A stretch of 64,000 bases of DNA. Source: Acholoe squamosa (lineage: Eukaryota; Annelida; Polychaeta; Phyllodocida; Polynoidae). Positions 1 through 64,000 of this stretch are shown piece by piece. The translations under genes and the position numbers were made by a program. The DNA is taken from the NCBI GenBank assembly GCA_949317995.1, contig OX439046.1, positions 36,988,002 through 37,052,001 on the forward strand, written 5' to 3'. Within the stretch, counting starts at the first letter, position 1. Every line of letters begins with the position of its first letter. The notes under the pieces were generated by a model, which saw only the letters and a list, made by a program, of their open reading frames with translations, made no database searches and was not told where the DNA came from.

Positions 1-700
1 CTCCCCCCATCCTGCGTATCATGTGCAAACCCTCCCCCCACCCTGCGTATCTTGCGCACACCCTCCCCCATCCTGCGTATCTTGCGCACACCCTCCCCCA
101 TCCTGCGTATCATGTACACACCCTGCCCCCACACTGCGTATCATGCACACACCCTCCCCCACCCTGCATATAATGTGTACACCCTCCCCCATCCTGTGTA
201 TCATGCGCACATCCTCCCCCATCCTGCGTATCATGCATAAACCCTCCCCCACCCTGCATATAATGTGCACACCCTCCCCCATCCTGTGTATATTGCATAA
301 CCCTCCCCCACCCTCTGCATCATTCATACCCCTCTCTCGGACTGGCACACACCCTCCCCCATGCTGCGTATCATGCATAAACCCTCCCCCACCCTCTGCA
401 TCGTTTATACCCCTCCCCCCACCTGTGTATCTTGCACACACCCTCCACCATCCTGCGTATCTTGCGCACACCCTTCCCCCATCCTGCTTGTCATGTGCAC
501 ACCCTTCCCCATCCTGCGTATCATGCGCACACCCTCCCCCAACCTGCATATCTTGCGCACACCCTTCCCCCATCCTGCTTATCATGTGCACAGCCTTCCC
601 CATCCTGCATATCATGCGCACACCCTTCCCCATCCTGCGTATCTTGCACACACCCTCCCCCATCCTGCTTATCATGTGCACACCCTTCCCCATCCCTAAG
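1..700. repeat. 30-bp minisatellite, about 23 copies
   Basis: A C-rich unit built on CCCTCCCCCATCCTGCGTAT plus a variable TTGCGCACA/ATGTGCACA part repeats every 30 bp from the window edge to about 700. Because 30 is a multiple of 3 and the unit lacks stops in several frames, long apparent ORFs open on both strands. They are artefacts of the repeat. The array probably continues beyond the left edge. Copies differ by scattered substitutions, so it is not freshly amplified. Confidence 0.95.
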
Positions 701-2256
701 AGAGTTCAGATGACAGTCTGATTGGTCAGCATGGGCAGGCTACTTGTAGTAGGCTTCAGCAAAGCCTACTTCAAGTAGACAGAGAGGCAACAAATGAGAT
801 GACACTAAATTGTTCAACTTGGGACAGTTCAGTCTCAGGCCATGCAATATTGCATTTTCTTACAGCTATCAGTTAGGCATTGTGTTCTGTGACAGCACTT
901 GCATGATGTTGCAGTTTGCCCTGGGTGTGTTTCGCTGGTTCCACACTGTTTTTCTCATAAGAGCACATAGCCAACTACGGGAACATCCTACATCGTCGCC
1001 GACCAATCGCTCGCCTGCCGTATTGGTTAAGTTGTGGAATTATTGTAACTACACTTATTTAGGTCAGAAAAATTGGTATATGTGTGAAGGATATAACAGG
1101 AAGGCCAGCTGTCTTCTTATTGGGAGGGACTACACGAATAAGTGCCTGGCAGTTAAAACGAAATATTGATATTGCGTCCGTCTCTACACTGCTACAATTA
1201 CTTTTCAGTCCATATTAACACACCAGTTAAATTTATCATAGCACTGATGGCTAGCAATAGCACAGAAGGCTGGTGGAGACCAGCTCTAAATCCATGGAGC
1301 ATTTAACCCTCAAGCTAGACCTCCTCTGTCACCGAGGGCTCGGCCTGGTATTAGTCCCTTTGACTGCCCAGCCATTCATTCTGTACACCACTATGGCTCT
1401 GTGACTTGAAATGAAATCCGTAGAAAAACAACAGCCTCTTGTTTATTTTTCTTCACACTGCTTACTTTTTCTACCGAATCCACCGTAGACAACTAATGCG
1501 ATAATGCTTCCAATTTCAGCATCCAAAATCTGACCCCTGAACTTATTTCCAGTTTAATTTTTCTTCAACTTTATTCATTTCATGGGAAAAGACATGATAC
1601 CTGATAAATTAATATCGTATAAATCTCCACAATGAGGCCAAATGGCAAATGCTATTCAAAAAATTAATCAGAGCAGCCAGACAAAATAAAAAAAATGGGT
1701 CTTTAGATAGGTCATAGTAAACGTCCTCGGTTGTTCATTAGGAAATGAGACATAGAAGAAATATTGAGCTTTTCCAATGGAAAAGTAGCCCTTGGGACAG
1801 GCCATCATGATATTCGTGGTCTGTTCATCTATTGCCTTGTTCTAGATGCTATTCGGGGAGGGATGGTGGAGAGGGAGGCGGGGTTAGCGTATTGACCCCA
1901 TCCATAGGGTAAAATGTAAAGTAGGCAAGTTATGGCACACTGACAAAGCAATAACTTAAGATAACTTTCATTCTAAATGAATATATTATGCCACCTTTAA
2001 CGTATTCATCATAATCAGTTGAAATGTGAGTGAAGTGTGTCCTTAGGGGTCCCGTTGATTGCCTCCCCATGTGATTAGGAGAAAATCAACTTGGGGAAAG
2101 AAAAACCGACTTGGGAGGGGGAGAGATACATTATTAACATATTGGCTCATACGGGCCAATATAGATTTTGACTTCGAGCTTTGGTAACTGATTGCAAGAT
2201 ATGCCGAAAAGTTTTTTCTTTGGTGAAAGCCAACATTCCTTAACCAATCCCCATAG
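701..2256. other. non-coding stretch, no gene recognised
   Basis: A small hairpin (GTAGGCTT...AAGCCTAC) lies near 748-770. A 119-codon open frame on the plus strand (810-1169) has no recognisable domain and no codon-level sign of selection that I can see, so it is not called. The rest shows only A/T-rich and mixed sequence. Confidence 0.6.
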
Positions 2257-2622
2257 TATGGTTCCCACAAGAATCTCAGAATCAAATTCCCTGACTTTCC
2301 CTGACCAAAAATGATCATTTTCCCTGACCAAATTATGGCATCACATAATATGAAATACAAACATTTAAATAAAAAGTACCCATAAATCTATACCAAGGGT
2401 CTAATTTAGAGAAACAATTATAATGAATCAAAACTTTACTTTCAGAAATGAAATTGCCATCTTTGGAAATATATTTGAATGCCCTCAGGGGAGACTTGTC
2501 TGAAATCAAACACATGTGATGCATTTTGGCAGATTTTCCCTGACTCACTCTATAATTTTAAGTTCCCTGAATTTCCTGACCACTTTATTTTCCCTGATTT
2601 TCCCTGACCTGTGGGAACCCTG
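2257..2622. mobile_element. Miniature hAT-like element with 6-bp TSD
   Basis: The ends are inverted repeats (left TATGGTTCCCAC, right GTGGGAACCCTG). They are flanked by direct CCATAG duplications at 2251-2256 and 2623-2628. Inside, near both ends, the phrase TTCCCTGAC(C) recurs at least six times on the same strand. There is no transposase, so it is a non-autonomous element. CAG...CTG-type ends with 6-bp duplications fit the hAT6-like group. A relative lies at 45471-45748. Confidence 0.75.
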
Positions 2623-4254
2623 CCATAGGCCTAATGGACAGGGTGAGAATGAATTAGTTGATTTATGTCATTATGCGGACCGCGTAGGGTTGGTTGGTGA
2701 GGTGAGGGGGTATGGTGAGCATGACCAGTGTTTGACACAGAAACACCCAGCCTACTGCCCACCTACTGCTCATTCTGCATGCCATAAGTCATGTCACCCA
2801 GGCTGCTGTGTGTAAGCAGCCATCACTCTAACCCTACCAACCCTAACCCAACCTACACCCTCCACCAATAACTAATGCGCACTTCTTACAATTTACAATC
2901 AATCACATTGGATACGGTTAAAAGTCAAACACAGGAATTATCTAATTAAATATAGCTAAACCTAGCATGGAATAATATAGACCGAGGTAGACCGAGCAAT
3001 TATTTCCATATGGATTTTATCAGACACACCCAAAAGTGTAGACCGAGGCATAGCCATGTAGGCCTACTTCAGCCCTGCCAAGGGAAAACTGGAATTTCTG
3101 CTAGATATGGGATAACTATAAATGGAAAGTATTTTGTTATCCCCCCTCCCAACTATATTGATCAATTCTAGTTTCAAGCTACCCCCCCCCTTCTATGGTA
3201 ATTCAATTCACAACGACAGGATTCAATGATTAAAGCGGGGATTCAAGAAATGACAGTTTCTTATCTCTCTACCTCAATGTATCAGTACAGTATCATGCGA
3301 TAGGGGAGTCTACCTTGACACTCACGTTCATCTTTCTCTACCTATCTATGCATAAACACTTACTGTGACGGTTTATGATGATATATGCATCAGATGCTAT
3401 GAGCAGTCATATCAAGTAGAGATGTGAATCTATCACCAACCTGCTGACTGGCAGCACACCTCCATCAGAGTACCGAGCGATACAAATCACACAGCCACAC
3501 ACACAAGTCGCTGTCTCGTTACCTCTATCACCAGTCTCTCTCCACCTCTGATTTATTTGTCGGTGGTCTCATTGATTGGGAATATTGCACAGGACAGTGA
3601 CAAATAACAAGTCTAGGGAATTAACACTGGCTCCCTTGTCAACCAACCACTCCAATGATGCTGATATCAGGCAGTTAGGCACTATTGAGATGACAATATG
3701 ATTACTGACAGGTAGGCTACATGTCTAACATGACGCCCACCTCCGCTATTTCACCAACAGACAACGCTTCTATACTTGGCGCACATTCTTTGAAAATTTT
3801 CCAATCCAAAACTTGTGAAAAAGAGATATTTTGAGATGACTTGATACATAACATAAAGTGGAGTTTGAATCCTATTCGAATCATTTAAACCACACGATAA
3901 CATTGTGTTTTAACATGAGCATTATATCCAAGTCTGTTCTCTCTACCTTCAGTGTAGATAACTAGACTGATAACCATCTTTGCATCAAATTTCGGCACAA
4001 ATTTAAGGGCAAGGCATAGGGTATACCCAAACTGACAGACATTAAAGCTGTACAATAACATGTAGGGTAATACAATAATCCAATTGGCTTCCTGATAAGG
4101 TCATGAATAGTGATGGCAATATAATGCCAGGGGGATAATGTGGTATACTTTATTGATGCCATGTACAAGTAAGAACCCTTTGTGCCATGCAATATTTCCA
4201 TCATCAGCTTGTTTACACAGTGTGCTGCAGCGTAACTGTACCCAAGTCCCATTT
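2623..4254. other. non-coding stretch, no gene recognised
   Basis: It holds C-tracts near 3181 and general unique-looking sequence. A 122-codon minus-strand frame (3962-4330) runs into the next minisatellite, has no recognisable domain and is rejected. A TTAGGG-like phrase (CTAACCCTACCAACCCTAACCC, split by mismatches) near 2828 is too short to be telomeric. Confidence 0.55.
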
Positions 4255-4259
4255 GTATG

Positions 4260-4639
4260 CAGACCAGCACTGGTATCAGGCAGACCAGCGCTGGTATCAG
4301 GCAGACCAGCACTGGTAGCAGGCAGTCCACACTAGTATCAGCCAGTCCACACTGGTATCAGGCAGACCAGCACTGGTATCAGGCAGTCCACACTGGTATC
4401 AGGCAGTCCACACTGGTATCAGGCAGACCAGCACTGGTATCAGGCAGTCCACACTGGTATCAGGCAGTCCACACTGGTATCGGTCAGACCAGCACTGGTA
4501 TCAGGCAGACCAGCACTGGTGTCAGGCAGACCAGCACTGGTAGCAGGCAGACCAGCGCTGGTATCAGGCAGACCGCACTGGTATCAGCCAATCCACACTG
4601 GTATCAGGCAGACCAGCGCTGGTATCAGGCAGTCCACAT
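4260..4639. repeat. 20/21-bp minisatellite, about 18 copies
   Basis: Two interleaved unit types alternate: ACCAGCACTGGTATCAGGCAG (21 bp, shown here in two parts as ACCAGCACTGG + TATCAGGCAG) and a 20-bp type with TCCACACTGG in the first half. The mixed 20/21 period shifts the frame, but one plus-strand frame stays open by chance. The CAGCACTGG/CCAGTGCTG core is nearly palindromic. Confidence 0.93.
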
Positions 4640-4910
4640 GACTCTCAGAAATATTTTAGATATGAATTCCCAAAATTCTCTGGACCCAAAAAAGATGCCT
4701 CGGGAAGTGACTTGCTAAAGTGTAAGTCTTAAATCTATAACTAAGGCATGATGTGTATCATTCATAACAGATACATGAAATATACTGCACAGTCCTGTTT
4801 ATATAATGGTGATCCACCAAACACAGACCTCTAGATAACGAATCTGCCGATTTGGAACATGAGTGAATGCCCCTAAGATACCCTAACCTGTGGGAACCCC
4901 AAATCATAAA
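4640..4910. other. short non-coding spacer
   Basis: A spacer between two minisatellites. CTGTGGGAACCCC near 4889 resembles one terminus of the element at 2257-2622, but the partner end is missing. Confidence 0.5.
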
Positions 4911-5620
4911 GACACTGACACAGAAAGGCGCGGCCATGTAATGGCATCCTACATTGACTAACACAGAAAGGTGCAGCCATGCCATTGCATCCTGCAGGGA
5001 CTGACACAGAAAGATGCATGGCATCCTGCAGGGACTGACACAGAAAGGTGCAGCCATATCATGACATCTACAGGGACTGGCACAGAAAGGTGCAGCCATA
5101 TCATGGCATCCTGCAGGGACTGACACAGAAAGGTGCAGCCATGTCATGACATCTTTCATAGACTGACACAGAAAGATGCATGGTATCCTGCAGGGACTGA
5201 CACAGAAAGGTGCAGCCATATCATGACATCTACAGGGACTGACACAGAAAGGTGCAGCCATATCATGGCATCCTGCAGGGACTGACACAGAAAGGTGCAG
5301 CCATGTCATGACATCTACAGGGACTGACACAGAAAGGTGCAGTCATATCATGGCATCCTGCAGGGACTGACACAAAAAAGGTGCAGCCATGTCATGACAT
5401 CTTTCATAGACTGACACAGAAAGATGCATGGTATCCTGCAGGGACTGACACAGAAAGGTGCAACCATATCATGGCATCCTGCAGGGACTGACACAGAAAG
5501 GTGCAGCCATATCATGACATCCTGCATAGACTAATACAGAAACATGCAGCCATGCCATGGCATCCTGCAGGGACTGACACAGAAAGGTGCAGCCATATCA
5601 TGGCATCTACAGGGACTGAG
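4911..5620. repeat. 33-43-bp heterogeneous minisatellite
   Basis: Every unit contains GACTGACACAGAAAGGTGCA followed by variants of gccatatcatggcatc and ctgcaggg. Full units are 41-43 bp and shorter variants about 33 bp. The shorter AAAGATGCATGG type recurs in a regular order with the longer ones, which suggests a higher-order arrangement. The minus-strand reading frame through it is a repeat artefact. Confidence 0.93.
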
Positions 5621-6163
5621 ATAGGTAGGTCTTTGTACCATGTTATGACTGTGTGCGTCATTGATTCAGTGGTCAGCCCTCAAATTACATTAACAAAATA
5701 CGGCAGCTTCATGCGCTGGAGTTTGCGGGTACATACACTCCTGTGCCCTTTGGGACCTCTGTAAGGAACATTGCATGTTATTTCTTTAATGCGGACCTTT
5801 TAAAAGCCTTCTGGCTGAACTCTCCGACTCTACATTATTCATGGACAGAGCAACATGCAAGGTATCTTTTTTGTTTTGTATAAGCGATATTATCAAAGCT
5901 GGAAAGTATAAATTTACCTCTTAGCACGTTAAACAACTTCTAGTATAGCATAGGAAAATCTAGCTCTCAGGTTTCGCATTACCCCACCATCATTTGATGG
6001 AGACAGCAAGGGCAAAATAGTTTTAGCTGAATTCTTGTCTAGAAATGATGAGGATCCTCTCATAGAATAAGGGAAATTGGAGGAACAAAATTTAGATTTT
6101 TCTTTTTTACTTAGGACGAGGATTACCATGTCTAGATATATAATATATCATAATGTTAAAGTT
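5621..6163 (-). other. probable first intron of the MGCG gene (5' part)
   Basis: On the minus strand this follows directly from the splice donor at 6165-6164. It is A/T-rich with no convincing next exon. An open minus-strand frame (5929-6129, 66 codons) lacks a domain and begins downstream of the donor, so it is treated as intronic noise. Confidence 0.4.
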
Positions 6164-6165
6164 AC

Positions 6166-6262
6166 CTGTGGGCGCTTTTTGGTAGAAGTCTGAGTTGTCG
6201 GTGTCGGCCGCCCCTCCGCCCCCAGTGTTACTGGACGCTGACTTACTCCGCCCACAGCCCAT
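6166..6262 (-). CDS. first coding exon of a dually acylated MGCG protein (partial)
   Basis: Read on the minus strand, an ATG in good Kozak context (A at -3, G at +4) begins a 32-codon frame that starts MGCGRSKS. It continues with a Ser/Asn/Gly/Ala-rich and then acidic stretch, ending ...FYQKAPT plus one base. The next bases are GTAAC after ACAG, a good splice donor, so the exon is phase 1. Gly2 with Ser6 and Lys7 fits the N-myristoylation rule (M-G-x-x-x-S/T). Cys3 beside Gly2 is the usual palmitoylation site, so the product should sit on the inner face of a membrane. The exon is CpG- and GC-rich, unlike its surroundings. An in-frame upstream ATG at 6280 (MWLLGT-) has weaker context and would hide the acylation signal. 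Several short animal proteins begin MGCG (OCC1 and BAALC are vertebrate examples), but homology to any of them is not shown here. Later exons were not found. Confidence 0.6.
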
Positions 6263-6320
6263 CGTCCCTAGCAACCACATCGAGACCGCGTGTCAGAGGC
6301 CGCGCATAGCACACACTGAA
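6263..6320 (-). promoter_or_regulatory. CpG-rich 5' UTR/promoter-proximal segment
   Basis: Immediately upstream of the MGCG exon on the minus strand lies a short CpG-dense block (CGAGACCGCG, GGCCGCGC). A GTTGCTAGGGAC sequence at the ATG side resembles an imperfect RFX X-box. There is no TATA box. The start of transcription cannot be fixed. Confidence 0.3.
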
Positions 6321-7950
6321 AAACAAAAGCAGATAGGTCAGTTCGTACATGGATTATGGGACATTTTTCCTCGACATACATGTTCAACCTACCAAAACAG
6401 GGATTTTCTCTTACAAAGATAGGAGTGCTTTCTGACTTATCAAAATAGGAGACAATGGCTCAACATCATTGGCATTTAAGTTTATCTTTAGCTATCATGT
6501 AATTGAAGGCATCTGTAATGACCTTTTAATGAATATGAAGACTATAATTGCACAAACTGTTGCCGAAGCTAATATAGGCAGGTGGTATGAAACTTTATAG
6601 CCCCCCCCCACCCTATCGAACCCCATTCAGCATTATGATACAGGGGTCCTACTTACATGAATATTTGATGGCTGAGGCATAATTCCAACTTGCACAGTAA
6701 CCACATATTATAACTCATGCTAGTCAAGTAAAGCGATATGTTTGAGTCTGTTCTGGTGGTAACTACATGTATACTTGGGACCATTCACCATAACAACATC
6801 AAGTGTGCCGTTCAGCTGATTTAACTTGTGCATAATTAGAATCCAGATGAGTCCTATATAATATTCATTAGCAGAAAGAAAACAAATCAATATTTTGGCC
6901 TTCCCACCGTGACATCATCTAAAGACTTATAAATCATTAAGTGCCTCAACTTGACATGCTTTTCAATGAGGCATTGAATGGGAACCTATTATTTCTAAGT
7001 CAGAATATCATGCATGTCCTGTCTCAATGTGTACCAACCCTAATACTGACCCTATTCATTTTATCACATGGCTAATATTCGAACACTATGCTACCCTGAA
7101 ATGAATGTCAATGTCCACTCTGTAGAGTATTTTTTCACATCGTTCTTCACTTGCATGGTGATGAATCTGCTCTGGATCCCACTCGGCCTCTTGCGTCGTG
7201 TGATACAGCCCAGATCCGCCTGTTAAGATTTTACATCTAAAGAGCACGCCAGGAATTATTACTGAGGTTTAGTTTTAGTTGAGAGACGGTTCTAGGAACA
7301 TCCAGGGACGACATAGTTCTATCTTCAATAGTTCAATAAGCAAGTGTATACCATCAGTGACGTCATAAGTCAGAAGTGACGCAAAAATACCAAACATCTG
7401 CTGGGGACTGTTTGAGAGTAACTGCCAGTGTTTATTTACGAAGGAGGTAAATACAGTTCCTAGTAATGATTTGTCAACACTAGAGCTAGCCTCAATTATA
7501 CACTGGGAAACACCCCTATCTTTAGAATGACTGGTCAGGGAGAGAGCTAGTTATAGATTATGCAGACACCGCAAATATAGATGGCTGTCGTCTGATGCTT
7601 ATACAATGTATTTCGAATTCAGGATAACTAAAAGAATCATAAATACCCGGTACCTAGAGGCAGTAAACACATCACCAAGAAAAGACATGTATCAGACATC
7701 TTGAATCCCACCCCGGATCTCACTCCATCAATGGTTTATGCTGGGATGCTGGGCCTCTGGATGAGTTCGATGGGGGAGGGGCTCCCCATGAATTCCCATG
7801 GCACATGTCGATTTTAAAGGGAATATACGCACCCTTTGGTGGTTACCCCTAGTGTTTCAATAGGGAACTCCACCTTGATATTGAAGGAATATCACTGCAA
7901 TGCCTAGTATAAGGTATGTATATATAGAGAGAGGTGGATTATTAACACAG
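6321..7950. other. non-coding stretch, no gene recognised
   Basis: A perfect CRE palindrome TGACGTCA lies at 7358-7365 and a C-tract near 6600. No coding signal, tandem array or clear terminal inverted repeat was seen. Confidence 0.5.
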
Positions 7951-8130
7951 GCTCTATGGAGCAGTGGTAGAGTGCTTGACTCAATCTGTAGGTTGGGGGT
8001 TCTAACCAGAAGAAAAGTACTTATTTTCTTCTAGATGATAGATTATATATCATAAAATCACAGATATACTCTAATACTGACTAGAACCCTTGAGATTGAG
8101 AGTCAGGCACACTAACTCTGCACCACAGAG
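7951..8130. repeat. inverted pair of tRNA-like sequences (palindromic element)
   Basis: The left arm (7951-8009) reads like a decayed tRNA: GCAGTGGTAGAGTGCTTGAC (A-box/D-arm-like) and GGGGGTTCTAACC (T-arm/B-box-like). The right arm (8077-8130), read on the minus strand, is a related copy with GTGCCTGACTC and AGGGTTCTAG. The arms are about 67 bp apart. It could be a head-to-head SINE pair or a MITE whose termini descend from a tRNA. Confidence 0.55.
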
Positions 8131-8609
8131 GTTCTACTACTAGTTTCTCTACTGTACTTTATTGTCATTGTGTGTGCAGTTGATTGGTCCAGGTAGACAA
8201 GCTATACAACAGAAAACTTTGTTAGCCAATTATATTGATATCTTAGTATACTTTGAATTACAGGAGGGACAATCTAACAACCCCCCTGGACACAAATCCC
8301 TAGGTGATGAACGTATCATAGAGAAGCCTGGTTAGCATGTACAGGAGGCAGCAGACTACATGTAGTGTGAGAGATTCTACTGATATACACACACAGCTTC
8401 CTTCACATCTGATTAGCAAAGTTCCTGAGCCCAGACAATGATGACCTCACTCTCCAAATGGGACAAGTCAGCTTTTATGCAGACACACAGAGCAGTATTT
8501 TGCTTCAGGTCCCTGGAGGCTGAAGCTGACTCATGCAGACGTTACGAGGTAAGAGAAGCCGGCTATAAGAGCCGGACTGTGGAACAGGAGAGCAAGTGAC
8601 CAATGTAGT
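8131..8609. other. non-coding stretch, nothing recognised
   Basis: No coding signal, tandem repeat or paired terminus was seen. A short C-tract lies near 8281. Confidence 0.5.
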
Positions 8610-9039
8610 CAGTGTCGGAACTAGACAGATTTTAGATTTATCATTTCTTGCCCTCAGTTCAAGAGTTCACTTGGCTCACTTATGCATTAGATTTAGGGAG
8701 GGATCACTTTTTTAACAGCAGGGGGGGTGGGTTTGCGTGTGGACGCGCAAAAAAAAATTCTGCCTACCCCCCTCGATGGGTCAAAATTCTTTTGACCCCC
8801 GTGAAGGGCCGAAAATCATGTGCGAACACGCCCTTTTAACCTATAGTAACGCACTGGCTTTTTTTTTACTGAAAACAGGTGAAATTATTTTGACCCCCCT
8901 GGTCAAGAGATCGCAAAAATTCTGACCCCCTCAAACCCACCAGCCCCCCCCCCCCCCCGTTGTTAAAAATGATCACTCCCTTAGCCAAATATATATTTAA
9001 AAGAAGGGGACGCGCCCACTTCTTCTAAATCCGCCACTG
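8610..9039. mobile_element. CAGTG...CACTG MITE, interrupted by a second MITE
   Basis: The left end CAGTGTCGGAACTAG and the right end AAATCCGCCACTG match the termini of the 152-bp element at 16242 and 60103. They are pushed apart by the TTA-flanked insertion at 8696-8980. No clear TSD remains for the outer element. Confidence 0.55.
8696..8980. mobile_element. Harbinger-like MITE with TTA TSD
   Basis: The inverted ends GGGAGGGATCACTTTTTTAA and TTAAAAATGATCACTCCC are flanked by TTA at 8693-8695 and 8981-8983. The interior is rich in GACCCCC and AAAATTCT blocks and long C and G tracts. TTA duplications are typical of PIF/Harbinger elements. It carries no transposase. It lies inside an older hAT-type MITE. 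Confidence 0.75.
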
Positions 9040-10166
9040 ATACAGAAAGCATCCCAAAAGGCAAAGCAGGAGGGATGGAGCAAGTGAGAAATCGAGGGAA
9101 GGGGTATTGTATGGAAGAGGGTAGGGACGGAGGATTCGAAGGGGGGAGTAGGGCAGACAGAGCATTAAAGTCAAGGTACAAAGGTGGCAAAGATGTGCGT
9201 TATGCAGACAGGACAGGAAGGCAAAGAAATCATGTCTGTAGACAAGACATCAGGCAAACACAATAACACGGGGAAAACATCATCCTGGTCTAGCGTTTAA
9301 CCACCACCAAGTATACGGTCTATTGATTCCACCCTTCCCATCTCTAAATAAGGTCATGTACATCACATGTGTCTCAGCGCTAGAATCTCCAGACATGAGA
9401 TTCACGTTCACTATGTCTTGTGCTCAACCAACATGACCATGGCAATACCCATGAAGTATGGGTAGCTAGCTGACTGTTACTGTACTCTTCATTTGGTATC
9501 TCCTTGATAGAACGATTCACTCAGTCAAGTCCAAGGCAAAACACCATTGATGACCATATCGTAAACAGACAATTGGATCCTTTTCTATATCATCTAGACC
9601 CTGTTATGACATCAGAGGTCAGCAACTGATTAGAGCAGCTTCATGTACACAGGGGAGTGACTCATGGCTCCCACGAATATTAAATACAATAGATCGGACA
9701 TCACCTCTCCTAGGGGATTTCAGATGATATTTTCTAATATAGTTTGACGTCTACAAGTCTCGTGATCAATCGTCTACTGAAAATATAGGATAGCAATGTG
9801 CATTGCAGGTGAATCGAAAAGCTGATGTTTTTTGTTAGTCTCTCCATGCTAAGAAATATTTTCTGCCATACATTTGTATGATATGTCAGAACATTGTTTT
9901 GATTTGCCATCTGAACACCCAAGAGTCACTCTCCCAGCACAGACTATATAATTCATATATGACGTAGTCATGCATGAGGGATCTGGCTGGAGAGTGGCCT
10001 AGAGGTTTGGGACATGCCAGTCCAAGTACTGGCAGAGATGTCCAAGAACTGGCAGTTTTACAAAAACCATCATATCTCCCTTAATAATAGGAGTTTCCCA
10101 TAGTGTGACCTATAAATTAAGGGTACTTCGAACTGGTGAACATCATAGCGGTCTTTGTTTTTTTTT
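9040..10166. other. non-coding stretch, nothing recognised
   Basis: A purine-rich tract (9060-9150) gives short frames on both strands with no domain. No paired termini or tandem array were found. Confidence 0.5.
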
Positions 10167-10375
10167 GTGTGAGGGCTCTAGGCATCAGAGACGATTAAAA
10201 CTCCCAACATACAGTCACTGTTGGCATTCTGGGTGCTATTATAAATGTGTGAGGGCTCTAGGTGTCAGAAACAATTAAAACTCACAACATACAGTCACTG
10301 TTTGCATTCTGGGTGCTATTATAAGTGTGTGAGGGCTAAAGGGGTGAGAGACAATTAAAACTAGCACCATACAGA
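10167..10375. repeat. 80-bp tandem repeat, about 2.6 copies
   Basis: Units starting GTGTGAGGGCTCTAGG recur exactly 80 bp apart (10167, 10247, 10327). A further separated copy starts near 10744 and is split by SINE copy A: its continuation ATTAAAAC...ATACAGTCAC resumes after 10947. Confidence 0.85.
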
Positions 10376-10474
10376 GTGGTGGTAAGGGAGCGACCTGATG
10401 AGAGCTGGGGAGAGGGGGTAATAAGTAGTGGAGACAGGTGGGTACTGTAGGCAGGAAGAGCAAGCTGCAGCGTC

Positions 10475-11370
10475 TCTATAGGCAATATCTGAGTGGGTAG
10501 CTTTCAAAGCTTGTTATAGACTGCTGTAGAAGCTATCAGCCTGCCCCTGAACGACCTGGGACAAAAACAATTGAACACACCATCACCCAACCCCTCCCTC
10601 CCCTTCTACTGGACGCATTAGCGCCTGCAAATATAACAAAGCTACATGATTGGGCTCCTAATATGGGAATGGCACGCTTGTTTTAGGTACCTGACCTTCT
10701 AATAAGACAATGGCACGTAAGATTGAACTCTTAATAAGTACATGAGGGCTCTAGGCATCACGGGCCTCCCTAGCCCACTTAAAAGGGTCTATTTCTCCTC
10801 TTTCCTATCCCCTCAGGATGTGTGTGGTGCACATATACGCGGGCACTGACACATTCCTCTGTGAAATTGTGTAATGTAGTTCTCACCATGAATATGACCT
10901 TAGCTGTCGAAATGGCGTTAAACCTCTATTACTCACTCACTCACTCGCTCTAGGCATCAGGGACAATTAAAACACGGACCATACAGTCACCGGACGCTCC
11001 CCATGCACATGTATGGAAGCCTATCCATCCTCAAGGGCCACAGAGGGATTTTAGGTAATTGGACACAACAACTGCTCCAAATATACTAATGCTACGTGAT
11101 TGGGGCTCCTAATATGGGAATGGCACGCATATTTACAATCCCAAGACTCCAAATAAACCAATGCCATGCCACTTAGAACTCCTAATATAATAAGGGGCAT
11201 CATACTTATGTGTACATGTATATATAATTTTATTATGTAGGTGGCCTTTAGTGGGTTAATGGATGCATGCATGTGGGTGGCTTTCACAGCTTCATGAAAT
11301 CAGCAAGAAAAGCTATCAGGCTGCCCCAAGATGACCAGGTGGCCCAGAACGACCTGGGACAAACATAGAC
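10475..11370. repeat. local direct duplication of two sequence blocks
   Basis: Block 1 (GAAGCTATCAGCCTGCCCC ... ACGACCTGGGACAAA) occurs at about 10475-10570 and 11275-11370. Block 2 (GGCTCCTAATATGGGAATGG followed by CACGC) occurs at about 10640-10750 and 11100-11190. The order of the blocks is reversed between the two sets. This points to an old local rearrangement rather than a simple tandem duplication. Confidence 0.7.
10761..10946 (+). mobile_element. (ACTC)n-tailed SINE-like element, copy A
   Basis: A 186-bp element starts CGGGCCTCCCTAGCCCACTT and ends GGCGTTAAACCTCTATT followed by (ACTC)n. It is flanked by perfect 13-bp duplications, GCTCTAGGCATCA, at 10748-10760 and 10947-10959. The target was a unit of the local 80-bp repeat. 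Four other copies in the window share the same 5' start and tail. Confidence 0.9.
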
Positions 11371-11863
11371 TTGCATAGGTCTTATATAAATCCATTTTGT
11401 TATTGCCTATTTGGTCTAATGAGAAGAGGTCTTAAGTATTATACCTATGGTGGCACAGAAAAAATGAATTACTGAAAGGACTTCATCAAGGCCTAAGCCG
11501 TCTTGGTCATGGCCTGATGACTTCAGTAGATGAGCAATTGGTCTAAATTTTAGCACGAGGGGTTACATGTAAATGAATTATTTTCATAAATGAAAATAAT
11601 TCAACAATACGCACATTAGCTCCCCCAGCATCAGTTTGGAATCGGAAGAACATAACATCTGCACGAAGGATGTAGGTCAGAGCTATACAAACATTGAATG
11701 GGCCGCCTGCCTCTTTTTTACTTCCAGGACACTTACCACAACTGGCTGATCTTGGTGCCAACCTATATGTGCGCTATAGATCCCCTTTACTGCCGCTAAC
11801 CTGGCAGTTCTATTGCCACACCTGGCTGTAAAGGCACAACTAAAGCTATATGTGCACCCATGC
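11371..11863. other. non-coding stretch, nothing recognised
   Basis: Two minus-strand open frames of 61-72 codons overlap here. Neither shows a domain. Confidence 0.5.
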
Positions 11864-12288
11864 GGCAAGAAAGGGTGACCTTTTCATGAATAAAGTTGTA
11901 TTTGGGTCAGTTTTGGTGGAATGCTCGTTAACTTTGCTTGTAGTGATCACATGTGCAAATGATTTACACTGGGGGAATCACAGGACAATTTTCCTTCAGA
12001 TAATGGGTATTACAGGGATGTAAGTCGTCGTGTATGGAAAATTCTGTAGATACACATAGAACTTCTGATTTCTTTGTAAAATATTGCAAGAAATTGATCT
12101 GAGAATAGAAATCTGTGCAAATCTATAGGCATCTACAATTCTGAAATCAGAAAAAAAATTCTGAAAACTTACATCTCTGGTATTAGATAGTAGGCCTGAC
12201 AAGGAACGTTTGTATTCCCAATAGATTTCCTTAAGAAAAGTCCAAAAACTTTATCAACAACTTCTCCGAAAAGTCACCCTTTCTTGCC
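11864..12288. mobile_element. TIR element with GGCAAGAAAGGGTGAC ends
   Basis: The left terminus GGCAAGAAAGGGTGACCTTT and the right terminus AAAGTCACCCTTTCTTGCC are inverted matches with one indel, about 425 bp apart. No flanking duplication is evident, so the element may be old. A smaller MITE lies inside it at 12013-12179. Confidence 0.6.
12013..12179. mobile_element. 167-bp MITE with 6-bp TSD nested in the 11864 element
   Basis: The ends CAGGGATGTAAGT and ACTTACATCTCTG are inverted repeats. They are flanked by direct GTATTA at 12007-12012 and 12180-12185. CAG...CTG ends and 6-bp duplications are hAT6-like. Confidence 0.75.
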
Positions 12289-13109
12289 AAATTGATCTAT
12301 AAGGCACACCTAATCCTTTTCACCAATGACCACCATATATAGACGAAGGCAATTGCCGTTTTCTCTTTGTGCGTTTCTGAGAATAAAAGCATTGTCATTA
12401 CATTGTTTTAAGTTTTCAACAGCACATTATTTCTGCCTCCATGAAATTTGAATGCAATTCACATCGCAGTACATTCTCAGAGGCCAGTACTTTCTCATTT
12501 TTGAATAACCCTGTTGACGCCATGATAAACATGGATATTTGAGGTATGTAATTTGCTACGACACATCATTTAGGATACATATTCAGATGACCGACAGTAA
12601 TTCTAAAACTGTAATAAGAAATGGTATAGCCTGCCAAGCAAAACACGCAGTATATAGGTTACATCAATATCAGACTTGGCATAACATTCAGAATATCATG
12701 GTCTATGCTTCCTCTGATGTCAGAAACAAATGCCAAGAAAACGTCTGGTATGGAAACCGCCTATCAAGCGGCTCCGAAAAAAACCCCCATAAAACCACAT
12801 TCATATACTACCTTGTGCGTCTTGTAGCATTTGGGACTACTATGGCAATAATACATATTCAGTGACTTTAACATGCTCTAAATGATTCTGGTATACGAAA
12901 GATTTTCCCCGAGAGAACATTCTTATCATTTTAGTGTATATTTTTGCCTATTCATTGAGATATCTGAAAATCTCAAACTAGAAGAATCTTATCACCATCA
13001 TTATCTGCAGTCATGTATAAAGGCCTCTTGATCTGGTACCTCACAGAGTTGTACGGCACAAACACTACTTAGGCATTTTGCCAAGAGCATTGTACAGCCG
13101 TACTATGAT
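12289..13109. other. non-coding stretch, nothing recognised
   Basis: A 108-codon plus-strand frame (12539-12865) has no recognisable domain or repeated structure. It is left uncalled. Confidence 0.5.
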
Positions 13110-14155
13110 AATGTGTGCAGGGTGGTTTTTCTCTTTTTAAAAAGAATATACTAAGTCTAATCTTTTAAAAAACGTTTTCAAAACCATTTCTCTTTCTATT
13201 TTCTTTTCAAATTTTCATTCTTTACAAAACCATGCAAAATGGTCCAAATGAAATCGCTTGAAGAAAGATTTGAAGTATTGCTCTTTGTAATCTTTACAAA
13301 ATCTTTTTATTTTCTTTTAGTGAAAAGAAATTTTTTTGGTAATTTCTTTTGTTCCAAAACCTGTTGCTCAGGGTCAAGTTAGGGCCACCTCTTGAGGTAG
13401 GGATAAGGAATTCGGAAACTTCCACATACGTTTTTAAATATATTTTTCTTCAGATTATCAAAGAATATGACTTTACAAAGGCTATAAACAAAAAAGAATC
13501 CAGAACAATGAATTTGGTGGTGTTTAGTTTTAGAAAGACTCAAGTCATGTGTAAGATTTTCTTCATATTTTCTTTATATTTTCATTCTTTATAAAATCTT
13601 TCCAAAATCTTTTTATGGATATATGCAGATAGGGTCATGTGACCCTCTCCTATGGATGGTTGGTCTATGGATAATCTTTTTGAAATCATTAAGTAAATTT
13701 TACCTATATAATCTTTAAAGGTGAAAAACAAAATTACAAAGGGAAACAGCCTTTCTCATTTGAAAAAGAAAATACAAAGAAAATCATTACATGAATATTT
13801 AATTTTTGTCACATGATCCCTGAGAGCCAATAATTGAAGGGATCCCCTCCTGACATTATGACATCATAGGGTTTTTCCCAGTTCTGTTCAATGTAGAATT
13901 CCTTCTCTGAGAATCTAATAAAGATTTTAGTATTCTAGAGAAAATCCAAAGAATGAAACAGATTTTCTTTCTATATTCTTTACATGTTCATTTTCTTCAA
14001 AATATATTGAAATACACCGAAAAGAATTTAAAGGGAGAAATGGGTTTTCCTTCCAAGTTGAATAGTTTCTTTATGATTTATTATATATTTTCTCTAAAAC
14101 GATTATATAAAGATTTCTTCAAAATAAGAGAAAAACTACCCTTGCCTACTTGTTG
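13110..14155. repeat. AT-rich block with recurring CTTTACAAAATCTTT phrases
   Basis: Short phrases such as CTTTACAAAATCTTTTTATT, TTTTCATTCTTT(A)T(A)AAA and their complements recur throughout (around 13200-13330, 13560-13620 and 13920-14110). GGGTCA...TGACCC/GGGATCCC-like motifs are interspersed. It looks like the body of an unclassified A/T-rich repeat, but I could not find clear termini. Confidence 0.4.
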
Positions 14156-14428
14156 ATGAGGGCTGACTAACTGTTGTCAGCTGGGGAGGGCTAGCTGCCA
14201 GAAATACTCGCGTCTAACGACCAGTCCATACCACATGTGGGAGAGTGGGGCTGCTAGAGGTGCACTGGGTTCTCGTAGAGAATAAAAAGTTGAGGAAGAC
14301 TAAGTAGATGGTACGTAACATAAGTCTATGATGTATTACAGATGTCTTACAGGACAATTTTTCGCTGCACAGTGAAATGCTCTTCAGATTTCAATTGAGA
14401 CCTTCATATTGCTACTTCCTCTAGAAAA

Positions 14429-14461
14429 TAATGGGTGGCTGGGGTGGGGGTGGGGGGGGGG
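14429..14461 (+). other. G-rich tract with G-quadruplex potential
   Basis: Four or more runs of three or more G separated by short loops (GGGTGGCTGGGGTGGGGG, then a further run) fit the intramolecular G-quadruplex pattern. It may be only a low-complexity tract. Confidence 0.5.
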
Positions 14462-14754
14462 CACACAAGAGACTATGGTATTGACATGTTTCAAGCCGTG
14501 GCAAAATGAAATGTCACTTGCAGAAATCTTGAGCACCCACCTATGCAAAAACAACAAACTTTCTTCAATTTCCATAGGAGATTATTGTTGGTATCATAAT
14601 CAGATAGCCTTATCAGATTCCATTGTGAGGCACCAGTCAATATGAATGAGCACCATTGTGCAACAAACACTCTGTGGTGCCAATCTTATCTATCTTGACA
14701 ACTGACGTTTTTATTTTGAGACGTGTTGGTACCTTGGTGGTTAGTTATTTAGGA

Positions 14755-14838
14755 CCCCAAAATCTACTAAAAAAATAGGGGTGCGCCCCTCCTTTAGGGC
14801 CGCGCCCCCTCCTTTTCCAAATCCTGGATCCGCCACTG
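14755..14838. mobile_element. solo right end of a CAGTG/CACTG MITE
   Basis: CTCCTTTTCCAAATCCTGGA followed by TCCGCCACTG matches the 3' end of the 16242/60103 family. The matching left terminus is missing, so it is a truncated copy. Confidence 0.55.
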
Positions 14839-15050
14839 ACCAGAATACCATCGTCATAACTTTTATTAATAAAACACGATAACAAATATACCTAGCACCT
14901 TACCCTGCTTGTACTGTGTTAGTCTTTAACATGTATACATATCTACTTAGTCTAGGCCCTATATACATTATATACAAGAGGTCAGGGTATGTGGTAATGA
15001 CACAGAATGTTGTACCTGGATCATATATTTGTATAACATGGAACAGCTAG
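14839..15050. other. non-coding spacer
   Basis: No feature recognised before SINE copy B. Confidence 0.5.
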
Positions 15051-15062
15051 TCATATATAGAT

Positions 15063-15230
15063 CGGGCTTCCCTAGCCCACTTAAAAGGGTCTATATCTCC
15101 TCTTTCCTATCCCCTCGGATGTGTGTGGTGCACATATGCGCGGGCACTGACACATTCCTCTGTGAAATTGTGTAATGTAGTTCTCACCATGAATATGACC
15201 TTAGATGTCGAAATCTATTACTCACTCACT
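15063..15230 (+). mobile_element. (ACTC)n-tailed SINE-like element, copy B
   Basis: It starts CGGGCTTCCCTAGCCCACTT and ends in ACTCACTCACTC. Duplicated target (T)CATATATAGAT lies at 15051-15062 and 15230-15241. Compared with the other copies it lacks the GGCGTTAAAC phrase just before the tail (an internal deletion). Confidence 0.88.
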
Positions 15231-15241
15231 CATATATAGAT

Positions 15242-16236
15242 ACCGTTATGTCTTCACCGGTTATTAATATGGTAAAGAATAGCGTCCTTTGGGGAATATG
15301 ACAAACGGGAAAATATTGACATATTTTAAAGCCCTTTAACTAGCTAATAAAATCCTTTGAAATATGAAAAAAAGGTCGGGAAAATGCTTTGTTCTTTTCC
15401 TTTTTTTTCAAATTTTATTTCTTCTCATTTTTCTTTTATTTTGTCGCACATGTACATACCTCTTGGTAAAAGCATGCCTTCACGATGAACATGTATTGGC
15501 GAGACTGACCAAATGGGACGACAGGAAGACAGCTGGGAAGCCTCTTACACTGTACAACAAAATTTCACTTTTTGAAAAAAACCCAGATTAAACCCACTAA
15601 TTCCTATGTATTTTGACCTGGGGAATTCAAAAATAACATCCATTTTTTTTTTTTGCTGGTGGCTCTCAATTTTGAGATACCCATAATACCTACCATTTTC
15701 ATCCTCGGTAGCCAAATTGATACTAGTGCAAACTGTACAAACACCAGATTTCACATCAAATCTGGTTCAGTTATTTTTGATTACCATTTACAAACCCATA
15801 TCTAATAAATTATTCATCCTATGACTCAGTAATATGCAGTAAAAGTAGTAACATCTCTGAGAGGTACCATTAGAATCTCTCCCCATGTATGTCACTTACC
15901 GAGCAATAGTTCTTTTTTAAAGGATGGTGGGTCAGATGTAGAAAGTAGATCTGCAATTCAGGCCCATATCCAGACCCTATGATGGGGGGGGGGTGACCTG
16001 GGTTGGAAAAGTGGACCTACTATGATAAAAGCACAAATATGCAAGGATGGAGCTCTATTGGGTCTTATATGATTAGCAGAAGTTGGGGGTGCACCTTATA
16101 GGTGGGGATATTTATGTTTGTACAGAGCAGTACTACAGCATCAAACATCTCTATAAATACGTGAAGTATCATGGTATTGTATTGTCATGTTCAAAGGCAT
16201 TAATATATAACAATTTCATTTCAACATTACATGTTA
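15242..16236. other. non-coding stretch, nothing recognised
   Basis: T-rich tracts near 15400 and 15640 give short open frames without domains. A G-run lies near 15985. Confidence 0.5.
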
Positions 16237-16241
16237 AGTAT

Positions 16242-16393
16242 CAGTGTCGGATCCAGGAGTTTGAAAATGGGGGCGGGCCCCTCATTTAGGCCCTAATTTT
16301 GGCTAAATTCTAGGGTAAAAAAAAGTTAGCTAAACTCTGAAGTACTGGGAAAAGGTGGGGGGGGGGGGCGCTCCCCCTCTAAATCCGCCACTG
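16242..16393. mobile_element. 152-bp hAT5-like MITE with 5-bp TSD
   Basis: The ends CAGTGTCGGATCCAGGA and CTAAATCCGCCACTG are inverted repeats. They are flanked by AGTAT at 16237-16241 and 16394-16398. The interior has G-run/C-run pairs that would fold back (GGGGGCGGGCCCC). A same-length relative is at 60103-60254. Confidence 0.85.
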
Positions 16394-16398
16394 AGTAT

Positions 16399-17410
16399 GA
16401 CTTTTCTGCCGCAAATTTAACCTATTCCAACCAGAATAGAAGGGTACAGAATCTGTGGAAATGCAGAATTCCATGGTTTTGATGCTTATCCGTACTTGTG
16501 ATCTAGTGAAATTGTTCAAGAGCCTGGCCTCAGAACTTCTCCCAGTGGATGATAACACAGGGGAAAGAGAAACGTTTGTTGGGGGGCAGCAAGGGGCAGA
16601 TATTGCCTTTTGACCCCTGATATTTTTCTTGTTCTAATTAATGTGTTGATAAATAGTTTTTAGGCGTATGTGAGTGATATGACAGTAAAGGGGTCTGGGG
16701 ACATCCCCAGGAGAATTTTGAAAATTGTTGTGCCAAAAGCTGCATTCTGCTGCCTTTTGAGAAGAGATGACACATTCTGAAATCTCTGTTATTGTTTGTT
16801 ATAGAATGTAAAACCTCTGCCTCATATAGACCTAGCTATTGATGCACTCACCAACTTCGTACTACAATGTATCAGTGGACTACTCAAATAGATCTGAAAG
16901 ATTTTCCATCCCCCCCGTGTACAACATTTTGAAATTTTATAAGTGAAATGTCATATTTTAGTACAACAAGCATTATCATTTTTTTTATTGTATTAATGTT
17001 GAAAGCCTTAGAACAGACAACAGTAGTACTGATCAGAAATGTCATATTTCTGGCAAAAAAAGTCGGTAAGGGGAAAAACATAGTCTTCCCCCCTATAAAA
17101 GTTGGAGGGGCATAAATTAGTGGCAAAGTAGTAAGTGTAAGTGTCTTTGTATGTCAGAAAGTGGCATTATGACTCTTATTAACTATTTTGATCAGTTTAT
17201 TTGAATATAGAAGTTTTAAGTCAGACATTAGAGGACAGATGTCCCCATCTAGCCCAACCTAACAGCCACCAGTCATAGCTCTCTCCATTTAAGCTACACC
17301 CTTTAACAATCCTTGGCCCACCTTAATCATCTACCCAATTCATCAGTTTATTGACTAGTAAACCCAATAGATACAAAGTCATCCCCTGTCCCACCTTTGT
17401 CTAGCTCTCT
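16399..17410. other. non-coding stretch, nothing recognised
   Basis: An 80-codon minus-strand frame (16884-17126) shows no domain. No repeats or paired ends were seen. Confidence 0.5.
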
Positions 17411-18118
17411 AGGTCACCCCGTGGTCCCATCCTGGTCCACCTTCACAGCTACCTACCCAAGTCACCCCTGTCCCCATCCTGGTCCACCTTCACAGCTACC
17501 TACCCAAGTCACCCCCTGTCCCCGTCCTGGTCTACCTTCACAACTACCTTTCCAAGTCACCCCCTGTCCTTATCCTGGTTCACCTTCACAACTACCTACC
17601 CAAGTCATCCCTGTCCCCATCTTGGTCCACCTTCACAGCAACCTACCCAAGTCACCCCTGTCCCCATCCTGGTCCACCTTCACAGCTACCTACCCAAGTC
17701 ACCCCTGTCCCCATCCTGGTCCACCTTCACAGCTACCTACCCAAGTCACCGCTGTCCCCATCCTGGTCCACCTTCACAACTACCTACCCAAGTCACCCCT
17801 GTCCCCATCCTGGTCCACCTTCACAGCTACCTACCCAAGTCACCCCTGTCCCCATCCTGGTCCACCTTCACAGCTACCTACCCACGTCACCCCTGTCCCC
17901 ATCCTAGTCCACCTTCACAGCTACCTACCCAAGTCACCCCCTGTCCCCATCCTGGTCCACCTCCACAGCTACCTACCCAAGTCACCCCTGTCCCCATCCT
18001 GGTCCACCTTCACAGCTACCTACCCAAGTCACCCCCTGTCCCCATCCTGGTCTACCTTCACAGCTACCTACCCAAGTCACCCCTGTCCCCATCCTGGTCC
18101 ACCTTCACAGCTACCTTC
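17411..18118. repeat. 47-bp minisatellite, about 15 copies
   Basis: The unit contains CCCCATCCTGGTCCACCTTC, ACAGCTACCTACCCAAG and TCACCCCTGT. It is 47 bp, or 48 bp where one extra C is present. Three 47-bp units give a 47-residue super-repeat in one frame, which explains the 241-codon open frame. It is not a gene. Confidence 0.95.
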
Positions 18119-18990
18119 CTGAGTCTGCCCATGCGCAATTCACCACCTTAGACACCACGTACCTCTGAATGTAGACGTTGTGAATAGAGGTAGAATTTAT
18201 GGTATATGGCGGTTGTATTGACAATGTTAAGTTATTCAATATACTATAGTTTGTTAAGTACTTTTACACTTCACCCGTTTTACAATTGAATAACTTGTTG
18301 AAATGAAGCTGTCACACAATTTCTCATTGCGTGGCTTAATTTATTTTATATTTTCTTTTGGCTTAATCTATTGATTTACCATAGCCTATGACTGCTTCCC
18401 CAGGCAACCTTTGAATATGCCGTTCAGATTAATGCGTATCAGGTTAAGGCCTGATTTTACCTTGTCATACCTTCAATCCTGGTTGATTCAAATGGATCTT
18501 ACTCGCCTATGATCAAACCGGGTGATTTCCACATCAGAGGATACATTGTAAAGCCTTTCTATGTAAGTGTCCGTTCCCTTTTCAGCTCTTCCCTGACTTT
18601 CCATTCTCCTCATTATAGAGTTCTATGTGTGTTTTAGGTATACTATCAGTAACTCTACGTGTGAAGTAGGGCTATGTAGGTGCACTTTTTGATAAGTAAG
18701 GCACTGATTGTGATATTCAAGTAAAGGCAACATCACAGAGAAGACCACTTTGTTCTAACGCTCATCGATAAAAAAATGCTTTTGGAATAAGTGCGGGTAC
18801 AAGGGAGATCATGTTGAATAGTGCCGGTTGTATTGATACACATAGATCTATATAATTATGTATCCAGTCTGTCACCAAAAAAGGAAGGCCTACATGCACT
18901 GGTGTCCATGAGAGGCACCGTGTGAGAGGTGCCTGTAGATGTTGCGGCATTCTTAAGATACCTATCAATACTGCATTGGGAGAACACAAA
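18119..18990. other. non-coding stretch, nothing recognised
   Basis: No domain-bearing frame, tandem repeat or paired terminus found. Confidence 0.5.
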
Positions 18991-19630
18991 CCTTCTGATC
19001 CTTGGGGAGTGTATAGAAGACGATGTAAACCCTGTTAGGTCGGCATGATGCCTTCTGATCCTTGGGGAGTGTATAGAAGACGATGTAAACCCTGTTAGGT
19101 CGGCATGATGCCTTCTGATCCTTGCGGAGTGTATAGAAGACGATGTAAACCCTGTTAGGTCGGCATGATGCCTTCTGATCCTTGCGGAGTGTATAGAAGA
19201 CGATGTAAACCCTGTTAGGTCGGCATGATGCCTTCTGATCCTTGCGGAGTGTATAGAAGACGATGTAAACCCTGTTAGGTCGGCATGATGCCTTCTGATC
19301 CTTGCGGAGTGTATAGAAGACGATGTAAACCCTGTTAGGTCGGCATGATGCCTTCTGATCCTTGCGGAGTGTATAGCAGACGATGTTAACCCTGTTAGGT
19401 CGGCATGATGCCTTCTGATCCTTGCGGAGTGTATAGAAGACGATGTAAACCCTGTTAGGTCGGCATGATGCCTTCTGATCCTTGCGGAGTGTATAGAAGA
19501 CGATGTAAACCCTGTTAGGTCGGCATGATGCCTTCTGATCCTTGCGGAGTGTATAGAAGACGATGTAAACCCTGTTAGGTCGGCATGATGCCTTCTGATC
19601 CTTGCGGAGTGTATAGAAGACGATGTAAAC
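18991..19630. repeat. 60-bp satellite-like array, 10.7 near-identical copies
   Basis: A 60-bp unit starting CCTTCTGATCCTTGCGGAGT and ending GTTAGGTCGGCATGATG repeats with exact phase. The first two units read CTTGGGG instead of CTTGCGG. The unit starting at about 19351 differs by two bases, in the part running into 19381-19390 (AGCAGACGATGTTAAC). Otherwise the copies look identical. This is far more uniform than any other array in the window. Confidence 0.97.
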
Positions 19631-19807
19631 AGCAGTGAGTGGCTAGAAAAGGATAAAACTGTACACTCACCATGCTGACACTACATGCTGTAATTGCCTT
19701 CAAACAAGAGGAACCAGTGAAGGGTGATATCAAATAGCAGCTCTTTTCCTTTTGACTTTCCCCGTGTAACTGTGGTGGAGATCTGCCACACAAGTATTGC
19801 CTATGTA

Positions 19808-20603
19808 CAGTGACGGAACCTATCACCGTAATTCGAATTACGGTGTTCCAAGATGGGGGCAGGTGAACCCACCTCATTTTTTCTCTATTGAATTGTGAGA
19901 TATGTGTGGCTATCTGAAGCATCTACATTGGGCAGATTAAAGTATTGACATGAATGCTGAAGACCCAATCCTTTAATCTACTTGATATGTATTAGTTTAT
20001 GCAGGAATTGCCTTTTTAAAAATCGCTGGTATCACCGTAATTCAGAAAGTGCTATCACTGTAATTCTGTTATTGACAACTTTAAGGTATCACTGTAAATC
20101 TGCATAAGTGTATCACTGTAATTATGTTTATATGTACCACTGTAAATTATCCTGACATCGCACAATGCCTAATTTCTTCTTAGCTAGCTCTAGTATTTCA
20201 TGCAGCTACAAGGTGACAGCACACTATTCTACAGACAAGTACAAGAGTGGTAGTTTGCTTACATGAGAAACTACACAAATCCTTAAGCCAGAAATCTAAG
20301 TTCATCTGACAGGATACTCCAGAATTACAGTGATACTTGTCATGAATTACAGTGATGCCATATTATATTTGCCAACTGAATTACAGTGATACCAGCAAAA
20401 ACTTGCAAAGTCTGCCACACAAAAACCATAGCAATGATTGGCCCATAGTGAGACCTGTCTCATATTGTACCATGGATTTAAGGTCTACCCCTTGCACTGC
20501 TTCTATATGTGCTCTTTTTACACAATATCATTTTGTTTATTAAATGACCTGCTGCCATCTTGAACCACCGTAATTTGAATTACGGTGATAGGTTCCGTCA
20601 CTG
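19808..20603. mobile_element. 796-bp TIR element with mirrored internal motif arrays
   Basis: The ends CAGTGACGGAACCTATCACC and GGTGATAGGTTCCGTCACTG are perfect inverted repeats, extended by a palindromic CCGTAATTCGAATTACGG. Inside, the motif TATCACTGTAATT and variants appears about six times in forward orientation in the left half (for example 20030, 20053, 20086, 20111, 20134). It appears about three to four times in reverse (AATTACAGTGATA) in the right half (20325, 20345, 20378). There is no transposase frame. The termini are hAT-like (CAG...CTG), but a clean TSD is not visible. Confidence 0.85.
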
Positions 20604-21475
20604 TGCTATGGCTTGTGTCCACTGTTCACATTGCTACATGTATACACATATACATGTATATGTGTTTTGTAATGCAGGCCAGTTACAGTCCTGTGGACGG
20701 TGAGGAAATTAGGGTATGGTGAATATATATGCTATATGTATAATCACTTTAGTTATCTATCATTGTGATGGTTCGGTTACCGAGCCGTACTGATGGCATT
20801 CATGAAGTTGAGATAGATTATTCACGGAGGACACATGACCATGATGACGATAGTGACAGGAGTAACCAAAGGGTATTTATCAGAGCTTGACTACCCTAAC
20901 AGTGCCTGCGTTACCATTTATCAAATGTCATATCGGCATAAAGCCACAAGCCCACAGAACAGCAGCTTCTCCGCAAGACGAATACATGCAAACCCTGGAG
21001 GGCTTTTCATCATTCAAAATGTCACAATTTTCCAGTAACAGGGTATACACATTTAAGAAACCAGGGCATAAGAGCTGAGAAGAGGTGTGAAAATTAGTGT
21101 AATACGAGGTTATAGGCCATTACAAACCTAAGGACTATGGGCAAAAGGACCCATCCTATATGCTCACAGGGTAGGTAAGCCAAAGATGTCCACATACCTT
21201 GAGACGTCCACCCCTCATATTTGCAGTAAAAATGGATTTACCCCTGAATCAACATTGCCAAAACGTTGATGAAGAAAGTATCTTTCACAAAGAGAGCAGC
21301 AACGTATGGGTGTTTATGTTCCACGACATGGGATATATGATGTATTCATATTGCAAGAGCGCTGTTAAAGAAGCCAAGTTGAAGTCGGATGCAGATGCTG
21401 GCACATCTTAGGAAGTCAAGTAGGATACTTAGCCATGGCAGGAAGTGTTAATTTGGGAACAGGGTGCTTCAGATA
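20604..21475. other. non-coding stretch, nothing recognised
   Basis: TACATGTATACACATATACA-type palindromic A/T sequence lies near 20638-20668. Overlapping 60-70-codon frames have no domain. Confidence 0.5.
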
Positions 21476-21485
21476 GCACAGAGTG

Positions 21486-21667
21486 AGTGAGTGAGTAATA
21501 GATGTTTAATGCCATTTCGACAGCTAAGGTCATATTCATGGCAAGAACGACATTACACAATTTCACTGAGGAATGTGTCAGTGCCCGCGCATATGTGCAC
21601 CACACACATCCTGAGGGGATAGGAAAGAGGAGAAATAGACCCTTTTAAGTGGGCTAGGGAAGCCCGA
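21486..21667 (-). mobile_element. (ACTC)n-tailed SINE-like element, copy C (reverse)
   Basis: It is a reverse-complement copy: the tail (GAGT)n is at the left and AGGGAAGCCCG at the right. The target duplication is imperfect by one base: GCACAGAGTG (21476-21485) and GGACAGAGTG (21668-21677). Confidence 0.85.
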
Positions 21668-22027
<360 letters not shown>

Positions 22028-22531
22028 ATGCACTAGCCGGAGGTAAACGAAAATGACAGATTACCTTGTAGCCTGCTGACAGCTAACTGAAATGGCACAT
22101 TGCTATCCTCGGGGGACCAAATCCCGCATCCTTTACATAAAACGGTGCTTTCACACACCTGTAGGCTTACATGTTTGCGGACAGAAAACCAAAATCTCCA
22201 CCCTTTATGGTAAACAACGCAGATTAAGAGGCTAGATGTTATATACAGTAGACAGCCTTCTGTCTATAAGGTTGCACCGAGCTTAATCTGCACGTTCTCT
22301 CTCACATGACTAAGCATCAGTTTTGGACATATTCATCTCCTATAGATACTTAAGAGTTTTCTCAATTTAAGATTTATCTGAACACTTGTCATATCAGGGT
22401 TTCAAATTCAGACATTTTATTTAGTCTTTCCATGTTCTTCTAGAGCCCTAGGCATAGCAATTGTCTGTCCATTGGTGAAGAAAAACGTGAGAGGATGCGC
22501 TCTCCCCACAATGGGAGGACTGCCTAGGTTA
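22028..22531. other. non-coding stretch, nothing recognised
   Basis: No coding signal or repeat seen. Confidence 0.5.
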
Positions 22532-22539
22532 GGCCGAGA

Positions 22540-23157
22540 TAGTCACTGTGCGCGACTCAGTTAAGGACTGAGTCGCTGAGACTGCCCTAGCTAAAACTTG
22601 CAGGTGCTCTAGAAACAGCAAGTTTCTAAGAATAACATTTGACAGAAACAAATCCCCAACAATCAGCTTATAATATTGACAAGAGTACCACCTTAGTTTT
22701 GCTGTATGTGAGTGGGAAGAGCGTCTTTTGTTGGAAACCTTTAGATCGCATCTTTTTCCAAGGTTTGGCACATGCTGTGTGGGCTGCAACAGGTAGCCAT
22801 AAGCAGGTGCATTTTCTGCCAGACAGGAAGTCAATCTCCACTCACCAAGCAGATTCTCATGGATAACATTATTTCATGAATAACACCTCTGTTGTGAGAC
22901 CTGAAACCACTTCCATCATGGCCGACCGTGGCAGCTAAACTTGATGTGAAGGCTAACAGATTTGCAAGAACCAAATAATCTGGGCCCCCGTATGAAAGGT
23001 TTCACACAAAATGGCAACAAACATGTCTTAGGAAGCCATCCTTAAGAGGAAATAGACATAAAAAAATTATGTCCTACAATTCCAGCCACCTGACAAATTA
23101 GCCCTATGCAGGAAGCCTGACTCTCCCATTAGGTAAGAGTCAGCGCCCGCCGGACAA
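22540..23157. mobile_element. 618-bp element with imperfect TIRs and 8-bp TSD
   Basis: It is flanked by perfect GGCCGAGA duplications (22532-22539 and 23158-23165). The left end TAGTCACTGTGCGCGACTCA and the reverse of the right end, TTGTCCGGCGGGCGCTGACT, align imperfectly (T-GTC, GCGC, GACTC and TTA shared). 8-bp duplications fit hAT-type elements. An internally deleted copy of only the two ends lies at 59016-59066. Open frames inside (22529-22834 and 22639-22866) show no transposase domain. Confidence 0.75.
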
Positions 23158-23165
23158 GGCCGAGA

Positions 23166-24372
23166 GATCTGCCTGCTTACAGGCAGAGAGCAACATGTAT
23201 TCCTGGCTATAGTGGCTCAAACACCTGGCTGTTCTGAACAAAGTACTCACTGTCAGTTTCTAGAAATTGTCCCACATACTCACAAACATGTAAATTTTCA
23301 TGTACAGCAACATGTAATGAGCAAAGCGCAAGACATATTCAATAAATCTGACATGTTTATGATTAGCCTACACTATCACTCCTTCAATGGCTTCCATGTC
23401 AGCCTGCTGGAGTAAGGGAGGGGGATTTGAAAACCACCTGGATTATCAATTATTACATGCATGTCAAGAGTTTTGTGTATTGTGAATCTTTGGATATACA
23501 TTGAGGGAAGTGTTGATGGAAGCATTGGACCCGACAGTAAGTACTTCTATGAGAATTGGTCACTCTGCCAGATTGGCTGAGTAGATAAACTACCAACAGA
23601 CACCTTTGGTCTCTGAGGGTCAGGACCCTCGGAGGTCTACGGAGTAGCCTAGGTAGGCCCACTAAAATAGTCCTTCTCTCCCCGGGTCATCCTCTCACTG
23701 CGAGAATATCTTGCATTAATTTAAACACATCACAATTATTACCTGAGTCACCTTGCTCACTGAGCGACTCAGGCACAATCAATAAGAACCTGATAAGTGA
23801 ACAGGAGCCAGGTCTGGGTGACACTCCCCCCAACCCACACCCCCACCCCCACCCCCACCTACACACACACTACACCTATCTTACGCTGGTAATCTGACTA
23901 AGCCAAACTAACTTTATATGTTTTGCTCAAATCATTTTTCTGTGTAAGAATGTCTAATGCGCAGGTATCGATGTGCTATCTACATGAACTTGGCACACAT
24001 ACAATAGAGACTGTACGCGATTGCCCTACTCGCTCTAAGCAAATACTTAATTACAATTACTGAAATCTGAAAAAATACAAACTGTCGTCCTTGAACGCAA
24101 TTAATACACTGTAGCAATGTGTGAATCACTGCTATATACGGGTCAAGCGGATTTGGCTTGAGGTCAAGTCAACTCGGTCAAAGGCCAAACCAGACAGGTC
24201 AAATAGGTGGCTTGTATTTAAGGGTCCACATTTAGTATATCTATGCTCATGCCTCGTATTTTGGGGATCAAGAAATGATCAACTAAGTCAAAGCTGAGAC
24301 ATAATAAAGTCAGATAAGGCATCACCTACATCAAGGCCAGTCGAAGGACAATGGTATCAGCGGTCACACCTG
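23166..24372. other. non-coding stretch with simple sequence
   Basis: A CCCCCA/CA-rich tract lies at about 23825-23870. A short inverted pair CCTGAGTC...GACTCAGG lies at about 23743-23773. No gene is recognised. Confidence 0.5.
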
Positions 24373-24374
24373 TA

Positions 24375-25122
24375 CACTGAAAACCAGGCCTGTGAGAAAG
24401 TAGTCGGTGCAGACTACCTTAGGTAGTCTTTGAAAATTGACGACCCTAAGTCATCAATTTGAGGACTCGGTCAGCATTTCAGATACAATAAATCTTGCCA
24501 CTAGGTGTCCCTAATATGGTATATTGTTGTATATTTTGCAAACTGAAGGTTATCTCATTAGTACTTTCTTTTTATCAAGAACCTTCTTATCTACACCAGT
24601 GATGTTGCAATACCCATTTAAAGCAAGTAGGACACAAATAATGGTATTGCATTTGACTCACATAATTTAAAGGAAACCATGGGCTACCTGTATGCATGGA
24701 CACCTTTTCTGTGCCTGGGGTCCCAAGTAGAAGCCTATGGATTGGCTCTTGACCATCATGCTCGAACATATGGGGCTTTCTTTATATGGCCTAGCAGAAG
24801 GACAATGCCTTTAAAATAAGGCCCTTGCATTGGGAGGGGTAAATACCGTATTCTAAAGTAAATACAATCATTGTCATAATGATAAATGAAGATTAGAAAT
24901 GTCATCAATAAGAGTACCCAAACTTGTCATATTGACGACCCAGCTGCCTCAAAGAAGGTGATCAATTTGAGTACCTTAGGGAGTCAATATGACCACTCTA
25001 GAGTCCTCGATGTGAGGGCCGGGTACTCTCCTGTGGCAGTCAATTTGACAACCTAAAGTAGTCAAATTGATGACCTAAAGTCGTCTGCACAGACAACCTT
25101 TTGCACCTTCAGGTTTTCATTG
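24375..25122. mobile_element. 748-bp TIR element with TA flanks and internal motif arrays
   Basis: The left end CACTGAAAACCAGGC and the right end (reverse) CAATGAAAACCTGAAGG align over about 50 bp, including GTGCAGAC(T/G)AC and TTAGGT. Both ends are bordered by TA. Inside, phrases such as TCAATTTGA, GACGACC, CCTAAAGTAGTC and CCTAAAGTCGTC recur in both orientations (for example 24440-24480, 24930-24990, 25038-25090). There is no transposase. TA flanks would fit Tc1/mariner-type insertion. Confidence 0.75.
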
Positions 25123-25124
25123 TA

Positions 25125-26457
25125 GGTAAGGTCAAAGGACTTTAGAATCCTAAGGCAACATGAGGTGGGTCGCCGTGAAACACAATTATCGGTAAATATC
25201 ATTAGAACAATGAAACCAGGATGTGGGGATCCAGATCACTGTATCCAAACCCCTTGATCTACAATTGGTCACTGCTGTTTGGAGCCATGATCGAAGGACA
25301 CCTTAGCATTAGGTGGCTGGGTAGGGTAAAATTAGCCATAATGCACATACCTCTCCCAGTCCTTAGCGGGTATGGCAGGATGATAGGATAAAGTGATGAG
25401 GAACTCTCCATGTGTGTGATGACTCAGGGTAGTACCAGCAGTAGAGATGCAGACAGACAGCAGACAGACTGGGTGGGGATCTGGGTGAAAGTTCAGACTG
25501 TGCCATTGGTCAACAAACCAGTCAGAAGGCACAATGTATACAGACTAACTGGGAAACATCAATACTCTCACTATATTGAATACTCTGGTAAGTTACACTG
25601 CCCTCCACTCCCATCACCCCAACATTGTGCAGATGTGCAGATCTGATAGATGTGTATGGCGTGGTGTCCATAATGCAGTCATCTGTCTGTATTGGGCGTG
25701 ATCAAGTGTACAGTGTACCACCACTGTGCCACATCATACAGGGCCCACATGTCTGTGTCACACTCAATTCAATAACCACCATTTTCATCTTTATATGCAC
25801 CAATTAACATGCATACAAATGGCCATCCTAAATTTACACTTTCCTGATACATGACAATTCTGAGGTATCATCTAACCATTTACATGTTTTATTTCATAAT
25901 CATAGCACCTGGGCAAATCCTTTTAGGTAATATAGCCCCCCATTTGCCAATATAGAACCCCTGTAATTTTGGCGAGATGAACAAAGCTTCTGTGGAAACC
26001 CATAGACCCTAAAACAATAATGAAATCCTTTCCTTTTACACAATGCGCACTAAAGGAATCAGCACTTGAAACATGTAATTTATAAGACTGAATGGCCTAT
26101 ACTTCAACTGTGCACATATTTACGACATTTACAGAAAAGGTTACTTGGCAAGGCACTCGCTTATTCATGGAAATTGTGACGGCCAATCCCAGGGTCTCAA
26201 TCATTGTTGAGAAGAATATACCTATTCCCATGGCAACAGTTTTTGTGACCAGAAATAGTTTTGTCAAGACTTTTAGAACCTCGCATATGAGCGGACATGG
26301 GGAGCATTTACACCTTCCTGGTCAGCCTAGAATAGACGCTAGTATAACCTAGAGAACAAAAATCCTGAAAGTGTTGAACGGTGGTACTATTGGGTGAATC
26401 TTACGACAGGTCCATATTGTAGTGTCTCCAGTTCAAGGGTGTATATATGTCCTGCAG
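25125..26457. other. non-coding stretch, nothing recognised
   Basis: Several 60-86-codon frames overlap on both strands with no domains. A CAGACAGACAGCAGACAGAC-like tract lies near 25450. Confidence 0.5.
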
Positions 26458-26661
26458 CAGTGGCGGATCCAGGATTGTCTAGAACGGGGGAAAGAAGACT
26501 TGGTGAGGTACAATATTTGGCCCGAGCACTGCAAGCCCCCAGTTTGGGGCCCCTATACACTTTTCTTTCCCCTCTTTTTTCCTCTCTTTCTCCCTTTTCC
26601 CTCTCCTTTTTTCTTTTTGTGGTGGGGGGGGGGGCACCCTGCCCCCCTGAATCCGCCACTG
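26458..26661. mobile_element. 204-bp CAGTGGCGGATCC MITE
   Basis: The ends CAGTGGCGGATCCAGGATT and AATCCGCCACTG are inverted repeats. They are flanked by CTGCAG at 26452-26457 and 26662-26667. The interior carries a long CCTCTTTT pyrimidine tract and a G-run. Confidence 0.8.
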
Positions 26662-26679
26662 CTGCAGTGTTCATAACGG

Positions 26680-26681
<2 letters not shown>

Positions 26682-26762
<81 letters not shown>
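26682..26762. repeat. (TA)n microsatellite
   Basis: About 40 uninterrupted TA dinucleotides. They create artefactual Ile/Tyr-repeat frames on both strands. Confidence 0.97.
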
Positions 26763-26766
<4 letters not shown>

Positions 26767-27963
26767 AGGTAGAGCTGAATATATACCTCTCGGTATGAGG
26801 GCACACAGTATGCTGATGTGGTATCCGTCTGCACACCATCTATCTCACATTAATGCAATTAGCCCACAATAACAAAAACACCCAGCTACAGACAGCCCAT
26901 GATGTATTGGTGTTGGCACATGGAGGAGACATCTAGGAGGCAGACAGACTTGGCTCCTGGTCAGTATATTGTATAATCTAACTCTCTGCTGCACAAAATA
27001 ACAATCTGATAGCAGCCAAGACTCTAATATTCTTTTGGATAACTTTGCAAAATCGCTAAATATATCGGCCATGGGCATTGTGGGTCTTTGTTTATGAAAA
27101 AATGGCAAATATAATGTTTAAACCGATGTATGGAATATGCATATTACTTTCTGGACACAGTTTACTCAATCATTCTGACGGTGCAAGTGTATCTCATATG
27201 TTTTTAAATAATATTGTGCATGAAAGGGCGTCAACTTGTGAGTGGAGCATGATACCAATTCTATATCATATATACGTATATACTCCCACTATGAACCCGT
27301 AGACTTAGTTGGCACTCAGGGAGGAAGAGCACGCCCTGTGTTATTGACAATATGTACAAGATAATAGCATTAACCAATAGCTAAAGTACCTTACATCATT
27401 AGGTCTGACATTTCATGTCTACATCCACCTATTCTTACTCTTGGTATTGTTTAGCAACTAGAATGAAGGCAGCACCTGATATAACATTAAGCCTTAAGGA
27501 TCATGAATTCTGTTCAACAGGCCATCTTTGAATGTAATGGTACATCTAAGTATATCACGAGTTCAAAGTGCCCAAAGTTTAGTTTCAAGAAGTGGTTATC
27601 TGTTATAAAATACTGTGGTACTCACTTGTATCGCTGATATGGACGAGTGGTATAGCCACCTGTCTGCTCATCATCCCACTAGTGTAATCCTCATTATACA
27701 CTTCGTTCCTCATTCCGTATACATATCCGCTTTAAGCTTGACTCCTTGCCATGTAATGTACAATGCCGCTAACCACGCTGAACAATATAGGGAGAGAGAT
27801 AGGGGCCTATCGGTACAATAGTGTATAATAGTGTTATTATACTTCCTAATGTGCATATTGTGTGGGAGTGTTTCAGTGAGTAAGATATAAGGTAGGGGGG
27901 GCCTATGTGTTAACACAAGTACTTCCATATTTGCCTGCACCACCTGCCGTCCCTCCCTGACCA
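26763..27963. other. non-coding stretch, nothing recognised
   Basis: No coding domain, paired terminus or tandem repeat was identified. Short frames of 68-99 codons are unsupported. Confidence 0.5.
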
Positions 27964-28019
27964 TGTCACCACCTCCCACCTGCTGCAGAGGTAAAGCGGA
28001 AGTCACCACCTCCCACTTG

Positions 28020-28152
28020 GGGCACTTTCGCGCGACCCAACCTGGTTAACCGAGTGACTTGATCTGGTACATTCGGGGTGTAGCTGTGGTGTATGCCCGA
28101 TGGGTACAGCCAGTCGACCGGGTTAACCGGATCGGGGCACGCGAAAATGCCC
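28020..28152. mobile_element. palindromic MITE in composite array, copy 1
   Basis: The left end GGGCACTTTCGCGCGACCC and the reverse of the right end, GGGCATTTTCGCGTGCCCC, pair. CGGTTAACC-type palindromes lie inside each arm. CpG-rich compared with its surroundings. Confidence 0.7.
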
Positions 28153-28229
28153 TTGCGGCAGAGGTAAAGCGGAAGTCACCACCTGCCACCTGCTGCAGAG
28201 GTAAAGCGGAAGTCACCACCTCCCACGAA

Positions 28230-28363
28230 GGCCACTTTCGCGCGACCTAACCCCGTCGACCGGGTGACTTGATCTGATACATCCGGGGTGTAGCTGTGGT
28301 GTATGCCCGATGGGTACAGCCGGTCGACCGGGTTAACCGGATTGGGGCACGCGAAAATGCCCC
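28230..28363. mobile_element. palindromic MITE in composite array, copy 2
   Basis: It is almost identical to the copy at 28020-28152 (GGCCACTTTCGCGCGACC at the left, GCACGCGAAAATGCCC at the right). The arrays around it show it was duplicated with the minisatellite rather than by an independent insertion. Confidence 0.7.
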
Positions 28364-28465
28364 TGCTGCAGAGGTAAAGCGGAAGTCACCACCTCCCACC
28401 TGCTGCAGAGGTAAAGCGGAAGTCACCACCTCCCACCTGCTGCAGAGGTAAAGCGGAAGCTCACC

Positions 28466-29828
28466 AAACTGCAGGTGCTCACTTAACACACCAGGAGCCT
28501 CCAGGGGCATGCACTGTCTAGGAAATCAGAATTACTGCATACCAGCAAGCCTAGGAAATTAGAATTTCCAATCTGGCATTTGGTGACTTGTGCCATGGTC
28601 AGTGTAGGCTGTAGCTGTGTTGGGATGGGGTACTACAGGTCCGGTTCAGAGGTGGTGAGGACATGACATGACATGACCATTTTGTCGTGTATCATCTAGC
28701 TTTGACGGTGATGGTCCAAACAGTAATTCAATTTATCACTCTTTAGAAAAAAAGGCGTCTGGGCAATGTTGCCTACTACGGTGCCTAAAATTGTAGTTTC
28801 TGATAAATCTAGATGTCTCGACCCAGCCTAGAATGTTTGACTCTGGTCCAAGATTTTAATTGCTGACCTAAGGAATAGCAGAGTTTATAGGTCTACTATA
28901 GATTTAGACTATTTACAAACATCCCAGCTTAGTGTGTAATAAATCTAACTCCTACAGTAAAAACATATATCAAAACAAACCATGAGAGGGGAATGCCTCT
29001 GCAAATACAACACACCTCTCAGACAAATTATCCAGGCCCACAGGTAGGGAACAAGGCACAATTTGAGAGGACAAAGTGCGCAGGAAATTGCCAGAGGACA
29101 TCAGTCTACTATCTGATGGTTAAAAAAAGATGATTGGGACTTGACTTAGAAGCTTTGCACACAGCAACTAACATTGAGAAAGAAAAAAGAGACCGCCATA
29201 TGTAGATTACATGATGAAATTTACTAAAAAATTACACAGTTCATCCCCACACCCTTTTTCTGCTCTCCCACTGCTGTAATGGAAAAAGGCACTACTTGAT
29301 GAGGCAAAAAGTGTACTGCTTATACCCATTGAAGGATGAGGAAGTACAGAAAATTTAAGTTCCGAGTGAAATGACAACGGACATCTTTTTACCAACGCCC
29401 TCCCCCCCCCTCACACACAGAGGCATCAAGTACAATGTACACAGGATATGATTAAAATAGAAGTGTACGAAAGGTTTAGAAAAAAAACTGGACGAAAAAA
29501 CCCAGAATTTAGAAGTAGCCCACACTGAAAAAAAAAACACTGAAAAAACTTAGATGAATATATTGTGCAGGATGAACTCGTGATGCAAAGGAAAGTGGTC
29601 CAATTATTGGAACATATCAACAATCAGCACTGAGTCACTGAGCACATGTACCCCCCCCCCCCATCCCTCATGATTTTCTCCCCTTGGGACTGCCATCTTT
29701 ACTCCTCAATGGCCCGTTTACAATTACACCCCGAGGAGGGTGCAGGGTGCTGATAATGCCCAACTAGTAATGATGTTTGTATATGAAGCCTAGTCACCAT
29801 CTTGCCTGTTCGGCTGAAAATATGGGGA
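28466..29828. other. non-coding stretch, nothing recognised
   Basis: Homopolymer C-runs lie near 29401 and 29650, and A-runs near 29480 and 29530. No gene or paired termini seen. Confidence 0.5.
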
Positions 29829-30041
29829 GCAGCGTCTGCCTATACATGATTGTAATAGGGAGCAGTGTCTGCCTATACATGGCTATAATGGGAAGCAGTG
29901 TCTGCCTATACATGGCTGTAATGGGGAGCAGTGTCTGCCTATACATGATTGTAATGGGGAGCAGCGTCTGCCTATACATGGCTATAATGGGAAGCAGTGT
30001 CTGCCTATACATGGCTGTAATGGGAAGCAGTGTCTGCCTAT
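29829..30041. repeat. 33-bp minisatellite, block 1 (about 7 copies)
   Basis: The unit contains GTCTGCCTATACATGGCTGT followed by AATGGGAAGCAGT, 33 bp. It is separated by about 160 bp of unique sequence from the larger block at 30201. Confidence 0.95.
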
Positions 30042-30200
30042 TCCGAGGTAGCAGGTTGTCCCATGGGCGTGGCCATTGTTGGAGTTTGTTCCCAGGGCGT
30101 TCTACTGGTAACATCTATCAGATGGGTACAAGCTAGCCCCGAGAGGACCGCAGTGAACTTTTGGTGTCATTTCATTGGTTGATAATCAAACCAGCTCAGT

Positions 30201-31052
30201 CTGTATACATGATTGTAATGGGGATCAGTGTCTGCCTATGCATGGCTGTAATGGGAAACAGTGTCTGCCTATACATGATTGTATTAGGGAGCAGTGTCTG
30301 CCTATACATGGCTGTAATGGGAAGCAGTGTCTGCCTATACATGGCTGTAATGGGGAGCAGTGTCAGCCTATACATGGCTGTAATGGGAAGCAATGTAGGC
30401 CTATACATGATTGTAATAGGAAGCAGTGTCTGCCTATACATGGCTGTAATGGGAAGCAATGTAGGCCTATACATGATTGTAATGGGAAGCAGTGTTGCCC
30501 TATACATGGCTGTAATGAGAAGCAGTGTTGCCCTATACATGGCTGTAATGGGACGCAGTGTTGCCCTATACATGGCTGTAATGGGAAACAGTGTTGCCCT
30601 ATACATGGCTGTAATGAGAAGCAGTGTTGCCCTATACATAGCTGTAATGGGAAGCAGTGTTGTCCTATACATGGCTGTAATGGGAAGCAGTGTTGCCCTA
30701 TACATGGCTGTAATGAGAAGCAGTGTTGCCCTATACATGGCTGTAATGGGACGCAGTGTTGCCCTATACATGGCTGTAATGAGAAGCAGTGTTGCCCTAT
30801 ACATGGCTGTAATGGGATGCAGTGTTGCCCTATACATGGCTGTAATGGGAAGCAGTGTTGCCCTATACATGGCTGTAATGGGACGCAGTGTTGCCCTATA
30901 CATGGCTGTAATGAGAAGCAGTGTTGCCCTATACATGGCTGTAATGAGAAGCAGTGTTGCCCTATACATGACTGAAATGGGATGCAGTTTTGGCATATAC
31001 ATGACTGCAATGGGAGCAATATTGGCCTATGTCTGTAATGCGGAGCAGTATT
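30201..31052. repeat. 33-bp minisatellite, block 2 (about 25 copies)
   Basis: It uses the same unit as block 1, shifting along the array from GTGTCTGCCTATAC to GTGTTGCCCTATAC types. Since 33 is divisible by 3, four frames stay open for more than 230 codons on the two strands, each as an 11-residue repeat (for example HGCNGKQCCPI). These are artefacts. Confidence 0.95.
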
Positions 31053-31683
31053 GAACCTTAACATGTACACCCCTGTAATGAAGACCCAATTAGGGCATTT
31101 ATAAATACTTAATGGACTGCAGTGTGTAGTTGAGATTTGAGCCCAAGTATCAAACCATACGAAATCGTTTGGATATTAATATCAACAATATCCTTTCCGT
31201 GCTGTGTTAGTTTATGTATACCATGGAAATCATAGATAAATGGTGTTTTGTTTTTTTACATGAGAACCAACGCAATAAACGTCAAACTTGATACACATGG
31301 TGTCAAAGATATGCAAGAATATATTACAGACCCTATACAGTAGCAAATTGAATCAGAGAAGTATGTAACGAAATCTCCACCCAAAATATATATCACAAGG
31401 TGTTTACTAATACCAGATATGTCAAAAATAGGCCAACCATGATGACTGGTAAGGTCTAAAGTACAATCTGTAGACAGATTACCTAAGTCTCATGCATGAC
31501 CGACGAACAGGTCTGGAACAGTAAACAGTTCCTAATGTGACGCACTAGCTCTCATTTACCATTGTTATGTACCGTGTTTCATTCATTCTAGTTCTTTAAC
31601 CTCAGCACAGGTGTGCCTCTGTGTCCCTGATTCTGATGTTCAACCTCCCGATTCTTCAGAAACCCTTTACAGTGTAATCATTG
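31053..31683. other. non-coding stretch, possible retrocopy body
   Basis: Sequence upstream of an AATAAA plus A-tract. No open frame of note, so if it is a retrocopy it represents 3' UTR only. Confidence 0.35.
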
Positions 31684-31714
31684 AATAAATCTTTAAAAAA
31701 AAAAAAAAAAAAAA
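31684..31714 (+). other. AATAAA followed by a 20-A tract
   Basis: AATAAA at 31684-31689 lies 6 bases before an uninterrupted run of 20 A (31695-31714). This resembles the polyadenylated end of a retroposed transcript. The spacing is shorter than the usual 10-30 bases, and ATCTTT/AAAGAT flank the tract as an inverted pair, so simple A-tract expansion is an alternative. No TSD was found. Confidence 0.4.
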
Positions 31715-32042
31715 GATTTTAAATGGAAATTGAAAGTGCAGTTTGGTGTGGCGTTAAAGACCAATAAGTGTAGACAGGGATTAACATCGTGCTCATAAAA
31801 CTTAAGACAGTCGTCATTACTACTGGAGCTGCAATCCTCTATTAAAAGGGGTTCTACTTTGAGGTTCTACTTGGACCTCTAGAGGTACGTATTCTTCACG
31901 TCAGGAATGCTGTTTAATACAGTGCATCTAGTGTCATCTCTTTTTTATACAAATAAATAATTAAAAGAAAGGGAAATATTCCCTAAAACACTCTTATAGT
32001 CCTATAGGCAATAAAAAGGAGACTTATAAATTTCAATTAAAG

Positions 32043-32086
32043 AACCAACATGTTTCGGCCGTCTTGCAGGCCTTCGTCAGGGTTGG
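32043..32086 (-). ncRNA. hammerhead-ribozyme-like motif
   Basis: Read on the minus strand: AACC (stem I), CTGACGA (the conserved CUGANGA core), one extra A, GGCC-loop-GGCC (stem II), GAAA, then C-AT-G closing a two-pair stem III, TT, and GGTT (stem I partner of AACC). The predicted cleavage site is after the T at 32047 (GUU). Minimal hammerheads of this type, with very short stem III, occur in Penelope-like retroelements and retrozymes. The extra A between CUGACGA and stem II departs from the consensus, and stem I is only four pairs, so activity is uncertain. No Penelope reverse transcriptase was found nearby. Confidence 0.5.
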
Positions 32087-32572
32087 ATTTATTATCAATA
32101 AGTAAGCTCAGGTATACATGGGAGTCATTTTTATCCTTTGCATAATTACCATAGCAACCTTGGGTAAATAGAATAATCGCTATATAAACAGCTCCTTACA
32201 ACCTTGCCCTTGATAGTTGACCCAATTTGAGAGTCATTTGTGAGTTAACATATTACTGAGTAGGGTACATTATATTCTTAAAAAAAAACCCAACTTTTTG
32301 AGGTTTGGCCCATGGGCTAAATTGATATAACAATGTACAGGTGAATAGATAACATGAGAACTAACAACAACAATAGCAAGGTATAGTGTTCCTGGAGAAT
32401 ATATCATATTTAGGAACAAATGTCAATAGTTCATTTTTGGAACAAAGTTCATCCTGTCTTCACGTGACACTACTGGTTTTTCGGGTGAGAATAATTCATT
32501 TGGGGATTCCAAGAAGGAGAAGTCTACTGGTGGGAATTCCTCACTAGGAGTGGGAATGTCAACCCAAAGTTG

Positions 32573-32963
32573 TGGACAATGTGGCCAAACAGGGTGGACG
32601 ATGTGGCAAATGTTTTTTAAGGCTATTTACTATAAGAATATGGGTCTCCCAAGTGTTCTATAATGAACCCATTTACTTACCCTGGCATTTTTCTTTTTTC
32701 TCTGGCCCACAAGCATGCATTTTATTACCCATATTCTACCAAAATCAAATCCAAATTGGTGGACCAATGTCTGTGGATGATGTGGTCAAAAGACTATGTG
32801 GACAATGGACAATGTGGTCAACGTTTGAAAAGATGTGAATTGGTGAAAATCTGCTGCTAAAATGGCCACATCATCATTTTTTTTCAAATTTTCCACATGG
32901 TCAACTTTTGGCCACATCATCCAGAAAATTGGCCACATCGTCCTTGGTTTGGCCACATGGTCC
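32573..32963. mobile_element. roughly 390-bp TIR element with GATGTGGCCAA motif arrays
   Basis: The left terminus GGACAATGTGGCCAAAC and the reverse of the right terminus, GGACCATGTGGCCAAACC, match. A second inverted pair, GGACGATGTGGC, follows at each end. Additional GATGTGGTCAA/TTGGCCACATC motifs lie inside (32777-32825 and 32897-32945). No transposase. The architecture matches the elements at 19808 and 24375. Confidence 0.7.
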
Positions 32964-34515
32964 AGTGTTATTGTCATTTGAAGGAGTGTCGTCATTGTTA
33001 TTATAGCCCACAGGTGGTTGGGTCATTCCAAACTGGAAAAGGGGTGGGTAGTTTGACTGCAAATGGGTGTATTTCTCCTATATTCTTGACCATAGTGGGT
33101 TTAGTGTGTTTTTTTTTGTGTGTGTGTGTGGTTTTTTTGCGTCATTAACAGCACTGCACATCTTATTAGTCCTGTGGAAGAGATTAAGTTTACCAGGAAT
33201 TTCCCATAAATTTGACACGTGGTGGTGAGTCATTTTTGGGTTTAACTGTGATAACAGCCCCTTATGATAAATAATTACTATACTACGTAGAATGTAGTCG
33301 GATGTCAGTCAGCAATAGTGCCTGATCACTTACCTATTGCCAGGGTTATACTTATTACCTTGTAATCATAGCTGACTGAACAGAAACTAAAACATTTCTC
33401 AATCAATAAAGATGTAAGGTGTGAAACAGCATCATCTTTTTGTGTCGACATGGTTACTACAGGGGCTGCGGGGGGATTTTTCGCCCCAATTCTTGTATTT
33501 ACCTCCATAGCTCCCTCTTCACACAGTGTGGTAGTGGTGGGGGCAGCTAGTGTTGGTGCATTAATTTATGCTAGAGACGTACAAAGCTGGAGCCTTCACA
33601 CTGTCCTCAGATGGGTTAACTTGAGGGTGACATACTACGTGACAAGTCTCAGACAAACTGAATGTCCTCCAACATGCCCTGTTCAATAGATCCTCACTTG
33701 TCCAAGCTACCTTTAGATCTCTACCTTACTTGTCCCTTGAAATAAAGCACGCGAATCCTCAGGTGGTATGTTTACCTTCATCTACTTTTGTCCAGGTCAA
33801 TAGTCGAGTCTAGAACAGTACCCGGTACACACCGATCATTCTATTTGATTGCAGGTAAACAACACCTGGACCACGTAGTGTAATACCTTAATATTCTGTA
33901 TAGCTTATTCCACACTTCCTCTTCTGCTGCCATTTCCGCATTACTTCCTGATTCTTATCTATATATATCGGCAGTGCTTAGGCAATTTTCACCCTGAGCT
34001 GACTTTCCTATTCAGCCCTCCCTACCCTCACTCCTCTTCCCTTAGCTTCCATTCCTCTTTCCTTAGCTTCCTACCCCTTATCTCTTCTATTGCACCTCCC
34101 TCATCATCTTACATTGCCCTAAGTCTGCCTGCCTCCTTCTGCATTCTCAGCTTCTAAGGGAGATGAGAATGCAGATACTAGTTGAGTACCTACAGCAGGT
34201 AAATGTGTAATGAAAATGGTCCTTATATATTACCTGCAGGCATGGTGGAGCAAAACGTACATCCAGGCTCACATGTATCATCCCTTAAGAGTACTTTATA
34301 GGTATGGCCATTTACCCTTAAGCATGCAGGTATTCCAGGTGGTGGTTCTTGACTATCAAATCAGTAAGTTCGTCTCTACTGTGCTAACATGGGTTCATTC
34401 AGTAGCCACAAGTTTGGTACACATCTCCCTGGAATGGTTGACTGGTACCTACTGGCCGTCCACTACCGTAACGACAAGCACCGAACACCAGCCACGGTGT
34501 CTCTGTGGGCTCGTA
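32964..34515. other. non-coding stretch, nothing recognised
   Basis: A T/G-rich tract lies near 33100-33140 and a pyrimidine-rich tract at 33900-34150. A 102-codon frame (34210-34518) has no domain. Confidence 0.5.
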
Positions 34516-34636
34516 TAAAGTCTATACCACACAGGTTGGCACACATCCCGGCTATAGTCTATACCACACAGGTTGGCACACATCTCGGCTATAGTCTATA
34601 CCACACAGGCTGACACACATCTCGGCTATAGTCTAG
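34516..34636. repeat. 37-bp tandem repeat, about 3 copies
   Basis: TCTATACCACACAGGTTGGC followed by ACACATCTCGGCTATAG repeats at 37 bp. A degenerate relative (TCTATACAACGCAGGCTGAC) lies near 35490. Confidence 0.9.
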
Positions 34637-35958
34637 GGTGTTTACCCCCTTATAGAAATAATCGTCTGACAAAAAATTAAAGCCCCTCAATCAAAAGGGA
34701 AATATGTCAGATAAACAATGCAGCAAACCCCATGTTAATATATCTTATTGTTATTTAGCTATTAAGGGAAATATGAGGCAAAGTCAGGTGTTTTCTGTGA
34801 AAGATTCCCCATACAAACTGCAGCCTGAAAGTGGTCACCCAGCACACACAGTCCCCTGCTCCACAGTACTAGTACAGGCTCTGTGAGTGCTGTTTTCACT
34901 GCCCTGAGTAGTGCAGGTAAATATGCTATATATGGTTATAAATAACTATTATCAATGCACAGTTTGAGGTAGATTACAATCCTCAACTATTTTCCAATAT
35001 AGTTCTGACAAATCGACAGCATCCTGGTGACATGATGACAGGATAACATGGAATTTATCATGAAAATCAGTGATTTAGGCATAGACTTCCCCCTACATAA
35101 CCTAAAATCTGTTCAAAACTACTGAGAATACAATCTAACACATAATAACTTATTTCGGGGTAAGAAATTAAGTTTTCAGATGTACCTACCTCCATGATAA
35201 TCATTTTATTTTTTTTCATGTCAGTGTGAGCCGCTCAGTCCTCCAGGGCGCAAGCACTACCACTTCTAATAAAGATAGAAAATGGAGGATAGCCTCAAAT
35301 GTAAACCAATCTCCCCCCTATGCCCTCAGGGCATCAGAAATAATGGTAAAAGTGCCACAGGGCACGGATTTGCAATCATAGACCATGCCCCTCCCTCCCC
35401 TACTGGCCAGGTATGGCTGTGTGTACTACTGCAGGGCTCTATGGGGGCCGTTTTCGCAGCACCCAGCCATGGAGGTAATCGCCCTATATAGTCTATACAA
35501 CGCAGGCTGACACACATCATGGTCAGAACCTGTGTCACACAGGCTACAAAACAACTGGATCAAAAATGTCAAATTGAATTTAAGTTACTGTAGAATCTGG
35601 TGTTGTTTGCTTCACGCGCCACTTGTTTACTTTGGGTTGACCAGTATAACTGATCATTGTATAACCAGGACCAAATAAACAGTTAAAAAAAAAACAAAAA
35701 CAAAAAACAAAAAAAAACTACTGGCACTGTTCTGTGTTTAAATTTGTTGCTTGCTTGAATTAAATTGAAGCCATGTATATCGCTGGAAACTCGAAATATC
35801 ATCACTGTTGTCAATGATATTCATACCCCTTATGGAACAACCCATAAATGAGAAGATTTCAATGCGGGGCTATACCATTAGTTGTACTACGGACGGTGTG
35901 AAGGATGTGAATTGGAATCAAGATCCATGACTAGGCCGGGGGACTGGCCCACAGAATG
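34637..35958. other. non-coding stretch, nothing recognised
   Basis: An A-rich tract (AAAAACAAAAACAAAAAAC type) lies at about 35683-35718. No coding domain seen. Confidence 0.5.
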
Positions 35959-35995
35959 ATACCATTCAACCAATATTTTTAGTTGAATGGTGTAT
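35959..35995. repeat. hairpin ACCATTCAAC...GTTGAATGGT
   Basis: A perfect 10-bp stem (extended by TA with one bulge) surrounds an 11-base A/T loop. It may be one end of a small fold-back element. No transcript is implied. Confidence 0.6.
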
Positions 35996-37828
35996 TGGTA
36001 AGAGCGAGGAGCATAAGCAGTTTGAAGTTAGCAGCTGGCTGTTGATTAGTTTTCTTGTGACTTTTGCCAATGGGGAATACGTTTGAGCCCTGTATACGAC
36101 AATATCATGGTAACTGCTATCTGTGTACTTCACCTCTACCAAAGAGTAGAGAGACAGTACACACACAGTTACTATTATGGCATCATTAAACTAGAAAAAA
36201 AGAGGTGGGTGAGACGTATAAATCTAGTTCCGATAGAAAATCATTGACGTTTAGGACTGTTTGTTAATCAGTATCCAGCAGATCCCGTAGCACTTAAGTC
36301 ATGAACTATGCATATTACATTAACATATTACCCTTTCTTCATACTACACTTCTATTCACAGAAACATGCATTTAAACTTTCACACAAAAAAAAAAATACT
36401 CTGTATCTCAGAAAGCTCCAAGTCCCCTGTCTCTTTCAACTCTTGATAATCATGATTGCTCAAAGTAGAAGTGTTGGAAGTATTGTACAAGATTGTCTAT
36501 TCAAATAACGGTGGCCCTTTTCTAATCAGTCCACCTTCATTCCCAAAGTATTGGGTACATATGACATATTTATCTACGTACATCTACCAGTGCACACATC
36601 ACTAGCCATAGCATGCCACACGCTCCACTCTATTGCACTGAAAGCCAATATGGGTGCGTTTTTACCGTTATCCACATGCCAATTTCCCCCAGGTAATGCT
36701 ATACCTACTTTAAAGAGCTTTTTGTACAGTTGTAGAATCACACTTGTTGTAGCTACGCATCCCAATGTGTCTGCTGGTGTGTTTTTTTTGTTTGCCCATA
36801 TATATTGATGGTGGAATACAGCATAACACAAAGGAGAAACCTTAATATTAGTAAAGGTAAATGTACTAATATAGATGAGTTATACATGATGTGTAGTGTG
36901 TTAGACTTGTACAGCATATAGACCATTCACCAGTGTATACAGAATGTACTACTGTCCAACAGAGGTCCCTCTAGTCCTGCTTCTTATCGACAAGTGTATA
37001 CAGCGGAGGCTGCAGGCTCCACTAGCCCCTATCTGTAGCAACCATCTCTTTGACACCATGATACATTAAACAGCTTTTTCATGCTACGGTATAGTAGAGG
37101 GGTGGTGCGGTGTGGTTAGCGGCCACTTTGAGCTATGGGCTGTGGGCTGTGCTGTAGACAGGGGCCAGGTCAGGCTGTGTGGTACAGGTAACACTACAAA
37201 CAGGAGCACAACACCTGATACTTACCCACTATCCTATATCCATGTAGGACAGCATGGGTGGTTGGGGATGGAGGAGGAGGTTAGAGAAGACTGATGTCTA
37301 GACGAACCTCTCCAGGAATTAAATGTGCCACAAGGCAGGGTGTCAAGCAAGATTTGTCTTGAGAAAATAGGACAATAGGAATTTTGAAAGTGAAAAATAG
37401 GAGTATATAGAGGGGAAACCTGAAAATATAGGAATATGTATGTACATGGTTTAAAAACATGCCCTCTAACCTCCGCAATAATCAGCTCTGTCCTCTATCT
37501 TACTACCACCGTTTAACAAGGTTGAAAGTGCGTCTTGGTCAGCAAGGTAAAAGGTAGCTCCCTGAGGATTCTCGGGGGGGGGGGGAGGAGACCCTGTGAA
37601 AGTGGTGAGGTACTATTTGTCTTCAAGTGGGGCAAGCAAAACACAAAAAAAAGTCTGGAGCAAGTACCACATAGAAGTCAGAAGAGGGACCTCAGAGATC
37701 TAATGAATCACTGGATCTCTGGGGTCTTCTGGAAATTGTAGTTTACCTAGAGGGTAAAAAAGAGAAAATATTGCAATGATCTTGAGTTAAATGCAGGCTA
37801 AAATAGATATTCAAACTAGTGAAGTAGA
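35996..37828. other. non-coding stretch, nothing recognised
   Basis: A G-run lies near 37577. Overlapping short frames (for example 36551-36808 plus, 36574-36831 minus) have no domains. Confidence 0.5.
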
Positions 37829-37991
37829 TACTGTAAACCTCGCGTATCTCCAGGAACTCGGGGTTCGACCTATATGTGGGGTTTTACATATATAGACTAA
37901 CAGAAGCTATGGGGACCATTTCAGGCCTCTTGTGTGGCTTATGGCAAAACCCTGAACCCAGGGTGAGCCTTATACGTGGGGTTTTACTGTG
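37829..37991. mobile_element. possible 163-bp MITE with ACTGTAAA/TTTTACTGT ends
   Basis: The left end TACTGTAAACCTCGCGTATC and the reverse of the right end, CACAGTAAAACCCCACGTAT, align, with GGGGTT/ACCC blocks beyond. TATGTGGGGTTTTAC also recurs internally. No clean TSD seen. Confidence 0.45.
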
Positions 37992-39952
37992 GGTTACAGG
38001 CTGAAGCAATATCAACCAGTAAGACTGAGCCATTGCCTTAGGGATATAGGCTCTAGGTTCCATACTTCACAGGAGAGTGGATTTAGTAGATAGAGGGAAA
38101 GGATTAGTATGATATTGAAGGAGAAAGAACTCATAGAATGCCAGACAAGACTGAAAGCGGCTTACGTGGGAGCTAGTTCCTCTCCAGCCACAACTTGACA
38201 CCTTCTCCTCTCACCCAGGACCCCTGCCTTTATACACACCCTTACTACTCACTATCTTATTATGGCATGATGATGAATGCCCCGTGAATGCCCAGGGCAG
38301 ACATCCCAAGAACAGGCCGCACCTTTGGACTGACGACATGACAAGGCGGGGTGGTCCGTTCTGCTCCCATTCCACAAATATGAAAGGCCCTGAGAGAGCC
38401 AATACAGCACATAAAGGGACGGAGCCATTAATGTATGAGGGACAATATTGGTTGTGGTAATTTCATGAAACAATCTCAACTCGTTTATTAATCACCCTAC
38501 AACTCCCCATGTATTTAGCCATAAGCACTACCCTGCTGTTTCACCCTATATCCTACACATTTAAAGATAGAACAGTTGGGTTAATCATATAAGCATATAA
38601 GGTAGGGAAACGACCATTCCCATTGGGGGTCTGAAAAACATAGCCACTGTTGCGGTCATGATTAGACCTTCCTCCATATGAGCAGCATCCCTTTGAGAGT
38701 AGATGGTGAAGCTGTAGAGCCGGTTTGGGGTGGCTGACACATGGGTGCAGGAAAAAGCCAGTCTCTGCTGTCAACCAGGTGTCCTGCATGCATCCTTCAC
38801 CCAAACAGGGTGCTAGCCACACTATACCGAGGTTCCGGGATCATTAGTAGGTTCCGGGATCCGGGGCACCATTGCTTGGTCTGGTATCTGAAGAGATAAG
38901 CATTGGTAACCTCATTGGTATACATTGTATTATGGATCCTGTTAGTTTAGTATAGAATTGACCCAGGATGCATTATTAACCAATCAGATAATTCCCTGTA
39001 TTCACGGCAGAACATTGGGTACATTATGTAACACCATGTATCTATCATGCTGCATCTTATCTCTCCAGGTGCTGGATCAAGCAGTGGCCGTTCCACTTGG
39101 CCTCCATGCAGAGACGTGTAGTATCTGTATGGCCTCACTCTGTGTGTGCATGTACTTGTATTGCCTACCAACGTCACTGCATTTCAGCACACTCCACACA
39201 TATCCATTACTTAACACAGTGAGACCAGCTTGGGTAGGGAATTCCCTGTTAATCAAAACAGGCGCTAGGACAGCAGTGACAGACCCCTAGTCTGGTGTTT
39301 GACGACCTTAGGTGAAGGTTAAAAAAGGGAAAACTACCCGGGGAAAACTACTACAACTAGACTCCAGGTCCACATCTATTTATAAAACATCCAAGAATCC
39401 CTCAGGAACCTCAGTCTCAGACCTATTTGTTCACTGATAAAGGCTGCATCGCTGGGATCCTCTTGGGATAATACTGCATATATGCCGTGTTAATATATAG
39501 ACCCCTCTTTTCTTCATTCAGTACACTGGAGCCGATCATCAATAGATGGCACATAATGTACGGAATATAATTCAGCGCAAAAGAATTAGTGCTAATCAAA
39601 ACTGACTTAGTACTGTAATCATACTGACCATACCAGCTTTATCAGATCGAGCCTACACAGTGGAATGAGGAGATGAAGGTGAGGATGGCCTATATGGAAT
39701 CCTGTAGTTGATCGGCCATTCACCCTCACCTCCCACAGTAAAACACCTCCCCTGTGTGGCAGCGGGGGACTGGAATGGTTCTGACGTCAGAGCCACGTCC
39801 ATAAATCTCCTACAGCACTGCTAGTGTGGGGGACGTGCGATCAGACCTGCAGCCAGTATCCTAAACTAGCTGCACCCACAAGCTGAATTCCTTATGGCTA
39901 ATGGTAGGTGGGAGATGGGAGGGCAGGGCGACATGAGTTCGTATTTGCCGCC
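37992..39952. other. non-coding stretch, nothing recognised
   Basis: A tandem GGTTCCGGGATC pair lies near 38829-38860. Open frames of 60-110 codons show no domains. A plausible acceptor (TTATCTCTCCAG at about 39058-39069) precedes a short plus-strand frame, but no exon is supported. Confidence 0.45.
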
Positions 39953-39955
39953 TTA

Positions 39956-40254
39956 TACCCATAGTCCACAGGGCCATTGTCGGCCGTTCCTAGGTCAGAT
40001 AATGCATAATCGGCAGGAAAAGGGGGGAAAGAATTTCCTGTGGACTTTGAAATGTGAGAGCTGTTACAGATAATGATTATCTGACTAAAAAAAAAACTGA
40101 CAAAAATGGCCGATAATGCAAGGAGAATTGATATCAAATTATTTGATATTTTCAGATGTAAACTGCCCGACAATAATTAAGAATCTCCCGACAAAACATC
40201 CTCGACTTTGTTTATCTCCTCCCTCTGTCGGCCTGTGTCTGTGGACTATGGGTA
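39956..40254. mobile_element. 299-bp Harbinger-like MITE (CCCATAGTCCAC family)
   Basis: The ends TACCCATAGTCCACAGGGCC and GTCTGTGGACTATGGGTA are inverted, with TTA at 39953-39955 and 40255-40257. It shares its termini with the three roughly 90-bp elements that follow and may be their longer parent form. No transposase. Confidence 0.8.
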
Positions 40255-40397
40255 TTAGGGATCTTGCTGGGCAACTCAGACAAGGTATAACCAAGCAACC
40301 TGTAATAAGATAGAAGTCTTGCAGATCAATCTCAAAGTCCAATCTTCGTTCCTCCACAAATGGTACTGCTGAAGAGAGCTTCTCTTATCCTACCTTA

Positions 40398-40487
40398 CAC
40401 TCATAGTCAACTAGGCCTCTGTCACAGAAATTTATATAGGAGATGTATTGCTCAATCGCGCGATAGAGGCCAAGTGGACTCTGGGTT
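40398..40487. mobile_element. 90-bp Harbinger-like MITE, copy 1
   Basis: The ends CACTCATAGTCAACTAGGCC and GGCCAAGTGGACTCTGGGTT are inverted, with TTA on each side (40395-40397 and 40488-40490). The centre is CAATCGCGCGAT. It abuts the next copy and shares the single TTA with it. Confidence 0.8.
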
Positions 40488-40490
40488 TTA

Positions 40491-40580
40491 GACCCATAGT
40501 CCACTGGGCCTCTTCGGCCAACTTTGGCCATACATTTCCTACACAAAAATCAGCCGAAGAGGCCCAGTGGACTATGGGTA
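40491..40580. mobile_element. 90-bp Harbinger-like MITE, copy 2
   Basis: The ends GACCCATAGTCCACTGGGCC and GGCCCAGTGGACTATGGGTA are inverted. It uses the TTA at 40488-40490 on the left and TTA at 40581-40583 on the right. The arms are almost perfectly complementary for about 25 bases. Confidence 0.85.
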
Positions 40581-40713
40581 TTAGCTTATCGTACCCATGA
40601 CCATGTTGGATCATGCAATCAATTCTCATCCTAAAGACCTATCTCTACACAAGGGAATCTTGCCACATATTTCCTTTTCATTGGTATGCAAATAATCATG
40701 ATTCTGTATCCTA

Positions 40714-40868
40714 CAATGGCGAATCTAGGTTTTTGAAAAGGCACCGGGCGTCTTTTATTTGGCCTCTATCTTTGGCTAAATTTGAGGCTTAAAAGAGGCA
40801 AAAAGACTCTTAACTACAGGCAGAATGGAGGGGGTGTGCGCCACCGACCCCTTCTAAATCCGCGCCTG
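40714..40868. mobile_element. diverged CAGTG/CACTG-type MITE
   Basis: CAATGGCGAATCTAGG...TTTTGAAAAGG at the left and CTTCTAAATCCGCGCCTG at the right match the 16242 family with several substitutions. An old copy. Confidence 0.6.
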
Positions 40869-41073
40869 ATTCTCACCCATTTTCCTATATTTTTTCTTCA
40901 AGCTTTATTTATTTTCACCCCACCAGTCAATCACCGTTTGAGGCAATGTATCAATTGCTGCCTCAGTAAGTAACTCATTAATTATAATCCCATCTGACCC
41001 CATTCCATGTCCATCATATCGGTATGTGAGTAGTTCCAGGGAACATAAACCATACATCACCTAAGTTCTCTAA

Positions 41074-41163
41074 CACCCATAGTCCACTAGGCCTCTGTCG
41101 CAAAAATTTAAATAGGAAATGTATGGCTCAATCGCGCGACAGAGGCCAAGTGGACTATCGACA
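41074..41163. mobile_element. 90-bp Harbinger-like MITE, copy 3
   Basis: The ends CACCCATAGTCCACTAGGCC and GGCCAAGTGGACTATCGACA are inverted. The interior closely matches copy 1, including CTCAATCGCGCGAC. Flanks are TAA (left) and TTA (right), one mismatch from a clean duplication. Confidence 0.8.
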
Positions 41164-41339
41164 TTAGATTAGCTTCAGCTCTCTTTTTCATCTCGGGTCG
41201 CCATGTCTTTATACCTGTCAGAACCCCAGCTTGTACTCAGAGTGGGCTATCCCTGTAGAGAATTCTGGTAAAAAGGACCATATGTATACCCCGATAATAC
41301 AGCACCTTTGCGTCTAATAACGGTTTATCAGAAGCAAGA

Positions 41340-41500
41340 GTTAATAGTCTGGTTCAATAATTATGTTCTCAAAATGGGGTCTGTGAGGTATTCGTTGGGA
41401 AAGTGTAAACTATACATTTTGGAAAGCTTAGACCCCCTGAATCCAAAAATCACTGTTGCCATAGCAACCGTTTTCCCTAGCAACACTGAAAGTAAATATA
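41340..41500 (+). repeat. dispersed repeat carrying an X-box, copy i
   Basis: TAGTCTGGTTCAATA...GTGTAAACTATACATTTT...GAATCCAAAAATCACTG is shared with 43540-43790. At 41455-41468 GTTGCCATAGCAAC fits the RFX X-box consensus. The 68-codon open frame over it is not supported as coding. Confidence 0.75.
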
Positions 41501-41830
41501 ATGCAGCAATCTAAATTGCTGATAACTCGAAAAGTGAAAAGCGTTTTTTTTTTTTTTGGTTTGGATGAGTGGAGTAATTGATCCTGTACTGTTGAGCTAT
41601 GAATAGGAATATGCAATAAAACACAAAGTCATTGCTTTTGACTTATATCATTCATTGGAGTCTTTTTCTTCATTTGCTCAACAGGGCAGGAGATAAACAA
41701 GAAAGCATTCAAAGATTAAAACATTAGAGCTGAGAGTATGTCTTGGAGAGACAGAAAGAAAACGAGGGAAGGGTATAGAGCCTACCCCCATTGGTCCCTT
41801 GATGATCGCAGTGTCACACACCATTGTTAC

Positions 41831-42015
41831 TGCCCATGTGCCACCCATGTGCTGCCGTCCCATGCCACCCATGTCCTGTACTGCCCATGTCCCATGCTGC
41901 CCATGTCCCATGCTGCCCATGTCCCATGCCGCCCATGTCCCATGTCGCCCATATCCCATCCCCCGTGCCACCCGTGTCCCGTGCCGCCCATGTCCCGTGC
42001 CGCCCATCTCCCATC
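41831..42015. repeat. 16-bp minisatellite
   Basis: A CTGCCCATGTCCCATG unit and variants (CCG, TCG, CCACCCGTG) repeat every 16 bases. A 16-bp period cycles through frames, giving His/Met/Gly-rich artefactual frames on both strands. Confidence 0.93.
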
Positions 42016-43400
42016 CATCCATCCACCCCATGTCTACCTCCCACCCCATGTCACACTTCCTGGTCACACACTTCACATCCTTCCATCTACCAAGTGTTTA
42101 TAGGAAAGATCAGACAGAAAGACTTTAAGCTTTCCCACGGTGCTATTTCTCTTAAGGGGACTGCTGATACTTGTGACTGATGTGTGACGCTGCTACAGTA
42201 TGTGTCTGTATGGGGCCTAATGCTTTGTTTATGACAGAATCTTGGATTTATACCTATCAACAAACAAAATTGGAAGGCCTTCAAAATCAACTATATCAAA
42301 AGATATTTTCCTAGATAACCACACCATGCACTGCCCCCAGACCTACTCTATGCTCTCCTCTTGTCATATATATGAAATATGTCTATAAGTGAGGTTAAAG
42401 ACAGTTTGATTACCCTTTTATTTAGGGTAAAAAGAGTCCTAAATCCCATGTATTTCTCCATAAGAAAAAAACCAACAGTATTTACCATGTCACAGCCATC
42501 AAAGTACACCTTAAATGTAAATTCTATTAGATGGATAGCTTTGTCCTACTTTTTGTCTCGCTATATGACTAATTAAGGGAAGTTCAGTTGTAATGGAAAT
42601 AGGGCTAACAGACAGGTTTCGATGGCCTATGCGAAACCGTGCAATCTCAATATAAGCAACGCATACCCCATGAAATGTGTAATGGAATAGTTTTTTGATG
42701 GTGCATGTAATCTGCTAGAGGCCAAAATAGCAATTGAAACTTGGTAATCATAAAAAAACTCGGTTCAGGGCTAGTAGATAGGAGGTCAGAAAAGTGGTGT
42801 CAAAGGCCCTTCCCTCGTTTAATATTGCAATCAATAAATTGGAATGTGGGATGGGGCTGCAGGCACCACTGGAGTAAGCCAGGAGGGAGGGGGTTCTGAT
42901 CTAAGACAGCTGTGCACTCATTCTGTTGCATCAGCACTCCCTCACCCGGGTTATTGGCACCACCAAGCCATTATTCGCATAACTCCTGCCAAAACTGCGC
43001 TATTTGCACCACATTGCCAAAAAAGACGGGAAAGTTGATACATGGATCAACATAATATACCTTCACCATTGGAGGCAAAAAGTGTCGTATGGCTGCCAAC
43101 CAACTGACTCTGTAGAATATAGACAATTACTCAAAATTTACAATAGTTGGTACTGAAATACCTTTTCCTGCAAGACACCTACATTTCCTCCTTTAATGGC
43201 ACTAAAAATTCATTAAGTAATTCTGCCTCTTATATATAAAATTTCCATCTTTTTTTAAACCTATTCGCACCACCAAAATGACTGAAAATGAGGGGACCCT
43301 AGTCGTCTCCTATAACTTTTTTTGAGTTAACAATATCATTCCATAAAACCATACAAACAACATCAAATACCCTCCCTAACTGTCCCTGTCTCACTATAAG
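42016..43400. other. non-coding stretch with a GCACCAC dispersed phrase
   Basis: TTGGCACCACCAAGCC, TTTGCACCACATTGCC and ATTCGCACCACC recur at 42955-43025 and 43265. A related stretch is at about 47400-47450 (GCACCACCTCTGCCC). No gene seen. Confidence 0.45.
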
Positions 43401-43539
43401 TGTTTCACAATGTTAACCTCATTTAGTTAATGTCTTATAAAGGTTCTGTTTGCTTGGCAACAGCTGTTTTTGTTGATTTTGCCTAGCAACAAGCCATCAC
43501 TTTGTGTCTTCAGGGGTTTGAAGGGAAACCTACTATGTT

Positions 43540-43790
43540 CAAGCAGAACTATATATTTTTGGAAAGTTTAGACCTCCCTGAATCCAAAAATCACTGTTCC
43601 CAAAATTATATGACACTCATTGTTGTCATAGCAACGATTTTCCCTAGCAACACTAAACATAATAATATCACTCTATAAAACCCTACACACAACATCAAAC
43701 GTCAAAGCTTTCCAAAAATGTATAGTTTACACTTTCCCCACGAATACCCCACAGAACTACATATTGAACCAGACTATAGATAAGGATTTC
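43540..43790. repeat. dispersed repeat, copies ii (direct) and iii (inverted)
   Basis: 43545-43660 repeats the 41400-41490 segment in the same orientation and carries GTTGTCATAGCAAC (43622-43635), also an X-box match. 43700-43785 is the inverted counterpart of 41345-41430. The unit is therefore present as an inverted pair here. Confidence 0.75.
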
Positions 43791-45470
43791 ATTTCTCAAT
43801 CATTCTCCATAATCAGAATCAGAAACAGTGAGAGATCTTCGTTACTACACAAAAGTTAAAGTTATAAAAGCCCTTCAAATTGCACCTATCACCTATCAAA
43901 GATACATAGCATATGTTTGGTGGATGGAACTTACTAACGCAAATTTTACATTTATGGTCCTTGTGTATACGACAAGAATGAACGTAACCAATCTGACAAA
44001 ACCTTGAAATGTTCAACTGGAGGGCAAAAATATAGGAAAAGCTTGAAGTATTTCCTTGACAATTTAACGATCTACGAATGGCATTAAAAGGGTGTTTTTC
44101 ACTTGAAATACTAGTATCCATCTTTCCACCAGAACAGCGTTGTGATCGATTTGATACAGCCATGAATTTATCACAATGAGTCAAGGCATGGATATGGTAT
44201 GCTGTATGGCATTCCGATGGCGTATACTAGGTCTGATAGTCTACAATCAGATTCAGATTTAGGAGACAAGACATGATAAGGCAGTACAAGGGTCCTCCCC
44301 TTGATAAGGCATGTAATAAATGATATCAACTCCCCATCAGCATCAATTGGTTCCCTTGTGGGCAGTTATGAGCTGCACGTCTAAAAATAGAAGGCGCTCT
44401 GGGCATGCTGGGGACGTCAATACATGATGAGCAGATAGCCTATGCGGTGCCAAATACTCCAAAATGTAATTAAAGATACATATTAACTATATATCTACAG
44501 AGGGTGAAAGTATGTGACTTACATGTGGCACGGTTAGAATCAGCACCTTCAGCCTCCCAAGAAATGTGTGTAGATCATCTGCTTTGCCCTGTGAGTGCGT
44601 GGTAGTATTCCCAATAATGATAATTGCATTTAGAATGGCTCATGCTCTGCCATAACACTTGCCTCAGCTTTCCAAATTCACTTAGGTATGCCTGAAGTGA
44701 GCTTCTCCCGCTATTCTCACCCTGTTTTCACTGTGATCCCTGTTACTGATTATTAAAGTCTGCCCTATATCTCAGCCATGCCTGTCATATCTAGTTGTAT
44801 TTTATTCAGTATAACCCCCGCATAATTACATTCTGTAACAGGCATCCCATCTTGTTTAAGGATATCTTTTGCCATATCCGGGGCAAAATCTTAATTATAC
44901 TATCACAGTGAACCAGTAGAAACAGGAGAGGGAGTGAATTATAGTTATGTAGATTTACCGTACAGTATAGGCTGTGCACTTTGAGGAAGATCAGCCTTAG
45001 TATAGTACACCGTAATACCCACGTAGAGGTATATAATAATATGCCGCTTACACCAGGATGGAACCCCGGTGCACCTTGTAATAGCACCAACATCTTGTGT
45101 CCAATGGCTTTAAACTGTAGAACAATACATAGGTCGGCAAAATATGACTCTGGAAGTGCCGTATAGGATGTTCCTGAACTCAGGGTGTCTTACAAGCGGA
45201 GTGTGCCGGGTATAACGGTAGTTCTGGTGTACTGGTGTGTTCCTGCTGCTCCGAGGTAGGCACTTACTAACATAGGATGTTGAAGGACTAAATGGGGGCG
45301 GGATGGGAGCCTTAGCCTTTCCGTCTATGCACCCCAAGCCCACTACTTCATCCACACACATACCCCATAAGCATTTCCGTTCTATCCCATGATCTGCCTG
45401 GACTGGCTTATAATTGTGCAGACCTCATATACATTTGCAGGTGTCGCTCTCACTACTCAAACAGTATTAA
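43791..45470. other. non-coding stretch; one unsupported 121-codon ORF
   Basis: A minus-strand frame at 43819-44184 (121 codons, Cys-rich in its second half, for example HSCRIHKDHKCKIC) is the longest non-repeat frame here. No known domain is recognised and no splice or promoter support is visible, so it is not called a gene. Confidence 0.4.
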
Positions 45471-45748
45471 CATGGTTCCCACTATTTATCATTTGACATT
45501 CATCAACTTTTAACTGACCAAATGTTGGATGATTTACGGTGCTCATGAAAAAAAAAATCCATCCACTTGTGAGCAAAGTTGTTTTTATTAAATTTGGCAA
45601 ATTCGCACAAAGTCTTGACAATCATGCCCCCTAAATTAGTCAAAATACCATTTTTAACTGACTTTTTCCAAGAATATCTTTTTAACTTACATTTGAAGAA
45701 AAAGTGGTTTAACTTTCACTGACTTTTAACTGGCCAGTGGGAACCCTG
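45471..45748. mobile_element. 278-bp relative of the 2257 element
   Basis: The ends CATGGTTCCCAC and GTGGGAACCCTG are inverted, like those at 2257-2622. The internal phrase TTTAACTGAC(C) recurs near both ends. The flanks (AGTATTAA and AGTAAACA) are only partly alike, so a TSD is not certain. Confidence 0.7.
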
Positions 45749-46390
45749 AGTAAACATCACCTGTTTTCTGTATTTAACCAGATTTTGTCAATAGGACAGA
45801 TATGTGTAAAATGGATCAATATCATCTTTTTGTCCCAGGGTGCTGTATTCATGGATTTACAAGTGCAACTTAGTCAGACCTCTAGTATGTACTGCAGACA
45901 CCCGCAGTGAGTGCAAGAAGTGCAGTGCACTAGCGGTAATACTGTTGGTAGCTCTAGTAAAGGACGAATCTATATTCATTTTCTTCAACACTATATGGTT
46001 GGCTCGTGTATACCGATCCACCTTCATATATACATGTACAATTCCATATTACGCCACTACAGGGGGTAGGAAGTAAATTTATATTGGAGGTCTAAAATAT
46101 CTAGCTTTGGACGTGGCAAATATTCACCAGCAGGATCGCTGCTGGACCTTACCTGTGTATATGGATCTTATACAGCTGGTAGGGATTAATCGTACTCACC
46201 TGAAATTTACAACAAATACATCATTAGGCACAATGTACACGAGACTGAAATCAACTATGCCTTTATGATGAATATGAAAATATAGAATAGCATTGTGCAA
46301 TGCAGGTAACCTGAAAGGGCATCTAATCTCTTCTTTTATGTCCTTTCTAAAGAAAAATCTAACCAACTTGGTTTGGTGAGCATAGTCATT
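45749..46390. other. non-coding stretch, nothing recognised
   Basis: No repeat or coding signal of note. Confidence 0.5.
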
Positions 46391-46520
46391 ATCAATGCTT
46401 AAGTCTATGGGCAAATACACCATTATCACTCACATTCTCCTCATCGGCCAATTACTTTTCTCTTGGTGAGTAAAGCCCTCCATCATGTCAACAGGTCTTA
46501 AATAAGGGCTTATCCAACCA
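46391..46520 (-). repeat. dispersed repeat shared with 61745-61870
   Basis: TCAATGCTTAAGTCTATGG...AACAGGTCTTAAATAAGG matches the 61-kb copy in the same orientation. On the minus strand one frame reads PYLRP-D...T-QE-S...PM and ends at a stop. The 61-kb copy keeps the same residues with several synonymous third-base changes. Confidence 0.65.
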
Positions 46521-46926
46521 ATACACAGGTTGATGTACTCAAAATCAATCAGAATTACTATAATCTCCAGTGTATAAGGCATGTTTTACTCAGATATGCA
46601 GCATTATAAAAAGCTTCCTTGTATAGTATAGTGCTGCCGCCACCTGGTGTTGTGTCTTTAAATGATTCCTGGAGTTAGCACTAGGTGACACTACTAGACA
46701 ATTTCTATATTTTTGAGAATCTAGGTGAATTTAGATGGCTCAAAAAGGTATATTCATACTATGTGTAGATGATGTTATGATTTATGTTCATTCCCTAACA
46801 TGCCACAACATTGATGAAATGCTCAAATGGAGAACAAAAACTGATGATACAATGTTAGGGTTAAGTTCTACTTTTCTTCACACCTCATTTGTGGCTTTCT
46901 AAAAAATATATGGTCAGCATCCCACA
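46521..46926. other. non-coding spacer
   Basis: No feature recognised before the tRNA-derived SINE. Confidence 0.5.
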
Positions 46927-46938
46927 CATCCTATATTC

Positions 46939-47368
46939 GGCCGGGAGGCGTGGCGCAGTCGGCAGCACGTCCGCTCACGGGCCGTAAGGTTGTGGATTCG
47001 GTTCCCGGCCCGGCCGGGGCACAGTGGTGGCTCCAAACGTCGCCGTAAGGTGTCGGTTGAGTTCCTCCCTGCTCTGGCTAGTCTCTCGGCGGTCATAGCA
47101 GACAAATGACTTAAAACAGGCCTGTCCATCTCTCACTATGCCTATGTAGTGACGGATGTTAAAGAACCATTGCCTCAGTAAATGTGTAGGGGCGTGCTTT
47201 CTATCTTCCCATAGATTCGGTCACCATCATCCCCCCTCCCCATTAGACTAGGGTCCGGGCAACTACGCCACAAGGGTAATCTCACTTCGGTGTGGATACA
47301 ACCCGCGGGACTTCTCACCCTTGAGTGTCGGCCGTAAGGAAGGCACGAGGTGAGATAAAAAATTCGAG
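46939..47368 (+). mobile_element. 430-bp tRNA-derived SINE with 12-bp TSD
   Basis: The 5' head looks like a tRNA: the A box TGGCGCAGTCGG (46951-46962) fits the RNA polymerase III consensus exactly, and the B box GATTCGGTTCC (46995-47005) has one mismatch. A long non-tRNA body ends GAGGTGAGATAAAAAATTC. The element is flanked by perfect CATCCTATATTC duplications (46927-46938 and 47369-47380). It is GC-rich relative to its surroundings. A 71-codon minus-strand frame across the head is a shadow. Confidence 0.92.
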
Positions 47369-47380
47369 CATCCTATATTC

Positions 47381-49488
47381 ATCAACATTCATCAATTTTT
47401 CTGCACCACCTCTGCCCAAAAGGGCGGGAAAATTGAACAATTCGCACCTCCTATGGGATTTTACATGGGCCAAAAAGCATCTTAGTTTTTCCCACTGTTA
47501 GTAGTGTCTTAAAAGCATTTTTACCCCGGCTCTTATAACCATTTCGGGTTAATAATGGTATATTGACCAGAATTTCTGATTGTATAAGGTACAAAATGAT
47601 AACTAATTCCTTCGGTGAGGGTGAAGCTGCAGTATTGCATCCTCACTGAACTTTTCCACGCGTTTTTATTTGGTCTCGTTCATAGTTATCAGTACAGACA
47701 AACAGGGTGACTATTTTAGTGCAGATACAGAGGTAGGTTCTGGTATGTCAAGGTTGGTTTCCAAAAGAAACCAGGTGGTATGTTGTTGCGCTCCTATAAC
47801 CAATGAATATAACTAAAAGTGTTAATGCTGTTAATCTGAATGAAGGTTTGGAGGTCCAAGATTTATAAGTAATTACATGGAAGTGAGTAGCCCAGGAAGT
47901 CTAGAACATTAGACCATCGACTTTACAAAGCTGTATTACCCAACCAACTGACTGGCGGCATGGGCCTTCCCCATCGTCACATAATACGGCATTTATGTAT
48001 GAGTCCTAATGATTATGGCAGGGGGCTGCAGCCAGCATTAACTTAATGCTGATTCTGATCTGGTTATGAGGGGTCGGCTCTAGGTTGCCTTGTTAGATAT
48101 TCCTGCAATTGTTCCTCTCCTATAGTCATTCTTGGGGGATTGGCCTACAAGAATTCAGCATGTATCGTTTGCTATGGCGTTCAAAAGTTACTCTCTCGTC
48201 TACAAAATGTGGGGAAACGTTATGGTCTAGTAAATTCTTTGAAGAAAGTTCATAAGATTTGATAGGTATTGCTATAAATCATCACCTCTATAATCTACAG
48301 GGTGTACGATTCATTAATTTCCTACCGTGGATTACATCTTTAAGCCGTTTATGCCAAGTCTCTGGTCTGAAATCATGAGGTTCTGTATGGAGTGTAGAGT
48401 CGGCTTAAGTTGTACAGTACTTTGTTTCTACCATGATTAATAGATTCATATCCATTTTCTGGCTCATTACGCCCCACAATAACAAGCAGTAACGATACAT
48501 CCCCGTCATTAATTCACCAGCCTCACTGACAGTAAGCCCATCGGCACTCAGCTAAAAAACAACTGTTATTGGTATTTACCTGGGGATGATTCTTTCTAAA
48601 AGAAGATATGATGAGATTCTCTACAAGTCCAGTGCCTTTCCTTGAATTAAGTTTTGGATATATTTCAGCTCTCACATATCCAAAAGTAAACTCTGTATGA
48701 AAATGGAAATAGTGGAGCGTATGAAAGCCTTCCATATGGGAACACACTCATATCCTCGCACTGTACAAAGGGGACTGCTGTATCAGGCTGATTGGGTGCT
48801 GCTGCAAAAACAGTGATAGCAACGTTTCAGATGAAACAAATGTATGTATATCAGAATAATTTATATAAATACCCCTGAATAGACCGGCCTTAGAGACCTA
48901 CTATCTATGAATATTCACCTTCCATATGGAAAAACAGTACTATCCCTGCATAATACAAAGGGGATTGTGATCCAATTCTGTACTTCAATCAATAGCGGTG
49001 GACTACATGGTAAGAATATTGATTAAAATATGGCTGGATAGTTTGTCAGCGAAGAACCAATTTCAGTGAAACAGCAATCAAATGAATATTTTCAGGTAAT
49101 AACAATAGCTCACGTCGTCTCCCCTCCTAATTATGGCAGCCTAATTACAATTTAACTTTGCCAAAGTAAGTGCTGTCAGCTATTAATCAATCATGTAATT
49201 ATACAGCCAAGAGATTTGATATTAAAGCATTCAGAACAACTGCAATTTAGTTTGAATAGTGTCACTGGGTCTGGTCTCGTCTCACATTGGACACCTTCCA
49301 TATTTCTTTCCTACCAGATTGATCTTTGGTGAAAATACACTTGCCTAAGGTGGTGTTGTACTATTTCCTTAACCAACTGTCTTCCTCTCTCCCATGATAG
49401 CTCTAGTAATACCGATAACAGGCATGTCGCCTCTAATAAACCTTTGTCCACAGGAGCCCTTTTTATTACACCCTGTTTCAGGGGCGTA
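47381..49488. other. non-coding stretch, nothing recognised
   Basis: CTTCCATATGGRAA occurs twice (near 48728 and 48918), suggesting an old short duplication with CTGYATAATACAAAGGGGA-like flanks. No coding domain. Confidence 0.45.
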
Positions 49489-49824
49489 GGAAAAGGGGGG
49501 GGGGCCAGGGGCCCCCCCCAATCCCAGAGGAGGTGGGGCCTGAATATGTCTGGGCCCCCCCCCCCAATATTTGTCAAGACCCATGATAAAATGCAAAAAT
49601 TTCCCCCAAATTTTTCACAAATATGGTAGCACAATGGAAAAAGGGGGAGCCTGGGCTTTAAATCACAGGCAAAAGTCATCAAAGATATTTTAATACATAT
49701 ATCTTATGTACCCATGAATAAGTGTCAGCCCACTCTATCGATGAATTACGATCGGTGCGACAGGGCCCCCCCCCTGGGCTTGGCCCTGGGCCCCCCCAAT
49801 CAAGATTTGGTTCCTACGCCTCTG
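49489..49824. mobile_element. 336-bp hAT5-like MITE with 5-bp TSD
   Basis: The ends CAGGGGCGTAGGAAAAGG and GGTTCCTACGCCTCTG are inverted and flanked by TGTTT (49484-49488 and 49825-49829). G- and C-runs adjoin the ends. Same family as 63279-63429. Confidence 0.88.
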
Positions 49825-49953
49825 TGTTTCTGTTATCTACCTAAAACTACGATTCTATTTTAAATTGCAAGGGCTCTCAGACACCTTTAAAAATTGGTAC
49901 ACAAATGGTAATGAATCTTTGAATTTTTGGCTACATTTGAGAGGCAGTACTGT

Positions 49954-50175
49954 CCCAGCAAATTGTCGTGAGTCCTTGTCAACCTGTGTGAAGTGGCTCA
50001 CACATGTCGCTAGATGGAACACGACGTCGTTATAGCACAAGATCACCAGGAATAGCAATTGCTATGCCACGTGAGTCTAACACACAGTGGCGAAAGATGA
50101 CGGAATGAGTTATCACTCAAAAAGGAGTCACCATTGATGACCAATCATGGCGACAGATGACGACAATTTGCTGGG
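49954..50175. mobile_element. 222-bp TIR element with perfect 16-bp ends
   Basis: CCCAGCAAATTGTCGT (49954-49969) and ACGACAATTTGCTGGG (50160-50175) are exact inverted repeats. Flanks GTACTGT and GTGCAGT are alike at five of seven bases, possibly an eroded TSD. CAG...CTG ends are hAT-like. Confidence 0.8.
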
Positions 50176-50372
50176 GTGCAGTCAAAACTGAGCTGCATCT
50201 GGTCTGTTGTGACGTCATAGGCTGCATCAGAGAGGCCCTCTGCTGTCCTTACTTTAGGAAATGTGACAAAAAGTATGTCTGAATCTTTTTATTCTATGTA
50301 AAAACTACCAAAAGAAGTCATCATGAAAATGGGATGGTGTTTTCCCTTTATCTCTGATGTAGATCGTGAATA

Positions 50373-50552
50373 TGAGTTGAGTAATAGATGTTTAACGCCA
50401 TTTCGACAGCTAAGGTCATATTCATGGCGAGAACGACATTACACAATTTCACAGAGGAATGTGTCAGTGCCCACGCATATGTGCACCTCACACATCCTGA
50501 GGGGATAGGAAAGATGAGAAGTATACCCTTTTAAGTGGGCTAGGGAAGCCCG
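50373..50552 (-). mobile_element. (ACTC)n-tailed SINE-like element, copy D (reverse)
   Basis: A reverse copy with a short (GAGT) tail at the left and AGGGAAGCCCG at the right. Perfect 12-bp duplication AGATCGTGAATA at 50361-50372 and 50553-50564. Confidence 0.92.
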
Positions 50553-50564
50553 AGATCGTGAATA

Positions 50565-51205
50565 AAACAGACATGTTTTATATTACAAAAGAATATAGGA
50601 TGTCCTACAGAGGGTATACGGAAGGTATCATTAGCCTACTATACCCCAGGGCGCTGATCCTTGTTCTACATAAAGAGGAGGGATCCAATCTGGGCACATG
50701 TGTGCCGCCAGAGGTCAATCAGGGTCATACCACGGGGCTATTCACCACTGGCACAGTGCCAAAGTTATATAATAGGGCAGAATATGAGGCAGTTATTGTC
50801 ATTGTTTATGAGGCTTTGATATGCTTTATGGCCCTTTAAGATGACATTGCAAACTGGGATGCATAAGGGATTATGTCTACTGTTTTACAGTATACAATAG
50901 ATCTCCAATACATCTATCCATTACCTGATTCATCAATAGTCAATTATGTATGAATGCCACAATGGGGGGTATGGTATTTGAATATGTATTTCTGTTTCAC
51001 AACTTTGATACATGGACTGTAGATATCAAAACTAGCCCAGAATAGCAACATTTGCATTGCTTCATTAAACATACATGTACATTCAATACTGAGGCAGTCA
51101 GCCATGGACTATTTAGGAAAGCTAACGACCCCCCCCCCCCTCCACCTCCCATTGTTTATTTTCTTGTCAGATCTCAGGCACCACCTCCTTACACAGCTGT
51201 CTATG
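50565..51205. other. non-coding stretch, nothing recognised
   Basis: A 93-codon plus-strand frame (50558-50839) straddles the SINE edge and has no domain. A C-run lies near 51127. Confidence 0.5.
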
Positions 51206-52071
51206 CACTTAGTACCCTTCTTAATTAATCGTAACTCTGATGTGGTTGCTCTTCAGAGCAGTTAGCAGCATGATCTAGATAAAGTTGTAGCCTGGTGTGA
51301 CTCTAACTGCCTTACCATAAATGTCAGTAAATCTAAATACATGTTGATCTCTAAGGATGATGATGCTATTGTACTGTCTATAAAAGGTGATCTTGTGGAA
51401 TATACTTCTCATTATAAATATCTAGGCATAGTTCTGGATGATGCCTTGTCATTTGAACAGTATGCTGCACACATGAAAAAAATCAATAAGACATAAAATT
51501 TGGATGCTAGCTGGTACAAGATATTGTATAGACGAAGCCACAGCGCTCACTATTATGAGAACTATGATAATGCCTTATATTGACTATGGCTTAGTATTCT
51601 CCACAGGCTGGAAGGTTAGCCTCTACAAAAAGCTTCAAGTCCTGTATAACTCTGGTATCCGGGTCTGCATGAAAATACATGACCCAAGGCAAATGCATGT
51701 CAAAGAACTTTATATAAATGCAAAAATGTTACTGGTACACCTAAGGCACATATTTTTACAACTGACTATGTGTCACAGGTTAGCGTTCAGTGGCCAGGCA
51801 CTGGTCTTGCCCTCTGTGGGAACCCGTAGTTTTGATACCCCCCCGTATACTGCAGACTTGTCCCAAATCCACTACTTTAATAAATGATCCAGTATACCAG
51901 GCTCATTCCCAATGGAATGCTCTGGACCCTGATTTACGCTGGATAGTCCCAAATGAGGACTTTAAGACAAAGATAAAAAAGAAACTCACTGCCTTTTTCT
52001 ATCAACATTGGTCCCCTGATACCCCCTCACTCCTCTATGAGGGCAGAAGCATACTAACCTTTGTGACCTGA
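51206..52071 (+). pseudogene. non-LTR retrotransposon reverse transcriptase, C-terminal part, disrupted
   Basis: The reading begins upstream of SS-stop-QHDLDKVVAWCDSN and continues LTINVSKSKYMLIS...YKYLGIVLDDALSFEQY. This is the region after the catalytic YADD box of LINE reverse transcriptases (W-C--N-L-IN--K-----, then Y-LG). It continues as PYIDYGLVFSTG and ends with a WNALDPDLR-type motif. The frame is broken by an in-frame TAG at 51263, a TAA at 51494 followed by a one-base shift into the frame starting at 51504, and another shift near 51880. The endonuclease and the first part of the RT are absent (5' truncation). The clade (CR1/Jockey-like or other) cannot be fixed from this part. It is inactive. 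Confidence 0.85.
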
Positions 52072-52440
52072 CCTAAAATTATTGCTCATAATTTTTTTTG
52101 ATTGTACACTATGTCTGTCTTGTGTGTCTATGTGTCTGTCCTTCTGTGTTACGGGCTTCCCTAGCCCACTTAAAAGGGTCTACTTCTCATCTTTCCTATC
52201 CCCTCAGGATGTGTGTGGTGCACATATGCGCGAGCACTGACACATTCCTCTGTGAAATTGTGTAATGTCGTTCGCGCCATGAATATGACCTTAGCTGTCG
52301 AAATGGCGTTAAACATCTATTACTCACTCACTCACTCCTTCTGTGTTACTATCTACTTTTATCTGTTCTTTATATTTCAAAACTGTTGTTAATTGATGAT
52401 AATGCCTCTAAGGCTTCTGTATAACAAGGTCTTGATATCC
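52072..52440 (+). mobile_element. likely 3' UTR of the LINE, split by SINE copy E
   Basis: Sequence following the RT stop (TTGATTGTACACTATGTCTG...) resumes after the SINE insertion at 52153-52335. The true 3' end is not clear, but it probably lies within the next 100-200 bases. Confidence 0.4.
52153..52335 (+). mobile_element. (ACTC)n-tailed SINE-like element, copy E
   Basis: A complete copy, GGGCTTCCCTAGCCCACTTA to (ACTC)n. Perfect 14-bp duplication TCCTTCTGTGTTAC at 52139-52152 and 52336-52349. It sits in the 3' UTR of the decayed LINE, so it inserted after that LINE. Confidence 0.93.
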
Positions 52441-54176
52441 GCATAACATTTATTTGTATCAAACATTGAGATATTTTCCTTGTTAATATCTCCTGGGTGG
52501 ATAAACAGGGAGATCTCCGAAATGGCGAATCCTGTACTCTTTCCTGGAAATAAAAATTTACAAACTTGAAACTTGATAGGTACAATGAAGTTCAACATGA
52601 CAAATTTGGCTTTTTTCTGGTTGGCTTAACCAGCCAATATACAGCAATATCGCTTATATGAGTATGTTTGATATGACAAAGGTTCAGTTCACAACGGTCC
52701 TGTTAAATATGCACCATAACATGTGCCAGTAGGACCCACCAACCCTACATGGATCGATACCAAGTGATCTAAAAGGCAAAGTTTGCACATCGCTCTCCAC
52801 AGAAAGATCAAACGAAGAGTCAGAATACGACACGTCAATAGTACAACATGGGACGCTGGAACCTATTATCGATATGGCTTGAGATCCTTACTAAATGTGG
52901 TTTGAGAAATTAGGCTCTTCACCATTTGATGCTGTATCATAACCTTGTTGCCCTTTTTTCTTTTATAGAGAGCACCTGAAGTTTTTGTTTTTTTTACGTA
53001 TCGCATGATTCTTTATGTCCTATAGTCGAAGAAAAAGCAAAAAGTGGGACAATATTGAGGTCATAACTTAATGGGTGTGGAGGCATCTATATATTGGTAC
53101 AGAATGTCTCTTGCACTGCCGTCAGTCGTGGGTACAATGGCTGATATTTCATGGATTTTATTTTATGTTTTTTTAAAAGATGACCGAAAGATTCATTCCA
53201 CTTTTGAGGAGCTATACGTTACCTAGAATAGCACCATATAGATCTGGATAGAGCTTCACATCTCAGAGAGTTGAAGAACGTCTGTTTGTACAGGCACACT
53301 TAATTAAAGTGCAGAGAACAGATGGACATTCTACTGTCAGCTCGGGGTGGTGATGTGGGGAGCAGCGCGAAGTTCCTGCTACCTGTTGTAGCATTGAGAA
53401 AGGGTGCCGAGGGTTGTCTGGGTAGTAACGAGGGGTGAATAGATAGGGTGAAACTGGGCGTGGAGAGTGTAGGTGCGGTTCGGTTTGAACACTCAAGGCG
53501 TTCGGAGTACGGCCGAGGGATCAATGCTAGTTTGTAAGGCCATCTCCTATTGGTCCTACCCATGTGGGTCAAGGTTGATCCCTGAGTCAACTTACTACCC
53601 TCCCAAGCATAGTTAGGGACTGGTACCTAGCCAGACCTGGCTGGGGGGGAAGGGGTGGAGGGAACAAGCTAAGGTGGTGTAGTTAGCGTTCGAGGTCACC
53701 CCTACCCATAATGCACTGGATCTAGTCAGAAAACTGTACACCGAACGCCTCGACACATTAACAGAAACAATCACAGTATACAGTGCTCTATATATGTTAC
53801 TCTATAATTAGCACATGAACAGTGTGTGACATCGATTGGATCAATTCCAAGAATCTTCATGAACAGGGAAAGATACTATTCTCATAAATCGCTTAGAAAG
53901 GGGACATTTCAAGTAGGCATGAAGGTTTCCTGACCGCAGCTGATTTGATGAGGAAAGTTTGTCATGTATACAATTGAATATATACCTTAGGGTGTCCTGG
54001 TCACTTCGCTTTATGCTTCAAATCAACTCAACTCACCCAAGAGATGTTGATCGGTATTGCTCCCAATGTGCCATTTAAAACGGTTTGAACGGGAGTCCCT
54101 TACAAGTTGCCAGAGGAGGCCTACCATTATTCTCTAGGTCCAACCTGGCTATACAGACTATTGTAGACCTGTTCAT
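52441..54176. other. non-coding stretch, one GC-rich patch
   Basis: 53330-53580 is moderately CpG-rich with 77-96-codon minus-strand frames lacking domains. It could be promoter sequence but nothing specific supports that. Confidence 0.4.
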
Positions 54177-54178
54177 TA

Positions 54179-54470
54179 GGCCACCCTTAAAAATATGTTC
54201 GTTTCCTGTCCAGAGGCCTGGTGAATTATTTTGTGAGAATGGGCAATTTTTTTCCTGAGTTCTGAAAATGATTTTTTCCCCGCCTTCAGCACAAGAAACT
54301 AGGTTTCCAATCACAAAATCTTAAAATGTAATGACAAATTCATGCCATCCCCCTTTCGAAGTTCAAAACAAATAAAAATATTTTCCTAAAAAAATTGTTT
54401 CCTCTCTCCCTCATGGGTCTGAAAAATCCCACCCTCTGGACAGGAAACGGACATATTTTTAAGGGTGGCC
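54179..54470. mobile_element. 292-bp MITE with about 38-bp near-perfect TIRs and TA flanks
   Basis: GGCCACCCTTAAAAATATGT followed by TCGTTTCCTGTCCAGAGG is mirrored by the right end, CCTCTGGACAGGAAACGGAC followed by ATATTTTTAAGGGTGGCC. TA lies on both sides (54177-54178 and 54471-54472). No transposase. TA flanks are compatible with Tc1/mariner-type insertion. Confidence 0.85.
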
Positions 54471-54472
54471 TA

Positions 54473-55009
54473 TCCTATTAAGTACTGAAAAGTACAAATG
54501 AATCTGGCTCGGTGGAGGACAGGGGCACGGGTAAAGGTTAAGTACCTGTAGCCTGGCGTTGTCTTAAGGCAGTGAGTGCTGAACCTTGTCTGACAGGTGC
54601 CAAGGGCTATGGGGCACCAAACCACACCTAAGAGTCCATCCGTGAGAATAAAAGTAAGACATTGGATGTATCCTGACCTAGCAGGCCAGGTAAGAAAAGG
54701 CACCATATTAATTGGCACGGTATACTTAAGTTAATGAGTAAAAAAACATAACTTCAGCTTAAATCTGATATTATTATGTTCCGCACCCAAAGCCTTGTAG
54801 CATAACCGACACATTCACGTCCCTTTTCACACACCAATCCTTGCCAATCAATCATGACCTCACAGCCCCTCAATTAGCCCAGCGGTAGCAGTGAAATATG
54901 GGGCCACATCGGTACACAACCATATCCCGAGGTGCTCTCGTGCCACTCACACGCAAATGCTCTATAAGTTCCGTGTGCCACGCCTCCTAATGCAACCTGC
55001 CCATCTGCA
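54473..55009. other. non-coding spacer
   Basis: An 82-codon minus-strand frame (54470-54718) has no domain. Confidence 0.5.
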
Positions 55010-55012
55010 TTA

Positions 55013-55217
55013 AGGGGTGCATCCACTGCGACAGATGGACCATCCGTCTCCCTTCATCCGTTTTTTTTTCTCCATAAAAATCAATGATAAATGAGACAGA
55101 TGAAACCGACGGATGGCATCCGTCTCCACTCATCCTTTTTTTCTCCATAGAAATCAATGATAAATGAGACGGATGAAACCGACGGATGGTCCATCCGTCG
55201 GCAGTGGATGCACCCCT
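55013..55217. mobile_element. 205-bp palindromic MITE with TTA TSD and internal duplication
   Basis: The ends AGGGGTGCATCCACTGC and GCAGTGGATGCACCCCT are perfect inverted repeats flanked by TTA (55010-55012 and 55218-55220). A roughly 50-bp internal block (CTCCATARAAATCAATGATA and following GACGGATGG) is present twice in tandem. Confidence 0.88.
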
Positions 55218-55220
55218 TTA

Positions 55221-57100
55221 CACAGCTGTTTGCCTAATCTACTTAGCAACCTTCCAGCCCCATCCTACACGGCACAAAAAGGTAGGATAGTAGCATTGAC
55301 ACACAGAGGTCTAAAGTATCTTTACCTAAGCTGCTGGCTGCTTTAATACCCCCTATACTTGCTGACATGGAGGACGGGAGTTGTACCTTTATGATCGGAT
55401 TGAGATCTCGTGCACCAGGGGTAACAATGGGGATGAAAGGGATCGTAACTTTGGATCCCTGTTTTGATCACAGCACTTTTTTACAGTATAGGATATACGA
55501 CTTGGTCTGATAGTGGATTATTATGTTATGATATACGTGTAACGGCATTATTCTCTCAGTAAGTGATTGTCTATACCCAATGTGTAGAGGAGTTATACCA
55601 AACCAGCGAGGTATCTAGAAGAAAGGTATATTCAGAGGAAGAAATAGAAAAAAAACATCAGGAGAGGTTTCTGATACAAAGCACTGAAAATGCTGGTTAG
55701 GTAGGACAGTTGCGCTCTCTTTTTCGATATTGTAGCTCCGACCTAAGCTTTACACAGGGACTGACTCACGACTCACTCACAGACAACAAAAATTTTAATC
55801 ATCATATAGGAGCCACAGAAGAACTTAACAACTGAACAGATTAACCAAGGACAAAAAGGTGGGTCATAATGGGAAGGAAGCAAACAAATCAACAGATGAA
55901 CTCCCAACGTGTATGAGAAATCATGGATAGTGAGCACGTTGGCAGAAGGGAGGATGGCTTAAAGAAAGCATGGACAGGAATTATAGCTGTGGAAGAATGA
56001 TGGCTTGTTGATCGGATTAAACGGGCCTCCTGATTCATTGGTCCATTACTCCTGTTAATGGGAGGGGGTGCTTGGTGGAGGGAGAGGTTGGAGGATGGTG
56101 CCGGAGAGGGGGGGGGGATGGGCAGGCCATCATCAGCAAAATTTCCAATTCATGTGTCCTTAGCACGCAGGCAGTACAGGCATGTCTCTAACTACCAACA
56201 TTAACTGCCCTACAGACACCTGTGTCCACACTCTGTTACAAACTCTGAGCTACGCCTGTTTTGGCCTACGAGTACAATGTATCGTATGTCTGTTTTCCCC
56301 TTACAGCTATAAGTCAGAATGCCTACCTTTACCACTTCACAGTCTCCTAACTCCAGGATGGTACTCCACAGAATCCGGAAGTAGAACTTACATTACAGCA
56401 TTTCGTACATAGAACTGTAAACAATGGGGGTTTCACATATTTGGGGGCATTGTGTAGACTTACAGGACCGAGGGATCCTTTATAATCCTCAGAATATCGA
56501 AAATAGACCATAATATTATAAATGTATTGAACAGAATTCTGCGTTTTTCAATTTAAAGTTTGGGGACTGAGGCTGCCTTACTTCCGGTGGCCATGTTTGT
56601 TTTGGTGTATTTTGGTCCCCCCCCCCCCAGTCATTTTGGTCATCCACGAGTCATTTGCAAGAGGCCCTAGGCATCGACATGAGTCGCGAGTAAATGTACC
56701 CGTTAAAAATATTTACAAATCTTATAAAAAGAAATTCGACCTACCCTAACTAATTTTTTTTCAGCATGTTACCAACACACAGACAAGTTACATTGTACAT
56801 AGGACTTTCATTACAGAGCACCCGAAACCAAGTAGGATGTGGACAGGAACGATTGGCATCGTGCTCTTGATGTATTGTAGCGGGGCTTCAATATAAGATG
56901 TAAACAGAAATACCAATACAACCTTGGGGCAGCAATCTCACTGAACAGTGTCCTGTGATTAAGGTGCATCTCCATATACTACTAGCCTCCACTGAATGCC
57001 CGGAGCACTGAGTGTGTTTCCCCTGGGGCACCAGGACCCTTTGTGTAAAGCAGGACTTGTCATCAGTGAAGTTATACCCACAGTGGACAACCAACACACT
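55221..57100. other. non-coding stretch, nothing recognised
   Basis: G- and C-runs lie near 56106 and 56615. No coding domain or paired ends. Confidence 0.5.
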
Positions 57101-59007
57101 AGGCTCATAGACAGTGGCTACATTATATTCAATGTTATCTGGTTTTAGTTATCGTGGGTCAACAGATTGTAGGCCTACTTCATTTGTTGGACCTAACTCG
57201 CCAACTCGTGGCCCTTGTACTGGCCAATAGCATTTGCACACGGTCTTTTATAAGTATTGTGAAAAGTTGAAGGATACATGACACTAAGGTAGCAGTAAGG
57301 TCCAATTTTAAGAGACTGCGTCCAAAGTAGCCAGCCCTGCCGCCCCAGCCACGACCTGCCCCAAGGCTGTTCATCTGCTCCTTTACATTACCTCCTGGCA
57401 CTACACAAAGGCCAACTTCCTAAACACGCACTCCCCAAGGTACCATTAGTAGGTGAGATAAGTTTAGGTGTTAGTAGTGTGAGGCAGACACTTTGTGTGT
57501 TCCTCCAGGGTCTAGAGGAGACACATGCACCAGGGTCATCAGTAACCCTAGACCTCATCCCACCCCACACAGAGGTCCCCTGCTGCAGGCCGCACCATGA
57601 GCTTCATCTTACTCCTGCAGCTAGAATATACCAGCATATAGGGGACATCATATTTATCAGACATACTTAGTGTCAGTGACCTAGTTAATCTCACAGCAGA
57701 ATGTCATATTTCTTGCAGATGACGAGCGGTATTTCTTACGGTTTTTGATCGGTTGCAGGTACAATGTATCATAAATTGGCTTGTATAGGTGGGGTAGGGG
57801 CATCTCAGAATTTATAATGGAATCAAATGCAACCAATAGTCCCTAGAACGCCGACGAGACTATGTTTGCTTAGCACAAGGTGATGGATAAAAACGGTTAT
57901 CATAGCATTATACCCAGACAGTGGAAGAGGAAAGGGCATCAGTCATTGTGTCTGCCCCACATTACTGCTATCAAAGGCACTATAGGTCAGAAAGACGTTT
58001 GGCAGTATACCACACTTGGACTATCCATGTACAAACGAGCAGAGCTTATATTGCACCACACCACCCGTCATATATCCCTGTGGTTAAACTAAGATCAGCC
58101 TTGTGCAGTAATGGATAGATCATGTTACGACCCCACATACGTGGTACAACTATCCCCAGGCCTGTTATCGGTCAGTGCTGTGTAGCAACGGTAGCTTCTT
58201 TTACAACCCTTTGTATATATGATTATGATGCAGAAACATCCAACTCTGTACAGTTCATTTTTAGGTCTGATGCTCCTGTAGAGCTGTGTGTTAGGTTCTC
58301 CATTCTGCATCACTTTACCCGAACGTAACCTTAGGTGTGGATGTGCTACAGGTAGTACTACATATAGAGGCTGACCATTCAACCACTATCTTTGTAAACG
58401 ACTGCTGTCTATGCACCCATATTAGGTAGTGTTTGACCAATGCCTACAGCCATCCCTTTCCTCGATATCCACAGGCCTGCCAGCAATAGACCATCAACCC
58501 CAACACCACCCCTAGGCCACCTCCAGTCTCTCACCTACACACACAGTGTACCTAGTCTTCAAGGCTACTGACGCCATGCCTTGATCAAACAGGTAGGTGC
58601 ATTTGTAAGGGGCGCACCTAGCTTTATGTGAGGCCCACCGATATAATAACACCAACCACTGCTCTACCTCTGCTCACTGTGTTGTCAAGTAGTTGTGGGG
58701 CTCTAGCATAGTTTATGGTCAGAGTAAGCAGAGCAATATCACTGGTATTACACTGTTCCTGTTATTAGTTGAATGTGGTTAACGGTAGATTGTGTCCTAG
58801 CAGGAACTGTGCTGTTAGTATTTGACATTGGTAATGTTATACATTAACCTACAAATACATGCTCATTTTGCTCATGGTACCTCTTTTCGAGCATAGACGG
58901 CCCGGCTAATCCATACTAAGCCACACTGTGTGTTATAATGTGTCCCTTGATCCCTCCTTGATCTACATGTTATCTACATAGCACTCAGTTACCTTAAGCA
59001 CAGCCCA
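57101..59007. other. non-coding stretch, nothing recognised
   Basis: Open frames of 60-85 codons on both strands (for example 58125-58382 minus) show no domains or repeats. Confidence 0.5.
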
Positions 59008-59015
59008 GGTACATT

Positions 59016-59066
59016 TTGTCCGGCGGGCGCTGACTCTTACCTAACTGAGTCGCGCACAGTGACTAG
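59016..59066. mobile_element. TIR-only micro-element (internally deleted form of the 22540 element)
   Basis: Its reverse complement contains the first 24 bases of the 22540 element (TAGTCACTGTGCGCGACTCA and TTA) directly joined to the last 26 (GGTAAGAGTCAGCGCCCGCC then GGACAA). It has its own 8-bp duplication, GGTACATT, at 59008-59015 and 59067-59074. Confidence 0.8.
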
Positions 59067-59074
59067 GGTACATT

Positions 59075-59618
59075 GAGACCTATTATAAGGAGCTGATAAT
59101 GCAAGGAATTCTTACTCCATGTATAGAGGTGCTAATCACGTAGACGTCGGCGCCAGTATTACAAGAATGGACAATTATTGACACTACGTTCTCTACTGTT
59201 CGTTTTCTCTTTATTTATGGCTACACCCACTTCCTAGTTTTAAGATTCTTTTACCCTGACAAAAAGTCCTTCAGGTCTGCTCAGAAATCGATACATCTTG
59301 TAATGATAAGTGTGTTGGTGCACATACAACAAAGGCACCACGAATCTACAACCTCCTGTGACAAGACAATCAGAGGATTTCCTTTCTTGTCGTATCATTC
59401 CCTGCTGTCACTGAGTTGTAGTTTAAAGCACGACCATACTTCACAGAGACATACAAGCATGAATGATAGACCCCCAAAAATAGACATTTTGTAGAATAGC
59501 ATCATTTCATATTGACATTTGTGTATTTTAACTGGGTTAAACCAGAGATGCAACTCTCTAGTCTACAAAATGCAAGAAATCTTGTGATTGTGATATATTA
59601 TCTGTGCGAAAGTTGATA
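59075..59618. other. non-coding spacer
   Basis: No feature recognised. Confidence 0.5.
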
Positions 59619-59622
59619 CCGG

Positions 59623-59973
59623 TGTAACGGTTCATTTCGACTTATATGTTGGGTGGCTCTTTGGCTCACTTATTACTAGAGATACCAACACAACACGAGT
59701 AGTTCGGGTTGGGCAAAGCCCCAGACTTCCTACCGCTCGGGTAGGCCTTTATTGAAGGTACAAACACACGTCTGGACTGGACTATGTCCAGTCCTCCCTG
59801 CGGTTCATCCGGCTCCTTAGTAGGAGCTGGACGCGAGGTGTGGTGCTGCCCGCTCTTGTACCAAACGGGTACCGCAAAGCGACGCCTGGTTGGCATAGAA
59901 GGAACGAGCACCACACGAACACATCTCTTGGATGAAGCACAGTAATATATATACAACAATGCCGGCCCCTACA
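59623..59973 (-). mobile_element. probable solo LTR (351 bp)
   Basis: On the minus strand it starts TGTAGGGGCCGGCATTG, has TATATATATTAC near the start, AATAAAGG near 59745 and ends ACCGTTACA. This is the TG...CA, TATA, polyadenylation-signal order of an LTR. CCGG flanks both sides (59619-59622 and 59974-59977). GC-rich compared with its surroundings. The flanks and ends also make an 11-bp inverted repeat, so a TIR element is the alternative. No internal retrotransposon sequence is adjacent. Confidence 0.6.
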
Positions 59974-60102
59974 CCGGTATATTCTAGCAAAAAGAAGCAA
60001 TTTGGGCAAAGCTAGGAAAGGTTGTATAGATCTATGTAAGACCTATCTCTAAAAAATTGAAGTATGTGTTCACTAATGGTAGTTGGTTTGCTCTGCACCA
60101 TG

Positions 60103-60254
60103 CAGTGTCGGATCCAGGATTTTGAAAAGGGGGGAGGCGCCCCTCATTTAGCCCCTAATTTTGGCTAAATTCTAGGGTAAAAAAAGTTAGGTAAACTCTT
60201 AAGAACTGGGGAAAAGGGGGGGCGGCCATGCGCCCCCCTCTAAATCCACCACTG
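60103..60254. mobile_element. 152-bp hAT5-like MITE, second copy
   Basis: CAGTGTCGGATCCAGGATTT to CTCTAAATCCACCACTG. Same length and interior (CTAATTTTGGCTAAATTCTA then GGGTAAAAAAAGTTAG) as 16242-16393. The flanking duplication is not recognisable. Confidence 0.85.
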
Positions 60255-60620
60255 CAGGTCTCTTGTGGAGGTTTGAGGGATAGGTGTGGTTAGTTAGGCC
60301 TCTATTGGCTTTACTGCCTCTTTAAGTCTGCAGTGCCATCTTTATGTACGGCCTTAATCGGCTTGTCCTTAACAATCTCCCTCACCAACACCACCATGCT
60401 TGTGGAATAGGCTTACAGAACATTATCTCAAGTTGCATACGACAGCCCCATAGGTTTAACCAAGAACCTCTGTATCACACCCCCCAGTGTGATAACCCTT
60501 CCCCGTATCACACTGCCATGTAGATCATTGCAAATGGACACATAACTAATGATGAAATGGTTACTAATGCCAAATAAATGAATTTTTGAACATTTCTGAC
60601 AAAAATAACTTGAGATAAAT
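60255..60620. other. non-coding spacer with a smaller TGTGATAACCC inverted pair
   Basis: CACCCCCCAGTGTGATAACC near 60480 shares GTGTGATAACCC with the palindrome at 60621, suggesting a decayed relative. Confidence 0.4.
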
Positions 60621-60719
60621 ACAAAGGAGCACTCGAATTGGTCCCCACTGAAGGTTATCACACTCGGCTTCGCCTTGTGTGATAACCCTCAGTGGGGACC
60701 AATTCTTGTGCACCTTTGT
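60621..60719. repeat. 99-bp near-perfect palindrome
   Basis: The arms ACAAAGGAGCACTCGAATTG...GTCCCCACTGA and TCAGTGGGGACCAATTC...GTGCACCTTTGT pair almost completely around a central CACTCGGCTTCGCCTTGTG. A fold-back MITE without an evident TSD. Confidence 0.8.
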
Positions 60720-60821
60720 CTATGTACTGCACTTGGTTCGTGAGGCTAAGATGGACGGGAATGGTGAACAGAGTGAAGAATGGAGGGATGATCTGCAGAA
60801 AGGGCGGGAGGGAGAGATTCT

Positions 60822-61290
60822 GGTTTGGTTTGGTTGATTTTACGTCCACTAATAGTACTTAAAAGTTAGCAGACATTTCTGTGGTTCGCGGACATCAAGT
60901 CCTTTCTTTTCTTTTAGGACAGGTTTTTTTAAAGCTGCTTGTCCAAACAGCTAGACAGGTATTTATATGCTGCTTGCCCGACACAGCAGTGACCGAATCT
61001 ATGAATGACCGAATCTATGAGGAGGGTTGAGGGGGAAAACTGCTACTGGGGCTTCATTCCCCTACTCTTTTCAAAGGATAGCAAGTGTTCTTTTATTTGC
61101 CTGGTCCCATAGACAGAGCCAGACAAACCACGGCCTTTGATCACTCAGATGTGGTTCGCTGAGGGGAATCCCATGGCAAAAGGCAAGCATGTATGCCCTG
61201 GCCCATGCATATGGACACCAGCTGCCCACATGCTCACCCCAAGCCACAAGAAACCCCAAGTTTGTCGCCTTTTACGAATCTGGTATGCCC
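60822..61290. mobile_element. possible retroposon fragment (TTTTACGTCC...GTCGCCTTTTACG)
   Basis: TTTGGTTTGGTTGATTTTAC at one side and TTGTCGCCTTTTACGA at the other resemble the edges of SINE/LINE-3'-end repeats common in mollusc genomes. I recognise only the style. TSDs and internal promoter boxes were not found. Confidence 0.3.
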
Positions 61291-61744
61291 ACTGGTAGAA
61301 TGGAAGGAGAATTCCTCCTTTGTGGACTCCCAATAAAGTTATTCTGCTCCTCCATGCCCTCACATGAAGGTCCCCACTCCACAGGGGGAGGAGGGAGAGA
61401 GGGACGGATAGCAGTTGGACTGGTAAAAAGAGGAAGATAGATAATATTATTAGAGATAGAATGACTCCAGTCAATCTAGAACGTGTAGCTAATAAGACAT
61501 AAGAAGCATAAGCCAGAATGATTTTTGTAGGAACGTTGAGCCAATAAATTACTTACCTAATTAAATATATCCAGAATTACCATAAGTGCTTTCCGTGTCC
61601 AAATCAGGTACCCACTACTTAATAAAATTGAACGCGTGCTATAGAGCACTTATGGCCCAGGTCTTCCACCAAATATCATAAAAAATATATAGAAATTAAA
61701 CCTACCTAACTGTTGACACTATAGTGACAGTTATGTCCAAGTCG
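61291..61744. other. non-coding spacer
   Basis: No feature recognised. Confidence 0.5.
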
Positions 61745-61906
61745 TCAATGCTTAAGCCTATGGAAAATGCACCCATTATCGCTCGTATGTTTCATTGGCG
61801 AATAACTCCTTTCCTGGCGAGTTAAGCATTGCACAATATCAGCAGGTCTTGAATAAGGATCCGTATTTTCAATAGAATTGCCAGAGAGATTGTATTTCTC
61901 CTCCAT
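61745..61906 (-). CDS. small open frame in a dispersed repeat, 53 aa (uncertain)
   Basis: From the ATG at 61906 the minus strand encodes 53 residues starting MEEKYNLSGNSIENTDPYSR and ending at TGA. The frame stays open upstream for about 17 further codons without an ATG. A different frame from the ATG at 61965 (AAAATGG, good Kozak; MADSETIDS..., 47 codons) lies just upstream, so a one-base shift would join them. The second half matches the 46.4-kb repeat at the protein level with synonymous changes. It may be part of an unknown transposon gene or a real short exon. No domain recognised. Confidence 0.3.
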   Translation of the reverse strand: MEEKYNLSGNSIENTDPYSRPADIVQCLTRQERSYSPMKHTSDNGCIFHRLKH

Positions 61907-61960
61907 TTTGTTATAATCCAGCAGTTTCGATGGCACCGTGAGTCGATCGTCTCGCTGTCT

Positions 61961-62240
61961 GCCATTTTGGATTTTTTATGTTCTGTGCGCATGCACGACC
62001 CCTCCTTGCCGGAAGTAGCATTTTCGACGGAGAAATGATATATTCTATCGATTTAACTTGAAATTACTGGCTTTTTTAATATAATCCATTAATTTCGGGC
62101 AATATTAATCGATTTGAATCAAATACATTGCCTCAATTTACAATTTATGAAAAATAAAAAACCTTACGATGGACCACTCTGTGCGCATGTCCGAACTTGC
62201 CTTGCCGGAAATGCAATAGCCATAACAAAAGTATGGCGGT
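61961..62240. promoter_or_regulatory. candidate TATA-less promoter (NRF1/ETS/YY1-like motifs, duplicated)
   Basis: NRF1-like TGCGCATGCAC (61986-61996) and GTGCGCATGT (62181-62190), ETS-like CCGGAAGT (62009-62016) and CCGGAAAT (62205-62212), and YY1-like CCAAAATGGC (minus, 61961-61970) and ATGGCGG (62233-62239). A roughly 40-bp segment containing the NRF1 and ETS motifs is present twice, about 196 bp apart. Such combinations mark housekeeping promoters in animals. A minus-strand ATG (61965) lies directly downstream. Confidence 0.45.
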
Positions 62241-62302
62241 CTGATTTACAAGGTTGATCTTTTCTTGAAACCATCGCATTCTAAGACCCTTCTTCAACTT
62301 AC

Positions 62303-62348
62303 CTGCTGAAAAAAGCGTCTTAATTGGACAATTCCCATAGGAGCCCAT
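62303..62348 (-). CDS. possible first coding exon ending at a perfect donor (uncertain)
   Basis: On the minus strand an ATG at 62348 starts MGSYGNCPIKTLFSA, followed by one base and the donor CAG|GTAAGT (62302 downward). The donor matches the consensus fully. The ATG context is mediocre (C at -3, G at +4), and TTTTTTCAG just before the donor could equally be an acceptor. No further exon is recognised, so this stays tentative. Confidence 0.25.
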
Positions 62349-63273
62349 GTGTTATGTCTATCGCGAAAATCTATCGCACAATGCAATCCTATGGAGCCTC
62401 ATTTTCCTGAGAAAGAAGGTCAAACATTTCAGGTTTTTTCTTTAGCTTTTTTCATAGCTAAAGAATCTTTTTTTCCAGGAATTGTGCATGTGCAATGAAA
62501 GACTAGATCCTAAAGATTATGTTTCCATGATTTTGTGTTTAATTATCCCCCAATTTCGATGAGCAATTCCCATCTAAAGTCCAAATTGCCGATCATCACT
62601 TTTGGCTGAAAAGGCGCCGCCAATGACCTAGGAGGACCTGGGCCAATAATGGTTCAGTGAGTAACATTACCGTAGGATGCAAACGTTATATGCATTCTAA
62701 TTACGTAGTTTATGAGTCTCCATTCTCCATGGCATGTGTTAACTGCTACCTCGAATTCAATACCAAAGTCCATACTTGAAGCAATATTCTTCTCCAAACA
62801 CGAGCAGGCAATCAATATGATTTAATAAACTTATAATTCTAAGGATCAGTCACAAGTGGGGGATAACATCCCTTCATCCCAAAGGCATTTAAAAGCCTCT
62901 CCAATGGAAGCAAAGCCATTGTCAATGAAAAAGATCTCAGGGTGAAACTAATATGACAAGCTAATACCTGGAAACAGCCCTCATGGAGAATGGCATCCTT
63001 GTTATCTCAGCCTTAAAGGAAGGTGGAAGAGGTGCAGAGCAGGAGGTGGAAAGTAATTGCTGCAAATAATGGACGTCTTCCACCAACATTGCTTCTCAGT
63101 ATTGCCCAGAGGATTTATATCAGAATTTTCTTTTTTAATTTTGATTTAAAGTGATAAGAATCAAATAGGTTAGTGCTGAGTGTTTCGGTGGGTGCAGTGT
63201 CATGACTGTTGAAACAATTCCATCTATTCAGCCTCTAGACAGAAGCATATTATATTTTGGTTATAGATCTATA
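62349..63273. other. non-coding stretch, nothing recognised
   Basis: A small hairpin TTTAGCTTTTTTCATAGCTAAA lies at about 62442-62463 (written here across its loop). No coding signal. Confidence 0.45.
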
Positions 63274-63278
63274 TGGTA

Positions 63279-63429
63279 CAGGGGCGTAGGAAAAGGGGGG
63301 GCAGGGGGGCCTGCCCCCCCCCAATAACGAAGAGGTTCCCTATATAATCCTATATGAAAATATAGCAGCCCCCCCCCAACCGAGACCCCTGCCCCCCTCC
63401 AATAAAAAAAATTGCTTCCTACGCCCCTG
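63279..63429. mobile_element. 151-bp hAT5-like MITE with 5-bp TSD
   Basis: The ends CAGGGGCGTAGGAAAAGG and GCTTCCTACGCCCCTG are inverted. They are flanked by TGGTA (63274-63278 and 63430-63434). The interior is CCCCCC/GGGGGG-rich, forming a long hairpin. Confidence 0.9.
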
Positions 63430-63434
63430 TGGTA

Positions 63435-64000
63435 CAGTGGCAGCACATCACACTGCATCAATAGATAATTCATGGGGGATCTTGCCATTTTACCCATCTT
63501 CTGAGAGAAATAAACAGAAAACTAGGCTCATACAAAAAGGATTTGCAAAAAAAAGATATGAAATAACAGTGTTTCAGAAACCGTTTTATGCCAAAGTGGG
63601 GATCTTCCCTCTCATGCACGCCATATCAAATGAATTTCATATTTAATTTGATATTTAAGCTACCCATATAACCTTCAATTTAACTGAAAGGATTTTGGAA
63701 AATATTTGAATATCAAACAGATTCAGTGAAATTGCTCCCCAATGTAAGACAATATCTAATGGAAAACATATCAGGGAGTAACCTGTGGATGTTTAGAACA
63801 GCTGAGCTCTCACTGTATTACCCAGCTAACTGGGCCCTAGATATGTTCATTCAGAGGCCCAGCAATTGATGTCCACTGAAACCAAGTACCATGGGTTTGA
63901 GGGCAGTTTGTGGCCAAATGATTCCTGTGTGCATTAATTAAAGTAGACCCCTGTCTTGTTTTGACCTTTATGAAGCTGTCCTACTTACTGTGATAATTTA
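63435..64000. other. non-coding stretch to the window edge
   Basis: ATTTGATATTTAA-like A/T palindromes lie near 63640-63660. No coding domain. Confidence 0.5.

Follow-up and report, generated by a model that had tools for sequence, protein, structure and literature searches.

We found a motif that is very probably a minimal type I hammerhead of a Penelope-like retrotransposon, located in a decayed, 5′-truncated copy of that element and predicted to be a ribozyme. It lies on the minus strand at positions 32084-32043 of the 64-kb stretch of Acholoe squamosa DNA that was analysed (hereafter, the window). Read directly, the motif consists of AACC, CTGACGA, an extra A, GGCC-TGCAAGAC-GGCC, GAAA, CATG, TT and GGTT, in this order. 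AACC and GGTT form stem I, the two GGCC segments form stem II with TGCAAGAC as its loop, stem III is a palindromic A-CATG-U, and the triplet is GUU, with a predicted cut after position 32047. All core letters of a type I hammerhead are in place (C3 U4 G5 A6 N7 G8 A9, G12 A13 A14, A15.1-U16.1 and H17), and every element named by the first-pass annotation, which had claimed a hammerhead-like motif on this strand, is present.

The window motif is real. A strict descriptor (stem I of at least 4 Watson-Crick pairs, CTGANGA, 0-1 inserted base, stem II of at least 4 Watson-Crick pairs, GAAA, and UH), composed after the motif had been seen, has a single match in the window, which is the motif. On simulated DNA drawn from the window's first-order Markov make-up, the descriptor gave 1 exact match in 39.5 million strand-bases, which corresponds to ~0.003 per 64 kb by chance; with a less strict text pattern, the window has 1 match where 0.03 are expected. 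A rate of 0.003 per window still means that a few matches are expected in thousands of 64-kb windows, and Rfam lists no hammerhead in the window, either at the gathering threshold or at E<=10. Nevertheless, the idea of a chance resemblance, in which a hairpin in non-coding DNA happens to have hammerhead-like letters, is extremely improbable: the motif belongs to a repeat family that is tied to a Penelope-like element (PLE) and is conserved above its neighbours, and it has covarying relatives. The free-spacing pattern for these relatives, CTGANGAN{8,30}CGAAACGTYG, matches 867 places in the genome, versus 15 for the reversed pattern.

The silence of Rfam on the window says little, because Rfam is equally silent on phage contigs that bear hammerheads with an extra base. 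At the gathering threshold, it lists no hammerhead in nine phage contigs, of which seven carry an extra-A hammerhead, and nothing at the matched places of eight phage contigs with another extra base. The Rfam type III model aligns one extra-A phage hammerhead below the gathering score, and places that A as an insertion. The many extra-A motifs of this genome (below) suggest that search models without an inserted base may miss the class.

A covariance search with type I models had been proposed as a check. For our model R2, derived from phage type I hammerheads (18 of 19 matches obtained without imposing GGCC, 1 omitted), the motif is the top match in the window, yet at no better than E 0.13 and 13.7 bits; the best control match in 377 kb had 11.9 bits. 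R2 is fairer than model R1, which is based on 37 type I sequences out of 40 non-redundant ones (3 omitted by hand) and is circular for stem II because its source pattern imposed GGCC. R1 scores the window match at 22.7 bits, and locus L006, which failed the stem check, at 21.4. The rows of alignment A1 were chosen for pairing, so its pair counts give no new proof. Viral, prokaryotic and plasmid collections contain no animal genomes and served only as controls. Public viral collections had 15 matches (13 + 2 contigs), none with both stems and with at most 2 pairs in stem I; among prokaryotic genomes, 51 stretches matched, none with both stems of at least 4 pairs; the plasmid collection had no match to the motif.

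The relatives of the motif indicate what it belongs to. In a DNA search of the species' own 1.48-Gb genome (63 contigs), 40 scored places, window included, match the window's 251-nt surroundings; this is a lower bound, as only the best candidates were scored. The other 39 places were examined with ~1 kb on either side. Exact full motifs number 16 among the genome copies, versus 0 in the reversed control. At one locus, L243, two motif copies occur 4.4 kb apart in the same orientation, one in each of two 302-bp direct repeats (2920-3221 and 7293-7593) that are 98.3% identical. These repeats flank a 779-aa ORF containing the domains RVT_1 (PF00078, E 5.4e-11) and GIY-YIG (PF01541, E 8.6e-6). Locus L250 has both reverse transcriptase (RT) and GIY-YIG domains within 583 aa, and all these matches in L243 and L250 are above the Pfam gathering scores. 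With an ORF for RT and GIY-YIG between motif-bearing direct repeats, L243 is a PLE with pseudo-LTRs (pLTRs). The PLE traits found are pLTR direct repeats with a hammerhead in each, 5′-truncated copies and target-site duplications.

The earlier suggestion of a Penelope-type hammerhead with a tiny stem III thus finds support in relatives within the same genome, which occupy both pLTRs of an element with RT and GIY-YIG, and the window copy aligns to L243. The motif belongs to a known kind, the PLE minimal hammerheads, with which it shares the type I order, a vestigial helix III, a place in PLE pLTRs and dispersal in thousands of copies over animal genomes (PMC7761336; published work is cited here from extracts).

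Both PLE copies also have a second ORF (L243:6178-7107, plus strand, 310 aa; L250:3049-3906, minus strand, 286 aa), which is in a different frame from the RT/GIY-YIG ORF, overlaps the latter's end and encodes C2H2 zinc fingers (PF00096, E 8.7e-6 in L243 and 4e-6 in L250). In a literature search on PLE ORFs with C2H2 fingers, nothing was evident in the titles listed. Near one PLE copy is a 763-aa ORF with a NADAR domain (L246:3395-5683, minus strand, E 1.3e-23).

We read the window copy as a decayed, 5′-truncated PLE remnant at about 33265-31954 (minus strand) that appears to have lost its RT and endonuclease. Its alignment to L243 covers 33265-32963 and 32566-31961 on the minus strand, i.e., the second ORF through the pLTR. 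The pLTR (31954..32243, minus strand) has 90.5% identity to L243 2935-3228, in an alignment that stops at 31954; the window row corresponds to reference positions 7-309. Two remnants of the second ORF remain on the minus strand, namely its end at 32426..32566 (tblastn, 89% aa identity to L243 over 47 aa) and an inner part at 32963..33265 (blastn and tblastn; at 33261-33007, 85 aa with 55% aa identity). The ~400 nt between them (32567..32962) are extra, in that they are unaligned to L243, and contain ATGTGGCC/GGCCACAT as direct and inverted repeats; these short repeats cluster at 32567-32965, inside the PLE remnant. Neither Pfam (run on 20 of 51 minus-strand ORFs surrounding the motif and on 10 ORFs elsewhere) nor the L243 alignment showed RT or GIY-YIG close to the motif. 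The Penelope RT and GIY-YIG that were to be sought in the flanks are present in the relatives L243 and L250.

Type I hammerheads are common to PLEs and retrozymes (PMC7229834), and short, stand-alone copies of ~130 nt exist in the family. The motif might then belong to a retrozyme, that is, a non-autonomous tandem repeat of 170-400 nt with type I hammerheads and a circular RNA. We consider this very unlikely. No tandem repeats of 170-400 nt without coding capacity were found, no tandem array contains the motif in the window, and the tandem second copy that the first-pass annotation had proposed to look for was not found in the window. Elsewhere, 38 of 39 loci of ~2.1 kb have a single match, and larger stretches have one or two. 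The short copies differ in subfamily and, bar one duplicated pair, have unrelated flanks, as expected of truncated PLEs, and the window copy keeps remnants of a PLE ORF.

Judging from the aligned copies, the core, the extra A and the palindrome are largely conserved in the family. The reference for this comparison was the L243 pLTR, itself one copy, with 40 rows (39 copies and the window) of uneven coverage. The 42-nt motif differs from L243 by 5.5%, a figure partly favoured by the search, whose query contained the motif, versus 20.3% for the 67 nt upstream and 16.1% and 17.3% for the next two ~42-nt stretches downstream. Genome copies that failed to conserve the core would have spoken against the motif; instead, it differs far less than the 16-20% of the neighbouring repeat. 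In the aligned rows, A9 (38/38), A13, A14 and A15.1 (39/39 each), U16.1 (40/40) and H17 (40/40) are invariant. Other core letters vary, namely C3 (31/33), U4 (30/34), G5 (31/34), A6 (34/35), G8 (30/35) and G12 (36/39), and the variation from C3 to G8 is partly explained by truncated copies that begin inside the core. Position 17 is C in 25 rows, T in 14 and A in 1, so the family triplet is mostly GUC. Since C17-G1.1 forms a CpG, T at this position, including that of the window's GUU, is plausibly the product of CpG decay. With GUU instead of GUC, the window copy is probably a slow or dead relic.

The extra A had been described as the one departure from the hammerhead core. At canonical spacing, stem II directly follows A9, but here one A is inserted. 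Sequence comparison indicates that this A is a regular feature of the family and no flaw: of 38 aligned family rows, 36 have A at this place, 1 has G and 1 has T. Beyond the family, we listed the first 100 of the 867 places, which have 80 distinct motifs. Among these 100, the letter after CTGANGA is A in 98 motifs (78 of the 80 distinct), a possible difference from the published PLE minimal hammerheads. The same distinct motifs also support stem II at a spacing of one, with Watson-Crick pairing of the first three pairs in 60/80 and of the first four in 44/80, versus 0/80 at a spacing of zero and 0/80 at a spacing of two. In total, 279 of 320 stem II pair cells are formed in the 80 distinct motifs listed, compared with a mean of 167 and at most 193 after shuffling, although C11.1 is fixed by the pattern and the sequences are relatives, both of which inflate such counts. 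A second pattern, CTGANGAN{8,30}CGAAACNNGTYGG, had 27 matches versus 6 in the control, 25 of them with CTGANGAA, and its relatives include stem II versions GGTT/AACC and GGTC/GACC. In five examples compared, the changes in stem I, in stem II and in the palindrome (CATG or CG) are compatible with one another. Covariation supports the three-helix order of type I, for stem II over 80 motifs and for stems I and III over five examples, a small basis. In the same genome, minimal hammerhead-like motifs from other families, with the palindrome CG, run into the hundreds.

Inserted bases also occur in phage hammerheads. The inserted-A pattern was found in 9 phage contigs with 7 distinct sequences, of which 5/7 have full type III stems I and III and 2/7 do not. 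For other inserted bases, among the matches listed (120 stretches), 113/122 distinct sequences with T, 7/7 with G and 1/1 with C have type I or III stems according to a scripted check. In these IMG/VR phage contigs (L010-L129), the base inserted before stem II is mostly U, and many sequences are of type I or III. Some phages have several per contig, for example six model matches in L033, and a twister-sister ribozyme occurs near two hammerheads in L031 (4894-4973). Published alignments reportedly have at most one or two nucleotides inserted at the site of the extra A (PMC10085705). We found no description of an extra A in PLE hammerheads in the literature searched, which did not extend to Cervera and de la Pena 2014 or Lunse et al. 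2017, and absence from the literature is not implied.

The two-pair stem III hairpin initially proposed would leave a 2-nt loop; stem III is better read as a single A15.1-U16.1 pair around CATG, a palindrome whose full pairing requires two copies. In this respect, the window motif is like hammerheads that cleave as dimers, a behaviour that reportedly figures in the title of Lunse et al. 2017. The predicted dimer fold of the window copy is a double hammerhead, but that of the GUC copy of L243 is not. In dimer-energy calculations, only 4 of 256 tetraloops, CATG included, give a double hammerhead as the dimer minimum, while 46/256 gain at least as much energy as CATG. The dimer-energy argument is weak, because those 46 tetraloops match the gain of CATG and the L243 form folds otherwise. 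A distal extension of helix I (ATAAAT/ATTTAT) pairs no better than shuffled flanks (P 0.19) and was rejected.

Cleavage by amphibian hammerheads, including one with a one-pair helix III and a palindromic loop, is weak in monomers and much more effective in dimers (PMC7229834). The newt and axolotl satellite hammerheads (HHR_Amex1) share with our motif a one-pair helix III capped by a palindromic tetraloop, and their dimers cleave better; loop I-loop II contacts are kept there, and, unlike them, the window motif is in no tandem satellite (PMC7229834). A proper helix III is usually missing from PLE hammerheads (PMC7761336).

The hairpin could instead be kept for some other job in the PLE, such as a binding site for RT or another protein, an RT stop or a 3′ processing signal, and no longer cleave, in which case the extra A would mark lost catalysis. 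Copies often begin at the 5′ edge of the hairpin, the minimum-energy fold of the window motif as a monomer is not a hammerhead, and the 80 distinct motifs listed offer no version with canonical spacing for comparison. We nonetheless judge this reading to be unlikely, though clearly less so than a retrozyme. Catalytic core letters outside the hairpin stem are kept (A9, A13, A14, A15.1, U16.1 and H at 17), in 5/7 distinct extra-A phage sequences stems I and III of type III are complete, and most phage sequences with another inserted base, among the matches listed, have type I or III stems. Moreover, a functional, protein-assisted PLE hammerhead has been reported in PAc, a Poseidon PLE of Anolis carolinensis (PMC11167929). 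The Anolis hammerhead is reported not to cleave without the element's protein, and insertion in vitro is still possible with hammerhead mutants; the single mutants C3G and G8C lose cleavage, which partly returns in the double mutant (PMC11167929).

If the motif is a PLE ribozyme, as we prefer, the known biochemistry of the class suggests how it might act. In transcripts of tandem elements, two motif copies would pair via the palindrome to form a double hammerhead, perhaps with assistance from the protein of the element. Each paired motif would cut the other after position 17, by which multimeric PLE RNA would be trimmed; the predicted folds lend this step weak support. Reverse transcription would start internally, ~90 nt downstream, and run up through the ribozyme.

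PAc is a close comparison. Its cut lies 26 nt into the ORF and its RT start 111-118 nt into the ORF (PMC11167929). As here, its ORF has RT and GIY-YIG, and its pLTR bears a hammerhead with an internal RT start further downstream, at a spacing of 85-92 nt (computed from the PAc numbers) versus 83-98 nt from the predicted cut to the end of most rows in our family. Its insertion sites are AT-rich (PMC11167929), and the duplications in our family also appear AT-rich by eye. There are two differences. In our PLE, the first frame seems to start downstream of the pLTR (the ATG is inferred at L243 3336, with no Pfam match) rather than inside the hammerhead, and the second ORF with C2H2 fingers follows.

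The ends of the copies are not distributed evenly. Among the 5′ starts of 39 copies, 22 lie within -17..+10 of the first base of the ribozyme (21 within -9..+10), 15 reach at least 78 nt upstream, and 2 are at +20 and +32. None of the 39 starts between -70 and -18, though the search should have shown such copies; shorter copies are under-sampled, since the search favours copies that contain the ribozyme. Of the 22 copies at the hot spot, L236 seems by eye to keep upstream letters, and L230 and L233 are one duplicated locus; 20 are independent. Upstream of their starts, the 22 copies show no relation to the pLTR or to one another, except for the duplicated pair and two 23-25-nt matches (E 0.005). 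Target-site duplications of 10-17 bp are present in 9 independent truncated copies, and few or no shuffles equal them. Relative to the first base of the ribozyme, the end of the duplication falls at -3..+7 in 8 of these copies and at -21 in the ninth, L226. No clear duplication is seen in 12/22 truncated copies, and a long copy, L216, also reaches a duplication of 10 bp, in a T-rich stretch. At the 3′ end, 37 of 40 rows stop at reference positions 295-310, i.e., 83-98 nt downstream of the predicted cut, a range bounded by the reference itself, which stops at 310 (98 nt past the cut), such that longer ends could not show.

The hot spot does not coincide with the predicted cut, 38 nt deeper in the motif. 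It might arise because a fragment of the RNA is protected or because RT stops where the ribozyme is folded, although both ideas are conjecture. We tentatively raise the possibility, without favouring it, that the hammerhead fold, besides cutting, defines where the copied RNA begins at its 5′ end. The commonest template would then be a piece of ~130 nt that runs from the ribozyme edge as far as the internal RT start and is protected by the protein of the element or by the (possibly dimeric) fold, and the A between A9 and stem II would be a hallmark of a protein-coupled hammerhead class and not just a flaw that can be tolerated. If true, such a template-boundary role would explain why 22/39 copies, from several subfamilies, start at the ribozyme edge. 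A description of a truncation hot spot at a PLE hammerhead was not found in the literature searched, which does not imply that there is none. PLE hammerheads themselves are an already known kind; what merits attention is that the extra A is regular and that truncation has a hot spot. Hundreds of motifs, with an extra A in nearly all of those listed, a covarying stem II and a hot spot for 5′ ends, provide a testable hypothesis on the role of the ribozyme in retrotransposition.

Elsewhere in the window, positions 51266-51884 (plus strand) have a weak RVT_1 match (E 0.019, at 51266-51493) that is perhaps a decayed LINE fragment. Long minisatellites occur at 18991-19630, 17413-18116 and 29822-31018, one of which has a 60-bp unit in 10.7 copies with 99% matches.
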